A stretch of 64,000 nt of DNA from Paraburkholderia sp. FT54 (GTDB lineage Bacteria; Pseudomonadota; Gammaproteobacteria; Burkholderiales; Burkholderiaceae), in contig NZ_CP134195.1 in assembly GCF_031585635.1 (NCBI RefSeq), forward strand, positions 4,092,001 to 4,156,000, given 5' to 3'. Every line of letters starts with the position of its first letter. Within the stretch, counting starts at the first letter, position 1. This document shows positions 1-64,000 of the stretch, one piece after another. The notes beneath the pieces are model-generated. The model was not told the origin of the DNA. It did not search any database and worked only from the letters and a program-made list of their open reading frames with translations. A program made the position numbers and the translations under genes.

Positions 1-254
1 TAGAAATAATTCTTGCGCGCGAAGATGCTGCGCGGCGCCACCGTCGCGCCGATCGCGAGGCCGAACTGGATCGCGCGCTCCACAGCGCCGCGGTTCATCA
101 CCGGCAACGTGCCCGGCAACGCCAGATCGACGGGGCACGCTTGCGTGTTCGGCGCAGCGCCGAATTGCGTAGCGGCTCCCGAGAAAATCTTCGATTGGGT
201 CGACAGTTGCGTGTGGGTCTCCAGACCGATCACGACTTCCCATTGCTTGGCCAT
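1..254 (-). CDS. gatB: Aspartyl/glutamyl-tRNA amidotransferase subunit B, 5' part only
   Basis: GatB binds the misacylated tRNA and activates its Glu or Asp side chain in the GatCAB complex, which converts Glu-tRNA(Gln) and Asp-tRNA(Asn) to the amidated forms. Only the first 84 codons lie in the window, and the rest runs off the left edge. The N-terminus reads [19 protein letters not shown], the classic start of GatB with its GLETH(V/T)QL motif. The ATG at 254 is 6 bases past the gatA stop on the same strand, so the two are transcribed and probably translated together. The start is firm because the family motif begins within ten residues of it. Confidence 0.95.
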
Positions 255-259
255 GGTGC

Positions 260-1747
260 TCACACTCCTGCCGGTGCTTTGCGGTGCCAGTCGGTCGCGC
301 GCTGGAACGCGTCGGCCACCTGCAGCATCCGGGCTTCATTGAAATAGTTGCCGATGATCTGCAAACCCACCGGACGCTGCGCGTTCGCGCCCGCGCCGAA
401 ACCGCACGGCACGCTCATGCCCGGCAAACCGGCGAGGCTCACCGACAGCGTGTAGATGTCGGCCAGATACATCTGCACCGGATCGTCGCCCTTCGCGCCG
501 AGGTCCCACGCCACCGACGGCGCAACCGGTCCCATGATCACGTCGCACTGCTTGAACGCTTCCTGGAAGTCCTGCGCGATGATGCGGCGGATCTTCTGCG
601 CCTGCAGGTAGTACGCGTCGTAATAGCCGTGCGACAGCACGTAGGCGCCCACCAGTATGCGACGCTTCACCTCCGGGCCGAAACCTTCGGCGCGTGACTT
701 CTTGTACATGTCGAGCAGATCGCGATACTCCGCCGCGCGATGACCGAAGCGCACACCGTCGAAACGCGACAGGTTCGACGAAGCCTCCGCCGGCGCGATC
801 ACGTAGTACACCGGGATCGACAACTCCGTTTTCGGCAGCGACACTTCGACGAGCGTGGCGCCAAGCGCTTCGTATTGCTTGAGCGCGGCGTCGATCGACG
901 CGCGCACGTCGTCGGCAAGACCGGCGCCGAAATACTCTTTCGGCAAGCCGATGCGCAGGCCGGCGAGCGGCTTGCCGGCGCCGTCTTCCTTCCACGGCTT
1001 GCCGAGGTAGCGCGTGTAGTCTTCGTCGTCGCGCACGAGGCTGGTCGAATCGCGCTCGTCGAAACCGGCCATGGCGTTGAGCAGCGTGGCGCAATCCGCG
1101 GCGTTTTGCGCCATCGGACCGCCCTGATCCAGCGACGAGGCGAACGCGATCATGCCGTAACGCGACACGCGGCCGTACGTCGGCTTGATGCCGGTGATGC
1201 CGGAGAACGACGCCGGCTGACGGATCGAGCCACCGGTATCCGTCCCGGTTGCGGCAGGCGCAAGGCGCGCAGCCACGGCCGCTGCCGAACCGCCCGACGA
1301 ACCGCCCGGCACGGCCTTGACATCCCACGGATTCTGCACGGGACCAAAGTACGAATTCTCGTTGGATGAGCCCATTGCGAACTCATCCATATTGGTCTTG
1401 CCCACGCACACCATGCCGGCGTTCTGCAGACGCGCGACCACGGTCGCGTCGAACGGGCTCTCGTAGTTCGACAGCATTTTTGAGCCGGCGGTGGAGCGCC
1501 AGCCCTTGGTGACGAACACGTCCTTGTGCGCGATCGGCAGGCCGACCAGCGGGCCGGCGTGGCCGGTATGCAGCAGGGCGTCCGCGGCTTTCGCCTGCGC
1601 GAGCGTCAGATCGGGATCGACCTGGATGAATGCGTTCAGGCTGTTGGCCGCATCGATCCGCTTCAGATAGAGCTGCGCCAGTTCGACTGCGGAGCATTCC
1701 TTGGCCGTCAGTGCGGCGCGCAGTTCGGTCAAACTTTTTTCATGCAT
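260..1747 (-). CDS. gatA: Aspartyl/glutamyl-tRNA amidotransferase subunit A
   Basis: GatA is the glutaminase/amidase subunit that releases ammonia for transamidation. The 495-residue protein has the normal length. It carries the amidase signature, with Lys75 in PIAHKDVF, the cis-Ser Ser150 in the GGSSGGS loop and the nucleophile Ser174 in [10 protein letters not shown]. Their 75- and 24-residue spacings match the Lys-cisSer-Ser triad of characterised GatA. It lies between gatC (193 bases upstream) and gatB (5 bases downstream), giving the order gatC-gatA-gatB. The ATG at 1747 gives MHEKSLTEL, a typical GatA N-terminus. Confidence 0.97.
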
Positions 1748-1940
1748 TGCGTTTTATCCTGAAGAGCGCGGCAGCGCAGTCACGCTGCCGTGGAGGCGTT
1801 CGGCTGCCCGCCGGCAAACCGAGCCGAAGAAGCCGGAGACGACGGTCATGCAAGCGCCGGGCACATGAGGCGGTATGCCGCGAGTCGGCACATCGCCGCA
1901 AGGCTGGCTCGCACGCCGCGCCAGGCTCGATGCGCGGGTT

Positions 1941-2240
1941 TTACTCGATCACCTTCGGCACGAGATACAGGCCTTCCTGCACGGCCGGCGCCGGGCGCTG
2001 GAAAGCTTCGCGTGCGACCGTTTCGGTCACCGCGTCGTCACGCAGACGCAGCGCGACGTCTTCGATCTGCTCGATCGGATGGGCAAGCGGCGCGATGCCG
2101 GTGGTATCGACCGCCTGCATCTGCTCGACGAGGCCAAAAAAATCGTTGAGCTGGACAAGCGTGTGTTCAGCTTCGGCGTCGGCCAGTTCGAGCCGCGCAA
2201 GATGCGCGATGCGTTTTACATCGGTCAGGGTCAGAGCCAT
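1941..2240 (-). CDS. gatC: Aspartyl/glutamyl-tRNA amidotransferase subunit C
   Basis: GatC is the small subunit that wraps around and stabilises GatA and GatB. The product is 99 residues, the usual size, beginning [19 protein letters not shown], where the family's IAxLARL helix is clear. It ends with [10 protein letters not shown], matching the conserved C-terminal (F/Y)xVPKVIE. The open frame extends 15 codons upstream of this ATG, but the family N-terminus begins here, so the start at 2240 is preferred. It is first in the operon and divergent from mreB. Confidence 0.95.
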
Positions 2241-2618
2241 GCAGTCACCGGAAAATGTGGTGGACCGCCGCAGCACGGAAAACAACGCTGCGACAGCGGG
2301 TTACGACGCTGGAGGAAGACCTCGAAAAAGGGGCCAGCGGGGGCAAAAAGTGCCGTCCGTTTCCTTCAAAACATCCAAAATTATAAGGTATCATTACGCG
2401 TTCGACCCAAACCCGGACCGTCTTACCAAGGCCTTTCTGAACAATTCCCAAAGATAGTTCGGATTTTTCTGACCTGGCTTTGCACCGGCCTCCGGTAGAC
2501 TCCCTCGCAGCTTCAAGTTCCTGTGGCGCCGCTTCCGCCCGGTTGAAGCTGTTATTTTTTCCGCTGCCGCCCTGCGCAACCATTGCGAGGCCCGGCCCCC
2601 AGCGAGACAGGATTTTGA
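2241..2618. promoter_or_regulatory. Divergent gatC/mreB intergenic region with a minus-strand -10 box
   Basis: This 378-base gap separates gatC (minus) from mreB (plus). Reading the minus strand, a perfect TATAAT lies at 2385-2380. A weak TTGGGT about 19 bases upstream of it could be a -35. This would give gatCAB a leader of about 130 bases. No equally clear promoter for mreB was found. The sequence around 2365-2400 is AT-richer than its surroundings. No additional gene is seen. Confidence 0.4.
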
Positions 2619-3662
<1,044 letters not shown>

Positions 3663-3815
3663 GCGAGCCCATCTCCATGTCAGTAGCGCGGATCAGGCAA
3701 ACGGCCCCTTGCGGGCCGGTTTGCCATTGGCTGGGCCTGCCAGCCTCCGCGCGCTGAACGCGCGTCCCTCGCGCGCCGCCGTCTCACCCAACCGCTCACG
3801 CCCCCGGCGCCGACC

Positions 3816-4925
3816 ATGGAATACAGTCCGCCGCCCCTGTTCAAGCAAGGACCGTCTGCCCTCGCACGACTCGTGTTTTTTGTCGTGCTGGCGCTCGCCC
3901 TGCTGATCTCCGACGCGCGCTTCAGAACGCTCGAAATCGTGCGTGGCGTGCTCGGCGCGGGTCTTTATCCGTTGCAACGCGCGGCCCTCGTGCCACGCGA
4001 CATGTTCGTGGGCGCCGCCGACCTGGCCGTGACCAGCGCCACGCTGCGCAGCGAAAACGACAAGCTGCGCACCAAAGATCTGCGGCTTTCGCAGCAAGCC
4101 AATAAGGCCGCGGAACTGGCTGCCGAAAACGCGCATTTGCGCGCGCTTCTGCAACTGTCGCAGCGCTCCACCACAGAATCGCTGCCCGCCGAGATCCAGT
4201 ACGACACGCGCGATCCGTTCACGCAGAAGGTCGTGATCGGCCGCGGTGCGCAGCAGGGCATCCAGAACGGTTCGCCGGTCGTCAATGAAGACGGCGTGAT
4301 CGGCCAGGTGACGCGCGTGTTCCCGCTGCAAGCCGAAGTAACGCTGCTCACGGACAAGGATCAGGCCGTGCCCGTGCAGATCGTGCGCACCGGCCTGCGC
4401 AGTGTGATTTATGGCACGCCGAAGGGCGACACGCTCGATCTGCGCTTCGTGCCGATCAGCGCCGACATCCAGACCGGCGACGAACTCGTCACCAGCGGCC
4501 TGGACGGCGTGTATCCGCCGGGCCTGCCGGTTGCCAAGGTGGTGCGGGTCGACAAACAGGCCGATACGGCGTTCGCGCGCGTGATCTGCCTGCCGATCGC
4601 GCCGGTGCGCGGCGCACGTCAGTTGCTGGTGCTGCATTACGTGAACAATGTGCCGCCGCGTCCCGCCGAAGAGCCCGATGCAGCCACGGCCGCGAAAGAC
4701 GCCAAAGCGAAGAAGGGCGCCAAGCCGGCCGACGGCAAAGCTGCAGCGGACAAATCTCCGGCAAAAGCGGGCGAAAAACCCGCCGCCGAGAAACCCGCGG
4801 CAGCCAAGCCCGCCGAAAAAGCGCCGGCCAAACCGGCCGTCGCCGACAAAAAATCCGCTCCCGAAAAGAAACCGGCCGCTGAGAAAAACGCGAAGCCGCC
4901 AGCCAAGCCAGGGGCCCAGCCATGA
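3816..4925 (+). CDS. mreC: Rod shape-determining protein MreC with Ala/Lys/Pro-rich tail
   Basis: MreC is an inner-membrane-anchored periplasmic protein that links MreB filaments to PBP2. There is one membrane segment around residues 15-30 (LVFFVVLALALLISDAR), then a coiled coil at about 65-110, and the beta-barrel MreC core up to about residue 275. After the core a low-complexity tail of about 95 residues, rich in Ala, Lys and Pro, runs to the end at 369. Such tails are common in Burkholderiales MreC. The stop overlaps the mreD start by 4 bases (ATGA). Confidence 0.95.
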   Translation: MEYSPPPLFKQGPSALARLVFFVVLALALLISDARFRTLEIVRGVLGAGLYPLQRAALVPRDMFVGAADLAVTSATLRSENDKLRTKDLRLSQQANKAAELAAENAHLRALLQLSQRSTTESLPAEIQYDTRDPFTQKVVIGRGAQQGIQNGSPVVNEDGVIGQVTRVFPLQAEVTLLTDKDQAVPVQIVRTGLRSVIYGTPKGDTLDLRFVPISADIQTGDELVTSGLDGVYPPGLPVAKVVRVDKQADTAFARVICLPIAPVRGARQLLVLHYVNNVPPRPAEEPDAATAAKDAKAKKGAKPADGKAAADKSPAKAGEKPAAEKPAAAKPAEKAPAKPAVADKKSAPEKKPAAEKNAKPPAKPGAQP

Positions 4926-5434
4926 ACCGTCCGCAATACATTCTGCAGCCGGTCAATCCCTACTTCATCTCGTTCAGTCTCGCCGCGGCGTTCCTGTTGA
5001 ACCTGATGCCGTGGGGGCGCCTCGCCGGCGTACCGGACTTCGTGGCGCTCGTGCTGCTGTTCTGGAACGTGCACCAGCCGCGCAAAGTCGGCATGGGCAT
5101 CGCTTTTTCGCTCGGTTTGCTGATGGACGTGCATAACGCCAGCCTGCTCGGCGAGCACGCGCTGGCGTACACATTGTTGTCGTACGGCGCGATCACGATT
5201 CACCGCCGCGTGCTGTGGATGTCGCTCGGCGTGCAGACCTTCGCGGTCATGCCGCTGCTGGTCGTCGCGCAACTGGTGCCGTTCGTGATCCGTCTGCTGA
5301 CGGGCGCGGCGTTTCCGGGTTGGGGTTATCTGATCGACGGTTTTGTCGAAGCCGCGCTGTGGCCGGTCACCAGCGTGCTGCTGCTGATGCCGCAGCGCCG
5401 CCCGGCCGATCCGGACGATACTCGGCCAATTTGA
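4922..5434 (+). CDS. mreD: Rod shape-determining membrane protein MreD
   Basis: MreD is the polytopic inner-membrane partner of MreC. The 170-residue protein is almost entirely hydrophobic, with about five predicted membrane segments, among them YFISFSLAAAFLLNLMPW near residue 14. It starts with the ATGA overlap with mreC, so translation is coupled. Its length and its position between mreC and mrdA fit the family. Its C-terminus (QRRPADPDDTRPI) is polar and probably cytoplasmic. Confidence 0.93.
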   Translation: MNRPQYILQPVNPYFISFSLAAAFLLNLMPWGRLAGVPDFVALVLLFWNVHQPRKVGMGIAFSLGLLMDVHNASLLGEHALAYTLLSYGAITIHRRVLWMSLGVQTFAVMPLLVVAQLVPFVIRLLTGAAFPGWGYLIDGFVEAALWPVTSVLLLMPQRRPADPDDTRPI

Positions 5435-5576
5435 ACCCGCATCGAGCCCGCCGGCCGTTCTTGCCAGAACCCACTTTGCCGGCCCGCTCGACGCGCACCA
5501 CTGTTCATGCCTTCCGGTTCCGGCCGGAAAAGGCGCACACTCATGATGGCCGTCACCCGGCCTTTTGCAGAATCGC

Positions 5577-7886
5577 ATGACCGAATTCAAGGACACTCAG
5601 CAACAGCTCTCGAAGTTCCGCCTGCGCGTCGCGGCGGCGGGCCTGTTCGTGTTCGTCTGCTTCGGGTTGATCGGCTTCCGGTTCCTGTTCCTGCAGGTCT
5701 GGCACTACAGCAAATACTCGCTGCAGGCCGACGAAAACCGAATTTCCGTCGCGCCGATCGTGCCGAACCGCGGCATCATCACTGACCGCAACGGCGTCGT
5801 GCTGGCCAAGAACTACTCGGCCTACACGCTCGAACTGACGCCCTCGAAGCTGAACGACTCGATCGAAAACGTGATCGACAACCTGGCCACGGTCGTCTCG
5901 ATCGACGCACGCGATCGCCGCCGTTTCAAGAAACTGCAGGAAGACTCGAAGAACTTCGAGAGCCTGCCGATCCGCACCCGCCTAACGGACGACGAAGTCG
6001 CGCGCTTCACCGCGCAGCGCTTCCGTTTTCCCGGCGTGGAAGTGCGCGCGCGCCTGTTCCGCCAATATCCGCTCGGGCCGACCGCGGCGCACGTGATCGG
6101 CTACATCGGCCGGATTTCGCAGCGCGACCAGGATCGTATCGACGACGCCAGCGACCAGAACGACAGCGATCCGGACCACTACGATCCGCGTCTGGACGCG
6201 AACAACTACAAGGGCACCGACTACATCGGCAAGATCGGTGTCGAGCAGAGTTACGAGACCGAGCTGCACGGCCAGACCGGTTTCGAGGAAGTGGAAGTGA
6301 CCGCCGGCGGCCGCCCCGTGCGCACGTTGTCGCGCACGCAGGCAACGCCTGGCAACAACCTCGTGCTGTCTTTGGATATCGGGCTGCAGCAGGTCGCCGA
6401 GCAAGCCTTCGCGGGCCGCCGCGGCGCGCTGGTCGCGATCGAGCCGTCGACGGGCGACGTGCTCGCCTTCGTGTCCGCGCCGAGCTTCGATCCGAATTCG
6501 TTCGTCGACGGCATCGACCAGCAGACCTGGGACGATCTCAACAACTCGCCCGACCACCCGCTGCTCAACCGGCCGCTGCACGGCACCTATCCGCCGGGCT
6601 CGACTTACAAGCCGTTCATGGCGCTCGCCGCGCTGACGCTGCATAAACGCACGCCGAGCTGGGGTTTCCAGGATCCGGGCTCGTACACCTTCGGCGGCCA
6701 CACGTTCCGCAACGACGTGCGCTCGGGCCAAGGCTGGGTCGACATGAACCGCGCGATCGTGGTGTCGAACGACACGTATTTCTACATGCTGGCACACGAT
6801 CTCGGCGTCAACAATATCGCCAACTTCATGAAGCCGTGGGGCTTCGGCCAGATCACCGGCATCGACATTTCGGGTGAAGCGCGCGGCATCCTGCCGTCCA
6901 CGGAATGGAAGCGCAAGGCGTACCGCAAGCCCGAACAGCAACGCTGGTATGAAGGCGAAACGATCAGTCTCGGCATCGGCCAGGGCTATAACTCGTTCAC
7001 CATTCTTCAGCTCGCTCACGCCACGGCCACGCTCGCGAACAACGGCGTCGTGATGAAGCCGCACCTCGTGCGTGACATCGAAAATCCGATCACGAAGGAG
7101 ACCCGGCCGGTCGTGCGCGATCCGAGCGACAAGATTGCGGTGAAGCAATCGGACATCGACATCATCAAGCGCGCGATGGAAGGCGTCGTGACCAACGGCA
7201 CGGCGTCCAAGCTGTTCATCGGCGCGCAGTACCAGGCGGCCGGCAAGACGGGGACGGCGCAGGTCTACTCGCTGCAGGGCGCGAACTACAAGGGCCACGC
7301 GATCGCCGAACATCTGCGGGACCACGCGCTCTTCATCGCCTTCGCACCGGCCGAGCAGCCGAAGATCGCGCTCGCGCTGATCGTCGAAAACGGCGGCTGG
7401 GGTGCGGAATCGGCGGGCCCGATCGCGCGCAAGGTGCTCGATTACTACCTCGTCGGCAAGAACAAGCCGGGCGCTCAGGCGGCCGCCATCGAAGCAGCGG
7501 CGTCGGCGACCGAAGATGCGTCCGCGCCGGAAGTCGGCGGCGCACCGCCGTCGCCGCAGGACGGAGTGCAGCCGGTCAAGGTCGCGGCGGGCTTCACGGC
7601 CCTACCGATTCCCGGCGCGGCTTCGGCGGCAGCTGCGGCCTCGGCTGCGGCGGCTGCGAGGGCTGCATCCGCGGCGGCGGTTGCCTCTGCGCCTGCTGCT
7701 GCGTCAACGCCCGTGGGCGCCTCCGCGTCTGCCGCCACGAAGAATACAGCGTCGCGTAAATCCGGCGCCCCGCATAAACCCCGTCCGGCCAGCGAGCCGG
7801 CGCCGACTGCCGCCGCTGCATCGCGGGACAACGGCATTCAGGCCACGTCGCCACGCCAGCCGGTCTCCGGCGGCATCGACGAGTAA
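5577..7886 (+). CDS. mrdA: Penicillin-binding protein 2 (elongation transpeptidase)
   Basis: PBP2 cross-links peptidoglycan during lateral growth together with RodA. An N-terminal membrane anchor lies at about residues 22-40, then the PBP dimerisation domain, then the transpeptidase domain with the active-site motif STYK (Ser342), SND (397-399) and KTG (557-559). After about residue 630 comes an Ala/Pro-rich, low-complexity extension of about 135 residues, so the 769-residue protein is longer than E. coli PBP2. An in-frame TTG lies 4 codons upstream (5565), but the ATG at 5577 gives the family N-terminus MTEFKD. Next gene: rodA, 10 bases downstream. Confidence 0.96.
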   Translation: MTEFKDTQQQLSKFRLRVAAAGLFVFVCFGLIGFRFLFLQVWHYSKYSLQADENRISVAPIVPNRGIITDRNGVVLAKNYSAYTLELTPSKLNDSIENVIDNLATVVSIDARDRRRFKKLQEDSKNFESLPIRTRLTDDEVARFTAQRFRFPGVEVRARLFRQYPLGPTAAHVIGYIGRISQRDQDRIDDASDQNDSDPDHYDPRLDANNYKGTDYIGKIGVEQSYETELHGQTGFEEVEVTAGGRPVRTLSRTQATPGNNLVLSLDIGLQQVAEQAFAGRRGALVAIEPSTGDVLAFVSAPSFDPNSFVDGIDQQTWDDLNNSPDHPLLNRPLHGTYPPGSTYKPFMALAALTLHKRTPSWGFQDPGSYTFGGHTFRNDVRSGQGWVDMNRAIVVSNDTYFYMLAHDLGVNNIANFMKPWGFGQITGIDISGEARGILPSTEWKRKAYRKPEQQRWYEGETISLGIGQGYNSFTILQLAHATATLANNGVVMKPHLVRDIENPITKETRPVVRDPSDKIAVKQSDIDIIKRAMEGVVTNGTASKLFIGAQYQAAGKTGTAQVYSLQGANYKGHAIAEHLRDHALFIAFAPAEQPKIALALIVENGGWGAESAGPIARKVLDYYLVGKNKPGAQAAAIEAAASATEDASAPEVGGAPPSPQDGVQPVKVAAGFTALPIPGAASAAAAASAAAAARAASAAAVASAPAAASTPVGASASAATKNTASRKSGAPHKPRPASEPAPTAAAASRDNGIQATSPRQPVSGGIDE

Positions 7887-7896
7887 GGAGAAAGGC

Positions 7897-9045
7897 ATGC
7901 AATTCGACAAGCGCGCCTGGCTCGACCGCATCAAGCGGATGTTTGCGGGCTTCGACCGCCCGCTCGCACTGATCGTGTTCCTGCTGTTGTGCGTCGGCAT
8001 CGTTACGCTATACAGCGCGAGTCTGGATGTCCCCGGCCGCGTGGAGGACCAGTTGCGCAACATCATGCTGACGTTCGTGCTGATGTGGGCGCTCGCCAAT
8101 GTGCCACCCACCACGCTGATGCGCTTCGCGGTTCCGCTCTATACATTCGGAATCGCGTTACTGGTCGCGGTGGCGCTATTCGGCCTCACGCGTAAGGGCG
8201 CGAAGCGTTGGATCAATGTCGGCGTGGTGATCCAACCGTCGGAAATCCTGAAGATCGCCACGCCACTGATGCTCGCGTGGTACTACCAGCGACGCGAAGG
8301 CGTGATGCGCTGGTATGACTTTCTAGTCGGCCTGTTGATCCTCGCGGTGCCGGTCGGCCTGATCGCCAAGCAGCCCGACCTCGGCACGGCCGTGCTGGTG
8401 TTCGCGGCCGGTCTCTTCGTGATCTACTTCGCGGGCCTGAGCTTCAAGTTGATCGTGCCGGTGCTGATTGCAGGCGTGATCGCGGTCGCGTCGATCGCGG
8501 CGTTCCAGGACAAGATCTGTCAGCCCGAAGTGCAATGGCCGCTGATGCACGACTACCAGAAGCACCGCATCTGTACGCTGCTCGATCCGACCTCCGATCC
8601 GCTCGGCAAAGGCTTCCACACGATCCAGGCGGTCATCGCGATCGGCTCGGGTGGTCCGCTTGGCAAAGGCTGGCTGAAGGGCACGCAGGCGCATCTGGAG
8701 TTCATCCCCGAGAAACACACCGACTTCATTTTCGCGGTGTTCTCCGAAGAGTTCGGGCTGGCGGGCGGCATCGTGCTGCTCACGCTGTACATGCTGCTGA
8801 TCGCGCGCGGCCTGTATATCGCGGCCAATGGCGCGACGCTATTTGGACGCCTGTTAGCCGGCTCGCTAACCATGGCGTTCTTCACCTACGCGTTCGTGAA
8901 TATCGGCATGGTGAGCGGCATCTTGCCGGTGGTCGGCGTGCCGTTGCCATTCATGAGTTACGGTGGGACCGCGTTGACGACGCTAGGGGTGGCTATCGGC
9001 CTCATCATGAGCGTCGCGCGGCAGAAGCGGTTGATGCAGAGTTAG
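7897..9045 (+). CDS. rodA: Rod shape-determining protein RodA (SEDS glycosyltransferase)
   Basis: RodA is the SEDS-family peptidoglycan polymerase that works with PBP2. The 382-residue product has about ten hydrophobic helices, starting with LALIVFLLLCVGIVTLYSAS. It has the SEDS motifs KPTLG-like KQPDLGTAVL and PEKHTDFIFAV, plus PFMSYGGTAL near the C-terminus. The ATG at 7897 sits 7 bases after a strong AAGGAGAAAG site that follows the mrdA stop. It is the last gene of the operon, with a terminator 40 bases downstream. Confidence 0.96.
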   Translation: MQFDKRAWLDRIKRMFAGFDRPLALIVFLLLCVGIVTLYSASLDVPGRVEDQLRNIMLTFVLMWALANVPPTTLMRFAVPLYTFGIALLVAVALFGLTRKGAKRWINVGVVIQPSEILKIATPLMLAWYYQRREGVMRWYDFLVGLLILAVPVGLIAKQPDLGTAVLVFAAGLFVIYFAGLSFKLIVPVLIAGVIAVASIAAFQDKICQPEVQWPLMHDYQKHRICTLLDPTSDPLGKGFHTIQAVIAIGSGGPLGKGWLKGTQAHLEFIPEKHTDFIFAVFSEEFGLAGGIVLLTLYMLLIARGLYIAANGATLFGRLLAGSLTMAFFTYAFVNIGMVSGILPVVGVPLPFMSYGGTALTTLGVAIGLIMSVARQKRLMQS

Positions 9046-9085
9046 TGCGGAGCCGCGCACGACATCGACGAGACACGCAGCAAAA

Positions 9086-9121
9086 GGGGCGCTCTTCGCA
9101 CACACGGAGCGCCCCTTTTTT
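9086..9121 (+). terminator. Rho-independent terminator of the mre-mrdA-rodA operon
   Basis: A 9-bp perfect stem (GGGGCGCTC at 9086-9094 with GAGCGCCCC at 9107-9115) is followed by six T residues. Four A residues precede the stem, so it may also act on minus-strand transcription. Confidence 0.85.
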
Positions 9122-9153
9122 GTGTCCAACGGAGTTTATCCAACGCGACCGTT

Positions 9154-9858
9154 TTACTGCGGCTTGACTTCCTTCTGATCCCGCAACTGCGCGCTGAGTT
9201 GCTGATACTTGAGCCGCGCCGCCGGATCGCCCTGCGCCGCCGCAGCCGCGTAATAAGCACGCGCCACGTTGAGGTTCTTCTCCACGCCGTCGCCGCCTCG
9301 CTCGTAGAACGAGCCGGCCACGTATTGCGCGGTCATGTCGCCGCCCTCAGCCGCTTTCTTGTACCAGACGAACGCCTGCTTGTTGTCGCGCTCCGTGCCG
9401 CGTCCATCGAGGAACTGATTGGCCAGCGCCAACTCCGCCTGCACGTGTCCCTGCTGCGCCGCCTTCAGGAACCAGCGGTGCGCCTCAACCGGATCGCGCC
9501 CGACGAACTCGCCATCGTCGTACATCTTGCCGTACACGTATTGCGCGTGCGACATGTTGGCGTCGGCGGCCTTGCGCAGCCATTTCTTGCCTTCGTCGAC
9601 ATTGGCTGGGGTGCCTTCGCCGTTGAGCAGCATCATCGCGTAGTTGAACTCGGCGAGCCGGCTGCCGCGCTCGGCGGCCTTGCGGAACTCGACAAGCGCC
9701 GCGGCCAGATTGCCGGCGTTGTAGTCGGCGACCGCGGTTTGCGTCTCTGGATCGTTCGACTTCGCAACGCGGCTGTCTTGCGCATAGGCCGCGGCATTCG
9801 CCATCAATGCCGCTGTGACTGCCAGACGCACCACGACGCACTGCACCATCCCCTTCAT
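9154..9858 (-). CDS. Secreted Sel1-like repeat (TPR-type) protein
   Basis: The 234-residue protein starts with a cleavable signal peptide (hydrophobic LAVTAALMANAAAYAQ ending in an AxA-type site). It continues with four to five Sel1-like repeats of about 36 residues, recognisable from the recurring A..Y..G..Y..G pattern, for example AQYVYGKMYDDGEFV and AQYVAGSFYERGGDG. Sel1 repeats make alpha/alpha solenoids for protein-protein contact, and the partner is unknown. The ATG at 9858 follows GGAGGTGAGGTC and overlaps the stop of the upstream aldolase gene by 4 bases, so the two are translationally coupled. A longer in-frame reading upstream lacks a plausible start and overlaps the aldolase. Confidence 0.85.
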   Translation of the reverse strand: MKGMVQCVVVRLAVTAALMANAAAYAQDSRVAKSNDPETQTAVADYNAGNLAAALVEFRKAAERGSRLAEFNYAMMLLNGEGTPANVDEGKKWLRKAADANMSHAQYVYGKMYDDGEFVGRDPVEAHRWFLKAAQQGHVQAELALANQFLDGRGTERDNKQAFVWYKKAAEGGDMTAQYVAGSFYERGGDGVEKNLNVARAYYAAAAAQGDPAARLKYQQLSAQLRDQKEVKPQ

Positions 9859-10637
9859 GACCTCACCTCCTGCAGCGCCTGGCGAGTCGCGCGCAACATC
9901 CACATGACGTCGGCGGCCAGAGCGATAAAACGAAAACCGGCATCGCGATGCTGCTTGGCGCTCGCGACGTCCATGGCAAAAATTCCGGCGGCAATGCCCG
10001 CCTTGTCCGCGGCACTCACGATGCGCGCCATCGCGGCCTGCACATCGGCGTGCTTCGAATCGCCGAGATGACCCAAGCTCGCTGCGAGGTCGGCCGGTCC
10101 GACGAACAGGCAATCGACGCCCGGCGTCGCCGCGATCTTTTCCACCTCCTGCAAACCGCGCGCCGACTCGATCTGCACAATGGTCGCGATCTGCGCGTTG
10201 GCCGTCTGCACGTAGTCGCGCCGCATGCCGTAGCCCGCGGCCCGCACCGCGCCCGCGACACCGCGCTCACCATCGAGCGCCCCGGCGGTCGGGTATTGCG
10301 TGAGACGCACGGCACGCGCCGCCTCATCCGCGGACTCGATATTCGGGAACATCAGCGTGCGCGCGCCTGCGTCCAGCACGCGCTTGACGAGCCACGCTTC
10401 GCTGGACGGCACGCGCACCACCGGCTCACTCGGCAGATGCGCGGCGGCAATCGCGCGCAATTGCGAGGCGACGTCGCCGCTATCGTTGGGCGAGTGCTCC
10501 ATGTCGATCAGCAGCCAGTCGTAACCGGCGTGCGCGAGCGCTTCGGCGGCGGCATCGCTGCCGAGCGAAAGCCACAGTCCGAACAGAGGATCGGTTTCTT
10601 TGAGGCGTAACTTGAGGGGATTGGTGAAGGTGCTCAT
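9855..10637 (-). CDS. HpcH/HpaI-family aldolase
   Basis: This is a class II pyruvate aldolase of the 2,4-dihydroxyhept-2-ene-1,7-dioate aldolase fold (260 residues). Visible family features are DMEH with His48 as general base, Arg75 in VVRVP, metal ligands Glu157 (IVQIES) and Asp183 (VGPADLAASLG), and the C-terminal AADVMWM. These positions match the HpcH active site. The physiological substrate cannot be read from sequence. The context (a Sel1 protein downstream, queD upstream) does not place it in an aromatic degradation operon. There is a 4-base overlap with the next gene. Confidence 0.88.
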   Translation of the reverse strand: MSTFTNPLKLRLKETDPLFGLWLSLGSDAAAEALAHAGYDWLLIDMEHSPNDSGDVASQLRAIAAAHLPSEPVVRVPSSEAWLVKRVLDAGARTLMFPNIESADEAARAVRLTQYPTAGALDGERGVAGAVRAAGYGMRRDYVQTANAQIATIVQIESARGLQEVEKIAATPGVDCLFVGPADLAASLGHLGDSKHADVQAAMARIVSAADKAGIAAGIFAMDVASAKQHRDAGFRFIALAADVMWMLRATRQALQEVRS

Positions 10638-10871
10638 CGCCGCGCTCCGTGACGATGAAGCGGCGCTTCGTCCGAACTGCGGGAAAGCGCGCTGGCCGCG
10701 TGGGCCAGATGAGCGCGCGCGCCGTGACGGCTGTCAGGTCTGCTGCGACGCAATGCGGTGACCGGCATGTCTCGCTCCGTGTGGTTATCGGAGCGATCAT
10801 ACCGTGACAATAACGTGAGGGTGGGCGTTCCCCAAAGGGGACTTCCTCCGGAAGGTGCGCCGGTGCCGGGT

Positions 10872-11318
10872 TTAGTCGCGGACCACGTCGGCCCAGCAAT
10901 TCGGCGTCTCGTACAGACGCAGCTTGTGCAGACGCAGATTCACGCCGTAGTGCGCGTCGTAGACGTTCGCCAGAATGTCGAACGCGACGGCGGCCAGATT
11001 CTCGACGGTGGGAATGCGATCGAGCACGACGGTCTTGTGGCCGGCCATCGTTTCCAGGAAACCACGCACCTGCGTGTCGCCTTCATAGACGAGGAACGCA
11101 TGGTCCCACTTGTCGACCAGATGCTCCACGGCGAGCGACTTCACATCGGCGAAGTCCATCACCATGCCGCGATCGGGCGCGCCTTCGGTGTCAACCAGAT
11201 CGCCTTGCAGCGTGACTTCGAGCACATAGCGATGCCCGTGCAGATTACGGCACTGGCTGCGGTGATCGGGAATGCGGTGACCCGCGTCGAATTCGAGTTT
11301 TCGTGTAATCGTCAGCAC
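10872..11318 (-). CDS. queD: 6-carboxy-5,6,7,8-tetrahydropterin synthase
   Basis: QueD converts dihydroneopterin triphosphate to 6-carboxytetrahydropterin, the first committed step of queuosine synthesis. The 148-residue protein shows the zinc histidines His14, His27 and His29 (AGHR, NLHGHR) and the catalytic Cys23. A GTG at 11318 is the likely start: it gives MLTITRKLEFDAGHR, the normal N-terminus, and lies 5 bases past the queE stop. No strong ribosome-binding site precedes it, so coupling to queE is likely. Third gene of queC-queE-queD. Confidence 0.93.
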   Translation of the reverse strand: MLTITRKLEFDAGHRIPDHRSQCRNLHGHRYVLEVTLQGDLVDTEGAPDRGMVMDFADVKSLAVEHLVDKWDHAFLVYEGDTQVRGFLETMAGHKTVVLDRIPTVENLAAVAFDILANVYDAHYGVNLRLHKLRLYETPNCWADVVRD

Positions 11319-11323
11319 GGCAT

Positions 11324-11956
11324 TCAGGGAATGTTCAGATACTTGTGGGTCTGCATCGACAGGCGCCATTGCGGATGGCGTTTGCACCAGTCGATCGCGA
11401 GCTTGGTGTTGAGGTCGCGCGACGGACCGTCCATGGGCTGGACGAGGAAATACTCGAAGTCGAGCTTCGCATACTCGGACAAGCGCTGGTTGTCCTGCGG
11501 AATCACGACCTTCAATTCGTTGCCCTTGGTCACGACGAGCGGCGCATCCGCCTTCGGACTCACGCAGATCCAGTCGATCGTCTCGAGCACCGGCAGCGAG
11601 CCATTGGTTTCGATGGCGATCTCGAAGCCGGCGGCATGCAGCGCGTCGACCAGCGGCGGGTCGATCTGCAGCATCGGTTCGCCGCCCGTGCACACCACGA
11701 AACGCTCGCCCTCGCCTTGCGGCCATTGCGATGCGATCATCTGCACCAGATCGTCAGCCGTGCGGTACTTGCCGCCGTTCTCGCCGTCGGTGCCGACGAA
11801 ATCGGTATCGCAGAAGCGGCACACCGCCTCGGCACGATCTTCTTCGCGGCCCGACCACAGATTGCAGCCGGCGAACCGGCAGAACACAGCCGGACGCCCG
11901 GCATTCGCGCCCTCGCCCTGCAACGTGTAGAAAATTTCCTTGACCGCGTAAGTCAT
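11324..11956 (-). CDS. queE: 7-carboxy-7-deazaguanine synthase (radical SAM)
   Basis: QueE is the radical SAM enzyme that contracts the pterin to 7-carboxy-7-deazaguanine. The 210-residue protein has its 4Fe-4S cysteines in a CX14CX2C arrangement (CNLW...AVCRFCD, residues about 31-49) instead of the canonical CX3CX2C. This expanded loop is known from Burkholderia QueE. GGEPML is the SAM-binding GGE motif. The ATG at 11956 gives MTYAVKEIFYTLQGEGAN, the family N-terminus. The open frame extends 62 codons further upstream and overlaps queC, which is not credible as coding. Confidence 0.95.
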   Translation of the reverse strand: MTYAVKEIFYTLQGEGANAGRPAVFCRFAGCNLWSGREEDRAEAVCRFCDTDFVGTDGENGGKYRTADDLVQMIASQWPQGEGERFVVCTGGEPMLQIDPPLVDALHAAGFEIAIETNGSLPVLETIDWICVSPKADAPLVVTKGNELKVVIPQDNQRLSEYAKLDFEYFLVQPMDGPSRDLNTKLAIDWCKRHPQWRLSMQTHKYLNIP

Positions 11957-12017
11957 GCTGCTTTCTGCCCTGTGTTTCTGAAAATTATTGCCTGAGTTGC
12001 GCTGCGCCGACCGGTCA

Positions 12018-12749
12018 TCAGACTGGCTCGGTGACCTTCTCGCCCGACAGATACGCTTCGTAGCCGCGCTTACGCAAACGGCACGCCGGGCATTCGCCAC
12101 AACCAAAACCCCATGCATGCAATTCGGCGCGTTCGCCGACATAGCAAGTATGCGTCTCGACGCGCACCAGCTCGACCAATTCGTCGCCGCCGAGCTCGTG
12201 TGCGAGCCGCCACGTGTCGGCCTTGTCGAGCCACATCAACGGCGTTTCGAGCAGGAAGCGCGTGTCCATGCCGAGGTTCAACGTGACCTGCAGCGCCTTC
12301 ATCGTGTCGTCGCGGCAATCGGGATAGCCCGAGAAATCCGTCTCGCACATGCCGCCGACCAATACATGCAAACCGCGCCGATAGGCGATCGCCGCGGCGA
12401 TGGTCATGAACATCAGATTGCGGCCCGGCACGAACGTATTCGGCAAACCGTTGGCCGTGGCTTCGATCTCGATCTCGCGCGTCATGGCGGTATCGCTGAT
12501 CGCGCCCAGCACCGACAGATCGATCGTATGGTCGTCGCCGAGGCGCTCGGCCCATGTCGGGAATGCGCGCGTGATGGCGTTGCGAAATCCCTCGCGGCAT
12601 TCGAGTTCGACGCGGTGCCGCTGACCGTAATCGAAGCCTAGCGTCTCGACCGTTTCATAACGTTCGAGGGCCCAGGCGAGGCACGTGGCGGAATCCTGGC
12701 CGCCGGAAAACAGCACCAGAGCGCTACGTTTAGCGTCTTTGCGGATCAC
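12018..12749 (-). CDS. queC: 7-cyano-7-deazaguanine synthase
   Basis: QueC makes preQ0 from carboxy-deazaguanine, ammonia and ATP. The PP-loop SGGQDS lies at residues 15-20. Four zinc-binding cysteines near the C-terminus are Cys202, Cys217, Cys220 and Cys223 (FGCGECPAC). The length is 243 residues. The start is a GTG at 12749, ten bases after a GGAG; it gives [17 protein letters not shown], as in homologues. It leads the queCED operon on the minus strand. No preQ1-type riboswitch structure was recognised upstream. Confidence 0.95.
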
Positions 12750-13098
12750 CGTGAAACTCCGTGAATGAAGAGTGCCACGTCGCGCTGCGCGAGGTGCGCC
12801 ATGCAAGCAACGCGGCGCGACGCGTGCCGGCACTGCTGCCGGCCCAAAGCAGTATAGGCCGCGCCTTCCGCATGCAGAGTCGCTGGGCGCTTATACCGTC
12901 AATCGTCGGGCGAAGGGTTCGGTGCTGGTGGCGGCGTTGCCGCGCGGCACTCAGGCGACGCACTCGCGTGCAAGTCCTTGAACTGGCGCGATTTTATCAC
13001 GCGACGCCGAACACCGCCGAGCGCGCCTTGCCGCGTGGTGCGCGCAAACCGAAACAACGGATGCCCGTCACGCCCGTCACGCCCGTCACAATAGGGGC

Positions 13099-13141
13099 GC
13101 AAAAAGGAAAAGCCCCAGGAATCTTGCGATTTCCTGGGGCT
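13099..13141 (-). terminator. Terminator downstream of tRNA-Phe
   Basis: A perfect 11-bp stem (AGCCCCAGGAA at 13111-13121 with TTCCTGGGGCT at 13131-13141) is followed on the minus strand by TTTTCCTTTTT. It starts 7 bases past the tRNA 3' end. Confidence 0.85.
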
Positions 13142-13147
13142 GAATCC

Positions 13148-13223
13148 TGGTGGCCTGGGACGGAATCGAACCATCGACACGCGGATTTTCAATCCGCTGC
13201 TCTACCAACTGAGCTACCGGGCC
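13148..13223 (-). tRNA. tRNA-Phe (anticodon GAA)
   Basis: The minus strand folds into a full 76-base cloverleaf. The D arm is GCTC/GAGC, and the anticodon stem GCGGA/TCCGC encloses loop TTGAAAA with GAA. The T arm is GATGG/CCGTC with loop TTCGATT. The CCA end is encoded. The acceptor stem GGCCCGG/CCAGGCC has a C-A mismatch at the fifth pair. A promoter lies upstream and a terminator downstream, so it is a single-gene unit. Confidence 0.96.
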
Positions 13224-13236
13224 AACGAAGAACGAA

Positions 13237-13265
13237 ATGATATCAAAGGGTCACCAGTCCGACAA
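13237..13265 (-). promoter_or_regulatory. Promoter of tRNA-Phe
   Basis: On the minus strand TTGTCG (13265-13260) and TATCAT (13242-13237) are separated by 17 bases. The -10 box lies 13 bases before the tRNA 5' end, as expected for a stable-RNA promoter. Confidence 0.7.
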
Positions 13266-13341
13266 GCCCCTTCTCGAAAAAATCTGCGGAGGCGAAATGC
13301 GCACATTGCGCGCCGACTTCACTTCCGCTTGTTACTCGCCT

Positions 13342-14031
13342 TCACTCACCTTTATTTTTGCCGAGATCGACGCCGAGCTGCTTGAGCTTGCGGTACAAGT
13401 GCGTGCGCTCCAGCCCGGTCTTCTCCGCGACGCGCGTCATGCTGCCGTTCTCACGTGCAAGGTGATATTCGAAGTACGCGCGCTCGAACGCATCGCGTGC
13501 GTCGCGCAACGGAATATCGAACGAGATCGATGCCGTTTGCGCAGCCAGCGCACCGCTACCCATGCCGTCGGTCGAGAGCATCGGCAATGCTGCCGCCGAC
13601 GCTACGGCCGAAGCACTCACAGGCTGCACCGGCTTGGCCGCCGCGCCGCCCGGCGCACTGGCCGCGGTGCCGCGCGCGAGACCCTGCTCGACGGCCTTCA
13701 GCAGCTTCTGCAGCGCAATCGGCTTCTCGAGAAAATTGAGTGCGCCGATCTTGGTTGCTTCAACCGCTGTGTCGATCGTTGCGTGGCCGGACATCATGAT
13801 CACCGGCATGGTCAGTTGCCCTTGCGCGGCCCATTCCTTGAGCAAGGTCACGCCGTCGGTATCGGGCATCCAGATGTCGAGCAGCACCAGGTCAGGCGCC
13901 TGGCGCAAACGGAACTCGCGCGCTTCCTGCGCGTTTTCCGCGGCCTCCACGACATGTCCTTCGTCGCTCAGGATCTCCGAGAGCAATTCCCGGATGCCCA
14001 TTTCATCATCTACCACCAGGATGGTTGCCAT
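13342..14031 (-). CDS. Response regulator: receiver plus Fis-type HTH, no AAA+ domain
   Basis: The 229-residue protein has an N-terminal receiver domain (acidic pocket Asp8/Asp9, phospho-acceptor Asp52 in LLDIWMPDTDG, Lys103 in FLEKPI). An Ala/Gly/Pro-rich linker of about 50 residues follows, then a C-terminal Fis-type helix-turn-helix (ERAYFEYHLAREN...THLYRKLKQLGV). NtrX proteins usually carry a sigma-54 AAA+ domain between these parts, and here it is absent, so the architecture resembles RegA/ActR. Its ATG directly abuts the stop codon of the NtrY-like kinase, making the pair a two-component system. It ends the rsmB-DUF4390-kinase-regulator run. Confidence 0.9.
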   Translation of the reverse strand: MATILVVDDEMGIRELLSEILSDEGHVVEAAENAQEAREFRLRQAPDLVLLDIWMPDTDGVTLLKEWAAQGQLTMPVIMMSGHATIDTAVEATKIGALNFLEKPIALQKLLKAVEQGLARGTAASAPGGAAAKPVQPVSASAVASAAALPMLSTDGMGSGALAAQTASISFDIPLRDARDAFERAYFEYHLARENGSMTRVAEKTGLERTHLYRKLKQLGVDLGKNKGE

Positions 14032-16446
14032 TTACGCTGCCCTTGTCTGCACTGTTGCTTTTGTCTTTCCCTGCGACGCACCGCCGTGCGCCGGACGCGG
14101 CCCCGTTCCGGGTGTCGCGGCATCGTCTGCCAGTTGAAGGAAGAGGATCGAAATCTGCGCGCCCTCGATAACATCGCCCGCTTTCATACGATTGCGGATA
14201 TCGATGCGCGCGCCGTGTTCGTCGACGATCTTTTTGACCATCGCAAGTCCCAGGCCCGTACCTTTGGCTTTGGTCGTCACGTAAGGCTCGAATGCACGTG
14301 TGAGGATACGCGCGGGGAAGCCCGGTCCGTTATCCGACACCGTCAGACGCACCGCGACGTGGACTTTGCCTTCCGCGTCGGGGTCTCCGTATTCTACTGT
14401 CCTCGTCTCGAGCAACACACGGGGATGCTCGAGGTCCGCCACCGCATCCTGCGCATTCTGCAGCAGGTTGTGAATCACCTGGCGCAACTGCGTCGCGTCG
14501 CCGCGGATCGCGGGCAATGCGGCGAGTTCGATCTGGATGGCGTCCTTGCCTTCTTCGATACCGTACAGCGTGAGCACTTCGCTGACCAGGTCGTTCAACT
14601 GCAGATGCGCAAGCACCGCCGGCGGCGTGCGCGCGTAGTCGCGGAAATTATCGACCATCTGCTTCATCGCGGCGACCTGGTTCACGATCGTGGTCGCGCC
14701 GCGCTTCAGCACATCCGCATCGGATGGCGACAGCTTGTCGGCGAGCTTCATCTGCAGACGCTCGGCCGAGAGCTGAATCGGCGTGAGCGGATTCTTGATC
14801 TCGTGCGCGAGCCGCCGCGCGACTTCGCCCCACGCGATCGAACGCTGCGCGGAGATCACGTCCGAAATATCGTCGAACACCACGACGTAGCCGGAGGTCT
14901 GCATGTCTTCCGCGTCGCGGTCCGTTGCGGAGACGAGCCGCGCGCCGCGCACGAGCAAGGTGAGCGGCTCGGTTTCGCCCGGCACCTGCACGGAAAACTG
15001 CTGCTGCCAGTGGCCGCGATCGTCGTGACCATCGCCGCTCGCCGCTTCGCGATCGGCAAACGCCTTGCGGACCATGCCGCCGAATTCACTCAGCACGCCG
15101 ATCTGATCCAGCGCCGAACCCATCACCTCCTGGAACGGTTGACGGAAAATCCGCTCGGCGCCGCGATTCGCGGTGGTCAGCCTGAACTGCCGGTCGAACA
15201 CGAACACGCCCGCGGTCAGGTTTGCGAGGATGCTTTCCAGATACGCCTTTGAATGCTCGAGCGCGATGCGATTGTTTTCGACGGCCGCGCGCGCTTCGGA
15301 CAACTGCCGTGTCATTGCGTTGAACGACTGCGTGAGAAAGCCCAGTTCGTCGCGTGATTTGATTTCGCGCTTGGGCGTGTAGTCGCCTTCGGTAATTTCC
15401 TTGGTGCCCTGGGCCAGCAGGAACAACGGCCGCGCAAGCTGATTGCCGAGCGCGAGCGCCAGCATCATCGCGATGAACGTGGCGAGGAAGAGCGCGAGCG
15501 TCAGCGTGCCGATGTACATCTTGCGCAGGCCCGTACGGCCGAGCGCCTTCTCCTGATACTCGCGATAGGCGCGCTGCACCGCGTCGGCATTGCGCGCGAG
15601 CGAGGGCGACACTGGCTGCGTGAGTTGCAGGAAGCGTTCGGTGGGCTGCAGCAGCGACGCATTGGAGTCGGGGATGCGTTCCACCACGCGCAGCCGCAGC
15701 GCGCCTTTGCTGCCATGCGCGTGAGGATCGCCGTCCACTTCGCCTTCGATCGCCGCGTAGCCGCGGCCGCGCGCCTGATCGATCATCAGCGGCGTGGGCA
15801 AATCGTTCGGCACGAGCGTCGCGTAATTACCGGATGCCTGGGCGACCACGTGCATATCGGGCGTCGCACCTGACATGCTGCGCGTGGGTTCGACGATCGT
15901 CGCATCCTGCACGCCGAACTGATCGCGCAGACGCAGCAGCGTGAGCGTGGTGCCGGCGGCGTCCGCGCTGGCCAGTTGCTCGGACATCAACCGGCCCTTG
16001 GTCTGCAGATCGGACAGCGACGCGTCGAGCATGCCGCGCCCGAGATTCAAACCGGACGTGAGCGCTGTTTCGACATTCACGTCGAACCACGACTCGATAC
16101 TGCGCGACACGAACTGATACGACACGACGTAGATGATCCCGCCCGGCACTACACCGACCAGCGCCATGAAGAACGCAAGTTTCGCCAATAGCCGCGTGCC
16201 GAACTTACCCTTTCTCAGCCGCGCGATGATGATGATGACGAGCGTCGCCACCACCAGCAAAAAGATCATCGCGACCACGAGATTGGCGGCGTAAAGCCAC
16301 TGGTAATAGCGGTCGAAGAATTCGGTGTTCGCGCTCGCGGCGGCCAGCAGCACGAGCAGCAACACCGCCGTGACGGCGACTGTCGACACCAGCACGCGCA
16401 CGACGATGCTGCTGACGCTGGTGGCGGCGCGCACATTATTTAGCAC
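14032..16446 (-). CDS. ntrY: NtrY-like membrane sensor histidine kinase
   Basis: The 804-residue kinase has three or so N-terminal membrane segments (residues about 15-40, 50-78 and 90-112) and a periplasmic sensor region. A further membrane helix lies near 310-335, followed by HAMP, a PAS domain, and then HisKA with His548 in RLAHEIKNPLTP. The HATPase has N, G1 and G2 boxes (NLLQNAQDAV, DNGPGFP, GTGLGLAMV). This order is that of NtrY, a sensor linked to nitrogen or redox control in other bacteria; the signal here is unknown. Its start overlaps the DUF4390 gene by 11 bases, and its stop touches the regulator gene. Confidence 0.9.
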   Translation of the reverse strand: MLNNVRAATSVSSIVVRVLVSTVAVTAVLLLVLLAAASANTEFFDRYYQWLYAANLVVAMIFLLVVATLVIIIIARLRKGKFGTRLLAKLAFFMALVGVVPGGIIYVVSYQFVSRSIESWFDVNVETALTSGLNLGRGMLDASLSDLQTKGRLMSEQLASADAAGTTLTLLRLRDQFGVQDATIVEPTRSMSGATPDMHVVAQASGNYATLVPNDLPTPLMIDQARGRGYAAIEGEVDGDPHAHGSKGALRLRVVERIPDSNASLLQPTERFLQLTQPVSPSLARNADAVQRAYREYQEKALGRTGLRKMYIGTLTLALFLATFIAMMLALALGNQLARPLFLLAQGTKEITEGDYTPKREIKSRDELGFLTQSFNAMTRQLSEARAAVENNRIALEHSKAYLESILANLTAGVFVFDRQFRLTTANRGAERIFRQPFQEVMGSALDQIGVLSEFGGMVRKAFADREAASGDGHDDRGHWQQQFSVQVPGETEPLTLLVRGARLVSATDRDAEDMQTSGYVVVFDDISDVISAQRSIAWGEVARRLAHEIKNPLTPIQLSAERLQMKLADKLSPSDADVLKRGATTIVNQVAAMKQMVDNFRDYARTPPAVLAHLQLNDLVSEVLTLYGIEEGKDAIQIELAALPAIRGDATQLRQVIHNLLQNAQDAVADLEHPRVLLETRTVEYGDPDAEGKVHVAVRLTVSDNGPGFPARILTRAFEPYVTTKAKGTGLGLAMVKKIVDEHGARIDIRNRMKAGDVIEGAQISILFLQLADDAATPGTGPRPAHGGASQGKTKATVQTRAA

Positions 16447-17035
16447 GTTCGGTCACCGTGAAGGTAAAGCGCTTCCATTCGGATGCGAGGTTCCAGTCGC
16501 GGTTGTTCACCGCGTCGATCTGGAACGGCTTGGGCATCAGCGCGATGTCGAGTTGCATGCGCACCGATGCGGTGTAGTTCTCCCCGGCATGCACGTCATT
16601 GCGATCGATAACGTGCCACGACGTGATGTGCTTGATCACCGCGAGCGCATCCTTGAGCGTAGTGAAGCCGAGCTGCAAACCACCGGACGACACGCTCGAC
16701 ACGCGATATTCGCGCGTGAGCGGCTGGAACGACAGGCGAATGCTTTGCGACACGCTCACCGGCTGCTCGTCGAACCAGTACCAGCGCGGCCGGCTCAATT
16801 CGAAGTCGGTCGTGAAATACAGCGGAATGCCTTTATTGACCGCGTCTTCGAGGTTGCTGTTCAGGTCAAAGTCGAAGCGCGCGTCGAGATTCCAGCCGGT
16901 GTTGTCGGCTTGCAGCGACGCACGCTGGACCGCGATCGAGTCAGCGTGCGCCACGCCCGGCGCAGCCAGCCATACGGCCAGCGCGATCCAGAGCACGGCA
17001 GCGAGCCGAAGCGGGAAGAAGCGTTTGATGGTCAC
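16436..17035 (-). CDS. DUF4390 secreted protein
   Basis: The 199-residue protein has a signal peptide (LAAVLWIALAVWLAAPGVAHA) and then a beta-rich domain of the DUF4390 family. That family is regularly encoded between rsmB and ntrY in beta-proteobacteria. Conserved aromatic stretches such as LSRPRWYWFDE are visible. Function is unknown; the fixed linkage with the NtrY kinase suggests a role connected with that sensor, which is inference. The start overlaps the rsmB stop by 4 bases (ATGA) and the end overlaps ntrY by 11 bases. Confidence 0.85.
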   Translation of the reverse strand: MTIKRFFPLRLAAVLWIALAVWLAAPGVAHADSIAVQRASLQADNTGWNLDARFDFDLNSNLEDAVNKGIPLYFTTDFELSRPRWYWFDEQPVSVSQSIRLSFQPLTREYRVSSVSSGGLQLGFTTLKDALAVIKHITSWHVIDRNDVHAGENYTASVRMQLDIALMPKPFQIDAVNNRDWNLASEWKRFTFTVTERAK

Positions 17036-18471
17036 CGTTTCTGAAAGCGCGCGTAGAAAAATCCGTCGTGGTCTGAGTTCGCGCCGGCGCTGTCTTCAGC
17101 GGGTTGTCCGGCATGAGAACCGGCCGATGTGTCGGCGGGCGCGCGAGCGACTGAAGGCAACAGTTGCCCCGGCGCGTCCAATCGTACCGCATCCTGATAC
17201 TTGTTTCCAAACCACTGTGCCTGCAACTCGCCTTCTTCGGGAAAGATCGAACACGTAACGTAGAGCAACTCGCCGCCTGGTTTCACGAGCGGCCAAAGGG
17301 CGTCGAGAATGCGGCGCTGCTCGGCGACCAGCGCGGGAATGTCGGACGCGCGGCGCAGCCAGCGGATATCCGGATGGCGCCGCACGATGCCCGACGCCGA
17401 ACACGGCACGTCAGCCAGAATGCGGTCGAACGGCTGGTCGATGTCGTCGTGCCATTTCGCCGGCGCGCCGGCGTCGCCGATCCGCACTTCCGCTTCGAGC
17501 TTGAGGCGTTGCAGATTTTCGCCGATACGGCGCGCCCGCGACGCGTCGCTTTCGAGCGCGACGAGTTGAAGTTTGGCAAGTTCGAGCAGATGGCCGGTCT
17601 TTCCGCCTGGCGCCGCGCATGCGTCGAGCACACGCATGCCGTCGCGCACGTCGAGTAGTGGCGCGGCGAGTTGCGCGCCGGCGTCCTGCACCGAGACGAC
17701 GCCGTCGTTGAAGCCCGGAATGCGGTCAACCGGCACCGGCGTGGCGAGCTTGACGGCGTAGTCGCCCGCCTTGCTCGCGGCAATGTGATGGTTCTGCAGC
17801 ACTTGCAGATAGGCGTCGACCGTCGAGCGACGCGCGTTCACACGCAGCGTCAGCGGGCCTTGCGTGTTGCCGGCGACGAGCACCGACTGCCATGCGTCGG
17901 GCCATGCGTGCTTGACCGCCTCGATCCACCATGCCGGGTAGTTCCAGCGCGCCACTTCGTCGGCTTGCGCGGCGCTCAGCAGCGCTTCGCGCTCGCGCAG
18001 GAAATTGCGCAGCACGGCGTTGACGAGGCCCTTCGCAAAGGCAAATTCACGACGTGCGCCGATCGCGCTCACCGCCTGATCGACGACTGTGAACGGCGCG
18101 TAGGCCGCATTGGTTTCGTCGTCGACGAGTAGAGCCAGTGCACAGGCAAGCACATGCCCGACGTGCGGCGGCGGCGCCTTTTTCACCAGCTTCGCAACCA
18201 GCCACTCAGCGGTCGCGAGACGCCGCATGGTGCGGTACGCGATGTCCTGCACCGCGCCACGCGCGGCGGCAGCGCTGCCCTCGGGCGCGGACACGAAGAC
18301 AGATTGCAGCGCGGCCGGCAAGGCTGCGCCGAGACGCACAGCGCCGACCGCCTGGCCCGCGCAGTCGAGCGCGAATCCGAGCGATTCGGGCGCGAGATGC
18401 AGCATGGACAAACGGGATTCGCGCGGACGCGCCGATGAGGAAGCAGTTCGCGAAGAAGGCTTTGTGGTCAT
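17032..18471 (-). CDS. rsmB: 16S rRNA (cytosine-967-C5)-methyltransferase
   Basis: RsmB (Sun/Fmu) methylates C967 of 16S rRNA. The N-terminal NusB-like domain spans residues about 35-180. The methyltransferase domain follows with the SAM motif VLDACAAPGGKTGH and the two cysteine motifs DVPCSASG and VTCSIFPEEG, where the latter Cys is the nucleophile. A serine-rich insertion near 430-455 precedes the final DGFFYARFQKR. I chose the ATG at 18471 (479 residues); the frame continues 17 codons further upstream without a supporting family match. First gene of a minus-strand run of overlapping genes. Confidence 0.92.
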   Translation of the reverse strand: MTTKPSSRTASSSARPRESRLSMLHLAPESLGFALDCAGQAVGAVRLGAALPAALQSVFVSAPEGSAAAARGAVQDIAYRTMRRLATAEWLVAKLVKKAPPPHVGHVLACALALLVDDETNAAYAPFTVVDQAVSAIGARREFAFAKGLVNAVLRNFLREREALLSAAQADEVARWNYPAWWIEAVKHAWPDAWQSVLVAGNTQGPLTLRVNARRSTVDAYLQVLQNHHIAASKAGDYAVKLATPVPVDRIPGFNDGVVSVQDAGAQLAAPLLDVRDGMRVLDACAAPGGKTGHLLELAKLQLVALESDASRARRIGENLQRLKLEAEVRIGDAGAPAKWHDDIDQPFDRILADVPCSASGIVRRHPDIRWLRRASDIPALVAEQRRILDALWPLVKPGGELLYVTCSIFPEEGELQAQWFGNKYQDAVRLDAPGQLLPSVARAPADTSAGSHAGQPAEDSAGANSDHDGFFYARFQKR

Positions 18472-18813
18472 GAAGAAGGCTAAGGCGGGCCGCGCGGAGC
18501 GCGCGACGCAATCAGCACACATTGTAGCGTGGCGCGACGCGCGGGCCGGCGGGCAGTCTATGAGCGAGCCGATTGCGGATCAGCGACGAGCGGGAAGGTG
18601 TGGGACTGAAGAACCGGTTGCGGACCTGGCGTGGCGTCGCGCACGGGTCCGCGGGCAGTCTGAAGGCGTAGCGATTGCAAAGCCACGGCGGGCACAAAGG
18701 CCGGGATCTGAAGCGCGGGTTCACCGATCCGACGCGGACTTTTGACGCCAGTGCAGAGACTGTTTTTCTCGTGATCACGCAGCGCCATCACTCGCTCACG
18801 CTTCATTGCGCAG
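18472..18813. repeat. Intergenic region with an imperfect direct repeat of about 100 bases
   Basis: No convincing gene lies between rsmB and htpX. Two similar blocks occur, around 18528-18590 and 18630-18690. Both contain a stretch like TGGCG-CG-CGC-GGG-CCG-CGGGCAGTCT followed by GCGATTGC or CCGATTGC. The minus-strand readings of the two blocks resemble each other (RLPADP/RLPAGP). The duplication is diverged, and no function is evident. Confidence 0.5.
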
Positions 18814-18847
18814 GAATAAAAAAGGCGAGCCCGCAGACTCGCCTTTC
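18814..18847 (-). terminator. Terminator downstream of htpX
   Basis: Stem AAAGGCGAG (18821-18829) pairs with CTCGCCTTT (18839-18847). On the minus strand it is followed by a run of T residues (TTTTTTATT). It lies 28 bases beyond the htpX stop. Confidence 0.8.
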
Positions 18848-18874
18848 CTCACACCGCGCAAGCGCCGAGCGACG

Positions 18875-19732
18875 TTACTCGAAGCGCCCCGTACGCGCCA
18901 TTTCCATCAAACGCGCGACGCGCTCCTCGGTGGCCGGATGCGTGGAGAACAGATTCGCGATGCCGCCGCCCGACAGCGGGTTCATGATCATCATTTGCGC
19001 GGTAGCCGGATGTTGCTCGGCAGTGGGAAAAGGAATCCCGCTTGCGTAACGATGGATCTTGTCGAGCGCCGAAGCGAGCGCTTGCGGGTCGCCGGAAATC
19101 TGCGCGCCGCCGCGGTCCGCTTCGAATTCACGCGCACGCGAAATCGCCATCTGGATCAAGGCACCGGCAATCGGCGCCAGCAGCGCAACCGCGATGCCCG
19201 CGATCGGGTTCGTGGGACGGCCGTTTTCGTCGCGGCTGCCGAAGAACATCGCGAAGTTCGCCAGCGCGGAGATAGCGCCAGCCATGGTGGCCGAAACGGT
19301 CGAGATCAGAATGTCGCGATGCTTAACGTGCGCGAGTTCGTGCGCCATGACCCCGCGCATTTCGCGCTCGGATAGCACGCGCAGAATGCCAGTGGTAGCG
19401 GCAACCGCCGCATGCTCCGGATTGCGGCCGGTGGCGAACGCGTTCGGCGCGTCTTCATTGATCAGGTAGACCCGCGGCATGGGCAGGCCGGCGCGCGTGG
19501 AGAGCTCACGCACCATGCGATAGAACTGCGGCGCACTGGTTTCGTCGACTTCCTGCGCGTTGTACATACGCAGGACCATCTTGTCCGAGAACCAGTACGA
19601 AAAGAAATTCATCCCAAGGGCGATCACGAGCGCGATCGTCATGCCGCGCGACCCGCCGATCATCCCGCCGATCACGATGAAAAGGGCCGTGATCGCGGCC
19701 ATCAACATCGCGGTTTTGACCCAATTGAACAT
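18875..19732 (-). CDS. htpX: Membrane zinc protease HtpX
   Basis: HtpX is an inner-membrane M48 metalloprotease involved in membrane protein quality control. The 285-residue protein has two N-terminal membrane segments (about 8-27 and 31-48) and the zinc motif HELAH at 131-135. Two more hydrophobic segments follow, and the third zinc ligand lies in [10 protein letters not shown]. The length matches the family. It is a single transcription unit: terminator downstream, and 103 bases to the LysE gene upstream. Confidence 0.95.
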
Positions 19733-19835
19733 GTCTGCAACTCCTTGCCCTAACGCGGGTTCATATCTGCGCCGCGTGATCGCGGCGCCTGATTGTAAGC
19801 GAAATGTTAGATATGGACGCGTTGGGAAAATTCAA

Positions 19836-20477
19836 TCATCTTGATGCGGTGGCGAGCTTGAGACCCAAGCCGACGAAAGCGCTGCCGACACCGCGATCCA
19901 GCCACTTCTTCACCGACGGCTGGCCGGAGAAGCGCCGTGTCACACTGCCCGCGATCCACGCGACAAAACTGTTCCAAAGCATGCTCATCACGACGAACAC
20001 CGCGCCGAGCGTGAGGAAGGCGAGCGCTTTGTGATTGCTGCCGGTCGTCACGAATTGCGGGAAGAACGACACGAAAAACAGCACCACCTTGGGATTCAGC
20101 ACGTTGGTCCAGAAGCCTTGCAGGAAAAGCTGGCGCAGCGATTTAGGCGCGCCGGCCGCGCGCGCTTCGCCCGCAGCCTGGTCGGCGGCCGGCTTGGCCA
20201 GGAGCAGGCGCACGCCGAGATACATCAGATAAATCGCGCCGACGAACTTGATAATCGTGAACGCGGTGGCGGAGGCGGCCAGCAGCGCGGTCAAGCCGAA
20301 TGCGCAGGCCAGCGAGTGAACGCAGCAGCCGGCGGAAATGCCGAGCGCCGACATGAGACCCGCGCCACGGCCTTGAGCGACGCTGCGCCCGACGATATAC
20401 GCCGTGTCGGGACCGGGCGTCACGTTCAGAAGAAAGACCGCGACGACGAAAAATTCGAATTGGGTGATGCCGAACAT
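19836..20477 (-). CDS. LysE/RhtB-family amino acid exporter
   Basis: This is a 213-residue polytopic membrane protein with about six hydrophobic helices. It has the family's N-terminal motif NVTPGPDTAYIVGRS near residue 22. The start is the ATG at 20477, preceded by GAGGA; an in-frame TTG four codons upstream is less likely. LysE/RhtB proteins export lysine, homoserine, threonine or related compounds, and the substrate cannot be told here. It lies between htpX and fmt with no shared pathway. Confidence 0.9.
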   Translation of the reverse strand: MFGITQFEFFVVAVFLLNVTPGPDTAYIVGRSVAQGRGAGLMSALGISAGCCVHSLACAFGLTALLAASATAFTIIKFVGAIYLMYLGVRLLLAKPAADQAAGEARAAGAPKSLRQLFLQGFWTNVLNPKVVLFFVSFFPQFVTTGSNHKALAFLTLGAVFVVMSMLWNSFVAWIAGSVTRRFSGQPSVKKWLDRGVGSAFVGLGLKLATASR

Positions 20478-20591
20478 GGGAATCCTCAAAATCCAGGCTG
20501 TTGCATGGAGGATTCTAACGCGCGGCGGGCCTTTCCAGAGGGGTCTTGAACATCGGCCGAATGGACGATGTTCAGGTCATGCGCAACGGTA

Positions 20592-21578
20592 TTACTTTGC
20601 TTCGGGCAGTTGAAAGCGCTGTCCCACAGCCAGCGTCGAGCCGGCCAGAAATTCGCGCACCGGCAGGCGTTTGCCGCCGGGTTTCTGCAATTGCGTGAGA
20701 CGCAGCGCGCCTTCGCCACAGGCGACGACCACGCCTTCGGCTGAGACGTCGGTGATCGTGCCCGATGCGCCGTTGGCCTGCGCGTCAGCGGGAACCGCGG
20801 CCCAGATTTTGATCGACGTGCCGTCTTCAAGCGTGCCCACGCCGCCAGGAAACGGGTCGAACGCCCGCACCTGGCGCGCAAGCACCGCCGCCGGGCGGCG
20901 CCAGTCGAGCGCGGCTTCGTGCTTGCCGATCTTTTCCGCGTAGGTCACGCCGTCCGCGGGTTGCGGCGTTGCCGCCAGTTTGCCGCTGCGCTCGAGTTCG
21001 ATCAGCGCTTCGACGATCAGCTTCGCGCCGTCTTGCGCGAGACGGTCGTGCAACGTGGCCGTCGTGTCGTCGGCGGAAATCGCGGTGCGCGCTTCGGAAA
21101 TCATCGCGCCCGTGTCGAGGCCGACGTCCATCTGCATTAGCGTGATGCCGGTTTCGGCGTCGCCCGCTTCGATCGCGCGATGAATCGGCGCCGCGCCGCG
21201 CCAGCGCGGCAACAACGACGCGTGAATGTTGATGCAGCCGAGCGGCGCAATATCGAGCACTTCCTGCGGCAGGATCAGGCCGTAGGCGGCCACCACCATG
21301 ACGTCGTGCGGCGTGGCGCGCAGTTGATCGATTGCGGCGGCGGCTTCGTCCGGATATTTGCCGGCGCGGCGCAGCGAAGGCGGCTGGGCGACGGCCAGTC
21401 CGTGCTCCTGCGCGTAGCGCTTGACCGGGCTCGCCTGCACTTTCATTCCGCGCCCGGCGGGCCGGTCCGGCTGGGTCAGCACGAGCGGCACCGGGAAACC
21501 GGCGCCGTGAATCGCGGCCAGCGCGGCCGCGGCGAACTCCGGCGTACCGGCAAAGATGACGCGCAACGAATGACTCAT
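20592..21578 (-). CDS. fmt: Methionyl-tRNA formyltransferase
   Basis: Fmt formylates initiator Met-tRNA using 10-formyltetrahydrofolate. The 328-residue protein has FAGTPEFA at the N-terminus and the catalytic triad Asn117, His119 ([16 protein letters not shown]) and Asp155 (DVGLDTGAM). A C-terminal OB-fold tRNA-binding domain begins near 210. It is 31 bases downstream of def, the usual def-fmt pair for adding and removing the formyl group. Confidence 0.97.
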
Positions 21579-21609
21579 GAACGGGGGCGGTAGGCGAGGT
21601 GAACGCGCA

Positions 21610-22113
21610 TTACATTGCGTGGGCGAGCTTCTTCATCTTGCTCTTGATGCGCGTCTGCTTCAGCGAAGACAGGTATTCGACGAACACGCGGCCCATCAGG
21701 TGATCCATTTCATGCTGGATGCACACTGCGAGCAGGCCTTCACAGTCCATCTCGAAGGTTTCGCCCTTCTCGTTGAGCGCCCGCACGCGCACTTTCTCGG
21801 CGCGCTCGACATTGTCGTAAATGCCCGGCACCGAGAGACAGCCCTCTTCCGACAGCTTCCGTTCGTCGCTCGACCAGATGATTTCGGGGTTGATGAAGGC
21901 AAGCAGTTCGTTGTGGTCGTCCGACACGTCGATCACGATCACGCGCTCATGCACGTCCACCTGGGTCGCGGCAAGGCCGACGCCGGGCGCGGCGTACATG
22001 GTTTCGGCCATGTCCTTGACGAGGCGGCGGATGCGGTCGTTGACCGCTTCGACCGGCTTCGCGATCTTGTGCAGCCGTTTGTCCGGGTAATTGAGGATAT
22101 TCAGTAAAGCCAT
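21610..22113 (-). CDS. def: Peptide deformylase
   Basis: Def removes the N-formyl group from nascent proteins. All three motifs are present in the 167-residue protein: GVGLAATQ (44-51), EGCLSVP with metal ligand Cys92, and HEMDH (His134, Glu135, His138). The length is normal. It heads the def-fmt pair and is divergent from dprA, with 244 bases between them. Confidence 0.97.
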
Positions 22114-22357
22114 GATCTTGAGTGTGATTTTCAGTCGCCGCTGACCGGTGGAAGCCTCGCGTTGGCCGTTTGGCCAGGTTGTGGGCTTGCCGCGTTGCGC
22201 ACAGGATAGCTGGTGTCGAACCGGTTCGATTCAACGCGCCACGTGCGCTAAACGACGAGCCCGCGCGGGTGGGCGCGGCGCTGCAGTTATTTCGGATGAT
22301 GAAAATTTTAGCATGGCGCCCGCCTGCCCGCTGGCCCTACAGGAGGATCGACACGCA

Positions 22358-23632
22358 ATGCACACCTTGCCTGCAACCGATATTGAACTCGCCGCATGGC
22401 TGCGGCTTGCGCTCGCGCCCGGGCTGAAGCCCGCAGCGCTGCGCTTGCTGCTGGGCGCTTTCGGACTGCCGGAAGCGATCTTCGCTCAAACGCCTGAGGC
22501 GCTCGCCGAGGTTGCCGGCGAGGCCGCGGCACGCGCGGCGCTGGCGCCCACGGGCCCCGAATTCGGCGCCCAACTGGACGCGGTGATAGCGTGGCGCGAG
22601 CAACCCGGCAACCAGGTCGTGACGCTCGACGACCCCGCTTACCCGCCAGCGCTGTTGACCATGCCCGATCCACCGCCGCTGCTATATATAAAGGGCCGGT
22701 TGAATCTGCTGCATACGCGAGCGGTCGCTCTCGTGGGGAGCCGGAGCGCCACAGCGCAAGGTGTCGAAGACGCGGAGCGTTTCGCGCGGGAGTTGTCGGT
22801 GGCCGGCGTCACTGTCGTCTCGGGGCTTGCGCTCGGCATCGACGGCGCCGCGCATCGGGGTGGCCTGGAAGGCGTCGGCGGGACCGTCGCCGTCATCGGT
22901 ACCGGCGCGGACCTCGTGTATCCGGCCGCGCATCATGCGCTGGCGCGGCAGATCGCAGTGCAGGGTGCGATTCTCTCCGAGTGGCCGCTCGGCACGCCCG
23001 CGCGTGCCGCCAATTTCCCGCAGCGTAACCGGCTGATCGCCGGGCTCGTCAGCGGTGTGGTGATCGTCGAAGCTGCGATGCGCTCCGGTTCGCTGATCAC
23101 GGCGCGGCTCGCCAATGAGATGGGACGCGACATCTTCGCATTGCCCGGCTCGATTCACGCACCGCTGTCGCGCGGGTGTCATCGGATCATCAAGCAAGGC
23201 GCGAAGCTGGTGGAAACGCCGGACGAGGTGCTGGAGGAGTTGGGCTTTGCACGACGGGCAGCCCCGCGAGCGGCCTCGAGTTCGGCGCATGCCGTTCTTT
23301 GGGGCGGTGCCGGGTCAAGGACTACGACGGCAGCTAGCGGTGCGGCGAAGGATCGGCCGGAGTTGGCGGCGGCGCAGACGGCCGCAGCATCGCCGACCGA
23401 TTCAGCGGCAACTGCAGCGACGCCGGTCGCCGTAGCGCCTTGCCCACCGGTCAATCCCGAAGCACAGCGCCTCCTCGCCGCGCTCGGCCATTCGCCCACC
23501 ACGCTTGAAATTCTCGCCACCCGCACCGAGATGCAGGACGCGGCCCTGCAAACCGTCTTGCTGCAACTCGAACTCGCCGGCCAGGTGACCATGCTGCCCG
23601 GCGGCCGTTTCATGCGGGCGAGCCACGGCTGA
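22358..23632 (+). CDS. dprA: DNA processing protein DprA (Smf)
   Basis: DprA loads RecA on incoming single-stranded DNA during natural transformation. The 424-residue protein has a SAM-like N-terminal domain and then the Rossmann core with VALVGSRSATAQG, GLALGIDGAAHRGGL and FPQRNRLIAGL. A variable Ala-rich linker (about 290-350) leads to the C-terminal winged-helix DML1 domain. The open frame extends 70 codons upstream, but the ATG at 22358 follows AGGAGG at 22341-22346 and gives the family start, so it is preferred. Confidence 0.92.
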   Translation: MHTLPATDIELAAWLRLALAPGLKPAALRLLLGAFGLPEAIFAQTPEALAEVAGEAAARAALAPTGPEFGAQLDAVIAWREQPGNQVVTLDDPAYPPALLTMPDPPPLLYIKGRLNLLHTRAVALVGSRSATAQGVEDAERFARELSVAGVTVVSGLALGIDGAAHRGGLEGVGGTVAVIGTGADLVYPAAHHALARQIAVQGAILSEWPLGTPARAANFPQRNRLIAGLVSGVVIVEAAMRSGSLITARLANEMGRDIFALPGSIHAPLSRGCHRIIKQGAKLVETPDEVLEELGFARRAAPRAASSSAHAVLWGGAGSRTTTAASGAAKDRPELAAAQTAAASPTDSAATAATPVAVAPCPPVNPEAQRLLAALGHSPTTLEILATRTEMQDAALQTVLLQLELAGQVTMLPGGRFMRASHG

Positions 23633-23720
23633 CCCCGCATTGATCAGAGTTGACCACCATTCGGGATCGGCCATGCTACATTCGCGCCAAAGCACCTGAC
23701 AAAAGTACGCAAGGAACAAC

Positions 23721-24098
23721 ATGCCCGCGCTAAACCTCGACACCGACCCGGACCGGATCGCCAAGCGCGTCAACGAACCCGAGACGCTGTTCGTTGCCTG
23801 CCTGTGCGCGGAATGGTGCGGAACCTGCCGTGAGTACCGGGAGGCTTTTGACAAGCTGGCCGACCGGCACCCGGAAATCTGTTTCGCATGGATCGATATA
23901 GAGACACATGCGGACCGGTTCGAAGATCTGGATGTGGAGAATTTTCCGACCATACTGATCGAAGATTCAGTTACGACGCGGTTTTTCGGCACCGTCTTGC
24001 CGCAGGCGGCGATTGTGGAACGGATGTTGTCTGATCTGACGGCCGTGCCCGGTGTCAGCGGCGCGCCGAAACTGCGCCCCGCGCTGACTGTCGTCTGA
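23721..24098 (+). CDS. Thioredoxin-family protein
   Basis: The 125-residue protein has a thioredoxin fold with the active-site motif WCGTC (residues about 33-37, in AEWCGTCREYREAF) and the cis-proline segment NFPTILI near 76. The GT dipeptide between the cysteines differs from the GP of classical thioredoxin, so the redox potential and role may differ. No signal peptide is visible, which implies a cytoplasmic location. The ATG follows AAGGA. It sits between dprA and topB, all on the plus strand. Confidence 0.85.
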   Translation: MPALNLDTDPDRIAKRVNEPETLFVACLCAEWCGTCREYREAFDKLADRHPEICFAWIDIETHADRFEDLDVENFPTILIEDSVTTRFFGTVLPQAAIVERMLSDLTAVPGVSGAPKLRPALTVV

Positions 24099-24336
24099 CC
24101 AGGACCGTCGGCCTGCGAGCCCGGCGGCCAGGGCGTTGCGAGCGATGCAACAGGCGTTTGCCGCAGCTTGCTCAATGCCAGAGCACGCAATTATGATGGC
24201 GCGCTTTAATGGCACTTGACACGCCGGTTTCGCGCCGTGTGCTATAAAGCGGTCGTCAATGGGTCGCAAACGAGGGTCGCGCTAATCAAGCGCACTCACG
24301 GCCATCAACCCGGATCTACCAACCTCACATCGAGTC

Positions 24337-27006
24337 ATGTCCAAAGCACTGATCATCGCCGAAAAGCCTTCCGTCGCGAACGACATCGCGCGCGCTTTGG
24401 GCGGCTTTACCAAGCATGACGAATACTACGAAAGCGACGATTACGTCCTTTCCTCGGCAGTCGGCCACCTGCTGGAAATTGCCGCGCCCGAAGACTATGA
24501 AGTCAAACGCGGCAAGTGGAGTTTCGCCAATCTGCCCGTCATTCCGCCACACTTCGATCTCAATCCGATCGCCAAGAGCGAGTCGCGCCTGAAGGTGTTG
24601 ACCAAGTTGCTCAAGCGCAAAGACGTCGACCGTCTGATCAACGCATGTGACGCGGGGCGCGAAGGCGAGCTGATTTTCCGTCTGATCGCGCAGCACGCGA
24701 AAGCCAAGCAGCCGGTCCAGCGCCTGTGGCTGCAATCCATGACGGCGGGCGCGATCCGCGACGGCTTCGCCCGTTTGCGCAGCGACGAAGAGATGCAGCC
24801 GCTCGCCGACGCGGCGCGCTGCCGCTCGGAAGCGGACTGGCTGGTCGGCATCAACGGCACGCGGGCCATGACCGCGTTCAACAGCAAGGGCGGCGGCTTC
24901 TTCCTGACTACGGTCGGGCGAGTGCAAACCCCGACGCTGTCGATCGTGGTCGAGCGCGAAGAAAAAATTCGCCGCTTCGTGCCGCGCGACTATTGGGAAG
25001 TGAAGGCGGAGTTCGTCTGCGCGGCCGGTTTCTACGAAGGCCGCTGGTTCGATCCGAAATTCAAGCGCGACGAGTTCGATCCGGAAAAACGCGATTCGCG
25101 TCTGTGGGCACTGCCCGCTGCCGAAACGATCGTCGCCGCCTGCCGTGGCCAGATCGGCACGGTGACGGAAGAATCGAAGCCGTCCACGCAACTCTCGCCG
25201 GCCCTGTTCGACCTGACCAGCTTGCAGCGCGAGGCCAACGGCCGCTTCGGCTTCTCGGCGAAGAACACCTTGGGCCTCGCTCAGGCGTTGTACGAAAAGC
25301 ACAAGGTGCTGACCTATCCCCGGACCGACGCTCGCGCGCTGCCGGAAGACTATATGGATACGGTCAAGCAGACGCTCGGCATGCTCAAGGAGAGCAACAA
25401 CTATCTGCCGTATGCCAAGCAGGTGCTCGACAAGGGCTGGGTGAAGCCGAACAAGCGCATCTTCGACAACTCGAAGATCAGCGACCACTTCGCAATCATC
25501 CCGACGCTGCAAGCGCCGAAGAATCTGTCCGAACCGGAACAGAAACTCTACGACCTCGTCGTGAAGCGCTTCCTCGCGGTGTTTTTCCCGGCCGCCGAAT
25601 ACAAGGTAACGACGCGGATCACGCAAGTGGTCGGCCATCACTTCAAGACCGAAGGCAAGGTGCTGGTCGAACCGGGCTGGTTGCAGATCTACGGACGCGA
25701 AATTAGCGGCGAAGACGCGAACCTCGTGCCGGTGCAGAAGGACGAGAAGGTCAAGACGGACAAGATCGCCGCCCAGCAACTGGTGACGAAGCCGCCCGCA
25801 CGCTACAACGAAGCTACCTTGTTGTCGGCCATGGAAGGCGCGGGCAAGCTCGTCGAAGACGACGAGTTGCGCGAAGCCATGGCGGCCAAGGGGCTCGGCA
25901 CGCCGGCCACGCGCGCGGCGATCATCGAAGGTCTGCTCGGTGAAAAGTATCTGATTCGCGAAGGCCGCGATCTGATTCCAACCGCCAAGGCTTTCCAGCT
26001 CATGACGCTGCTGCGCGGTCTCGGCGTGAAGGAACTGACGGCGCCCGAATTGACCGGCGAGTGGGAATACAAGCTCTCGCAGATGGAACGCGGCAACCTG
26101 CCGCGCGACGCGTTCATGCAGGAAATCGCCCGCATGACGCAGACCATCGTCAAGCGCGCGAAAGAGTACGATTCCGACACGATCCCGGGCGATTACGCGA
26201 CGTTGCAGACGCCGTGTCCGAATTGCGGCGGTCAGGTGAAGGAGAACTACCGGCGCTTTGCGTGTTCGAAATGCGAGTTCTCCATTTCGAAAATTCCGGG
26301 CGGACGTCAGTTCGAAATTCCAGAAGTCGAAGAGCTGCTGCAGAACAAGACGATCGGGCCGCTGTCCGGTTTCCGCAGCAAGATGGGCCGGCCGTTCTCG
26401 GCGATCCTGAAGCTCTCGCTCGACGACGAAATCAAGAATTACAAGCTCGAATTCGACTTTGGCCAGGATGCGGGCGGCGAAGACGGCGAACCGCCTGACT
26501 TCTCCGATCAGCAATCGGTCGGCGCGTGCCCGAAGTGCAAGGGCCGCGTGTTCGAGCACGGCATGAGTTACGTCTGCGAGAATTCGGTCGCGAACCCGAA
26601 GACTTGCGACTTCCGCTCCGGCAAGGTGATCCTGCAGCAGGAAATCGCCCGTGAACAGATGGCCAAGCTGCTCGAAGAAGGCCGCACGGATCTGCTGACG
26701 AACTTCAAGTCGTCGCGTACCGGCCGTAACTTCAAGGCGTTCCTCGTCAAGCAGAACGACGGCAAGATCGGCTTCGAGTTCGAGAAGAAGGAGCCATCGG
26801 CGAAGACTGCCGCGAAGACCGCGGCGGCCAAGTCGGCTGCCAAGGCTGCGGCGGAATCGGAGTCCGAGGACGAGGAAGCACAGGTGGCGGTGAAGGCCGC
26901 GCCGGCGGCCAAGAAGGCGGCCGCGAAAAAAGCACCGGCGACCAAGACTGCGGCGGCCAAGAAAGCGCCGGCCAAAAAAGCGGTGGCGCGCAAGACCGGC
27001 TCTTGA
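24337..27006 (+). CDS. topB: DNA topoisomerase III (type IA) with Lys/Ala-rich tail
   Basis: TopB decatenates DNA by single-strand passage. The 889-residue protein has the TOPRIM domain (IIAEKPSVAND and the DAGREGEL acidic motif) and the catalytic tyrosine Tyr327 in LTYPRTDARALP. Two C-terminal zinc-ribbon-like segments follow (CPNC...CSKC near 628-650; CPKC...C near 730-755). The last 80 or so residues are a Lys/Ala-rich tail resembling histone H1-like repeats (AAKKAPAKKA), probably for nonspecific DNA binding. The tail is an addition relative to E. coli TopB. Confidence 0.95.
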   Translation: MSKALIIAEKPSVANDIARALGGFTKHDEYYESDDYVLSSAVGHLLEIAAPEDYEVKRGKWSFANLPVIPPHFDLNPIAKSESRLKVLTKLLKRKDVDRLINACDAGREGELIFRLIAQHAKAKQPVQRLWLQSMTAGAIRDGFARLRSDEEMQPLADAARCRSEADWLVGINGTRAMTAFNSKGGGFFLTTVGRVQTPTLSIVVEREEKIRRFVPRDYWEVKAEFVCAAGFYEGRWFDPKFKRDEFDPEKRDSRLWALPAAETIVAACRGQIGTVTEESKPSTQLSPALFDLTSLQREANGRFGFSAKNTLGLAQALYEKHKVLTYPRTDARALPEDYMDTVKQTLGMLKESNNYLPYAKQVLDKGWVKPNKRIFDNSKISDHFAIIPTLQAPKNLSEPEQKLYDLVVKRFLAVFFPAAEYKVTTRITQVVGHHFKTEGKVLVEPGWLQIYGREISGEDANLVPVQKDEKVKTDKIAAQQLVTKPPARYNEATLLSAMEGAGKLVEDDELREAMAAKGLGTPATRAAIIEGLLGEKYLIREGRDLIPTAKAFQLMTLLRGLGVKELTAPELTGEWEYKLSQMERGNLPRDAFMQEIARMTQTIVKRAKEYDSDTIPGDYATLQTPCPNCGGQVKENYRRFACSKCEFSISKIPGGRQFEIPEVEELLQNKTIGPLSGFRSKMGRPFSAILKLSLDDEIKNYKLEFDFGQDAGGEDGEPPDFSDQQSVGACPKCKGRVFEHGMSYVCENSVANPKTCDFRSGKVILQQEIAREQMAKLLEEGRTDLLTNFKSSRTGRNFKAFLVKQNDGKIGFEFEKKEPSAKTAAKTAAAKSAAKAAAESESEDEEAQVAVKAAPAAKKAAAKKAPATKTAAAKKAPAKKAVARKTGS

Positions 27007-27066
27007 TTCGAACAAGGGGGCCGGAAGAAGAGTCGCTTCCGTCCCCCGCCATCTGGGCTTGTCGTG

Positions 27067-27104
27067 AAAAAAGGCGCGATCACATCAAGTGATCGCGCCT
27101 TTTT
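27067..27104. terminator. Bidirectional terminator between topB and the LysR gene
   Basis: A long perfect stem (AAGGCGCGATCAC at 27071-27083 with GTGATCGCGCCTT at 27089-27101) is flanked by A residues on the left and T residues on the right. It suits both converging genes. Confidence 0.9.
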
Positions 27105-27160
27105 GTTTGTCCGCCGGAAAGCGCCTATAGGCGGCTCCGCCGGCTTGATTGATCCAACAC

Positions 27161-28267
27161 TTACAGGGGCGACAAAGCGGTGAGCCGAGGAGTGCGAGGC
27201 GTCGTCTTGGCCAGCGTCTTCGGCAGCGGCGACAACTCGCTGTCCAACAGGCGCGAGAGCGGCTCAGCGCCGTCGAACGCTTCCGGCGGCATGGGATCCG
27301 CGGAATCGAGCGTCGTCGTCATAGGGACGCGGCCGAGGCCGTCTTCCTTGATCCACTGTTCACCCAGCAGGCTGTTCGGCGTCTGGCTGAAATGCTCAAC
27401 CAGATGGTCGATGAACGTCCGCACCTTAGCCGGCAAGTGACGGCGACTCGGATACGCAATGTTGATCTCGACCTGTGGCAGCCGGTAATCGCCGAGCAGA
27501 CGCACGAGCCTGCCGCGCGTCATGTCGCGGCCGATCAGATAGCTCGGCAGGATCGCGATGCCCATGCCGAGCAACGCAAACTGACGCAGCATTTCCGTGT
27601 TGTTCGCGACGATCACGTTCGACGGGCGTACACGCACTTCGCCTTCCGGACCGGTGAATACGCGCTCGTCTCCCCAGTACTCAGAGGGCAGGCTCAGGCA
27701 CGGATGCTCGAGCAAATGCTCCGGACGCGTTGGCATGCCGTGCTTTTCCAGATAAGCCGGCGTGGCGCACACCGTCATGCAACCGGTGGTAAGACGCCGC
27801 GTGACGATGCTGGCGCTGCGCATTTGCCGCGCGATCACCACGCCCACGTCGAAGCCCTCTTCGACCAGATCGACCTGGCGGTCGACCAGCGTGACGTCGG
27901 GAATGACTTTCGGATAGCGCTCCGCGTACGTCTGGAGCACGGGCGCCAGATTGTGCAGCCCGAACACGACCGGCGCGACGATTCGCAACGTGCCGACAGG
28001 CTCGTGATTGCGCGCGACCACCATTTGCTCGACGTCTTCCAGTTCGTCGAGAATCTGGCGCGCGCGCTCGAGATAAACCTGGCCTGATTCGGTCAGAGAC
28101 AAGCTGCGGGTGGTGCGATTGAGCAGCCGCGTACCTAGACGGCCTTCGAGGTCGGCAACGTGACGGGTGGCAACTGCGTTGGAAATATCCATCGCGCTCG
28201 CAGCGCGGGCGAAACTGCCGAGATCCGCCACTTTGACGAAAACTCGCATCGACTGCAAATGATCCAT
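27161..28267 (-). CDS. LysR-family transcriptional regulator with long C-terminal extension
   Basis: The 368-residue protein has an N-terminal LysR winged helix (MRVFVKVADLGSFARAA...ATRHVADLEGRLGTRLLNR, residues 7-60) and the usual effector-binding domain to about residue 300. It belongs to the CrgA/AaeR-like group of short-effector-domain regulators. About 65 extra residues follow, rich in Pro, Leu and Thr, with no recognised domain. Most family members end near 300. No obvious target operon is divergent from it, so regulatory targets are unknown. Confidence 0.88.
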   Translation of the reverse strand: MDHLQSMRVFVKVADLGSFARAASAMDISNAVATRHVADLEGRLGTRLLNRTTRSLSLTESGQVYLERARQILDELEDVEQMVVARNHEPVGTLRIVAPVVFGLHNLAPVLQTYAERYPKVIPDVTLVDRQVDLVEEGFDVGVVIARQMRSASIVTRRLTTGCMTVCATPAYLEKHGMPTRPEHLLEHPCLSLPSEYWGDERVFTGPEGEVRVRPSNVIVANNTEMLRQFALLGMGIAILPSYLIGRDMTRGRLVRLLGDYRLPQVEINIAYPSRRHLPAKVRTFIDHLVEHFSQTPNSLLGEQWIKEDGLGRVPMTTTLDSADPMPPEAFDGAEPLSRLLDSELSPLPKTLAKTTPRTPRLTALSPL

Positions 28268-28561
28268 AAGACAACTCCTGCCGTGTTACTGCTTCCTGAC
28301 AATTAGTGAAAACCAGTGAAGCGAACTTGGAATTCTCCTACGACTCGCGAAATCGTGCAGAAGTTGCCCGCGAAAGCGGAAATATTGTCGATATTCGTGC
28401 CACTGTGCTTCCTAATGCGGGGCGTGATCATCGATTGTTCCTTAAAGGGAAACAATCTGCTGCAGTGCAGCTTGAACTGTCTTTTTTGTTCGAACAGACG
28501 CAGTGGTCGTCCGGGCGTTGCGGAATCGAAAAAATAGCCATGTGGGGCGGGATCACAAACG
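28268..28561. other. Intergenic region upstream of the LysR gene
   Basis: About 290 bases between the LysR start and the pckG terminator. The composition is AT-richer than the neighbours, with short open frames on both strands that lack ribosome-binding sites and family matches. It must hold the promoter of the LysR gene, but no clear -35/-10 pair was identified. Confidence 0.3.
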
Positions 28562-28584
28562 AAAAAACCGCCCGAAGGCGGTTT
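28562..28584 (-). terminator. Terminator of pckG
   Basis: Stem AAACCGCC (28565-28572) and GGCGGTTT (28577-28584) close a CGAA/TTCG tetraloop. On the minus strand the stem is followed by TTTTTT. It lies 25 bases past the pckG stop. Confidence 0.85.
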
Positions 28585-28608
28585 CATCCGAAGTGGATAC
28601 TCACGTGA

Positions 28609-30465
28609 TCAGGCGGCGAGTTTCCCTTCGAGTGCGCGTTTAGCCTCGGTCAGCGCTGGCGGCAGGCCTTGCTGCAATGTGTCAAACAGCTCGGCGTGCA
28701 GCGCGAGTTCTGCGCGCCAGGCCGCGTCGTCGACGGAAATGACCTGTTCGAACTGCTCGCGGCTGAAATCCAGCCCGCTCCAGTCGATGTCCTCATAGTG
28801 CGGCGACACGCCGAAAGCGTGTTCCTCACCTTGAGCCGAGCCTTCGATCCGGCCGACCATCCAGCTCAACACCCGCATGTTCTCGCCAAAGCCCGGCCAC
28901 ACGAATTTGCCGTCCGCGCCCTTGCGGAACCAGTTCACGCAGAAGATTTTCGGCAGCTTCGCGTTCAGTTGCTCCAGACGCTCGCCGGTCTTCAGCCAGT
29001 GACCGAAGTAGTCGCTCATGTTGTAGCCGCAGAACGGCAGCATCGCGAACGGGTCGCGACGCACCACGCCCTGCTGGCCAGCTGCCGCGGCCGTCGTTTC
29101 GGAGCCCATGGTCGCCGCCATGTAGACGCCTTCCACCCAGTTGCGCGCTTCGGTGACGAGCGGCACGGTGGTGGAGCGGCGTCCGCCGAAGATAAACGCC
29201 TCGATCGCGACGCCCGCCGGATTTTCCCAGTCGGGGTCAATGGACGGGCATTGCGAGGCCGGTGCCGTAAAGCGGGCGTTCGGGTGTGCCGCCTTGCGGC
29301 CGCTCTCCTTCGCGCTGGCCGGGGTCCAGTCCTTGCCTTGCCAGTCGATCAGGTGCGCGGGCGGTTCGTCCGTCATGCCTTCCCACCAGACGTCGCCGTC
29401 GTCGGTTAGCGCGACGTTCGTGAAGATCACGTTTTCCTTCAACGTGGCCATGGCGTTGAAGTTGGTCTTTTCGCTCGTGCCCGGCGCCACGCCGAAGTAG
29501 CCAGCTTCCGGATTGATTGCGTAGAGGCGGCCGTCCTTGCCAGGTTTGATCCAGGCGATATCGTCGCCGATCGTGGAGATTTTCCAGCCGTTCAGGCCTT
29601 CCGGCGGGATCAGCATCGCGAAGTTGGTCTTGCCGCACGCCGACGGAAACGCCGCCGCGACATGATGCTTGCGTCCTTCCGGCGAGGTCACACCGAGAAT
29701 CAGCATGTGCTCGGCAAGCCAGCCTTCGTCGCGGCCCATGGTCGAGGCGATGCGCAGCGCGAAGCACTTCTTGCCAAGCAGCGCATTGCCGCCGTAGCCC
29801 GAGCCGTAGCTCCAGATCTCGCGCGATTCAGGGAAATGGACGATGTATTTGGTTTCGTTGCACGGCCACGCCACGTCTTTCGCGCCGGCCTCGAGTGGCG
29901 CGCCGACCGAATGGACGCACGGCACGAACTTGCCGTCTTCGCCCAGCACGTCGTACACCTTGCGGCCCATGCGCGTCATGATGCGCATGTTGGTGACCAC
30001 GTACGGGCTGTCGCTCAGCTCGACGCCAATGTGCGCGATCGGTGAACCGAGCGGGCCCATTGAAAATGGCACCACGTACATGGTGCGCCCGCGCATGGCG
30101 CCTTCGAACAGGCCGTCGAGCGTGGAGCGCATTTCGGCCGGAGCGATCCAGTTATTGGTCGGACCCGCGTCTTCACGGCGCTGCGAGCAGATGAAAGTGC
30201 GATCTTCGACGCGCGCCACGTCAGACGGGTCGGACCATGCGAGATAAGAATTGGGACGTTTTGCGGGATTGAGCTTCTTGAGGGTGCCTGCTTCGACCAT
30301 CTGCGCGCAAAGCCGGTCGTATTCCTCCTGCGAGCCGTCGCACCAGACGATCCGATCCGGCTTGGTCTTCGCGGCAATGCGCTGGACCCAGTCGAGTAGC
30401 TTTCGGTGTTTGACCCACGCGGGCGCCTCGATAGTGGGCTGTCCTTCGAATGAGGGGTGGTTCAT
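28609..30465 (-). CDS. pckG: Phosphoenolpyruvate carboxykinase (GTP)
   Basis: PckG converts oxaloacetate and GTP to PEP, the entry step of gluconeogenesis. The 618-residue length is that of the GTP-dependent class. The P-loop is [12 protein letters not shown], and the GTP-class signature lies around [26 protein letters not shown] near residue 510. The ATG at 30465 (MNHPSFEG) follows GGAGA; the frame runs 25 codons further but without support. It is a single gene with its own terminator. The upstream gap is shared with the divergent hydroxyacid dehydrogenase. Confidence 0.96.
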
Positions 30466-30845
30466 CGACTTGTCTCCGTTTTGAATTGAAAAGCAATAGA
30501 AAAACGGTACAAACCCAGAGACGCTGCATGCGAGAGGCATTCAATTCTTCATGCCGGTTTCTGCCACCCGACGCATAATTGTGCAGGTCGTTCCGGGCTA
30601 CACAGCCTGTTGAGCGGAGTCGCCAGCCGACGGGGCTTCTGCAACCGTCTGTAAAGCGGCTTGCCTCAACACGCAACAAACTGTTAAAAACGATGTCAAT
30701 CGGCCTTACCGTGGCGCTGCCATTCTGTGCGGTAGCTACTACGGTAAGGCATTCAGCCAGACCGGCGTGTGACCTAGGTCACATGTGGGACAGTCAGCAT
30801 AACAATCCGTTCCGCACCACCAAGGTGCGTCGCAAAACACATACC
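30466..30845. promoter_or_regulatory. Divergent pckG / hydroxyacid dehydrogenase control region with 10-bp inverted repeat
   Basis: This 380-base gap between two divergent genes contains no gene. Two arms, GCCTTACCGT (30703-30712) and ACGGTAAGGC (30741-30750), are perfect inverted repeats separated by 28 bases. A separate perfect palindrome lies at 30768-30783 (next entry). Both elements are nearer the dehydrogenase start (30846) than the pckG start (30465). Confidence 0.5.
30768..30783. promoter_or_regulatory. Perfect 16-bp palindrome of CRP type
   Basis: TGTGACCTAGGTCACA is its own reverse complement and matches the CRP/Vfr half-site pattern TGTGA-N6-TCACA exactly. It lies 63 bases upstream of the dehydrogenase ATG, a plausible operator position. 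Which regulator binds is inference. Confidence 0.6.
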
Positions 30846-31859
30846 ATGAAGATTGCCATCCTCGACGATTATCAGGACGCCGTTCGCAAGCTCGACTGCT
30901 TTCAATTGCTGGCCGACCATGAGGTCAAGGTTTTCAACAACACCGTCCGCGGTCTCGGCCAGTTGGCAAGCCGCCTTTCCGAAGTCGACGCCCTCGTCCT
31001 GATTCGTGAACGGACCCGCATCAGCTCACAACTGCTCGATAAGTTGCCGCATTTGCGCATGATCAGCCAAACGGGCAAAGTCTCCAGCCACATCGATCTG
31101 AACGCCTGTACCGAGCGCGGCATTGCCGTGCTGGAAGGCACCGGCTCGCCGTTCGCGCCTGCCGAATTGACGTGGGCTCTCATCATGGCGGCCCAACGCC
31201 GGATTCCGCAATACGTAGCAAACCTTAAGCAAGGAGCCTGGCAGCAGTCCGGCCTGAAGACATCGGCGCTGCCGCCGAACTTCGGTTTGGGCCAGGTATT
31301 GCGTGGCCAGACGCTGGGGATCTGGGGTTACGGCAAGATCGGCCGGCTGGTGGCCGGTTACGGCAAGGCGTTCGGCATGAACGTGCTGATCTGGGGCCGG
31401 GAGCATTCGCGCGAAGCCGCTCGCGCTGACGGTTACGGCGTGGCGGAGAGCCGCGAGGCGCTGTTCGAGCAGAGCGACGTGCTGTCATTGCACTTGCGCA
31501 TGCACGACGACACGCGCGGCATCGTCAAACAGGAAGATCTGATGCGGATGAAGCCGACCGCGCTACTCGTCAATACGAGCCGGGCTGAATTGCTCGACGA
31601 CAACGCGCTAGTGAATGCGTTGTCGCACAACCGTCCGGGGATGGTCGCCATCGACGTCTACGAAAGCGAGCCGATTCTGCAGGGCTACAGCCTGCTGCGC
31701 ATGGAAAACGTGATCTGCACGCCGCACATCGGCTATGTGGAACGCGAAAGCTACGAGCAGTATTTCACGGCGGCATTCAAAAACATTCTGGCTTTCGACG
31801 CTGGCGACACAAGCAGCGTAGCGAATCCTGAAGCTTTGCAGGGCGGCCGTCGGCGTTAA
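30846..31859 (+). CDS. D-2-hydroxyacid dehydrogenase (NAD-binding)
   Basis: The 337-residue protein has the two-domain D-2-hydroxyacid dehydrogenase fold. The nucleotide motif is GYGKIG at 161-166. Catalytic residues are Arg246 (NTSRAELL), Glu275 (VYESEP) and His294 (CTPHIGY), the expected Arg-Glu-His triad. The substrate is not evident; phosphoglycerate, hydroxypyruvate or glyoxylate are all possible. The ATG at 30846 gives MKIAILDDYQ, as in homologues; the longer upstream frame covers the palindromic control sites and is not coding. Monocistronic by position. Confidence 0.88.
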   Translation: MKIAILDDYQDAVRKLDCFQLLADHEVKVFNNTVRGLGQLASRLSEVDALVLIRERTRISSQLLDKLPHLRMISQTGKVSSHIDLNACTERGIAVLEGTGSPFAPAELTWALIMAAQRRIPQYVANLKQGAWQQSGLKTSALPPNFGLGQVLRGQTLGIWGYGKIGRLVAGYGKAFGMNVLIWGREHSREAARADGYGVAESREALFEQSDVLSLHLRMHDDTRGIVKQEDLMRMKPTALLVNTSRAELLDDNALVNALSHNRPGMVAIDVYESEPILQGYSLLRMENVICTPHIGYVERESYEQYFTAAFKNILAFDAGDTSSVANPEALQGGRRR

Positions 31860-31945
31860 AAACCGCCAGGCCTTTTCCGGCGAGCGCCGAGCGGATTCGT
31901 GCGACGTGGTTGTCGCCGTTTAAGCTCGCGCCGCCGGCGCTCAAC

Positions 31946-32824
31946 TCACCGCGCCATTTCGTGCGCGCCGGCTTCCAGCAGATCGGGCATGCGTTCGAGG
32001 AAGGTCTCGCCATCGGCGCGGCCGAGGTTGTACGCATGCACCATCTGCGAGGGACTCGTGTAATCCCAACTGGAAATCGGCACCTTGCGCGACGGCTGCA
32101 CATAGAGCCGTTGCTGCACGCCGTGCGGCACGACGAACATCTGCGGCCGCGGATAAAGGCGTGTGACCATCACCAGCACGTTGCCAGGCGCCTCGGCGTC
32201 GAGCGCGCCGACCGGCACGTTGTCGACCATCCCGCCGTCCAGCACCGGCCGGCCGTTGCGTCGCAGAACCGGCGTGAAAGGCGGCGTACTCGATGATTGC
32301 AGGATCAGATCCGCGAGATCTTCGACGCTCGCGCAGTCCTGCGCGCGCACGAATTCCGGATGAAAGCCGAGCGTCTGACCGAGCGTCGGGTGCAACGTCT
32401 TGCGCACGTATTTTTCGATGTTGTACGCGATCAAGCCAGCCGCCACCGCGCTGCGCGCGCCGAGCCAGCGCGGCAGATGCGACACGCCGATGCGGATTTC
32501 CGGCGCATCGGCGAGCGTCGAAAACTTTTCTCCGTAAATATCGAGCAGCGCCTGGCGGTAGATGCGGTAGTGCGGAAACACCGACTCGCCGCGCAGCAGA
32601 TTGCCCCAATAGGCGTTGCGGGTGTTGTGGCGCAGCGCGTTTTCGTAATAGCGCATGACCCAGTCGGAATCGCGCGTGTAGAGCATGCACGCAGTGGCGG
32701 CGCCGGCCGAAATACCGGTGATGACACGCGGCCGGATCCGCAGCTCCGGCTGAGTCACGTCCCAGAAACCCGCCTGCCACCAGCAGCGATTGCCGCCGCC
32801 GGCGAATACGACCTGATCGAACAT
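31946..32824 (-). CDS. Patatin-like phospholipase
   Basis: The 292-residue protein has the patatin fold. The oxyanion-hole loop is GGGNR (9-13). The nucleophile Ser39 lies in GISAG. The catalytic Asp196 lies in the DGG motif (LDGGMVDN). Together these form the Ser-Asp dyad of bacterial patatin hydrolases. No signal peptide is seen. The frame extends 39 codons upstream into the gap before the thioesterase gene, but the ATG at 32824 gives the conserved N-terminus. It lies 34 bases downstream of the thioesterase gene, so the two are probably cotranscribed and may act on acyl lipids. Confidence 0.88.
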   Translation of the reverse strand: MFDQVVFAGGGNRCWWQAGFWDVTQPELRIRPRVITGISAGAATACMLYTRDSDWVMRYYENALRHNTRNAYWGNLLRGESVFPHYRIYRQALLDIYGEKFSTLADAPEIRIGVSHLPRWLGARSAVAAGLIAYNIEKYVRKTLHPTLGQTLGFHPEFVRAQDCASVEDLADLILQSSSTPPFTPVLRRNGRPVLDGGMVDNVPVGALDAEAPGNVLVMVTRLYPRPQMFVVPHGVQQRLYVQPSRKVPISSWDYTSPSQMVHAYNLGRADGETFLERMPDLLEAGAHEMAR

Positions 32825-32858
32825 CCTGGTTTTTCCTCTTATGCGGCTCTCTGGCGCT

Positions 32859-33263
32859 TTAATCGAGCAGTGCGTAGGTGGTGGTGGCGTGGACCGCCAT
32901 GTTGCCGGATTCGTCGAATAATTCGACTTCGCCGAACACAAGATTGCGACCCATGCGCAGCACTCGGGCGGTGATGAGCACGTCGCCCTTACGCACCGCG
33001 CGCATGAAGTTGATGTTGAGCGAGACGGTGGTCATCGGCTTGAAACCGCCGAGCGCGGCCGAAATGGCGACGATCATCGCCGTGTCCGCCGCGGCCATGA
33101 ACACCTGGCCGCAGATCACGCCGCCCGCATGACGCAGGCCGCCCGAAAACGGCAGGCGTAGCGTGGCGCCTTCCTCATCGACCTTGACCGGCGTCAGCGT
33201 AAGCGCACGGACCCAGGGCGCGAGGATGCGGTCGAGCAGCTCGATAATCTCTTTGTCATCCAT
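32859..33263 (-). CDS. PaaI-type hotdog-fold thioesterase
   Basis: The 134-residue protein has the single hotdog domain of the PaaI/YdiI acyl-CoA thioesterase group. The segment LRHAGGVICGQVFMAAADTAM carries the active-site HGG-like/D region, followed by TTVSLNINFMRAV. The substrate is unknown. The ATG at 33263 (MDDKEIIELLDR) follows a GGGGAT stretch; the longer frame upstream is not supported. It heads a probable two-gene unit with the patatin gene. Confidence 0.85.
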   Translation of the reverse strand: MDDKEIIELLDRILAPWVRALTLTPVKVDEEGATLRLPFSGGLRHAGGVICGQVFMAAADTAMIVAISAALGGFKPMTTVSLNINFMRAVRKGDVLITARVLRMGRNLVFGEVELFDESGNMAVHATTTYALLD

Positions 33264-33424
33264 GACGATCCCCGGTCGAAAGCCGCGCGAGGCTTCGTGC
33301 GGCAACCTGTCCGCGACATGATACCGGGACGATGCAGCCAGCGCCTTTTTCACGATAGCGCAGCCATAGCGAAATGCCTCTGGGCCGCGGAGGCAAATAT
33401 TTTTAAGAAATCTGCTAAAGAGAC

Positions 33425-33453
33425 TTGGCAAGCTCGAAAAATTTCTGCATAAT
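33425..33453 (+). promoter_or_regulatory. Promoter of tRNA-Lys
   Basis: TTGGCA (33425-33430) and CATAAT (33448-33453) are separated by exactly 17 bases, and the tRNA 5' end follows 13 bases later. Confidence 0.8.
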
Positions 33454-33466
33454 TTCGCTTCTGTTG

Positions 33467-33542
33467 GGGGCGTTAGCTCAGTTGGTAGAGCAGCGGACTC
33501 TTAATCCGTAGGTCGAGTGTTCGAGTCACTCACGCCCCACCA
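33467..33542 (+). tRNA. tRNA-Lys (anticodon CTT)
   Basis: A full 76-base cloverleaf. The acceptor stem is GGGGCGT/ACGCCCC, and the D arm is GCTC/GAGC. The anticodon loop CTCTTAA contains CTT, and the T arm is GAGTG/CACTC with loop TTCGAGT. The CCA end is encoded. It stands at the left edge of an AT-richer islet, and tRNA 3' ends are common integration sites. No second copy of the 3' end was found within the next 2.2 kb. Confidence 0.96.
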
Positions 33543-33550
33543 AGAAATTC

Positions 33551-33586
33551 AAAGGGTTACAAGCAAATCGCTTGTAACCCTTTTTC
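33551..33586 (+). terminator. Terminator of tRNA-Lys
   Basis: A 14-bp perfect stem (AAAGGGTTACAAGC at 33551-33564 with GCTTGTAACCCTTT at 33570-33583) is followed by TTTTT overlapping the right arm. It starts 8 bases after the tRNA. Confidence 0.9.
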
Positions 33587-33966
33587 GTTTTCCGGCTCCA
33601 TGTTAACCACCGTGTAACCCAATCGCGCCAATACATGGCGAGCCTCCATGGCGCTCTGAGCATCACAAATAACCTAACCTGCTGGGAACGAGCGCCACGC
33701 CCCGCGCGCCAGAATCTCAAGCCGCCCAGCTTGACTGGCAACCTGCTCAAGTTGGACGACCACACGTTCTTGCGCCGCCCGCTGCGACGGTAGCCCATTC
33801 TCCGGGACTCTTCATAAGAGCCACTTAGCCTGGTCACGCGCCACACGCGGTTTTCTCCCATCCGTACCGACGACTCTAAATTTTTCAGATTACGTTCCGT
33901 TATACGACGATAGGCCGTTGAAACACGACGTCGAGCCGCTTACATCTTTGCGAACTTAAAATCGAA
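33587..33966. other. Islet left part: no intact gene, probably degraded sequence
   Basis: About 380 bases. Short frames on both strands are interrupted by stops. One minus-strand frame shows a coiled-coil-like stretch (ERVVVQLEQVASQAGRLEI) cut by stop codons. A plus-strand frame of about 52 codons (33635-33793) has no ribosome-binding site. A longer minus-strand frame over 33526-33861 overlaps the tRNA and terminator, so it is not coding. The region looks like remnants of a transferred segment. No family was identified. Confidence 0.35.
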
Positions 33967-34935
33967 ATGAAACGATATGGAATGGGGTTGGTGCTGGGCT
34001 TGGCAGCGCTGGGCGCAATGGCCGAGGAAGCTGGAAGTGAAGTGAGCGTGAATGCGCCGACCGTCGCCGCTGCATCGGAATCTTCCTCCGCGCCTACAAC
34101 GGACGAAGACAAGCTGGCACAAATGCCAGCGCAACCTGCCGGTACTTTCGAAGCAGCTCCAGGAACCACGCAGTTGCCCGCGGGCGTGACGACCGAGCAG
34201 AACCCAATGAAGGTGTCGTTCATGGCCAAGTCGAAGGCTCAGCCCGCGTTCTTCCGGCCCAACCAGAACATGCCCGAAATCACCAATGAAGACCTGCTGC
34301 GCGGCTACGCTGACAACGGCAAGGCCGCCGGGCGTAACGTCAGCAGCGTCATCGGCTACATGCCGAAGCTCAAGGTGCTGCCGTGTCCGGTCGATTGCCA
34401 GGGCTCTGACTACGAGAAGGCCGTGGCTGCGTTCATCAACGGCTTCGAAGGTGAGGGCAATCACTTCCAGCAGCGCGGCGAGATGATTGTCCAGGTCCGC
34501 TGGTTCCATCAGCGCCCGTGGTATCAGCACGCGGTGCCCTACGGGGCAGATGACTTCGGCGTGGAGTTCATGCTGGAAGGCAAGGTGATTTCGCTGGGCA
34601 AAGCTACAGTGGTTGGCGGTAAGGGCTCGGTTGATTCGGCAGACCTTGCGCGTGACATCGGCGCGCGCATGGCGGTGGAGCTGGCGTTCACTCTGGGTAT
34701 GGGTGTAAAGCCGACATATCTCGATACGACCAACAACTTGGGTAAGGGCCTGGTTGGTACCCTTTCCACAGTAAACACCACCATCGGCAGCGTTCTGGGC
34801 GCCGAGGATGTGCGCCCGCGTATTGAGCCTGCCACGGACGCCAACAACAACCTGCTGCCGGCTATCGACGGTATTCAGCCGAATGAAATCCAGCCGATTA
34901 CCGAGTCGCATTTCATCAACTCAATCATGTTCTGA
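33967..34935 (+). CDS. Unrecognised secreted protein of the tRNA-Lys islet
   Basis: A 322-residue protein that I cannot assign to a family. The N-terminus MKRYGMGLVLGLAALGAMAEE looks like a signal peptide cut after AMA. Next comes a Ser/Ala/Pro/Glu-rich spacer (residues 20-80) and a folded-looking domain from about 85 to 260. Two cysteines lie close together in LPCPVDCQG, with aromatic-rich WFHQRPWYQHAVPYG downstream. The C-terminal 60 residues are Asn/Pro-rich. Codon use is less GC-biased than in neighbours. Together with the following small secreted protein it fills the islet. Envelope or extracellular function is inference from the signal peptide. Confidence 0.65.
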   Translation: MKRYGMGLVLGLAALGAMAEEAGSEVSVNAPTVAAASESSSAPTTDEDKLAQMPAQPAGTFEAAPGTTQLPAGVTTEQNPMKVSFMAKSKAQPAFFRPNQNMPEITNEDLLRGYADNGKAAGRNVSSVIGYMPKLKVLPCPVDCQGSDYEKAVAAFINGFEGEGNHFQQRGEMIVQVRWFHQRPWYQHAVPYGADDFGVEFMLEGKVISLGKATVVGGKGSVDSADLARDIGARMAVELAFTLGMGVKPTYLDTTNNLGKGLVGTLSTVNTTIGSVLGAEDVRPRIEPATDANNNLLPAIDGIQPNEIQPITESHFINSIMF

Positions 34936-35046
34936 GGACGATGCTCAGGCGTAACACGTGTCCCATTTCACGGGTCACGCATTACCTTCATCAGGCATGC
35001 ACAAACCTTATAACGAATGCCGACGCATAACGTTTAAAACATTTTT

Positions 35047-35388
35047 ATGAAAAAAATCCTTCCGCTGTTGATTGGCATATGCCTGTCCTCTTCTGTAGCT
35101 CACGCAGCACTTTCGTGTACCGTCGACACATCAAATTTTCGATGGGCCATGATGAAAGTCGGCACAACATTTACCCTATCTATCGAGGGTTTCAGGCAGG
35201 TTGGTACCAATTACGTAGCCAAGAATATGTTTAATGGCGAAAGTTACGATGGCGCTATGTCCATTAACTCCGACACTGGGAGATTCACGTTCAGCGACGG
35301 CGCAGATTTGAATTTTCTAGCCAACAACAGGGCTGGCGGCAACAGGCCACCGAGCCAAAATGCGGAAGGTAGATGTCGGCCGCAGTGA
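35047..35388 (+). CDS. Small unrecognised secreted protein of the islet
   Basis: A 113-residue protein starting with a clear signal peptide (MKKILPLLIGICLSSSVAHA, cleavage after AHA). Two cysteines are present, one just after the cleavage site (ALSCTVD) and one near the end (GRCRPQ), which could form a disulfide. Base composition is distinctly AT-richer than the surrounding chromosome, a sign of recent transfer. No homologous family was recognised. It is followed by a hairpin at 35445 that may end its transcript. Confidence 0.6.
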   Translation: MKKILPLLIGICLSSSVAHAALSCTVDTSNFRWAMMKVGTTFTLSIEGFRQVGTNYVAKNMFNGESYDGAMSINSDTGRFTFSDGADLNFLANNRAGGNRPPSQNAEGRCRPQ

Positions 35389-35444
35389 TTGAAGATTTCT
35401 CGTTCCCAAGCGCTACTACGTCGTAAGACCCGTGCTCGTTTAGG

Positions 35445-35469
35445 AAGGCACCGCTTGCGCGGTGCCTTT
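35445..35469 (+). terminator. Possible terminator after the small secreted protein gene
   Basis: A 10-bp perfect stem (AAGGCACCGC at 35445-35454 with GCGGTGCCTT at 35459-35468) has a 4-base TTGC loop and only a short T stretch after it. Confidence 0.6.
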
Positions 35470-35653
35470 AGCTCGCAACCAAGTTGCGTTCGATTCAGCG
35501 GCGGAGCAATCCCGTTGCCATACTTCAGCAAGAGTCGAGCCGCAGTCTCACGAACGCGTTGCTCATCAATGCCGTAGTGCTGATGGCACATGCTCCCCAC
35601 CGTCAAGTCAAGGCATAACCCGAACAACGCGGCGCCTGCAGATACGCGACAGA

Positions 35654-36448
35654 TTACTTCGCCGTCACGTCGATGTTGCCGAGATATTTCGCGGCCAGCG
35701 TCTTCACCGTGCCGTCGGCCTGCACCTTCGCGATCGCCGCATTCAAGCGCTCACGCAGCGCGGTATCGCCCTTGCGAATCCCGTATGCAATGCCGCTGCC
35801 GAGGATCTTGTCGTCGCGCACGGGCTCACCGACGAAGGCGTAACCGCTGCCACTCGGCTTCGACAGAAAACCTGTCTGTCCGGCGGGCGCCAGCACGAGC
35901 GTCGCGTCCAATCGCCCCGCCACGAGATCCGTATAAACCTGGTTCTGGTCCTGATACGGTACGACGGTCACGCCCGCCGATTCCCAATGCGTCTTCGCGA
36001 AGGTTTCCTGAATCGACGCCTGCAACACACCTACGCGCTTGCCCTTCAGCGAGGCCGGCGTCGGCAGCAGTCCGCTGTCGCGCCTGGCGATCAACTGTGT
36101 CGGCACGCGATACACGACGGTGGTGAAATCGACCGCCTGACGGCGTTGTTCAGTCGCGTTCATCGCCGAATTGATCGCGTCGAACTTGCGGCCCTGCAGC
36201 GCGGGAATCAGCCCATCGAACGAAGTCTCGACCCATTTGCACGTCATCTTCGCGGCGACGCAAACAGCATTGCCGACGTCGATATCCAGCCCCTGCAACT
36301 CACCGTTCGGGCCTTTCGATTCAAACGGCGGATATTGCGCTTCGAGGCCGAAACGCAACGTCGAGGTATCGGCAGCGCTCGCGGCAGACGACGCCGCGAG
36401 CGACGCGAATGCACAGGCCAGCGCCAAAAGAGGCTTGAGCAATTTCAT
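35654..36448 (-). CDS. Periplasmic amino-acid-binding protein (ABC transporter type)
   Basis: A 264-residue solute-binding protein of the HisJ/ArgT (SBP_bac_3) family. The signal peptide lies at residues 1-26 (LALACAFASLAASSAASA). Next is LRFGLEAQYPPFESKGPNGELQGLDIDVGNAVC, with the ligand-binding aromatic and the GxDIDV signature. The segment NAMNATEQRR-like SAMNATEQRRQAVDF and a C-terminal helix with the KYLG signature follow. Polar or basic amino acids are the usual ligands. No permease or ATPase gene is next to it, so it must share a transporter encoded elsewhere, or act as a sensor partner. Confidence 0.88.
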   Translation of the reverse strand: MKLLKPLLALACAFASLAASSAASAADTSTLRFGLEAQYPPFESKGPNGELQGLDIDVGNAVCVAAKMTCKWVETSFDGLIPALQGRKFDAINSAMNATEQRRQAVDFTTVVYRVPTQLIARRDSGLLPTPASLKGKRVGVLQASIQETFAKTHWESAGVTVVPYQDQNQVYTDLVAGRLDATLVLAPAGQTGFLSKPSGSGYAFVGEPVRDDKILGSGIAYGIRKGDTALRERLNAAIAKVQADGTVKTLAAKYLGNIDVTAK

Positions 36449-36569
36449 AGCAGTTCCCTTCCCTTCGATTTTGTTGTCGCGCCGTCCTGCGGTGCGCTCA
36501 CACGTGACCGCGCGACGATCATACTGCGTTCAAAAATGCAGCCGTCGCGCGCAGCCGTCACCTAGCCGA

Positions 36570-37724
36570 TCAGATCTCGCACAGACGACGCGCGCCTTCG
36601 ATCAAGGTCGCATCGTCCTTCGAGAAGCTCAGGCGGATCAAACCGGAGTCCGTACCATCGGTATAGAACGCCGACAGCGGAATAGTCGCAACACGCGCAT
36701 CGCGAATCAGGCGCAGCACGAAATCGCTGTCGCTTTCCTCTGAGAAACTACGGAAACGCGCGAGCATGAAGAAGCTACCTTCGCTTGGCAACAACTCGAA
36801 GCGCGAATCGCGCAGTGAATCCGCGAGCAGATCGCGCTTCTTCTGATAGAACGCCGACAACCCGAGGTAGCTTTCGCGATTGGCCAATGCATCGACGAAC
36901 GCGTACTGCATCGGTGTATCGGCGGAAAACACCATGAACTGATGGACTTTGCGAATCTCATCCATCAACGCGGCGGGCGCGAGGCAATAGCCCACGCGCC
37001 AGCCGGTCACGTGATACGACTTGCCGAACGACGAGACGATCACGCTGCGCTCCGCGAGTTCGGAGTGGCAAGCCATGCTCTGATGTTTGGCGCCGTCGAA
37101 CACCACGTGTTCATACACCTCGTCGGCGAGGATCACGATATCGGTGTTGCGCGTAATGGCCTTCAGGCGCTCCACATCGGCTTCGCTGAACACGGTCGCG
37201 GTCGGATTGTGCGGCGTGTTGATGATGATCATGCGGGTCTTCGGCGTGATCGCGGCGGCGACCTCGTCCCAGTCCACGCGAAAGTCGCTCAAGGACAGCT
37301 TGATCGCAACGGGCGTGGCGCCTTGCAAGCGAACAATCGGCCCATAGCTGTCGAACGACGGCTCGAAGTAGATCACTTCATCGCCGGGATGCACCAATGC
37401 GCTGATCGTCGAATACAGACCTTCGCTTGCGCTCGCGATCACGGTTACTTCGCTGGCCGGGTCGTAGCGCACGCCGTACAGCGTGGCGACCTTGTCGGCA
37501 AGCGCTTCGCGCAAGGCGGCGATGCCGGCCATCGGCGCGTACTGGTTATGACCGGCGCGCATGGCTTGAGCGACGCCATCGATCAGTTTGGCGTCCGGCG
37601 CAAAATTCGGCGCGCCTTGCGACAGATTCAGCGCGTCGTGCTGGGCAGCCAGTTGACCGATCACGGTAAATATCGTCGTGCCTACGTCAGGCAATTTCGA
37701 ACGGGCTTGCGTGGCGCTCTGCAT
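36570..37724 (-). CDS. PLP-dependent aminotransferase, class I/II (methionine aminotransferase-like)
   Basis: A 384-residue fold-type I aminotransferase. The PLP Schiff-base lysine is Lys235 in SSFGKSYHVTGWRVGY. Other PLP contacts are Asn173 (NTPHNPT), Asp201 and Tyr204 (ADEVYEH). The N-terminal NLSQGAPNF and the overall length match the YbdL group, which uses methionine and aromatic amino acids with 2-oxoacids. It is 121 bases upstream of the binding-protein gene on the same strand. A functional link between amino acid uptake and transamination is possible but not shown. Confidence 0.9.
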   Translation of the reverse strand: MQSATQARSKLPDVGTTIFTVIGQLAAQHDALNLSQGAPNFAPDAKLIDGVAQAMRAGHNQYAPMAGIAALREALADKVATLYGVRYDPASEVTVIASASEGLYSTISALVHPGDEVIYFEPSFDSYGPIVRLQGATPVAIKLSLSDFRVDWDEVAAAITPKTRMIIINTPHNPTATVFSEADVERLKAITRNTDIVILADEVYEHVVFDGAKHQSMACHSELAERSVIVSSFGKSYHVTGWRVGYCLAPAALMDEIRKVHQFMVFSADTPMQYAFVDALANRESYLGLSAFYQKKRDLLADSLRDSRFELLPSEGSFFMLARFRSFSEESDSDFVLRLIRDARVATIPLSAFYTDGTDSGLIRLSFSKDDATLIEGARRLCEI

Positions 37725-38026
37725 AAGGCTTTCTCCCTTTCTCCATCCGGCAGCGGATTCACGGAACGGCCAGCTGCGCGGCGGTCCCTTCCGGTTTGGT
37801 GATTAGGCATCAGCCAAAGAACCGTCACAATCGAAACTTTGTCATGCGCGGCATGCGTTTAAGTCATGGGGAACGCGAACCCGCGTCGCCACGGGCAAAG
37901 CCGGCCAGATCGGGACTCTCGGGGAAGAAAAGAGGCTGCGCGAAGCGCGCGGAAAACTGCTGAGGTATGACGTAATGTGATGCGGCCAGCCGCCAGCGGA
38001 GCGCTCGCGGCCGGCCTCGTCGTCTG
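37725..38026. other. Intergenic region between the aminotransferase and dbpA
   Basis: About 300 bases with no credible gene on either strand. It must hold the aminotransferase promoter and the end of the dbpA transcript, but no strong terminator hairpin or promoter pair was recognised. Confidence 0.3.
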
Positions 38027-39430
38027 TCAGGCGTCGTCCATCAAACGGACCTTAACCTTCTTGCCCTTCACCTTGCCGGCGCTGAGCTTGCGCAACGCTT
38101 CACGCGCGACGCTGCGCTCCACCGCCACATAGGTGGACATTTCTGTCACGTTGATCTTGCCGATCTGCGAGCCGGCGAAACCCGCCTCGCCGGTCAGCGC
38201 GCCGAGCACGTCGCCGGGGCGGATCTTCTCCTTGCGGCCGCCGAGAATCTGCAGCGTTTCCATGGGTGGCAACAGTCGCTCATTGCTCGCTGCTGTCAGT
38301 TCGGACAGCTTGTGCCACTCGACCTCGCGCTTTTGCGCCTGTTCGAGACTGCCGACGCGACCCATCTCGTTCATGCTCGCCAGACTCAGCGCCCAGCCAT
38401 CCTGATCGGCGCGCCCCGTGCGGCCGATCCGGTGCACGTGCACCTCCGGATCCGGCGTCACGTCGACGTTGATCACGGCTTCGAGTTGGGCGATGTCGAG
38501 ACCGCGTGCGGCGACGTCGGTGGCCACCAGCACCGAGCAGCTGCGGTTGGCGAACTGGATCAGCACCTGATCGCGCTCACGCTGGTCGAGTTCGCCATGC
38601 AGCGCGAGCGCATGAAAACCTTGCGCCCGCAGCACGTCGAGCAGATCGCGACACTGCTGCTTGGTGTTGCAGAACGCCAGCGTGCTCACCGGACGATAGT
38701 GGTTCAGCAGCAGACCCACGGCGTGCAGCCGTCCGTCTTCGGTCACTTCGTAGAAGCGCTGACGAATCTTGGTGTTGTCGTGCCGCTCGGCGAGTTTGAC
38801 TTCCTTCGGATTGCGCAGGAATTGCTGGCTCAGTTTGACGATGCCTTCGGGATACGTCGCCGAGAACAGCAGCGTTTGCCGTTCTTTCGGGCATTGCTTC
38901 ACGACGGTGGCGATATCGTCGAAGAAGCCCATGTCGAGCATGCGGTCCGCTTCGTCGAGCACGAGCGTGTTGAGCGACTGCAGCGGCAGGCTGCCGCGCT
39001 CGAGGTGGTCCATGATGCGGCCCGGCGTGCCGACCACGATGTGCGCGCCGTGTTCGAGACTCGCTGTTTGCGGACGCATCGGTGTGCCGCCGCACAAGGT
39101 CAGCACCTTGATGTTTTCTTCGGCGCGCGCAAGGCGGCGGATTTCCTGCGTGACCTGATCGGCGAGTTCGCGCGTGGGGCACAGCACCATCGCCTGCACA
39201 GCGAAGTTGCGCGCGTCGAGGCGCGCCAGCAGCGCCAGCGAAAACGCCGCGGTCTTGCCGCTGCCGGTTTTCGCCTGGGCAATCAGGTCGTGGCCGGCGA
39301 GCGCGATCGGCAGACTCGCGGCCTGAATCGGCGTCATCTCGACGTAACCGAGCTGCGTGAGATTGGCGAGCGTCGCGGGCGGCAGCGGTAGCTGGCTAAA
39401 CGGCGCGCCGGCGGTAGTGGGACTGTTCAT
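38027..39430 (-). CDS. dbpA: ATP-dependent RNA helicase DbpA
   Basis: A DEAD-box helicase that assists late assembly of the large ribosomal subunit. The 467-residue protein has all helicase motifs: Q motif (GYVEMTPIQAASLP), AKTGSGKT, PTRELADQ, GTPGR, DEAD, SAT, ARGLDI and HRIGRTGRA. The C-terminal domain from about 390 (GGRKEKIRPGDVLGALTGEAG...VGKINV-like IGKINV) is the DbpA 23S rRNA-binding RRM. It lies downstream of the zinc-ribbon gene on the same strand, 53 bases apart. Confidence 0.94.
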   Translation of the reverse strand: MNSPTTAGAPFSQLPLPPATLANLTQLGYVEMTPIQAASLPIALAGHDLIAQAKTGSGKTAAFSLALLARLDARNFAVQAMVLCPTRELADQVTQEIRRLARAEENIKVLTLCGGTPMRPQTASLEHGAHIVVGTPGRIMDHLERGSLPLQSLNTLVLDEADRMLDMGFFDDIATVVKQCPKERQTLLFSATYPEGIVKLSQQFLRNPKEVKLAERHDNTKIRQRFYEVTEDGRLHAVGLLLNHYRPVSTLAFCNTKQQCRDLLDVLRAQGFHALALHGELDQRERDQVLIQFANRSCSVLVATDVAARGLDIAQLEAVINVDVTPDPEVHVHRIGRTGRADQDGWALSLASMNEMGRVGSLEQAQKREVEWHKLSELTAASNERLLPPMETLQILGGRKEKIRPGDVLGALTGEAGFAGSQIGKINVTEMSTYVAVERSVAREALRKLSAGKVKGKKVKVRLMDDA

Positions 39431-39483
39431 AGGGTGAGGGCTCGCAATCGGATAAAGCGACTAAGGCGGCTAGGGGCAAAAAA

Positions 39484-39684
39484 CTATTCGGCCATGGGGC
39501 CGGTGGCGGGACGGCCTTCGATCTGCTCGTACAGCACCGAGCCATCGTCCCCGTCGAAACGCTCGACGTAATTGCGCGCGCCGCACATCGGGCAACGGAA
39601 CAGGAGGCCCTGTCCTTCGTTCTTGATGACGACGTCCGATTGCTCCCACTGCGCTTCGCAGGACTGATTTCTACAGGTAAACAC
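39484..39684 (-). CDS. Small zinc-ribbon-like protein
   Basis: A 66-residue product with four cysteines arranged as a zinc ribbon (CRNQSC near the N-terminus and CPMCG in the middle), followed by ARNYVERFDGDDG. Start choice: a GTG at 39684 with GGAG 8 bases upstream gives MFTCRNQSCEAQWEQ. The open frame continues upstream without a better start and would overlap the cadR downstream region. No function is assigned; the small size suggests a structural or nucleic acid-binding accessory. It is probably cotranscribed with dbpA. Confidence 0.65.
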   Translation of the reverse strand: MFTCRNQSCEAQWEQSDVVIKNEGQGLLFRCPMCGARNYVERFDGDDGSVLYEQIEGRPATGPMAE

Positions 39685-39786
39685 GTTGATTCTCCAACTG
39701 GATTCGATTACTGATCCGGCGAGCCGTGCGAACGGCCCGGCCGTGAATGGGACGGTTGCTGCCAAGGTGGCGACGGCTCAAGCTCG

Positions 39787-40218
39787 TCAACCCAGATGCG
39801 TATGCCGCGCGCGCGGTGCGCTCACTTCCATGTCGGTGAGACCCTGCACGATGCCGCAGTCCTCCACGGCCTGTTCGCCGTGGCATTGCTCACGCAGCGT
39901 GGTCAATTGCGCTTTCAGCTGCTTCAGTTCGTCGATGCGCATGTCGACGTGCGCGATGTGCTCGTCGATCAAGGTATTGATGCCGCCGCAGCCGTTGGCC
40001 GGCGCGTCGGTCAGACGCAGCAACGCACGGATTTCGTCGTGAGTCATGTCGAGCGCGCGGCAGTTCCGGATGAAGCGCAGGCGTTCGACGTGCTTGGCCG
40101 TGTAACTGCGGTAATTGGCCTCGGTACGCTCCGCTTCGGGCAACAAGCCCTCTTTCTCGTAGAAACGGATGGTTTCGGTCGTGCAATGGGCGATTTTCGC
40201 CAATTCGCCGATTTTCAT
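39787..40218 (-). CDS. cadR: MerR-family heavy-metal regulator (CadR/PbrR type)
   Basis: A 143-residue MerR-family activator. The N-terminal winged HTH (MKIGELAKIAHCTTETIRFYEKEGLL) is followed by the dimerisation helix. The metal site is formed by Cys77, Cys112 and Cys121 (NGCGG, QCHGEQAVEDCG), and a short His-containing tail (RHTHLG) ends the protein, a pattern like Cd/Pb-responsive CadR. It is divergent from a P1B metal ATPase gene, with the MerR-type promoter between them. It should repress, then on metal binding activate, that promoter by untwisting the spacer. Confidence 0.88.
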   Translation of the reverse strand: MKIGELAKIAHCTTETIRFYEKEGLLPEAERTEANYRSYTAKHVERLRFIRNCRALDMTHDEIRALLRLTDAPANGCGGINTLIDEHIAHVDMRIDELKQLKAQLTTLREQCHGEQAVEDCGIVQGLTDMEVSAPRARHTHLG

Positions 40219-40238
40219 GGACCCTCCGGATGGCGGCC

Positions 40239-40269
40239 TTGACCTTGTAGTGGCTTCAAGGTGTTTACT
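40239..40269 (+). promoter_or_regulatory. MerR-type promoter/operator of the metal ATPase gene
   Basis: TTGACC (40239-40244) and TTTACT (40264-40269) are separated by 19 bases, longer than the optimal 17, which is typical of MerR-activated promoters. A dyad with arms ACCTTG (40242-40247) and CAAGGT (40257-40262) fills the spacer. Confidence 0.85.
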
Positions 40270-40297
40270 AGACCACAAATCGAACCAGGAAGCCACC

Positions 40298-42649
40298 ATG
40301 CCTCGAACCGACTACGCCGAAGCCGACTGCCTCGAACAGGCGAAAGCCCACGCGGACGGGCACCAAGGGCGCGCTCACGCCCACGACGCGAACTGCGGTC
40401 ATAGCCATGACGCGCATGACCACGACCACGATCATGGCGGGCGCCCCCACGCACACGCTCACAATCATGCCGACTCGGCTTGTTGCGGGACAGCGGCGGC
40501 CGTATCCGCACCGATCCCACTGCCGCGATCCGAAGCCGTCGGCAGCAACGTGCGCACCGCCATCCGCATCATGCAGATGGATTGCCCGACCGAAGAAGCG
40601 CTGATCCGCAAGAAATTCAGCCGCATGCCGCACGTGCGCAGCATGGAGTTCAACCTGATGCATCGGGTCCTGACGGTCGTCCACGCGCCAGAAACGCTTG
40701 ATTCGATCCTCGCCGCACTTCGGTCGCTCGACTTCACGCCCGAACTCGCCGACGCCGGTCCGGACGCCGCTCCCGCAGCAGCCCCGCACGCGCCGCCGAC
40801 ACCGTGGTGGCCACTGGCGCTCGCCGGGATAGCCGCGGCGGGCTCAGAGGCCGCTGGCTGGCTCGGCGCGCCAGCATGGGTGCCAGCGGGTCTGGCGATC
40901 CTCGCCATCCTGTCCTGCGGGCTCACGACGTACAGGAAGGGTTGGCTCGCGATCCGCAATGGCAACCTGAACATCAACGCGCTGATGAGCATCGCGGTGA
41001 CCGGCGCGTTGATCCTGCGCCAATGGCCGGAAGCCGCGATGGTGATGGTGCTCTTCACCATCGCCGAACTGATCGAGGCGAAGTCGCTCGACCGCGCCCG
41101 CAATGCGATCCAGGGCCTCATGCAGCTCACGCCCGACCAGGCCAGCGTGCAACAACCGGACGGCAGCTGGCGGTCAACTGACATCAAAGCAATTGCGCTC
41201 GGCGCGGTGGTTCGCGTGAAACCGGGCGAGCGGATCGCGCTCGACGGCGAGATCGTGACAGGCCGCTCGAGTGTGGATCAGGCGCCGATCACCGGCGAAA
41301 GCCTGCCGGTCGACAAGGCGGTGGGCGACGCGGTGTTCGCCGGCACGATCAACCAGACCGGCTCGTTCGACTATCGCGTCACCGCCGCCGCCAGCAACAC
41401 GACCCTCGCCCGCATCATCCATGCAGTCGAGGAAGCGCAAGGGACCAAGGCGCCGACGCAGCGTTTCGTCGATCAGTTCGCCCGCGTCTATACGCCGATC
41501 GTGTTCGCCGTTGCGCTCGCCGTGGCCATCGTGCCGCCGGTGCTGTTCGGCGGGTCGTGGCAGACGTGGGTCTACAAGGCACTGGTGATGCTGGTGATCG
41601 CCTGCCCGTGCGCGCTTGTGATCTCGACGCCGGTGACCATTGTCAGCGGTCTAGCCGCGGCGGCCCGCAAAGGCATTCTGATCAAGGGCGGCGCCTATCT
41701 CGAGCAAGGCCGCAAGCTGACCCGCCTCGCGCTCGACAAAACCGGCACGCTCACCCACGGCAAGCCCGTGCAAACCGGGTTCGAAATACTCGCCGAGGTC
41801 GACGCCGTCCGTTGCCGCGTGTTTGCGGCGAGCCTTGCGGGCCGCTCCGATCATCCCGTATCGATGGCGCTTGCGGCGGCAGCAAAGGCGGACGACATCG
41901 CCAACGTTACAGTCGGCGCCTTCGAGGCGCTCGCGGGACGCGGCGTGCGCGGCGAGATTGACGGCGTGCCTTATTGGCTTGGCAATCATCGGCTGGTCGA
42001 AGAACTCGGGCGTTGCTCCGCATCGCTCGAAGCGCGGCTGGACGCGCTCGAAAGCCAGGGCAAGACCGTCGTGATGCTGGTGGACGCCGAACGCGTGCTT
42101 GCGCTGTTCGTCGTCGCCGATACGGTGAAGGAGACAAGCCGCGCCGCCGTCGCCGAATTGCAGCGGCTCGGCGTGAGCACGGCCATGCTCACCGGCGACA
42201 ACCCGCACACCGCCGCCGCGATCGCGCAGCAGGTCGGTATCGACGAAGCGCGCGGCAACCAGTTGCCGGAAGACAAGCTGAACGCAATCGCGCGGTGGTC
42301 GGAGGACGGCGCGGCGGTCGGCATGGTCGGCGACGGCATCAACGACGCGCCCGCGCTGGCGCGCGCCGACATCGGCTTCGCGATGGGCGCGATGGGCACC
42401 GACACGGCAATCGAAACCGCCGACGTCGCACTGATGGACGACGACCTGCGCAAGATTCCGTCGTTCATTCGCCTGTCGAAGGCGACGCATTCGGTACTGG
42501 TGCAGAACATCACGCTTGCGCTCGGCATCAAGAGCGTCTTCCTCGTGCTGACCGTGATCGGTCTGGGCACGATGTGGATGGCCGTGTTCGCCGATGTGGG
42601 CGCGAGTCTGCTGGTGGTGGCGAACGGGCTGCGGCTGTTGCGCAAGTGA
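40298..42649 (+). CDS. cadA: P1B-type heavy-metal-exporting ATPase (Cd/Zn/Pb)
   Basis: A 783-residue P-type ATPase. Residues 1-60 form a His/Asp-rich cytoplasmic segment (HSHDAHDHDHDHGGRPHAH). A heavy-metal-associated domain follows, with a single-cysteine MQMDCPTEE motif instead of CxxC. Membrane metal site CPC lies at 436-438, the phosphorylated Asp480 in DKTGTLT, and GDGIND in the hinge. CPC plus DKTG identifies a P1B pump for soft divalent metals such as Zn, Cd or Pb. It is divergent from cadR and controlled by the promoter between them. ATG at 40298; AGGA upstream. Confidence 0.92.
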   Translation: MPRTDYAEADCLEQAKAHADGHQGRAHAHDANCGHSHDAHDHDHDHGGRPHAHAHNHADSACCGTAAAVSAPIPLPRSEAVGSNVRTAIRIMQMDCPTEEALIRKKFSRMPHVRSMEFNLMHRVLTVVHAPETLDSILAALRSLDFTPELADAGPDAAPAAAPHAPPTPWWPLALAGIAAAGSEAAGWLGAPAWVPAGLAILAILSCGLTTYRKGWLAIRNGNLNINALMSIAVTGALILRQWPEAAMVMVLFTIAELIEAKSLDRARNAIQGLMQLTPDQASVQQPDGSWRSTDIKAIALGAVVRVKPGERIALDGEIVTGRSSVDQAPITGESLPVDKAVGDAVFAGTINQTGSFDYRVTAAASNTTLARIIHAVEEAQGTKAPTQRFVDQFARVYTPIVFAVALAVAIVPPVLFGGSWQTWVYKALVMLVIACPCALVISTPVTIVSGLAAAARKGILIKGGAYLEQGRKLTRLALDKTGTLTHGKPVQTGFEILAEVDAVRCRVFAASLAGRSDHPVSMALAAAAKADDIANVTVGAFEALAGRGVRGEIDGVPYWLGNHRLVEELGRCSASLEARLDALESQGKTVVMLVDAERVLALFVVADTVKETSRAAVAELQRLGVSTAMLTGDNPHTAAAIAQQVGIDEARGNQLPEDKLNAIARWSEDGAAVGMVGDGINDAPALARADIGFAMGAMGTDTAIETADVALMDDDLRKIPSFIRLSKATHSVLVQNITLALGIKSVFLVLTVIGLGTMWMAVFADVGASLLVVANGLRLLRK

Positions 42650-42692
42650 AGGCGCGGCGCCAGGCCGGGACATACACGATGGCTGCTAAAAG

Positions 42693-43745
42693 CTAGTGAT
42701 CAAACGCGCGCTCGGCCGCGATCCGATGGTGACGCGTGCCGATTGCCGCCTTCAACGTATCCGAAGGCCGCATGCCGAAGAGCTTCCGGTAATCGGTCGC
42801 AAACTGGCTCAAGTGCCAGAAGCCCCACGCCGCCGCGACATCCTGCACCGAACGGGATTCGCGCGATGCGTTCGACAGGTCGCGCCGCGCGCCATTCAGG
42901 CGGATCGCGCGCAGATACGTGGCAGGCGCCATGCCCAGCACGTCCTGAAAACAGTATTGCAGCGTACGCCGGCTCACATGGAGTTGCTCGCACAACTCCG
43001 GCACGCTCACTGCCCGCTCGCGATTGATCAGTACATAATCGCGCGCTTTTGATACGATCGACTGACGGCGCGGACGCGCCGGCATCGCAACCGGCTCCGA
43101 GGCCGGCAACGCGCCGACGTCGAAGAGCGAAGCCAGCACCGACGCCTGCAGATTGTTGCGCGCAACCGAAGACAGCGACGTGCCGCACGCCGCGCCATCG
43201 TCGAGCAACTGCCGTAGCGTGGCGCACAACTGCTGCTTGCGAGCCATGCCGATCGGCACGACTTGCGTGGTCGGCACAGGGTCGGTCACACCCACGCACT
43301 CCACATCCGCCGCATAACGGCGCAGCACTTCGCCTTTGACGACCACGCCAAAAATCTCGTAACCCGCCGAGGTCAGCAGTTCGAACTCGATCCCGCCTGG
43401 ACGAAACGCGAGCGCGTCGCCGGCGATCACCTGTGCGTCGATGCGGCCCGAACCGGCGGGGCAAGTCGGGATGCCGAACCAGTACGCGTCCTTCTGCACT
43501 TCGCAGGTTTGCCGCAGCGCATGGCTGGTCGTTTCGACGAACACCTGCATATGATCGAGGCACAACTCCGTCAGGCCGCCGACAAAAGAGCCCGCGGTCA
43601 ACTGATCATAGGTCTGGCTCCAGCCGCGGAGATTGCGGGCCTGCTCGTCGGCGTCGTGCGCGACGCAGGTCTGCACGCAGAAGCTCGGCTGCGGCGTGAG
43701 CGTCGGGCTGGACAGGGTGTCGCTGATCAGCGTGTCAATCGTCAT
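42693..43745 (-). CDS. AraC-family regulator of the ethanolamine/aldehyde cluster
   Basis: A 350-residue protein with an N-terminal effector domain (residues about 20-210) and a C-terminal AraC double HTH (YVLINRERAVSVPELCEQL...SRRTLQYCFQDVLG, then RSVQDVAAAWGFWHLSQFATDYRKLFG). It is divergent from exaC and close to eat-eutBC, the position of EutR-like regulators, so control of ethanolamine genes is likely. The start at 43745 (MTIDTLISD) is preferred because the upstream frame enters the control region. It converges on the metal ATPase gene with 43 bases between stops. Confidence 0.82.
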   Translation of the reverse strand: MTIDTLISDTLSSPTLTPQPSFCVQTCVAHDADEQARNLRGWSQTYDQLTAGSFVGGLTELCLDHMQVFVETTSHALRQTCEVQKDAYWFGIPTCPAGSGRIDAQVIAGDALAFRPGGIEFELLTSAGYEIFGVVVKGEVLRRYAADVECVGVTDPVPTTQVVPIGMARKQQLCATLRQLLDDGAACGTSLSSVARNNLQASVLASLFDVGALPASEPVAMPARPRRQSIVSKARDYVLINRERAVSVPELCEQLHVSRRTLQYCFQDVLGMAPATYLRAIRLNGARRDLSNASRESRSVQDVAAAWGFWHLSQFATDYRKLFGMRPSDTLKAAIGTRHHRIAAERAFDH

Positions 43746-44068
43746 ACCGGATTTGAGCAAACGGATATCGAACGTGCAAGGGAGGCAATTCCCATGCCGA
43801 AAGGATCCGATGCTTGTCCACCTATTTGCATCGACAAACGCCAAAGCCACTGCTCAATTGATGAACAGCGGTGCACGCACTGCTCAGAAACGAACCGTTC
43901 ACTCTGCGCGGATTGAACAGCGTGGCGCGCCATGCCGCGCGCGAGTGCCTGCTGTGCGTGCACGTATCACCAGCGCGGTGCATTGGCACACTTCTGGCTG
44001 TAGCCTCTCGCGGCCAAGCGATATATCTGGCCGAATATACCCCATTCAAACATGTGAGGAGCACACAG
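43746..44068. promoter_or_regulatory. Divergent control region of the AraC gene and exaC
   Basis: A 323-base gap with repeated motifs. CACTGCTCA occurs at 43848-43856 and 43878-43886 (30 bases apart). GAACAGCG occurs at 43863-43870 and 43915-43922. A near-palindrome CTGCTCA-N5-TGAACAG lies over 43850-43868. Nearer exaC, TGGCAC-N7-GGC (43984-43998) has the GG and GC doublets at the spacing of a sigma-54 promoter (-24/-12). It lies about 70 bases before the exaC ATG. No gene is seen. Confidence 0.5.
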
Positions 44069-45589
44069 ATGAATCACGCAGAGATGCAATTTCTGACCAC
44101 CGAATTTCCGTACAAGAAACAGTATGCGAACTTTATCGGCGGCGAATGGGTGAAGCCCGCGGGCGGCGAGTACTTCGATAACGTGTCGCCGATCACTGGC
44201 GAGCCGTTTACGTCGATCCCACGTTCACGCGAAGCCGATATCGAACTCGCACTCGACGCCGCGCATCGTGCGAAAGCAGCTTGGGGAAAGACCTCGGCCG
44301 GCGACCGCGCGAACATCCTGAACCGCATTGCCGACCGGATGGAAGCGAACCTGCAACGTCTCGCCGTGGCCGAGACTATCGACAACGGCAAGCCGTTGCG
44401 CGAAACCATGGCCGCCGACATCCCGCTCGCCATCGATCACTTCCGCTATTTCGCCGGCGCCGTGCGCGCGCAGGAAGGCTCGATCTCCGAGATCGACCAC
44501 GATACGGTTGCGTATCACTTTCATGAACCGCTCGGCGTGGTCGGTCAGATCATTCCGTGGAATTTCCCAATCCTGATGGCCGTGTGGAAGCTCGCGCCCG
44601 CACTCGCCGCCGGCAACTGTGTGGTGCTCAAACCGGCCGAGCAAACACCCGCTTCGATTCTCGTGCTCGTTGAACTGATTCACGACCTGCTGCCCGCAGG
44701 CGTGCTGAACGTGGTGAACGGCTTCGGTCTCGAAGCCGGCAAGCCGCTCGCCTCCAGCAAGCGCATCGCCAAGATTGCGTTTACCGGCGAGACCACGACC
44801 GGCCGCCTGATCATGCAGTACGCGAGCCAGAACATCATTCCGGTGACGCTCGAACTCGGCGGCAAGAGCCCGAATATTTTCTTCGACGACGTGATGAACG
44901 CGGACGACAGCTATTTCGACAAGGCGCTCGAAGGCTTCACGATGTTCGCGCTGAATCAGGGCGAGGTGTGCACGTGTCCGTCGCGTGTGCTGATCGATGA
45001 AAAGATTTACGACCGTTTCATGGAACGGGCGCTCAAGCGTGTCGCGGCGATTACGCAAGGGCATCCGCTCGACACCAAGACGATGATCGGCGCACAGGCC
45101 TCGCAGGAGCAGTTGGAAAAAATCCTTTCTTATGTCGATCTCGGCAAACAGGAAGGCGCCGAATGCCTGATCGGCGGCGAACGCAATGCGCTCGGCGGCG
45201 AGTTGAGCAAAGGCTACTACGTGAAGCCGACCGTCTTCCGCGGCCACAACAAGATGCGCATCTTCCAGGAAGAGATCTTCGGACCGGTGGTGTCGGTCAC
45301 GACGTTCAAGAATGAAGAAGAAGCGCTCGAGATCGCCAACGACACGCTCTACGGTCTGGGCGCTGGTGTGTGGACGCGCGACGGCACGCGCGCCTATCGC
45401 TTCGGTCGGCAGATTCAGGCAGGCCGCGTGTGGACCAACTGCTATCACGCCTATCCGGCACATGCGGCGTTCGGCGGCTACAAGCAGTCGGGCATTGGCC
45501 GCGAAAATCACAAGATGATGCTCGACCATTATCAGCAGACCAAGAACCTGCTGGTCAGCTATAGCGACAAGCCGCTCGGTTTCTTCTAA
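44069..45589 (+). CDS. exaC: NAD-dependent acetaldehyde dehydrogenase (ExaC/AcoD type)
   Basis: A 506-residue aldehyde dehydrogenase that oxidises acetaldehyde to acetate. The catalytic Cys301 lies in [11 protein letters not shown] and the general base Glu262 in LELGGKSP. The nucleotide motif is FTGETTTGR. The characteristic N-terminus of this group ([24 protein letters not shown]) is seen. With eutBC and eat nearby it should remove the acetaldehyde made from ethanolamine; ethanol oxidation is also possible. ATG at 44069 after GAGGAGC. A terminator follows directly. Confidence 0.93.
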
Positions 45590-45606
45590 GCCCAGCGTTC
45601 CTGTTC

Positions 45607-45639
45607 GAGCGGGCCGCGTTGCGCGGCTCGCTCTTTTTT
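45607..45639 (+). terminator. Terminator of exaC
   Basis: A 12-bp stem (GAGCGGGCCGCG at 45607-45618 with CGCGGCTCGCTC at 45622-45633, one G-T pair) with a 3-base loop is followed by TTTTTT. It lies 16 bases before the start of the DUF779 gene, so that gene depends on read-through or its own promoter. Confidence 0.85.
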
Positions 45640-45654
45640 CTGCGAGGGCATGTG

Positions 45655-46050
45655 ATGGCTGATGAGAAGGAAGTCGCTCGCGTGATCGCAACGCCTGCCG
45701 CCGTCGAGTTGATCGACAAATTGCGCGCGGAGCATGGCGAGGTGCTGTTCCATCAATCCGGCGGATGCTGCGACGGCAGCGCACCGATGATGTTCCCTCA
45801 GGGCGAGTTCATGGTCGGCTCGTCCGATGTCAAACTCGGCACAATTGCTGGCGTGCCGTTCTACATGAGCGAATCGCAATTCGAATACTGGCGGCACACG
45901 CAATTGATTATCGACGTAGTGCCGGGAAACGGCGGAATGTTTTCTCTGGAGCGGCCAAGCGGTTTACGGTTCTTGACGCGCTCCCGTCTTTTTGAGGACC
46001 ACGAGAATACGTGGCTCGAAACGCGTCCAGTGCAGCGTGCCGATGCTTGA
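45655..46050 (+). CDS. DUF779 protein
   Basis: A 131-residue protein of the DUF779 family, commonly encoded next to acetaldehyde dehydrogenase genes. The segment FHQSGGCCDGSAPMMFP, with its paired cysteines, is the family hallmark. The function is not established; a role supporting aldehyde metabolism is inferred from the association. ATG at 45655 after GAGGG. It converges on eutC with only 5 bases between the stops. Confidence 0.85.
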   Translation: MADEKEVARVIATPAAVELIDKLRAEHGEVLFHQSGGCCDGSAPMMFPQGEFMVGSSDVKLGTIAGVPFYMSESQFEYWRHTQLIIDVVPGNGGMFSLERPSGLRFLTRSRLFEDHENTWLETRPVQRADA

Positions 46051-46055
46051 TTGTT

Positions 46056-46856
46056 TTACGCTGCGTCTTTTGGCTTCGAATCGTCGCTGACGGCGGGCGC
46101 CACCGGTGCGCCTGCCAGCAGCGCGTCGCTGTCGTCTTTCAGGCCGACGCCGGTCAGACCCAAACGCCGTGCATGCGTGAGCAGATAGTGCAGCTTATGC
46201 GCGGCCAACGGAAAGTCGAGTCCTTCAGGACGCACGTTCGAAATGCAGTTGCGCTGCGCATCGCTACAGCCCACTTTCGGCCCGTACGTCAGATAGATAC
46301 CGAGGCTATCGGGCGAACTCAAACCGGGCCGCTCGCCGATCAGCATCACCACCAGTTTTGCATTGAGCAACTCGCCGATCTCGTCACCCAGCGCGACACG
46401 CGCCTGACGCGCGACCACCACCGGGCCGATCCTCCAATCCGCGAGGCGCGGAACGACGGCTTGCAGCAAGGGAAGAGATTGCTTCGACGCGGCGAACGCC
46501 GAAAGACCATCGCCGATCACGAAAACCACTTCGGGCGAATCGTTCGGAACCGCTGCCAGCGCCACGCGACTCTCTTCCGATAAACGTCGCCCAAGATCGG
46601 GACGCCGCAAATAATGCTCGCGATCCGGCGCGGCGCTATGCACGTCGAGCGTCTTGAAGTTTTGCGCGCGCAACTGCTCGTGCAAAACGTCCGTATCGAG
46701 CGGATGGTGCACAGCGTCGCGTGCCTGCGCGTGCGACAGATTGAACGCGAGCAGTGGCGCCGTCGGCAAGCTATTGCCTGCGCGGCCCAGCGCGATGCGC
46801 GCGTTGGTGAACTGCCGCAGCGCGTTCCATGGATTCTTTTCGAGGAAGTCGCTCAT
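46056..46856 (-). CDS. eutC: Ethanolamine ammonia-lyase small subunit
   Basis: EutC is the light subunit of adenosylcobalamin-dependent ethanolamine ammonia-lyase, which splits ethanolamine into acetaldehyde and ammonia. The 266-residue length is typical. Family stretches include TNARIALGRAGNSLPTA, VFVIGDGLSA and MLIGERPGLSSPDSLG near the cobalamin site. Its ATG overlaps the eutB stop by 4 bases, so the subunits are made in balance. An upstream extension of the frame lies inside eutB and is rejected. Confidence 0.95.
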   Translation of the reverse strand: MSDFLEKNPWNALRQFTNARIALGRAGNSLPTAPLLAFNLSHAQARDAVHHPLDTDVLHEQLRAQNFKTLDVHSAAPDREHYLRRPDLGRRLSEESRVALAAVPNDSPEVVFVIGDGLSAFAASKQSLPLLQAVVPRLADWRIGPVVVARQARVALGDEIGELLNAKLVVMLIGERPGLSSPDSLGIYLTYGPKVGCSDAQRNCISNVRPEGLDFPLAAHKLHYLLTHARRLGLTGVGLKDDSDALLAGAPVAPAVSDDSKPKDAA

Positions 46857-48247
46857 GCGATGCCCATCCAGTCGCGCGCCCCTTCCAGCAAAGGTTGTTG
46901 TGTCGATGCGCTCAGCAAGGCGCCACGCGCGTCGGTGATCTGCATCGACTCCAGCCATTCTTCGAACTCCGGCGCGCGGCGCAAACCGAGTACATCGCGC
47001 ACGTAAAGCGCGTCGTGGAAGGACGTGCTTTGATAGTTGAGCATGACGTCGTCAGCACCCGGAATGCCCATGATGAAGTTGATGCCCGCTACGCCGAGCA
47101 GCGTGAGCAGGTTGTCCATGTCGTCCTGATCGGCTTCGGCGTGGTTCGTGTAGCAAATGTCGCAACCCATCGGCACACCGAGCAGCTTGCCGCAGAAGTG
47201 ATCTTCGAGACCAGCACGCGTGATCTGTTTGCCGTCGTACAGATACTCCGGGCCGATAAAACCGACCACTGTGTTCACCAGGAACGGATTGAACTTGCGC
47301 GCGACTGCGTAGGCGCGCACTTCGCACGTCTGCTGGTCCACGCCGAAATGCGCATCCGCCGACAAAGCGCTTCCCTGACCGGTTTCGAAGTACATCAGGT
47401 TATGGCCGACCGTACCGCGTTTCAGTGACAGTCCCGCTTCATACGCTTCCTGCAGCAGCGCGAGCGAAATGCCGAAGCCCGCGTTCGCTTTCTCCGTGCC
47501 CGCAATCGACTGAAACACCAGATCGACCGGCGCGCCTTTTTCGATTGCGGCAATTGTGTTCGTGACGTGGGTCAGCACGCACGATTGCGTCGGCACCTGA
47601 TAGCGTTGGCGGAAATCGTCGATCATCAGCAACAGCTTGGTGATCGCCGCGAGATTGTCGCTCGCCGGGTTGATGCCGATCATCGCGTCGCCGCAGCCGT
47701 ACATCAGGCCGTCGAGCATGGAAGCGGCGATGCCTTTGACGTCGTCGGTCGGATGATTCGGTTGCAAACGCACCGACATATGCCCCGGTAGACCAACCGT
47801 ATTGCGAAAGCGCGTAATCACTGGACGCTTACGCGCCGCCCCGATCAGATCCTGATTGCGCATCAGCTTGGACACCGCCGCGACCATCTCCGGCGTCAGG
47901 CCCGCGGTGATACGCGTGAGCGCATCGGAATCGGTTGTGGTGCTCAGCAGCCAGTTGCGAAAGTCACCGACCGTGAGGTGAGCAATCTCGGCGAACGCCT
48001 GCGGCGAATGATCGTCGATCACGAGACGCGTGACTTCGTCGCTTTCGTAGGGAATCAGCGCTTCGTTGAGGAAGGTGCGCAGCGGCACCTGCGCGAGCGC
48101 CATCTTGGCCGCGACGCGTTCTTCCTCGCTCGCGGCCGCCACGCCCGCGAGCTGATCGCCGGAACGTTGCGGACTCGCTTTCGCCAACAAGGTCTTCAGG
48201 TCGGCAAAGCGATACGTGCGGCTGCCGATCGTTTCGGTGTAGCTCAT
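46853..48247 (-). CDS. eutB: Ethanolamine ammonia-lyase large subunit
   Basis: EutB is the catalytic TIM-barrel subunit that binds the substrate and adenosylcobalamin with EutC. The 464-residue protein matches the family in length. Recognisable segments are NPASDNLAAI, ILTHV-like VLTHVTNTIAAIEKGAPVDLVFQSIAGTEKAN, and QGSALSADAHFGVDQQT. It lies between eat (43 bases upstream) and eutC (4-base overlap) on the minus strand. No eut microcompartment shell genes are nearby. Confidence 0.96.
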   Translation of the reverse strand: MSYTETIGSRTYRFADLKTLLAKASPQRSGDQLAGVAAASEEERVAAKMALAQVPLRTFLNEALIPYESDEVTRLVIDDHSPQAFAEIAHLTVGDFRNWLLSTTTDSDALTRITAGLTPEMVAAVSKLMRNQDLIGAARKRPVITRFRNTVGLPGHMSVRLQPNHPTDDVKGIAASMLDGLMYGCGDAMIGINPASDNLAAITKLLLMIDDFRQRYQVPTQSCVLTHVTNTIAAIEKGAPVDLVFQSIAGTEKANAGFGISLALLQEAYEAGLSLKRGTVGHNLMYFETGQGSALSADAHFGVDQQTCEVRAYAVARKFNPFLVNTVVGFIGPEYLYDGKQITRAGLEDHFCGKLLGVPMGCDICYTNHAEADQDDMDNLLTLLGVAGINFIMGIPGADDVMLNYQSTSFHDALYVRDVLGLRRAPEFEEWLESMQITDARGALLSASTQQPLLEGARDWMGIA

Positions 48248-48290
48248 CTTTACGACTCCATCGCCGCTGCTCGCGCAGCGGCTCGATCCG

Positions 48291-49694
48291 TCATTCCTCG
48301 AGCAAGGCGTCCGCCGGCGCGGCTTCGCGTTGATTGCGCGTCATCAGGAAGTAGACGTAGCCCAGCGCGAGAAAGATTGCGAACACGATCGCCACCAGAA
48401 AATTGAAGTAGACCATCGTCGCCAGACAAATGACCGCGGCCACCAGTGCGAACGCCGGAAAGACCGGAAACAGCGGCGCGCGGAACGGGCGCTCCATGTC
48501 CGGCTCGGCGCGGCGCAGCTTGAACAGCGACAACATGCTGATGATATACATCACGATAGCGCCAAATACCGACATCGTCACGATGTTCGCCGTCAGCGTC
48601 TGGCCGCCGAACTGAATCAGCTCGTCGCTGTAGATCGCCGCGATGCCGACCACGCCGCCCGCGATGATCGCGCGATGCGGCGTCTTGAAGCGCGGATGCA
48701 CTTTCGAGAGCCACTCCGGCAGATAGCCGGCGCGAGCCAGCGCGAAGATTTGCCGCGAATAGCCGAGGATGATGCCGTGAAACGACGCGACCAGTCCGAA
48801 CAGGCCGAGCCACACCAGCATATGCATCCAGCCGCTATGTTCGCCGACGATGAATTTCATCGCCTGCGGCAGCGGGTCGTTGATGTTCGACAGCTTGGTC
48901 CAGTCGCCTGCCGCGCCGGCAAACACCATCACGCCGATCGCGAGCACCACGAGCGTCAGAATGCCGGCGACGTAGGCAATCGGAATCGAGCGCTTCGGGT
49001 TTTTGGCTTCTTCCGCAGCCATTGCCACGCCTTCGATCGCGAGGAAAAACCAGATGGCGAACGGAATCGCCGCGAACATGCCGTGAAACGAGCCCATGCT
49101 GAAGGTGTCGGCGCCGGACCAGCCGCCCTTTGTGAAATTCGACCACTGAAAGCCGGGCGAGACGACGCCCATGAAAACCAGCAGTTCGAAAATCGCGAGC
49201 AACGTCACACACAACTCGAACGCCGCGGCGATCTGCACGCCGACGATATTCAACGCCATGAAGATGAGATAGGCGCCCATCGCCGCGTGTTTCGGTTCGA
49301 GAGCGGGAAACTGCACGTGCAGGTACGCGCCGATGGCAAGCGCGATGGCCGGTGGCGCAAACACGAATTCGACCAACGTCGCCGCGCCGGCCAGATAGCC
49401 GCCGGTTGGACCAAAAGCGTGGCGAGCGTAGGCGAACGGGCCGCCCGCATGCGGAATCGACGTGGTGAGTTCGGTGAAACTGAAAATGAACGTCGTATAC
49501 ATCGCGGCAATGAAAATCGCCGTGATGACGAAGCCGAGCGTGCCGGCGCTCGCCCAGCCGTAGCTCCAGCCGAAATACTCGCCGGAGATCACGAGGCCGA
49601 CCGCGATGCCCCACAGTTGCCACGTGCCGAGCGTCTGCTTCAATTCGTGATGCGAGACTTTGCCGACGTGCTGATTCCTGGACTCTGATTTCAT
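48291..49694 (-). CDS. eat: Ethanolamine permease (APC family)
   Basis: A 467-residue polytopic membrane protein of the amino acid-polyamine-organocation superfamily with about 12 helices. The N-terminal ELKQTLGTWQLWGIAVGLVISGEYFGWSYGW is characteristic of ethanolamine permeases. The direct position before eutBC supports ethanolamine as substrate. The start at 49694 (MKSESRNQHVG) follows GGGAG; the longer frame upstream has no support. First gene of eat-eutB-eutC. Confidence 0.92.
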   Translation of the reverse strand: MKSESRNQHVGKVSHHELKQTLGTWQLWGIAVGLVISGEYFGWSYGWASAGTLGFVITAIFIAAMYTTFIFSFTELTTSIPHAGGPFAYARHAFGPTGGYLAGAATLVEFVFAPPAIALAIGAYLHVQFPALEPKHAAMGAYLIFMALNIVGVQIAAAFELCVTLLAIFELLVFMGVVSPGFQWSNFTKGGWSGADTFSMGSFHGMFAAIPFAIWFFLAIEGVAMAAEEAKNPKRSIPIAYVAGILTLVVLAIGVMVFAGAAGDWTKLSNINDPLPQAMKFIVGEHSGWMHMLVWLGLFGLVASFHGIILGYSRQIFALARAGYLPEWLSKVHPRFKTPHRAIIAGGVVGIAAIYSDELIQFGGQTLTANIVTMSVFGAIVMYIISMLSLFKLRRAEPDMERPFRAPLFPVFPAFALVAAVICLATMVYFNFLVAIVFAIFLALGYVYFLMTRNQREAAPADALLEE

Positions 49695-49968
49695 CGGACG
49701 CTCCCTGATGGTGCCGCCAGCTCGACGCCGCAAGGCTTTGCGGTGCATGGGCGGACGGGCTTCAGGCGATAGTAGTGAGCCATTATTCGAGGTGTTATCG
49801 AAATTCGGCAAAGTTCTGGGCGGCGTGGTGTCAATGGGCGCTTAATTGTGGATCGCGTTAACTGGGCATTTATTTGGGTGAAGTTCGCAGGATTTGGTAA
49901 ATGGGGACGTGGTACTTTCGTTCGCATCCATTCGACAATTTTTGTGGTCATTTTCTGTTCACTCAGCC

Positions 49969-50835
49969 ATGAATGAATCAGGTAATCGGGCTCGCTACGA
50001 AACCCGGCTCGGCCGCGTGCTCAATCATATTTACGATCATCTCGACGAGCCGCTCGACATCGATCGTCTGGCGGAAATTGCCTGTCTGTCGCCGTATCAC
50101 TGGCACCGGATTTATCAGGCGATGTATGGCGAAACGGTGGCTACGACGGTGCGGCGTTTGCGCTTGCATCGCGCGGCGGGCTATCTGGCGAACGGTTCGA
50201 TGCCGATTGCGGAGATCGCCGAACGCTCCGGCTACAGCAGCCTGCAATCTTTTTCCCGCACTTTTCGCGCGGCGTTCGGCATGCCGCCGGCGCAGTATCG
50301 CAAGCAAGGCACACATAGCCGGTTTCGGCCGGCGCTATCAGGAGACGATCAAATGACCATGCGTGAAGTAATGATCCGTCACGTGGAGCCGATGGACGTT
50401 TTGTCGGTGGATCACGTTGGACCGTATATGCAGATCGGCAAGGCGTTCGACGCGCTGTTCGGCTGGCTGGCGAAACATAATTTGCTCGCGGCGCAGATGC
50501 GCATGATCGGCGTTTATTACGATGATCCGGGTGTTGTTGCGGAGAGCGAGTTGCGGTCTAAGGCTGGCGTGTTGTTGCCGCATCCGGTTCAGGCATCCGT
50601 CACGGTGAGTGCGCCAGTTTCGGTGGCGCATGTGAGGGGTGGCGAGTACGCGGTGTTGCGGCATCAAGGGCCGTATAGCGATATGCGGGCTGCGTATGAT
50701 TGGTTGTACGGGACGTGGCTCGTGCAGTCCGGGCGCGAAGCGGCCGACGCGCCGGTGTTCGAGGAGTATCTGAATAGCCCGAAGGACACGGCGCCTGCTG
50801 ATCTGATCACGGAGATCTGTTTGCCGCTGGTTTGA
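49969..50835 (+). CDS. AraC-type regulator with GyrI-like effector domain
   Basis: A 288-residue protein with a domain order opposite to most AraC regulators. The double HTH is N-terminal (residues 12-112: VLNHIYDHLDEPLDIDRLAEIACLS; PIAEIAERSGYSSLQSFSRTF). A GyrI/SbmC-like domain fills residues about 130-288 (VDHVGPYMQIGKAF, VAHVRGGEYAVLRHQGPY). Rob and related small-molecule-responsive activators are built this way. Ligand and targets are unknown. Start at 49969 chosen because the HTH begins soon after. It is divergent from eat, with 274 bases between them. Confidence 0.85.
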   Translation: MNESGNRARYETRLGRVLNHIYDHLDEPLDIDRLAEIACLSPYHWHRIYQAMYGETVATTVRRLRLHRAAGYLANGSMPIAEIAERSGYSSLQSFSRTFRAAFGMPPAQYRKQGTHSRFRPALSGDDQMTMREVMIRHVEPMDVLSVDHVGPYMQIGKAFDALFGWLAKHNLLAAQMRMIGVYYDDPGVVAESELRSKAGVLLPHPVQASVTVSAPVSVAHVRGGEYAVLRHQGPYSDMRAAYDWLYGTWLVQSGREAADAPVFEEYLNSPKDTAPADLITEICLPLV

Positions 50836-50947
50836 GGGTTTGCGTGTCCGGTGCTCGCTTGTGCCGCGTGCTGTGCGGGTGGCTCTCTGTTTTTTATAGT
50901 CTTTGTATATGTATACGTAGTAATAGTTAACAAGCATCGCATCCTGC

Positions 50948-50956
50948 TGTGGATAA
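50948..50956 (-). promoter_or_regulatory. DnaA box
   Basis: The minus strand reads TTATCCACA, the exact consensus. It sits 12 bases right of the AT-rich stretch. Confidence 0.6.
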
Positions 50957-51131
50957 CTTGAAACTTCGTCTACGGATCAAGGCTCTGCGGAATCGATAAC
51001 CCTGCGAAGCGTGCGCGGACAGAAACACGGAGCCAGGGAAAACTTTTGTCCGACCTGACGACGCAGCGGTTTTATCAAAGTTTCACCCACAACGTGTCAG
51101 ACGGCTTGTACAAAAGTTGTCCAGAGGTGAC

Positions 51132-51140
51132 TGTGGATAA
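51132..51140 (-). promoter_or_regulatory. DnaA box
   Basis: A second exact TTATCCACA on the minus strand, same orientation as the first and 184 bases away. Confidence 0.6.
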
Positions 51141-51501
51141 GTGCGTGGGCGTGGGCGTGGTGTGGTCTGGTGAAACCGCCGTGCTTCGGTTCACCGCGAG
51201 CGCGTTCTTTTTCGGCGCCTTTGCGTGGCGCGACTGTCAGATTGTCGCGGCGCAGCCAGCGTGAAAAATCGCTTCGTTGTACCGATGCGTTGACAGGCTG
51301 GAGGCGGCTCGCCTATCGTCGCAACGCGGGACGGCTGGTCAAGCATGCCTGGATGCAAGGCTCATAGGTTCCGGGCACTACGGGGCTACCCCGTGGATCA
51401 ACACTACTCCGCAGTTCGTCGCATGAGCTTCAGTTGCGCGTTGCGCAAGCGCGCTCACGCAGCACAAGACGCGTTGACTGGCCGCCCCGCCCTCCTTTGC
51501 T

Positions 51502-51933
51502 ATGTCCTTATCTTCCCTGCAACACATCACCTACGCGATTGCCGATGCAATGCTGGCTGGTCCGCCTGAGGCCGCCGGAATGGTCGAGCGCATGACGCTC
51601 GTACTGGGCGAGGCCGCCGATTGGATGAACGGGTTGGCGCGCCATGTGGTGAAGCGATTTGGTGCGCGATGGGATAGCGTTAGGCGCAAAGAACTGTCGG
51701 TGGTCGTGGCCGGGATGCCGGGTTTCGTATCCGCTTGGCGCAGCGAGCAACCACCGAGAGTGGTTCGCGTGTTGACGCGGCCACCTTTTCAGCGACCACC
51801 CCCGCCGTGGTTGCGCGACGCGGCACTGCCCCAATTGCCGACCCTCAGTGATCTGGCCACATGGCTGCAAGTCGAGGCGGACGAATTGGACTGGTTTGCC
51901 GATCGCTGGCGCGTGCCTGCAGCCGGTTCGCAC
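51502..51933 (+). pseudogene. N-terminal remnant of a retron-type reverse transcriptase
   Basis: The reading frame from the ATG at 51502 gives about 140 residues (MSLSSLQHITYAIADAMLAG...). It ends with LPTLSDLATWLQVEADELDWFADR, which resembles the segment just before the catalytic domain of retron-type reverse transcriptases of beta-proteobacteria and myxobacteria (LxxLAxWLGLTPxELDWFAD). Right after this the frame runs into the antisense of gyrB, whose stop is at 51934. No palm-domain motif such as YxDD follows. The relic is therefore truncated and cannot be active. Identification rests on remembered family similarity. If wrong, this is a short unknown frame. Confidence 0.5.
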
Positions 51934-54453
<2,520 letters not shown>

Positions 54454-54464
54454 TCAAATCACCA

Positions 54465-54496
54465 TAAAAACGCCAAAGGGGCGCTGCGCCCCTTGG
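54465..54496 (-). terminator. Hairpin between dnaN and gyrB (terminator or attenuator)
   Basis: Arms 54473-54483 and 54487-54496 (CCAA-GGGGCG pairing with CGCCCC-TTGG, one bulged A) form a GC-rich hairpin. On the minus strand it is followed after two bases by TTTTT. It could reduce read-through from dnaN into gyrB. Confidence 0.6.
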
Positions 54497-54519
54497 TGTG
54501 TTCTTTGGTTTTGGACGCG

Positions 54520-55623
54520 TTAGATGCGCATCGGCATGACGACGTACTTGAATTCGTCGTTCTCGGGAATCGTGATCAACGCGCTGGAGCTGGCGTCACC
54601 CAGGCTCACTTGCAACGTGTCGACCTTCAGGTTCGCGAGCACGTCGAGCAGATACGTGACGTTGAACCCGATATCGACGCTGTCGCCGTCGTATGCGATT
54701 TCCAGTTCTTCCTGCGCCTCTTCCTGATCGGCGTTGGTCGACATGATCTTCAACTGGCCCGGCTCGATGATGCAGCGCACGCCCTTGAATTTGTCCGAGG
54801 TCAGAATCGCGGCGCGTTGCAGCGAGCGCTGCAGTTCTTCACGGCCGATCACGAACTGATTCTTGTGCGACTTCGGAATCACGCGCTGGAAGTCGGGGAA
54901 TTTGCCTTCCACCAGCTTCGACACCAGTTCGACCTGGCCGAACGTGAACTTGACCTGCGTCTGCGCGATGTCGATCTTCAGCGTGTCGTCGATGTCTTCC
55001 AGCAGACGCTGGAGTTCCAGAATCGTCTTGCGCGGAATGATCACTTCCTGACGCTGGAACGAGCCTTCGATCTTCATGGACGAGAACGCCAGACGGTGGC
55101 CGTCCGTCGCGACCGCCATCAACTGGTCACCGTCCACCACCAGCAGCATGCCGTTCAGGTAGTAGCGGATGTCCTGCTGGGCCATCGAAAAATGGACCAT
55201 GCCGAGCAACTGGCGGAACGTCTTCTGGGGAACCACGAGGTTCGCGCCGTAGTCTTTAGCTTGCGTGACCGTCGGGAATTCGTCCGCGGCGAGCGTTTGC
55301 AGCGCAAAGCGGCTCTTGCCGGATTGCACAGTCAGACGCTTGTCGTTCAGCGTGAGCGTGACCTGCCCGTCGGGCATGGCGCGCAGAATGTCGAGGAGCT
55401 TTCTCGCTGCCACCGTGGTCGCCACCGAATCGCCGCCCACGCCGAAATCGGCACGCGTGGTGATCTGCAACTCGAGGTCGGTGGACAGGAACGACACGTC
55501 AGGGCCGTTCTTGGTAATCAGCAAATTGGCGAGGATCGGCAACGTATGGCGGCGTTCGACGATGCCGCTCACGGTTTGCAGCGGCCTGAGGAGGTTATCG
55601 CGTTCGGTCTTGACCAGTTGCAT
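54520..55623 (-). CDS. dnaN: DNA polymerase III beta subunit (sliding clamp)
   Basis: DnaN dimerises into the ring clamp that tethers polymerase III. The 367-residue protein has the three repeated clamp domains. The N-terminus MQLVKTERDNLLRPLQTVSGIVERRHTLPIL and the C-terminal YVVMPMRI are the family's fixed ends. The ATG at 55623 is preferred over a frame extension of 19 codons. It lies 220 bases downstream of dnaA on the same strand. Confidence 0.98.
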   Translation of the reverse strand: MQLVKTERDNLLRPLQTVSGIVERRHTLPILANLLITKNGPDVSFLSTDLELQITTRADFGVGGDSVATTVAARKLLDILRAMPDGQVTLTLNDKRLTVQSGKSRFALQTLAADEFPTVTQAKDYGANLVVPQKTFRQLLGMVHFSMAQQDIRYYLNGMLLVVDGDQLMAVATDGHRLAFSSMKIEGSFQRQEVIIPRKTILELQRLLEDIDDTLKIDIAQTQVKFTFGQVELVSKLVEGKFPDFQRVIPKSHKNQFVIGREELQRSLQRAAILTSDKFKGVRCIIEPGQLKIMSTNADQEEAQEELEIAYDGDSVDIGFNVTYLLDVLANLKVDTLQVSLGDASSSALITIPENDEFKYVVMPMRI

Positions 55624-55843
55624 AGAGTTCCTTCGTTGATATAACGGCCTGCGCGCCTTGCCAGGACAGCTTTCCAGCACGCAGCCGTGGCTCCCCGCCG
55701 GCGCTACGCAGCGCCTGTCACGGCGTGAAATCCGCCCGCGGCCGCCGGGCGGTTAAACCTGTATTGTGCCTGAAAACGGAACCGCCTCACTAAAATGGGG
55801 GCGAGTTTGGAAATAAACAGGTCGTTTTTTCCAGACAGACCGC

Positions 55844-57466
55844 TCAGCCCTTCAGCGTCTGCTCCAGAACGTGCAGTTCGTGATTCAGTTGCGCGTCCTT
55901 GCTGCGCTCATCGGCGATTTTGCGCACCGCGTGCAGCACCGTGGTGTGGTCGCGCCCGCCGAACAGCTCGCCGATTTCCGGCAAACTCTTCTGGGTCAGC
56001 TCTTTCGCCAGATACATGGCGATCTGCCGCGGCCGCGCGATGTTCGCGGGACGCTTCTTCGAATACATGTCCGCGACCTTGATGCTGTAGAAATCCGCAA
56101 CAGTCTTCTGGATGTTTTCCACCGAAATCTGCCGGTTCTGCACCGTCAGCAGGTCTTTCAGCGCTTCCTTGGTCAGCTCGATGGTGATTTCGCGGCCGTG
56201 GAACTTCGAATACGCGAGGATCTTGCGCAGCGCGCCTTCGAGCTCACGCACGTTCGAACGCAAGTGTTTCGCGACGAAGAACGCGACGTCCTCATTCAGG
56301 CTCACGAACTCGGATTGCGCCTTGCGCATCAGAATCGCGACGCGCATTTCCAGCTCGGGCGGCTCGATCGCCACGGTCAGGCCGGAGTCGAAGCGCGAGA
56401 TCAGGCGGTCGTCGATACCCGAAATTTCCTTCGGATACGTGTCGCTGGTGATGATCACCTGCGCCTTGTTGGCAACCAGCGCCTCGAACGCGTAGAAGAA
56501 TTCCTCTTGTGTGCGCGATTTGCCCGAGAAGAATTGAATATCGTCGATCAGCAGCAGATCGAGCGAGTGGTAGTAGCGCTTGAAGTCGTCGAACGCCTTG
56601 CGCTGGTAGGCCTTCACCACGTCGGACACATATTGTTCCGCGTGGATGTAGCGAATCCGCGCGCCGGCCTTGTCCATCAAGAGCTGGTTGCCGATGGCGT
56701 GGATCAGGTGAGTCTTGCCCAGACCCACGCCGCCATACAGAAACAACGGGTTGTACGAGATGCCGGGATTGTCCGCGACCTGAATCGCAGCGGCGCGCGC
56801 CAGCTGATTGGCCTTACCGGTCACGAAATTGTCGAAGGTCAGAACCGGGTTCAGCTTGGAACGCTCGTACATCGAGTCGTTTTCGCCGCTGTTCGCGTTC
56901 GAACCCGCGCTTTGCCCCGGACGCCACGTGCGGCGGGCAGCCGCGGCTTCGTTCGCGTCGAGGCTGGGGAGATCGAGATCGGCGGAGTCCTCCGCTGCGG
57001 CACGTGCGTTCGCGTTTTGTTCAGCTGCCGCGCGGGCATTCGCGTTGAGGTTGGCCATCGCGCTGTTTGCGCCGTTCGTGCGCGCGGCCTGCGCCGCTTG
57101 CACTGCGCCGACGGCTGCGTCCACGGCAGCGCCATTGCCGGCGCTACCGCCCATCGAATGAGGCGCGGAAGCCGGGCGCGATGGCGCCGGTGCGGCTGCC
57201 GCAGGGGCGCGCATGCCCGCTTTCGGATCCAGCACGAATTGGACATCGACCGGGGCATGCCAGAAATCGCGAGCCATATCCGCGATACGGCCGGAGAACT
57301 GGCTCTTGACCCAGTCGAGCTTGAAACGGTTCGGCGCAGCGATGCTAAGCGTGTTCGCAGCGGCGTCGAAGGCGACCGGGGCCAACGGTTTGATCCACGT
57401 CACGTACTGCTGGGGCGTCAGCTCACGCTCCAGCAATGCGGAACAGTGTTGCCAGAAATCGTTCAT
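55844..57466 (-). CDS. dnaA: Chromosomal replication initiator DnaA
   Basis: DnaA opens the origin. The 540-residue protein has domain I ([25 protein letters not shown]), a long Ala/Asn-rich domain II linker (about residues 85-195) and the AAA+ domain III with Walker [10 protein letters not shown] and Walker [10 protein letters not shown]. Domain IV ends with the DNA-binding signature [15 protein letters not shown]. The linker contains a tandem NANARAAAE repeat. The frame extends 60 codons upstream, but MNDFWQ is the conserved start. First gene of dnaA-dnaN-gyrB, divergent from rpmH. Confidence 0.98.
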
Positions 57467-57664
57467 CGAGTTGCTGTCGTTATGGTGTGCACGGCGGTCG
57501 CCGCTGCCCCTGTCGCGCGCACGCAACAAGGCCCTGAGCAGCCAGGCGCAATGGCTCCAGGCGCTTTTGCCACAAGGGTTTGCGGCGCAAGCGAGCCGGA
57601 GCGGCGTGCAGGATTCTTGGGAAGTAAGGCGAGATTCTAACGCCAAAACGGACCCGCAAGGGAG

Positions 57665-57673
57665 TTATCCACA
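57665..57673 (+). promoter_or_regulatory. DnaA box upstream of dnaA
   Basis: Exact TTATCCACA on the plus strand, 199 bases upstream of the dnaA start. Such a box commonly serves in dnaA autoregulation. Confidence 0.65.
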
Positions 57674-57728
57674 GGGACCGATCACGAGGCTTGCTCCTCA
57701 TGGAGCCCGGCCGAACCAGGCTAAACTA

Positions 57729-57757
57729 TTGACGGTCAACGAAAAACCGGTTTAAAT
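57729..57757 (+). promoter_or_regulatory. Promoter of rpmH
   Basis: TTGACG (57729-57734) and TTAAAT (57752-57757) with a 17-base spacer, about 100 bases before the rpmH ATG. Confidence 0.65.
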
Positions 57758-57857
57758 AGCGGGTTCCGCGAAAACCAATTCTGTAAACGCCCGGCCATTG
57801 CCGCTTCAGCGATGATCGTGCGGTTAATTTTCGATCAGTCGATCAAGTGAGAGCAAC

Positions 57858-57992
57858 ATGAAACGTACTTACCAACCTTCCGTTACCCGTCGCAAGCGCA
57901 CCCACGGCTTCCGCGTTCGCATGAAGACCGCAGGTGGCCGCAAGGTCATCAACGCACGTCGCGCGAAGGGCCGCAAGCGCCTCGCCATCTAA
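57858..57992 (+). CDS. rpmH: Ribosomal protein L34
   Basis: The 44-residue protein starts [20 protein letters not shown] and ends GRKRLAI, the nearly invariant L34 sequence, highly basic. It is the first gene of rpmH-rnpA-yidD-yidC, each close to the next. The ATG at 57858 follows GAGAGCAAC. It is very short but unmistakable. Confidence 0.98.
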
Positions 57993-58015
57993 GGCAGGCG
58001 TTGCACGCGACGCTT

Positions 58016-58489
58016 ATGCCGGGTAGTGAAGCGGGAGCGGCTGAAGCGCAGCAACAGGGCTCGGTTCCGTTGCGAGCGCAAGCCGCCTTCCCCAAAGCCG
58101 CAAGGCTGCTGAAAACGGATGAATTTTCATCCGTTTTTCGTTTGCGCCCGTGGCGCCGCACCGCGCACTTCGTGGTGTACGGCCGGCCCACCGGCAACGA
58201 AGCTCGCTTAGGCCTCGTGATCGGCAAGAAGTATGCGCCGCGCGCGGCCACGCGTAATCTGGTACGTCGAATCGCGCGTGAAGCCTTCCGGCTGCGTCGC
58301 GCGGAATTCGGCGGTTGGGATGTGCTGCTGCGTTTGCACACGCGCTTCGACAAGAAATCTTTGCCGAGCGCCTCGTCGCCGCCGTTGAGGGCGCTGTGCC
58401 GCAGCGAAATCGAGGCGCTGCTCGACAAGGCAGCGCGCGAGGTGACCCGTCGCGAGGCGCCGCCCGCGGAAGCGCCCAAGACGGAATGA
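58016..58489 (+). CDS. rnpA: Ribonuclease P protein component
   Basis: The protein cofactor of RNase P, which matures tRNA 5' ends. The core is clear: [47 protein letters not shown] with the RNR-type basic helix, and [11 protein letters not shown]. The start is uncertain: the ATG at 58016 gives 157 residues, while an in-frame TTG at 58001 would add five. Both give an unusual N-terminal extension of about 25 residues before the core. It lies 23 bases after rpmH and 115 bases before yidD. Confidence 0.93.
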
Positions 58490-58604
58490 CGCTCAAGTGA
58501 CCGCCCGCTTTGCAGTTCAGGCAGCCGAAGCAGCTTTGGCAGCCGTGCTGCGCGGGCGTCGCCCGGTACTCCACGTTGCGCGGCGCTGTCCGGCCGCAAC
58601 AGCC

Positions 58605-58835
58605 ATGCAAACGGTACTCATCGCTTTATTGCGTTTTTACAAGGTTGCCGTGAGCCCAATGCTCGGCAACCGGTGCCGTTTTTACCCTTCCTGCTCTGAT
58701 TACGCGCGCGAAGCAATCCAGTATCATGGCGCCGCGCGCGGGACTTATCTCGCCGCCAGGCGTATTTGCCGTTGCCACCCGTTTTCCGCGGGCGGCATCG
58801 ATCTCGTCCCGCCTCCCACTTCTGAAAAGCGCTGA
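58605..58835 (+). CDS. yidD: Membrane protein insertion efficiency factor YidD
   Basis: A 76-residue protein of the YidD family, which helps YidC insert proteins in the inner membrane. The amphipathic start [20 protein letters not shown] and the cysteine-rich core [16 protein letters not shown]...CRCHPF are the hallmarks. The ATG at 58605 is chosen; the frame extends 36 codons upstream, but homologues begin here. It lies between rnpA and yidC, as is universal in proteobacteria. Confidence 0.93.
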
Positions 58836-58865
58836 CGCGCCGTTCCATCGACACTGAGACAAGGC

Positions 58866-60524
58866 ATGGATATCAAACGCACCGTCCTATGGGTCATCTT
58901 TTTCATGTCAGCGGTCATGCTGTTCGACAACTGGCAACGCGACCACGGACGCCCGTCGATGTTCTTCCCGAGCGCCACGCCGACCAAGACGGTCGGTAGC
59001 GCCGCACCGGGAACCACGACGCCGGGAACCCAGCCCGCCGATCTGCCGGCAACGAACGCAGCCGCACCGGGCAACGCGCCGGCGGCCACGCAATCGCAAC
59101 TGATCAAGTTCAACACCGACGTCTATAGCGGCGAAATCGACACTCGCGGCGGCACGCTGTCGAAGCTGTCGCTCGTCAAGCAAGGCGACGGCAAGCAACC
59201 CGATCTCGTCATCACGCTGTTCGACCGCACCGCGAACCACACGTATCTGGCGCGCACGGGCCTGCTCGGCGGCGATTTCCCGAATCACAACGACATCTAC
59301 ACGCCGCTGCCGAATCAGCCGCACGATCTGACAGGCGACGCCAAGTCGTTCCAGCTCAGCTTCGAGTCGCCGGTGAAGGGTGGCGTGAAGGTCATCAAGA
59401 CCTACACGTTCACGCGTGGCAGCTATGTGATCGGCGTCGACACGAAGATTCAGAACGTCGGCACCACGCCGGTGAGCCCGTCGGTCTATATGGAACTGGT
59501 GCGTGACGACCAGCCAGTGGAAACGCCGCGCTTCTCGCACACGTTTATCGGACCGGCTGTCTACACCGACCAGCATCACTTCCAGAAGATGACGTTCGGC
59601 GACATCGACAAGAACAAGCAGGATTACGCGACCTCGGCCGACAACGGCTGGATCGCGATGGTCCAGCATTACTTCGCGTCGGCCTGGATTCCGCAGCAGG
59701 GTGTGAAGCGCGACATCTACGTCGAGAAGGTCGATCCGACGCTGTATCGCGTCGGCGTGAAGGAGCCGGTGCCGACCATCGCCCCGGGCCAAACCGTCGA
59801 CGTCTCCGCGCGCCTGTTCGCCGGTCCGGAAGAAGAGCGCATGCTCGAAGGCATCGCGCCGGGTCTGGAACTGGTGAAGGACTACGGCTGGGTGACGATC
59901 ATCGCGAAACCGCTGTTCTGGCTGCTCGAGAAAATCCACAGCTATGTGGGCAACTGGGGCTGGTCGATCGTGCTGCTCACGCTGCTGATCAAGGCGGTGT
60001 TCTTCCCGCTGTCGGCTGCGAGCTACAAGTCGATGGCGCGCATGAAGGCGATCACGCCGCGCATGCAGGCGCTGCGCGAACGCTTCAAGGGCGATCCGCA
60101 GAAGATGAACTCGGCGCTGATGGAGCTGTACAAGACGGAGAAGGTCAATCCGTTCGGCGGCTGTCTGCCGGTCGTGATTCAAATTCCGGTGTTCATCTCG
60201 CTGTACTGGGTGCTGCTGTCATCGGTGGAAATGCGCGGTGCGCCGTGGATTTTGTGGATTCACGATCTGTCGCAGCAGGATCCGTTCTTCATCCTGCCGG
60301 TGCTGATGGCCGTCTCGATGTTCCTGCAGACCAAGCTGAACCCGACGCCGCCGGACCCGGTTCAAGCCAAGATGATGATGTTCATGCCAATCGCATTCTC
60401 GGTCATGTTCTTCTTCTTCCCGGCCGGCCTGGTGCTGTACTACGTCGTGAACAACGTGCTGTCGATCGCCCAGCAGTACTACATCACGCGAATGATGGGT
60501 CAGACGAAAGCCAAAGCGGCTTGA
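58866..60524 (+). CDS. yidC: Membrane protein insertase YidC
   Basis: YidC inserts and folds inner-membrane proteins alone or with SecYEG. The 552-residue protein has an N-terminal signal-anchor ([17 protein letters not shown]), a large periplasmic beta-sandwich domain (about 70-335) and the conserved five-helix core. The core includes [21 protein letters not shown], the positively charged hydrophilic groove, and [14 protein letters not shown] near the end. Last gene of the rpmH operon, with a strong terminator about 80 bases downstream. Confidence 0.97.
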
Positions 60525-60606
60525 CGATGTTTTGCCGGAGGTGGGCGGCAACGCCCACCGCTATCAGGCTTTGAAGCAAGCCACCGCTGGCTGATGCAAC
60601 AGCGTC

Positions 60607-60644
60607 AAAAAAAGCCGCCCGGCGCAAAACCGGGCGGCTTTTTT
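60607..60644. terminator. Bidirectional terminator between yidC and the HTH gene
   Basis: A 12-bp perfect stem (AAAGCCGCCCGG at 60611-60622 with CCGGGCGGCTTT at 60630-60641) is flanked by A residues to the left and T residues to the right. It serves yidC and the convergent HTH gene. Confidence 0.9.
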
Positions 60645-60680
60645 CATGGTCGCGGCTGAACGCATCGTACGATGCCGCGA

Positions 60681-61088
60681 TTACTCTTCTTCTGCGTCTT
60701 CGCCGTAAAAGCGCACGATCATCTCTTCGACCAGAAAACGGTCTTTCGGCGTGAGCGACTCGATCTTCGAAGCGAGTTCGATCGTTTCCGCCGACGGCGG
60801 ATACTTCTCGCCACGCGCCAGCGGCCTCGCGTTCACGCCCGGCGACGGTCCGTAGTGCAGCCAATGCTCCTTGACGTTCAACCATTCGGCTAGCGTACGC
60901 AACTTATCGGGCTTGGGAATCGTCGTACCGGATAACCACTTGTGAGCGGTTTGCGGCGTGACCTCGCGCTCGCCTCGGTAGCGAAGATTAAACTGCTCGG
61001 CGAGCTTGGTCCCGCCGCGAATCTTCAGCGGCTCCAGCAGGTCCTTCAGCCGTTTGGCGAAGGCGGCTTTTTCTTTATTGGTCGGCAT
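60681..61088 (-). CDS. Cro/C1-type helix-turn-helix regulator
   Basis: A 135-residue protein with an HTH in the first 75 residues (KLAEQFNLRYRGEREVTPQTAHKWLSGTTIPKPDKLRTLAEWLNV), of the type seen in small phage- and host-encoded regulators. The remainder is acidic and ends with a run of Glu. Targets are unknown. The start at 61088 (MPTNKEKAAFAKRL) was chosen because the upstream in-frame ATG reads through an AT-rich promoter-like area. It lies between the yidC terminator and mnmE. Confidence 0.78.
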   Translation of the reverse strand: MPTNKEKAAFAKRLKDLLEPLKIRGGTKLAEQFNLRYRGEREVTPQTAHKWLSGTTIPKPDKLRTLAEWLNVKEHWLHYGPSPGVNARPLARGEKYPPSAETIELASKIESLTPKDRFLVEEMIVRFYGEDAEEE

Positions 61089-61457
61089 GAGCCGGATTGT
61101 GCAATTCAACATCCCACCAGTTGACAACCGATCAAGTTTAGTTTGAGCGTATTTGAGATAGTTTTAGCTTGCTGGCCGCGCCGGGCAAAGCGTCTCCAGA
61201 ATTTGTATCTTTTTGGTGTTTTTCCTTGTTTGATGCGCTTGTCCAAGATTTCACCGTCCTACAGCGTCCTATTTATTCCGAAGAAACGCAGTAGCAATCC
61301 TAGCTTGTTTAAGATAAATCCCGACTGCTTGAATAAGGCGGTTTGCGCCATCAACGAGAGCCTCGCGACACGGTCGCCGGATGCGCCCGCGTTACAATGC
61401 CTCGCGCCGCGCTGACCGGTGCCAGCCCGCCCTCCTCTCTGTCTTGCCACGCTTTTT
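61089..61457. other. AT-richer intergenic region between the HTH gene and mnmE
   Basis: About 370 bases. The part from 61125 to 61330 is AT-richer than its surroundings and contains repeated TTTGAG and TTTAG-like stretches upstream of the HTH gene, possible operator sites. No gene with a family match was found, and no clear mnmE promoter was identified. Confidence 0.35.
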
Positions 61458-62852
61458 ATGCTCACCACCGACTCCGATCCCATCGTCGCCATTGCCACAG
61501 CGCCCGGCCGGGGAGGAATCGGCGTCGTGCGGATTTCGTTCGGCCGCGCGGGAGAGGCGGCCGCCCAGCCGCTGATGCAGGCGCTCACTGGCCAGACACT
61601 CGCGCCGCGTCACGCCAGTTACGTGCCGTTCCTCGACGACAGCGGCAATGCGCTCGATCGCGGCATCGCGCTCTACTTTCCGGCGCCGCATTCCTACACC
61701 GGCGAACACGTGCTCGAATTGCAGGGCCACGGCGGTCCGGTTGTGCTGCAACTCGCGCTGCAGCGTTGCATCGATGCCGGCCGCGCGTTCGGTCTGCGCC
61801 TGGCCGAACCGGGCGAATTCACGCGCCGCGCCTTCCTCAACGACAAGCTGGATCTGGCGCAAGCCGAAGCCGTCGCCGATCTGATCGAAGCCAGCACCGA
61901 AGCCGCCGCGCGCTCGGCGGGCCGCTCGCTCGACGGCGCGTTCTCGCGCGACATTCACGCGCTGGTCGAAGACGTGATCACACTGCGCATGCTGGTCGAA
62001 GCGACGCTCGACTTCCCCGAAGAGGAGATCGACTTCCTCGAAGCCGCCGACGCACGTGGCAAGCTCGCGCGCATCCGCGAGCGTCTCGCGGACGTGCTGA
62101 GCGAAGCGCGGCAAGGTGCGTTGCTGCGCGAAGGACTCTCGGTCGTGCTGGCCGGGCAGCCGAATGTCGGCAAATCGTCGCTGCTGAACGCGCTGGCCGG
62201 CGCGGAGTTGGCCATCGTCACGCCGATCGCCGGCACGACCCGCGACAAGGTCGCGCAGACGATTCAGATCGAAGGCATTCCGCTGCACGTGATCGACACA
62301 GCCGGCCTGCGCGATACCGAGGACGAAGTGGAAAAGATCGGCATTGCGCGCACGTGGAGCGAAATCGAGCGCGCGGACGTGGTGCTGCATCTGCTCGATG
62401 CGCGCACCGGCATGACGGCCGAAGACGAAGCGATCGCCGGACGCTTTCCGGGCGGTGTGCCCGTGGTGCGCGTGTTGAACAAGACGGACCTGACCGGCCT
62501 CGCGCCGGCGTCGCAAGCGCTCGATGCCGACCTCGATCTGAGTGAAGTGCGGCTGTCGGCGAAACAGGGCGACGGCGTCGCGCTGTTGCGCGATGAGTTG
62601 CTGCGGATCGCCGGCTGGCAAGCGGGCGCGGAAACCGTGTACCTTGCGCGCGAGCGGCATTTGATTGCACTGCGCGCCGCGAACGAGCATCTGGCGAGCG
62701 CAGCGGCACACGCCGATCAGAACTCGCAGGCGCTCGATTTGTTTGCGGAGGAACTGCGGCTTGCGCAAGATCAGCTGAATTCGATCACTGGTGAATTCAG
62801 TTCGGATGATCTGCTCGGAGTGATTTTCAGCAGGTTCTGTATCGGGAAGTGA
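61458..62852 (+). CDS. mnmE: tRNA modification GTPase MnmE (TrmE)
   Basis: MnmE, with MnmG, adds the carboxymethylaminomethyl group to U34 of certain tRNAs. The 464-residue protein has the folate-binding N-terminal domain ([31 protein letters not shown]), a helical domain, and an inserted GTPase domain with [27 protein letters not shown] and NKTD. The C-terminal CIGK holds the catalytic cysteine. The ATG at 61458 (MLTTDSDPI) is favoured. Its last 18 bases coincide with a likely integration site, and the reading frame is intact. Confidence 0.97.
62835..62852 (+). other. Probable attachment site (attL) at the mnmE 3' end
   Basis: TTCTGTATCGGGAAGTGA encodes the terminal Phe-Cys-Ile-Gly-Lys-stop of mnmE. 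It closely resembles the 18-bp site in the same place used by Salmonella genomic island 1 and its relatives. A tyrosine recombinase gene starts 174 bases downstream, in the arrangement expected of attL-int. The matching right-hand copy would lie outside the window. Confidence 0.6.
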
Positions 62853-63026
62853 GCGAGGATTGGGATTTTCACCAGAGAGCCCGTGCTGCAAGGATCGCCG
62901 CGTGATCCACCGCATCGGTCCACGCACAAAAAATCCTGCGTGGCTCACCCAAAAGCCGCCAAATCTTTGGTACACAGACGATATAAGGTTTAAAATCGCC
63001 GCTGTCCGTGCATCAACGATCCGCGC

Positions 63027-64000
63027 ATGCCCCGCTTAGCCGTCCCGCTCACCGAAGCCCAGATCCGCGCGCTCGAACCGCGCGCCACCCGTTATTGCGT
63101 CGCCGACGGCAACGGCCTCGTCATCGAAGTCATGACGACCGGCACCAAGGTCTGGCGCTTCCGCTATTCACTGAACGGCAAGCGCCAACCGCTCGCCACG
63201 ATCGGCGACTACCGGATGATCTCGCTGCGCGTCGCGCGGGCCAAGGCGCAGAAATATGCGGAGATGGTCGCGCAAGGCATCTCGCCGGTTGCCACTGCGC
63301 GGCGCGACCGTGGCGCTGAAAGCAAAGCCGATGTCCTGCGCGAAGCCGCCGAGCTATATCTCGCAACGGAAATGGCCGGCAAGTCAGAGGAATATCGCCG
63401 CACCACGCGGCGAGCGCTCGACAAGGACGTCCTGCCTGCCATCGGCAACATGCCGATCAAGGCCGTCACCGCCGACGACATCGTTGCGATATGCGACAGA
63501 ATCAAAAGCCGCGGTTCGCCGAAAATGGCGCTGCACACGCGCAATGTGGTCAAGCGCCTCTACGAGTATCTGATCGCCCGACAACTCGCAGCCGACAACC
63601 CGGCCGAGGTCGTTCCGGCGCGCTCCATCGCCACCTTCGACAGCCGCACCCGCGTGCTCTCGGGCGACGAGATCGGCGCCATGTTTCGTTCGATCGACGC
63701 GTCGAGCATTCGCCGGCCTCTGAAGCTGGCGCTGCATCTGCTAGTGCTGACGATGGTGCGGAAATCGGACCTGGTCGAATCGACGTGGGCCGAATTCGAT
63801 CTGGACAAAGCGTTGTGGACGATACCTGCTGCACGTCTGAAAAGAGACCGCGATCAGCGCGTGCCGCTTTCGCAGCAGGCCGTCTCGATGCTGCGCGAGC
63901 TTTATCACGCCAAAGCCAGCCGAAACTTCGTATTCCCGAGCGTTAGGGGCGACGATAGGCCGATCGCCAAAAGTACGCTGAATCAGGCGGTCAAGGCACT
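63027..64000 (+). CDS. Tyrosine recombinase/integrase, 5' part (runs off window)
   Basis: The first 324 residues of a phage-type integrase. The N-terminal DUF4102 arm-binding domain (CVADGNGLVIEVMTTGTKVWRFRYSLNGKRQPLATIGDY) is followed by the core-binding SAM-like domain (about 105-195). The catalytic domain begins with RVLSGDEIGAM; LLVLTMVRKSDLVESTW holds the first catalytic Arg, and the Lys lies near LKRDRDQRVPLS. The later HxxR and Tyr motifs are beyond the window. This class includes P4-like and SGI1-like integrases. Position next to the mnmE 3' end implies the start of an integrated island. ATG at 63027. Confidence 0.9.
   Translation, partial: MPRLAVPLTEAQIRALEPRATRYCVADGNGLVIEVMTTGTKVWRFRYSLNGKRQPLATIGDYRMISLRVARAKAQKYAEMVAQGISPVATARRDRGAESKADVLREAAELYLATEMAGKSEEYRRTTRRALDKDVLPAIGNMPIKAVTADDIVAICDRIKSRGSPKMALHTRNVVKRLYEYLIARQLAADNPAEVVPARSIATFDSRTRVLSGDEIGAMFRSIDASSIRRPLKLALHLLVLTMVRKSDLVESTWAEFDLDKALWTIPAARLKRDRDQRVPLSQQAVSMLRELYHAKASRNFVFPSVRGDDRPIAKSTLNQAVKA

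Follow-up and report, generated by a model that had tools for sequence, protein, structure and literature searches.

A catalytically dead integrase beside mnmE in Paraburkholderia, probably kept as a DNA-binding protein

The tyrosine integrase encoded downstream of mnmE in Paraburkholderia sp. FT54 is catalytically dead as judged from its sequence, from which the normal nucleophile is absent. We consider it probable that the locus is a collapsed mnmE-targeting element whose cargo-less, vertically inherited dead integrase has been kept as a DNA-binding protein, probably as an autorepressor; as part of this reading, the catalytic Tyr would have been lost once, in a common ancestor. We infer an apparently domesticated, bivalent DNA-binding protein. 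Read from annotation, an integrase beside mnmE would signal a mobile island; of the 95 full-length genes of this kind in the genus, 91 lack the catalytic Tyr. The locus represents a natural experiment on a recombinase turning into a DNA-binding protein, and it offers an apparently single loss event, dozens of aligned descendants, active sisters, an inverted selection profile and predicted binding sites that are still in place. Soil strains thereby allow a direct test of function after the loss of catalysis.

The closest parallel in concept that we found is provided by the domesticated Crypton recombinases (DUF3504) of animals, in which, according to PMC3212892, the catalytic Tyr was lost and the gene was kept, probably for its DNA- or protein-binding part. 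The Crypton-derived proteins described there are eukaryotic and often fused to other domains, whereas the present case is bacterial and lies between att remnants. A search of the open PMC literature revealed no paper on this gene, which does not prove that it is unpublished.

The integrase and its catalytic residues

The analyzed stretch of 64,000 nucleotides (the window; G000:C1:4092001-4156000 of the 8.65-Mb genome) ends inside the integrase gene (Table 1). The first-pass annotation had noted an 18-base site at the end of mnmE and an integrase starting 174 bp further on, and both observations were borne out. The 18-mer TTCTGTATCGGGAAGTGA (62835-62852) forms the last bases of mnmE, which stops at 62852, and the integrase ORF opens at the ATG at 63027, 174 bp past this end. 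The full integrase comprises 404 aa, with its stop codon 241 bp beyond the window edge. Pfam analysis detected Arm-DNA-bind_3 (7.5e-21), Phage_integrase and Phage_int_M, that is, the arm-binding, central and Phage_integrase domain set of P4-type (DUF4102) integrases. The domain order (arm-binding, central, catalytic fold) is the same as in these enzymes, and the solved P4-type domains of the CPS-53 integrase (2kj8) and of a CP4-like integrase (3jtz) match the family profile. The present protein differs in that its Tyr and its third His are gone.

Table 1. Features at the mnmE-integrase locus (positions in the window unless another contig or locus is named)
Feature	Position	Strand	Basis or remark
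mnmE (trmE), intact	61419..62852	+	ORF of 477 aa if the earliest start is used
attL core, end of mnmE, AGGTTCTGTATCGGGAAGTGA	62832..62852	+	read from sequence
Arm-type site TTGGTACACA, sharing bases with the -35 of the integrase promoter	62967..62976	+	GGTACAC conservation among Tyr-less loci
Promoter-like TTGGTA-18-TAAAAT	62967..62996	+	sigma-70-like consensus match, not proof
Catalytically dead P4-type integrase	63027..64000, runs to G000:C1:4156241	+	ORF, Pfam, alignment with active relatives
Downstream unit, outside the window	GGTACACA C1:4156288-4156295; AGGTT C1:4156353-4156357		read from the right flank
53-aa ORF (MSESLIAYLLGPAVMLLVG...)	L007:3477-3638		starts 235 bp after the integrase stop in the window's genome; membrane-like by eye

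Tyrosine integrases use the catalytic set R-K-H-R-H-Y. With positions taken from the active relative L100, the window integrase was found to keep the box I Arg, the Lys, and the box II His and Arg, and to lack the third His (LAH) and the Tyr (YNRAEYA), leaving the set incomplete. In the alignment with active relatives, the YNRAEYA stretch is replaced, and the PHROG integrase match ends at residue 348 in the window protein versus 397 in an active relative.

Two samples were used to follow the loss. The named set was assembled with two conserved peptides, which gave 101 loci; the best 80 of these plus the window make up its 81 loci, and it is biased. A genus-wide count over 144 genomes, tallied by hand, serves as a check on it. 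In the named set, the Tyr motif was missing in 62 of 81 loci and present in 19, and all 81 reading frames were open. Genus-wide, 94 of the 144 genomes harbor a full-length relative (95 copies; E <=1.2e-149). All 95 copies are open from start to stop and at least 370 aa long; 91 lack the Tyr motif and four have it (G069, G080, G023 and G018), and a motif search over the same 144 genomes returned the same four Tyr-positive genomes. Behind the HDFRR box, no Tyr whatever is left in 55 of the 62 named and 79 of the 91 genus-wide Tyr-less copies; in the seven named Tyr-less loci with a Tyr behind this box, its positions differ. The box I Arg is lost in 7 of the 62 Tyr-less named loci, four of which have also lost the box II His. 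The C-terminal WADFV-like end is retained in 90 of the 91 Tyr-less copies.

DNA sites, active relatives and possible roles

The motif GGTACAC was detected within 130 bp upstream of the integrase in 60 of the 62 named and 89 of the 91 genus-wide Tyr-less loci. Across the 1.95 kb scanned, the promoter-like sequence that this motif overlaps in the window was the single sigma-70-like hit, where 0.4 would be expected. An arm-type site overlapping the int promoter is a feature of the KplE1 integrase IntS, and it is present here at the level of sequence. According to PMC2951348, IntS represses itself via sites that overlap its own promoter next to attL, and here, likewise, an arm-type site lies on the integrase's own promoter near attL. 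IntS as described there is an active prophage integrase, whereas the window enzyme is dead and the ORFs tested revealed no prophage genes.

Downstream, GGTACAC was found within 300 bp in 61 of the 62 named and 90 of the 91 genus-wide dead loci. A GGTT located 40-90 bp behind this downstream motif in the named set was 66 bp away in 40 cases, 67 bp in 21, 65 bp in 3 and 81 bp in 2. The full downstream unit, GGTACAC with GGTT 65-67 bp on, was present in 59 of 62 named and 87 of 91 genus-wide loci. Among these 59 units, the 8-bp motif reached a pairwise identity of 0.99 and AGGTT one of 0.95, as compared to 0.37 for the spacer, 0.31 for the flanks and 0.57 for the third codon positions of the integrase gene in the same 59 loci. 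Elsewhere in these loci, GGTACACA occurred 10 times in 1.04 Mb (both strands). The unit is tandem-duplicated in five of the seven symbiont-clade loci (L096, L097, L099, L102 and L107). Midway along the downstream spacer, 10 of the 59 units contain an IHF-like site, which is enriched over shuffled sequences (0.63); this concerns a minority and is a hint.

The pattern TTGGTACACA-52..66-AGGTT matched 33 places in 31 of the 144 genus genomes, with two matches for the control; as read from the coordinates, 31 of the 33 places lie beside the integrase or a fragment of it. The window genome's own unit reads ACGGTACACA and hence does not match this pattern. A role as a global regulator was rejected: TTGGTACACA occurs six times in the own genome as compared to five times for the reversed control, so that no regulon is visible. 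The other five copies lie in open frames of at least 235 codons, and none of them has GGTT at 66 bp; the open-frame test is weak, however, because a long antisense frame covers the true site as well.

The active relatives show how such sites are arranged in an element. The active element of P. mimosarum carries GGTTYTGTATCG at both ends. When 22 genomes or records from active loci (including some duplicates) were scanned for GTACAC-52..66-RGGTTYTGY, 17 places in nine of them were matched. Seven of these places, all 71 bases long and taken to be on the integrase's contig, come from six different genomes (P. mimosarum, B. lata, B. paludis, Burkholderia sp. Bp9143, Caballeronia sp. dw_276 and Trinickia mobilis). 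The remaining ten are of various lengths and no more numerous than the matches of the reversed control (10), and no 71-base attR-like match was obtained in the remaining active genomes among the 22. By hand count, the 71-base length corresponds to 64 bp from GGTACAC to GGTT; the layout of the dead loci thus occurs here as attR. The core repeats are 18.5 kb apart in P. mimosarum and 9.6 kb apart in B. lata, with genes in between. Since the active attR layout is the same, the order attL - arm - int - arm - attR half-core can be read in the dead locus, from which the cargo has disappeared. The initial idea of an mnmE-targeting integrase family holds; active relatives elsewhere show attL-int-cargo-attR, but this genome does not.

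If the dead integrase is kept as a DNA-binding protein, its N-terminal domain would hold GGTACAC, and the protein would repress its own promoter by analogy with KplE1 IntS. A protomer would bridge the downstream arm and the core remnant as in an attR complex, without recombining. The cell might gain from this by the repression or blocking of related incoming elements, or by the control of neighboring genes.

Control of neighbors is the core of another explanation, which is possible but on the whole unlikely. It states that the protein regulates itself and its surroundings (mnmE read-through, the 53-aa ORF or nearby core genes) by binding or looping two sites. Two conserved sites do flank the integrase gene, one of them overlapping the promoter, and the 53-aa ORF close to the integrase stop follows in the main clade. 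By tblastn, this 53-aa stretch was found behind the integrase in 48 of 49 main-clade loci, the window included, while the remaining locus (L072) shows the beginning of the ORF; NCBIfam and PADLOC gave no family match for it. Next come a small protein with a glycine-rich stretch, as seen by eye, and chemosensory genes assigned by Pfam (MCP, CheR, CheA-receiver and receiver-GGDEF; we took the liberty of naming the set Wsp-like), followed by a pyruvate dehydrogenase E1-type gene and an Lrp/AsnC-type regulator. However, the tested downstream neighbors were not found in the symbiont clade (L096-L099, L102, L106 and L107), though the unit is kept there, and no promoter columns are conserved at the downstream site.

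It is doubtful whether the dead integrase excludes islands. In this explanation, newcomers would be blocked or silenced because the protein sits on attachment sites or int-promoter sites belonging to related active mnmE elements, which have GGTACAC arms as well. Candidate targets exist, as most active relatives carry GGTACAC repeats near the int start and attR arms. Most of the 19 have several copies, both direct and inverted; in two relatives the motif reads AGTACAC (by eye). An active and a dead copy were seen together in just one genome, G069 (L199-L200, C35:32500-58000), and this case is suggestive: the active element, whose arms read AGTACAC instead, comes first after mnmE, and the dead copy follows after about 20 kb. 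However, an active member was found in 1 of 91 dead-carrying versus 3 of 53 other genomes, which is a trend only (p=0.14), nor do carriers preserve the attL core better than non-carriers (GGTT in 42 of 62 versus 38 of 48, p=0.20). Moreover, something did insert at L109 (=L202): by eye, the mnmE-integrase gap contains a second, decayed att-like copy plus another region resembling the integrase promoter, both probably left over from a former tandem insertion.

With low confidence, we also propose that this may be a genus-level, non-cutting DNA-bridging protein, a protomer of which would span GGTACAC and the half core AGGTT at near-frozen attR geometry. It would form a locked intasome that acts as a repressor and confers immunity to related mnmE-targeting islands.

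Inheritance and selection

Among the best 80 of the 101 loci, mnmE lies directly upstream of the integrase in all 80, and the window integrase is most similar to its counterparts in Paraburkholderia sp. BL9I2N2, P. sp. BL25I1N1 and P. xenovorans LB400, with 90-93% identity. A search for relatives in 59 genomes, including the own one, gave some integrase match in 51. Besides the own gene, a match of 58-85% identity was present in 20 of the 59 genomes, all within the genus, and mnmE was found within the 1.5-kb flank in 19 of these 20. In the exception, G017, taken to be the same locus as L074, a dinD-like gene lies between mnmE and the integrase. The same integrase beside mnmE in relatives with no variable cargo behind it, named at the outset as an outcome that would speak against an island, was thus found, but 48 of the 144 genus genomes lack this gene. 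Two more (G008 and G157) contain fragments only, and the gene is therefore not essential to the genus.

In a tree calculated from 343 columns, with the Tyr region excluded, the 62 dead proteins form one clade (100/98) and require one state change; the sister of this clade is an active protein of Caballeronia jiangsuensis MP-1. Within the dead set, integrase and mnmE distances are correlated (Mantel r 0.82, reached in 0 of 999 permutations). Mapped onto a tree of mnmE with 122 rows, the dead state requires 5 changes versus 40.9 for shuffles; this tree is quick, has many weak forks, and shows clustering rather than the exact history. Its main dead clade of 50 rows contains no non-carrier, and G157 is the sole damaged copy (G008 is outside the tree). 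Vertical inheritance at one locus, a mark of a domesticated gene, is what these data show.

Selection was assessed by summing dN/dS over 447 dead pairs with mnmE dS <0.6 and over 103 active pairs. In the dead pairs, dN/dS was 0.091 for the arm domain, 0.138 for the core-binding domain, 0.16 for the N-part of the catalytic domain and 0.168 for the C-terminal helix. It rose to 0.541 in the tail that formerly held LAH and Tyr; the value for mnmE was 0.057. In the active pairs, the values were 0.135 (arm), 0.149 (core-binding), 0.079 (catalytic N-part) and 0.046 (tail), which are rough because dS in this set is near saturation. The profile is inverted: the arm is tightest and the tail relaxed in the dead copies, and the tail is tightest in the active relatives. 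Purifying selection after the loss of mobility, a second mark of a domesticated gene, was thus observed, and the contrast between regions is not expected of a drifting pseudogene.

We regard it as very unlikely that the integrase is a relic decaying slowly without function. The loss of the Tyr and, mostly, of the LAH box, together with the box I and box II losses described above, would fit decay, as would the fragments in two smaller genomes and a median overall integrase dN/dS of 0.185, about three times that of mnmE (0.055). However, the Tyr-less full-length copies are all open (62 of 62 and 91 of 91), dN/dS is 0.09-0.17 outside the tail, and the DNA sites are kept amid drifting sequence. 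In addition, the main dead clade has no non-carriers and only the one damaged copy. The idea that the Tyr-less protein aids an active integrase in trans as a structural subunit is more improbable still: the arm-binding, core-binding and C-terminal parts are kept and the own genome has further P4-type integrases (32-33% identity), but 90 of the 91 dead-carrying genomes have no active member of this integrase family.

The mnmE end and the search for an island

Ancestrally, the attachment target was the 3' end of mnmE, into which the integrase family presumably once carried an element. The 18-mer itself is the conserved coding end of mnmE (FCIGK). Since the mnmE ends are closely similar in the 48 genus genomes without this integrase, the 18-mer is no evidence for an island. 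It occurs once in the window at <=3 mismatches (0.02 expected), and its exact sequence is a single copy in the whole 8.65-Mb genome. At <=3 mismatches, the genome contains five places, namely mnmE, one with 2 mismatches and three with 3, as compared to three for the reversed control. The copy with 2 mismatches, at C1:388970, was rejected as attR; it lies inside a 248-codon open frame and 0.45 Mb off if the chromosome is circular. From mnmE to the contig end, the next best match has 5 mismatches. The expected second copy of the site was sought genome-wide with no hit acceptable as attR, and the attR remnant amounts to the decayed half-core about 112 bp after the integrase, nothing more.

The first-pass annotation had proposed a mobile island with its cargo to the right, which does not hold for this genome: there is no second site, no cargo in the ORFs tested, and no catalytic Tyr. 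Pfam analysis of 10 ORFs in the 17 kb to the right of the integrase start gave chemosensory and metabolic families, no family for three of the ten, and no mobilization family. In four proteins tested, no NCBIfam cut-off was reached and PADLOC gave no match. The downstream genes are not cargo, because portions of this gene series recur in many main-clade loci, some of which lack the Wsp-like genes. Nor was mnmG displaced to make room for the integrase, as had been supposed; it is located at C1:27226-29100.

SGI1 and related islands insert at the 3' end of trmE/mnmE, and mpsA, traG, sgaC and traN are the conserved mobilization-gene baits for such islands, as given in PMC8409611. An insertion at this 3' end is present here, and the likeness to the islands described there lies in the common target gene. 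The window locus differs in having no attR, no active integrase and no mobilization genes in the ORFs tested; the direct repeat that would bound the cargo of an SGI1-type island was absent from the genome scan. A live SGI1-type island with its left end in the window and its cargo to the right, which the position at mnmE and the orientation of the integrase would suit, is refuted for this genome by the missing attR, the missing cargo in the tested ORFs, the missing catalytic Tyr and the identical arrangement in relatives.

The mnmE site has a second frequent guest, a gene of about 280 aa that is putatively dinD-like. It is located between mnmE and the integrase in L074, L077, L081 and L091, near mnmE in the non-carriers L124, L126, L153 and L154, and about 1.2 kb downstream of the integrase in L044, L046 and L078; remnants were recognized by eye in L075 and L090. 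Just upstream of mnmE, on the minus strand of the window (60681-61127), a 148-aa ORF has a translation that resembles a helix-turn-helix repressor by eye. In the right flank, Rfam identified a Betaproteobacteria_toxic_sRNA (84 bits; L008:12161-12224, minus strand).
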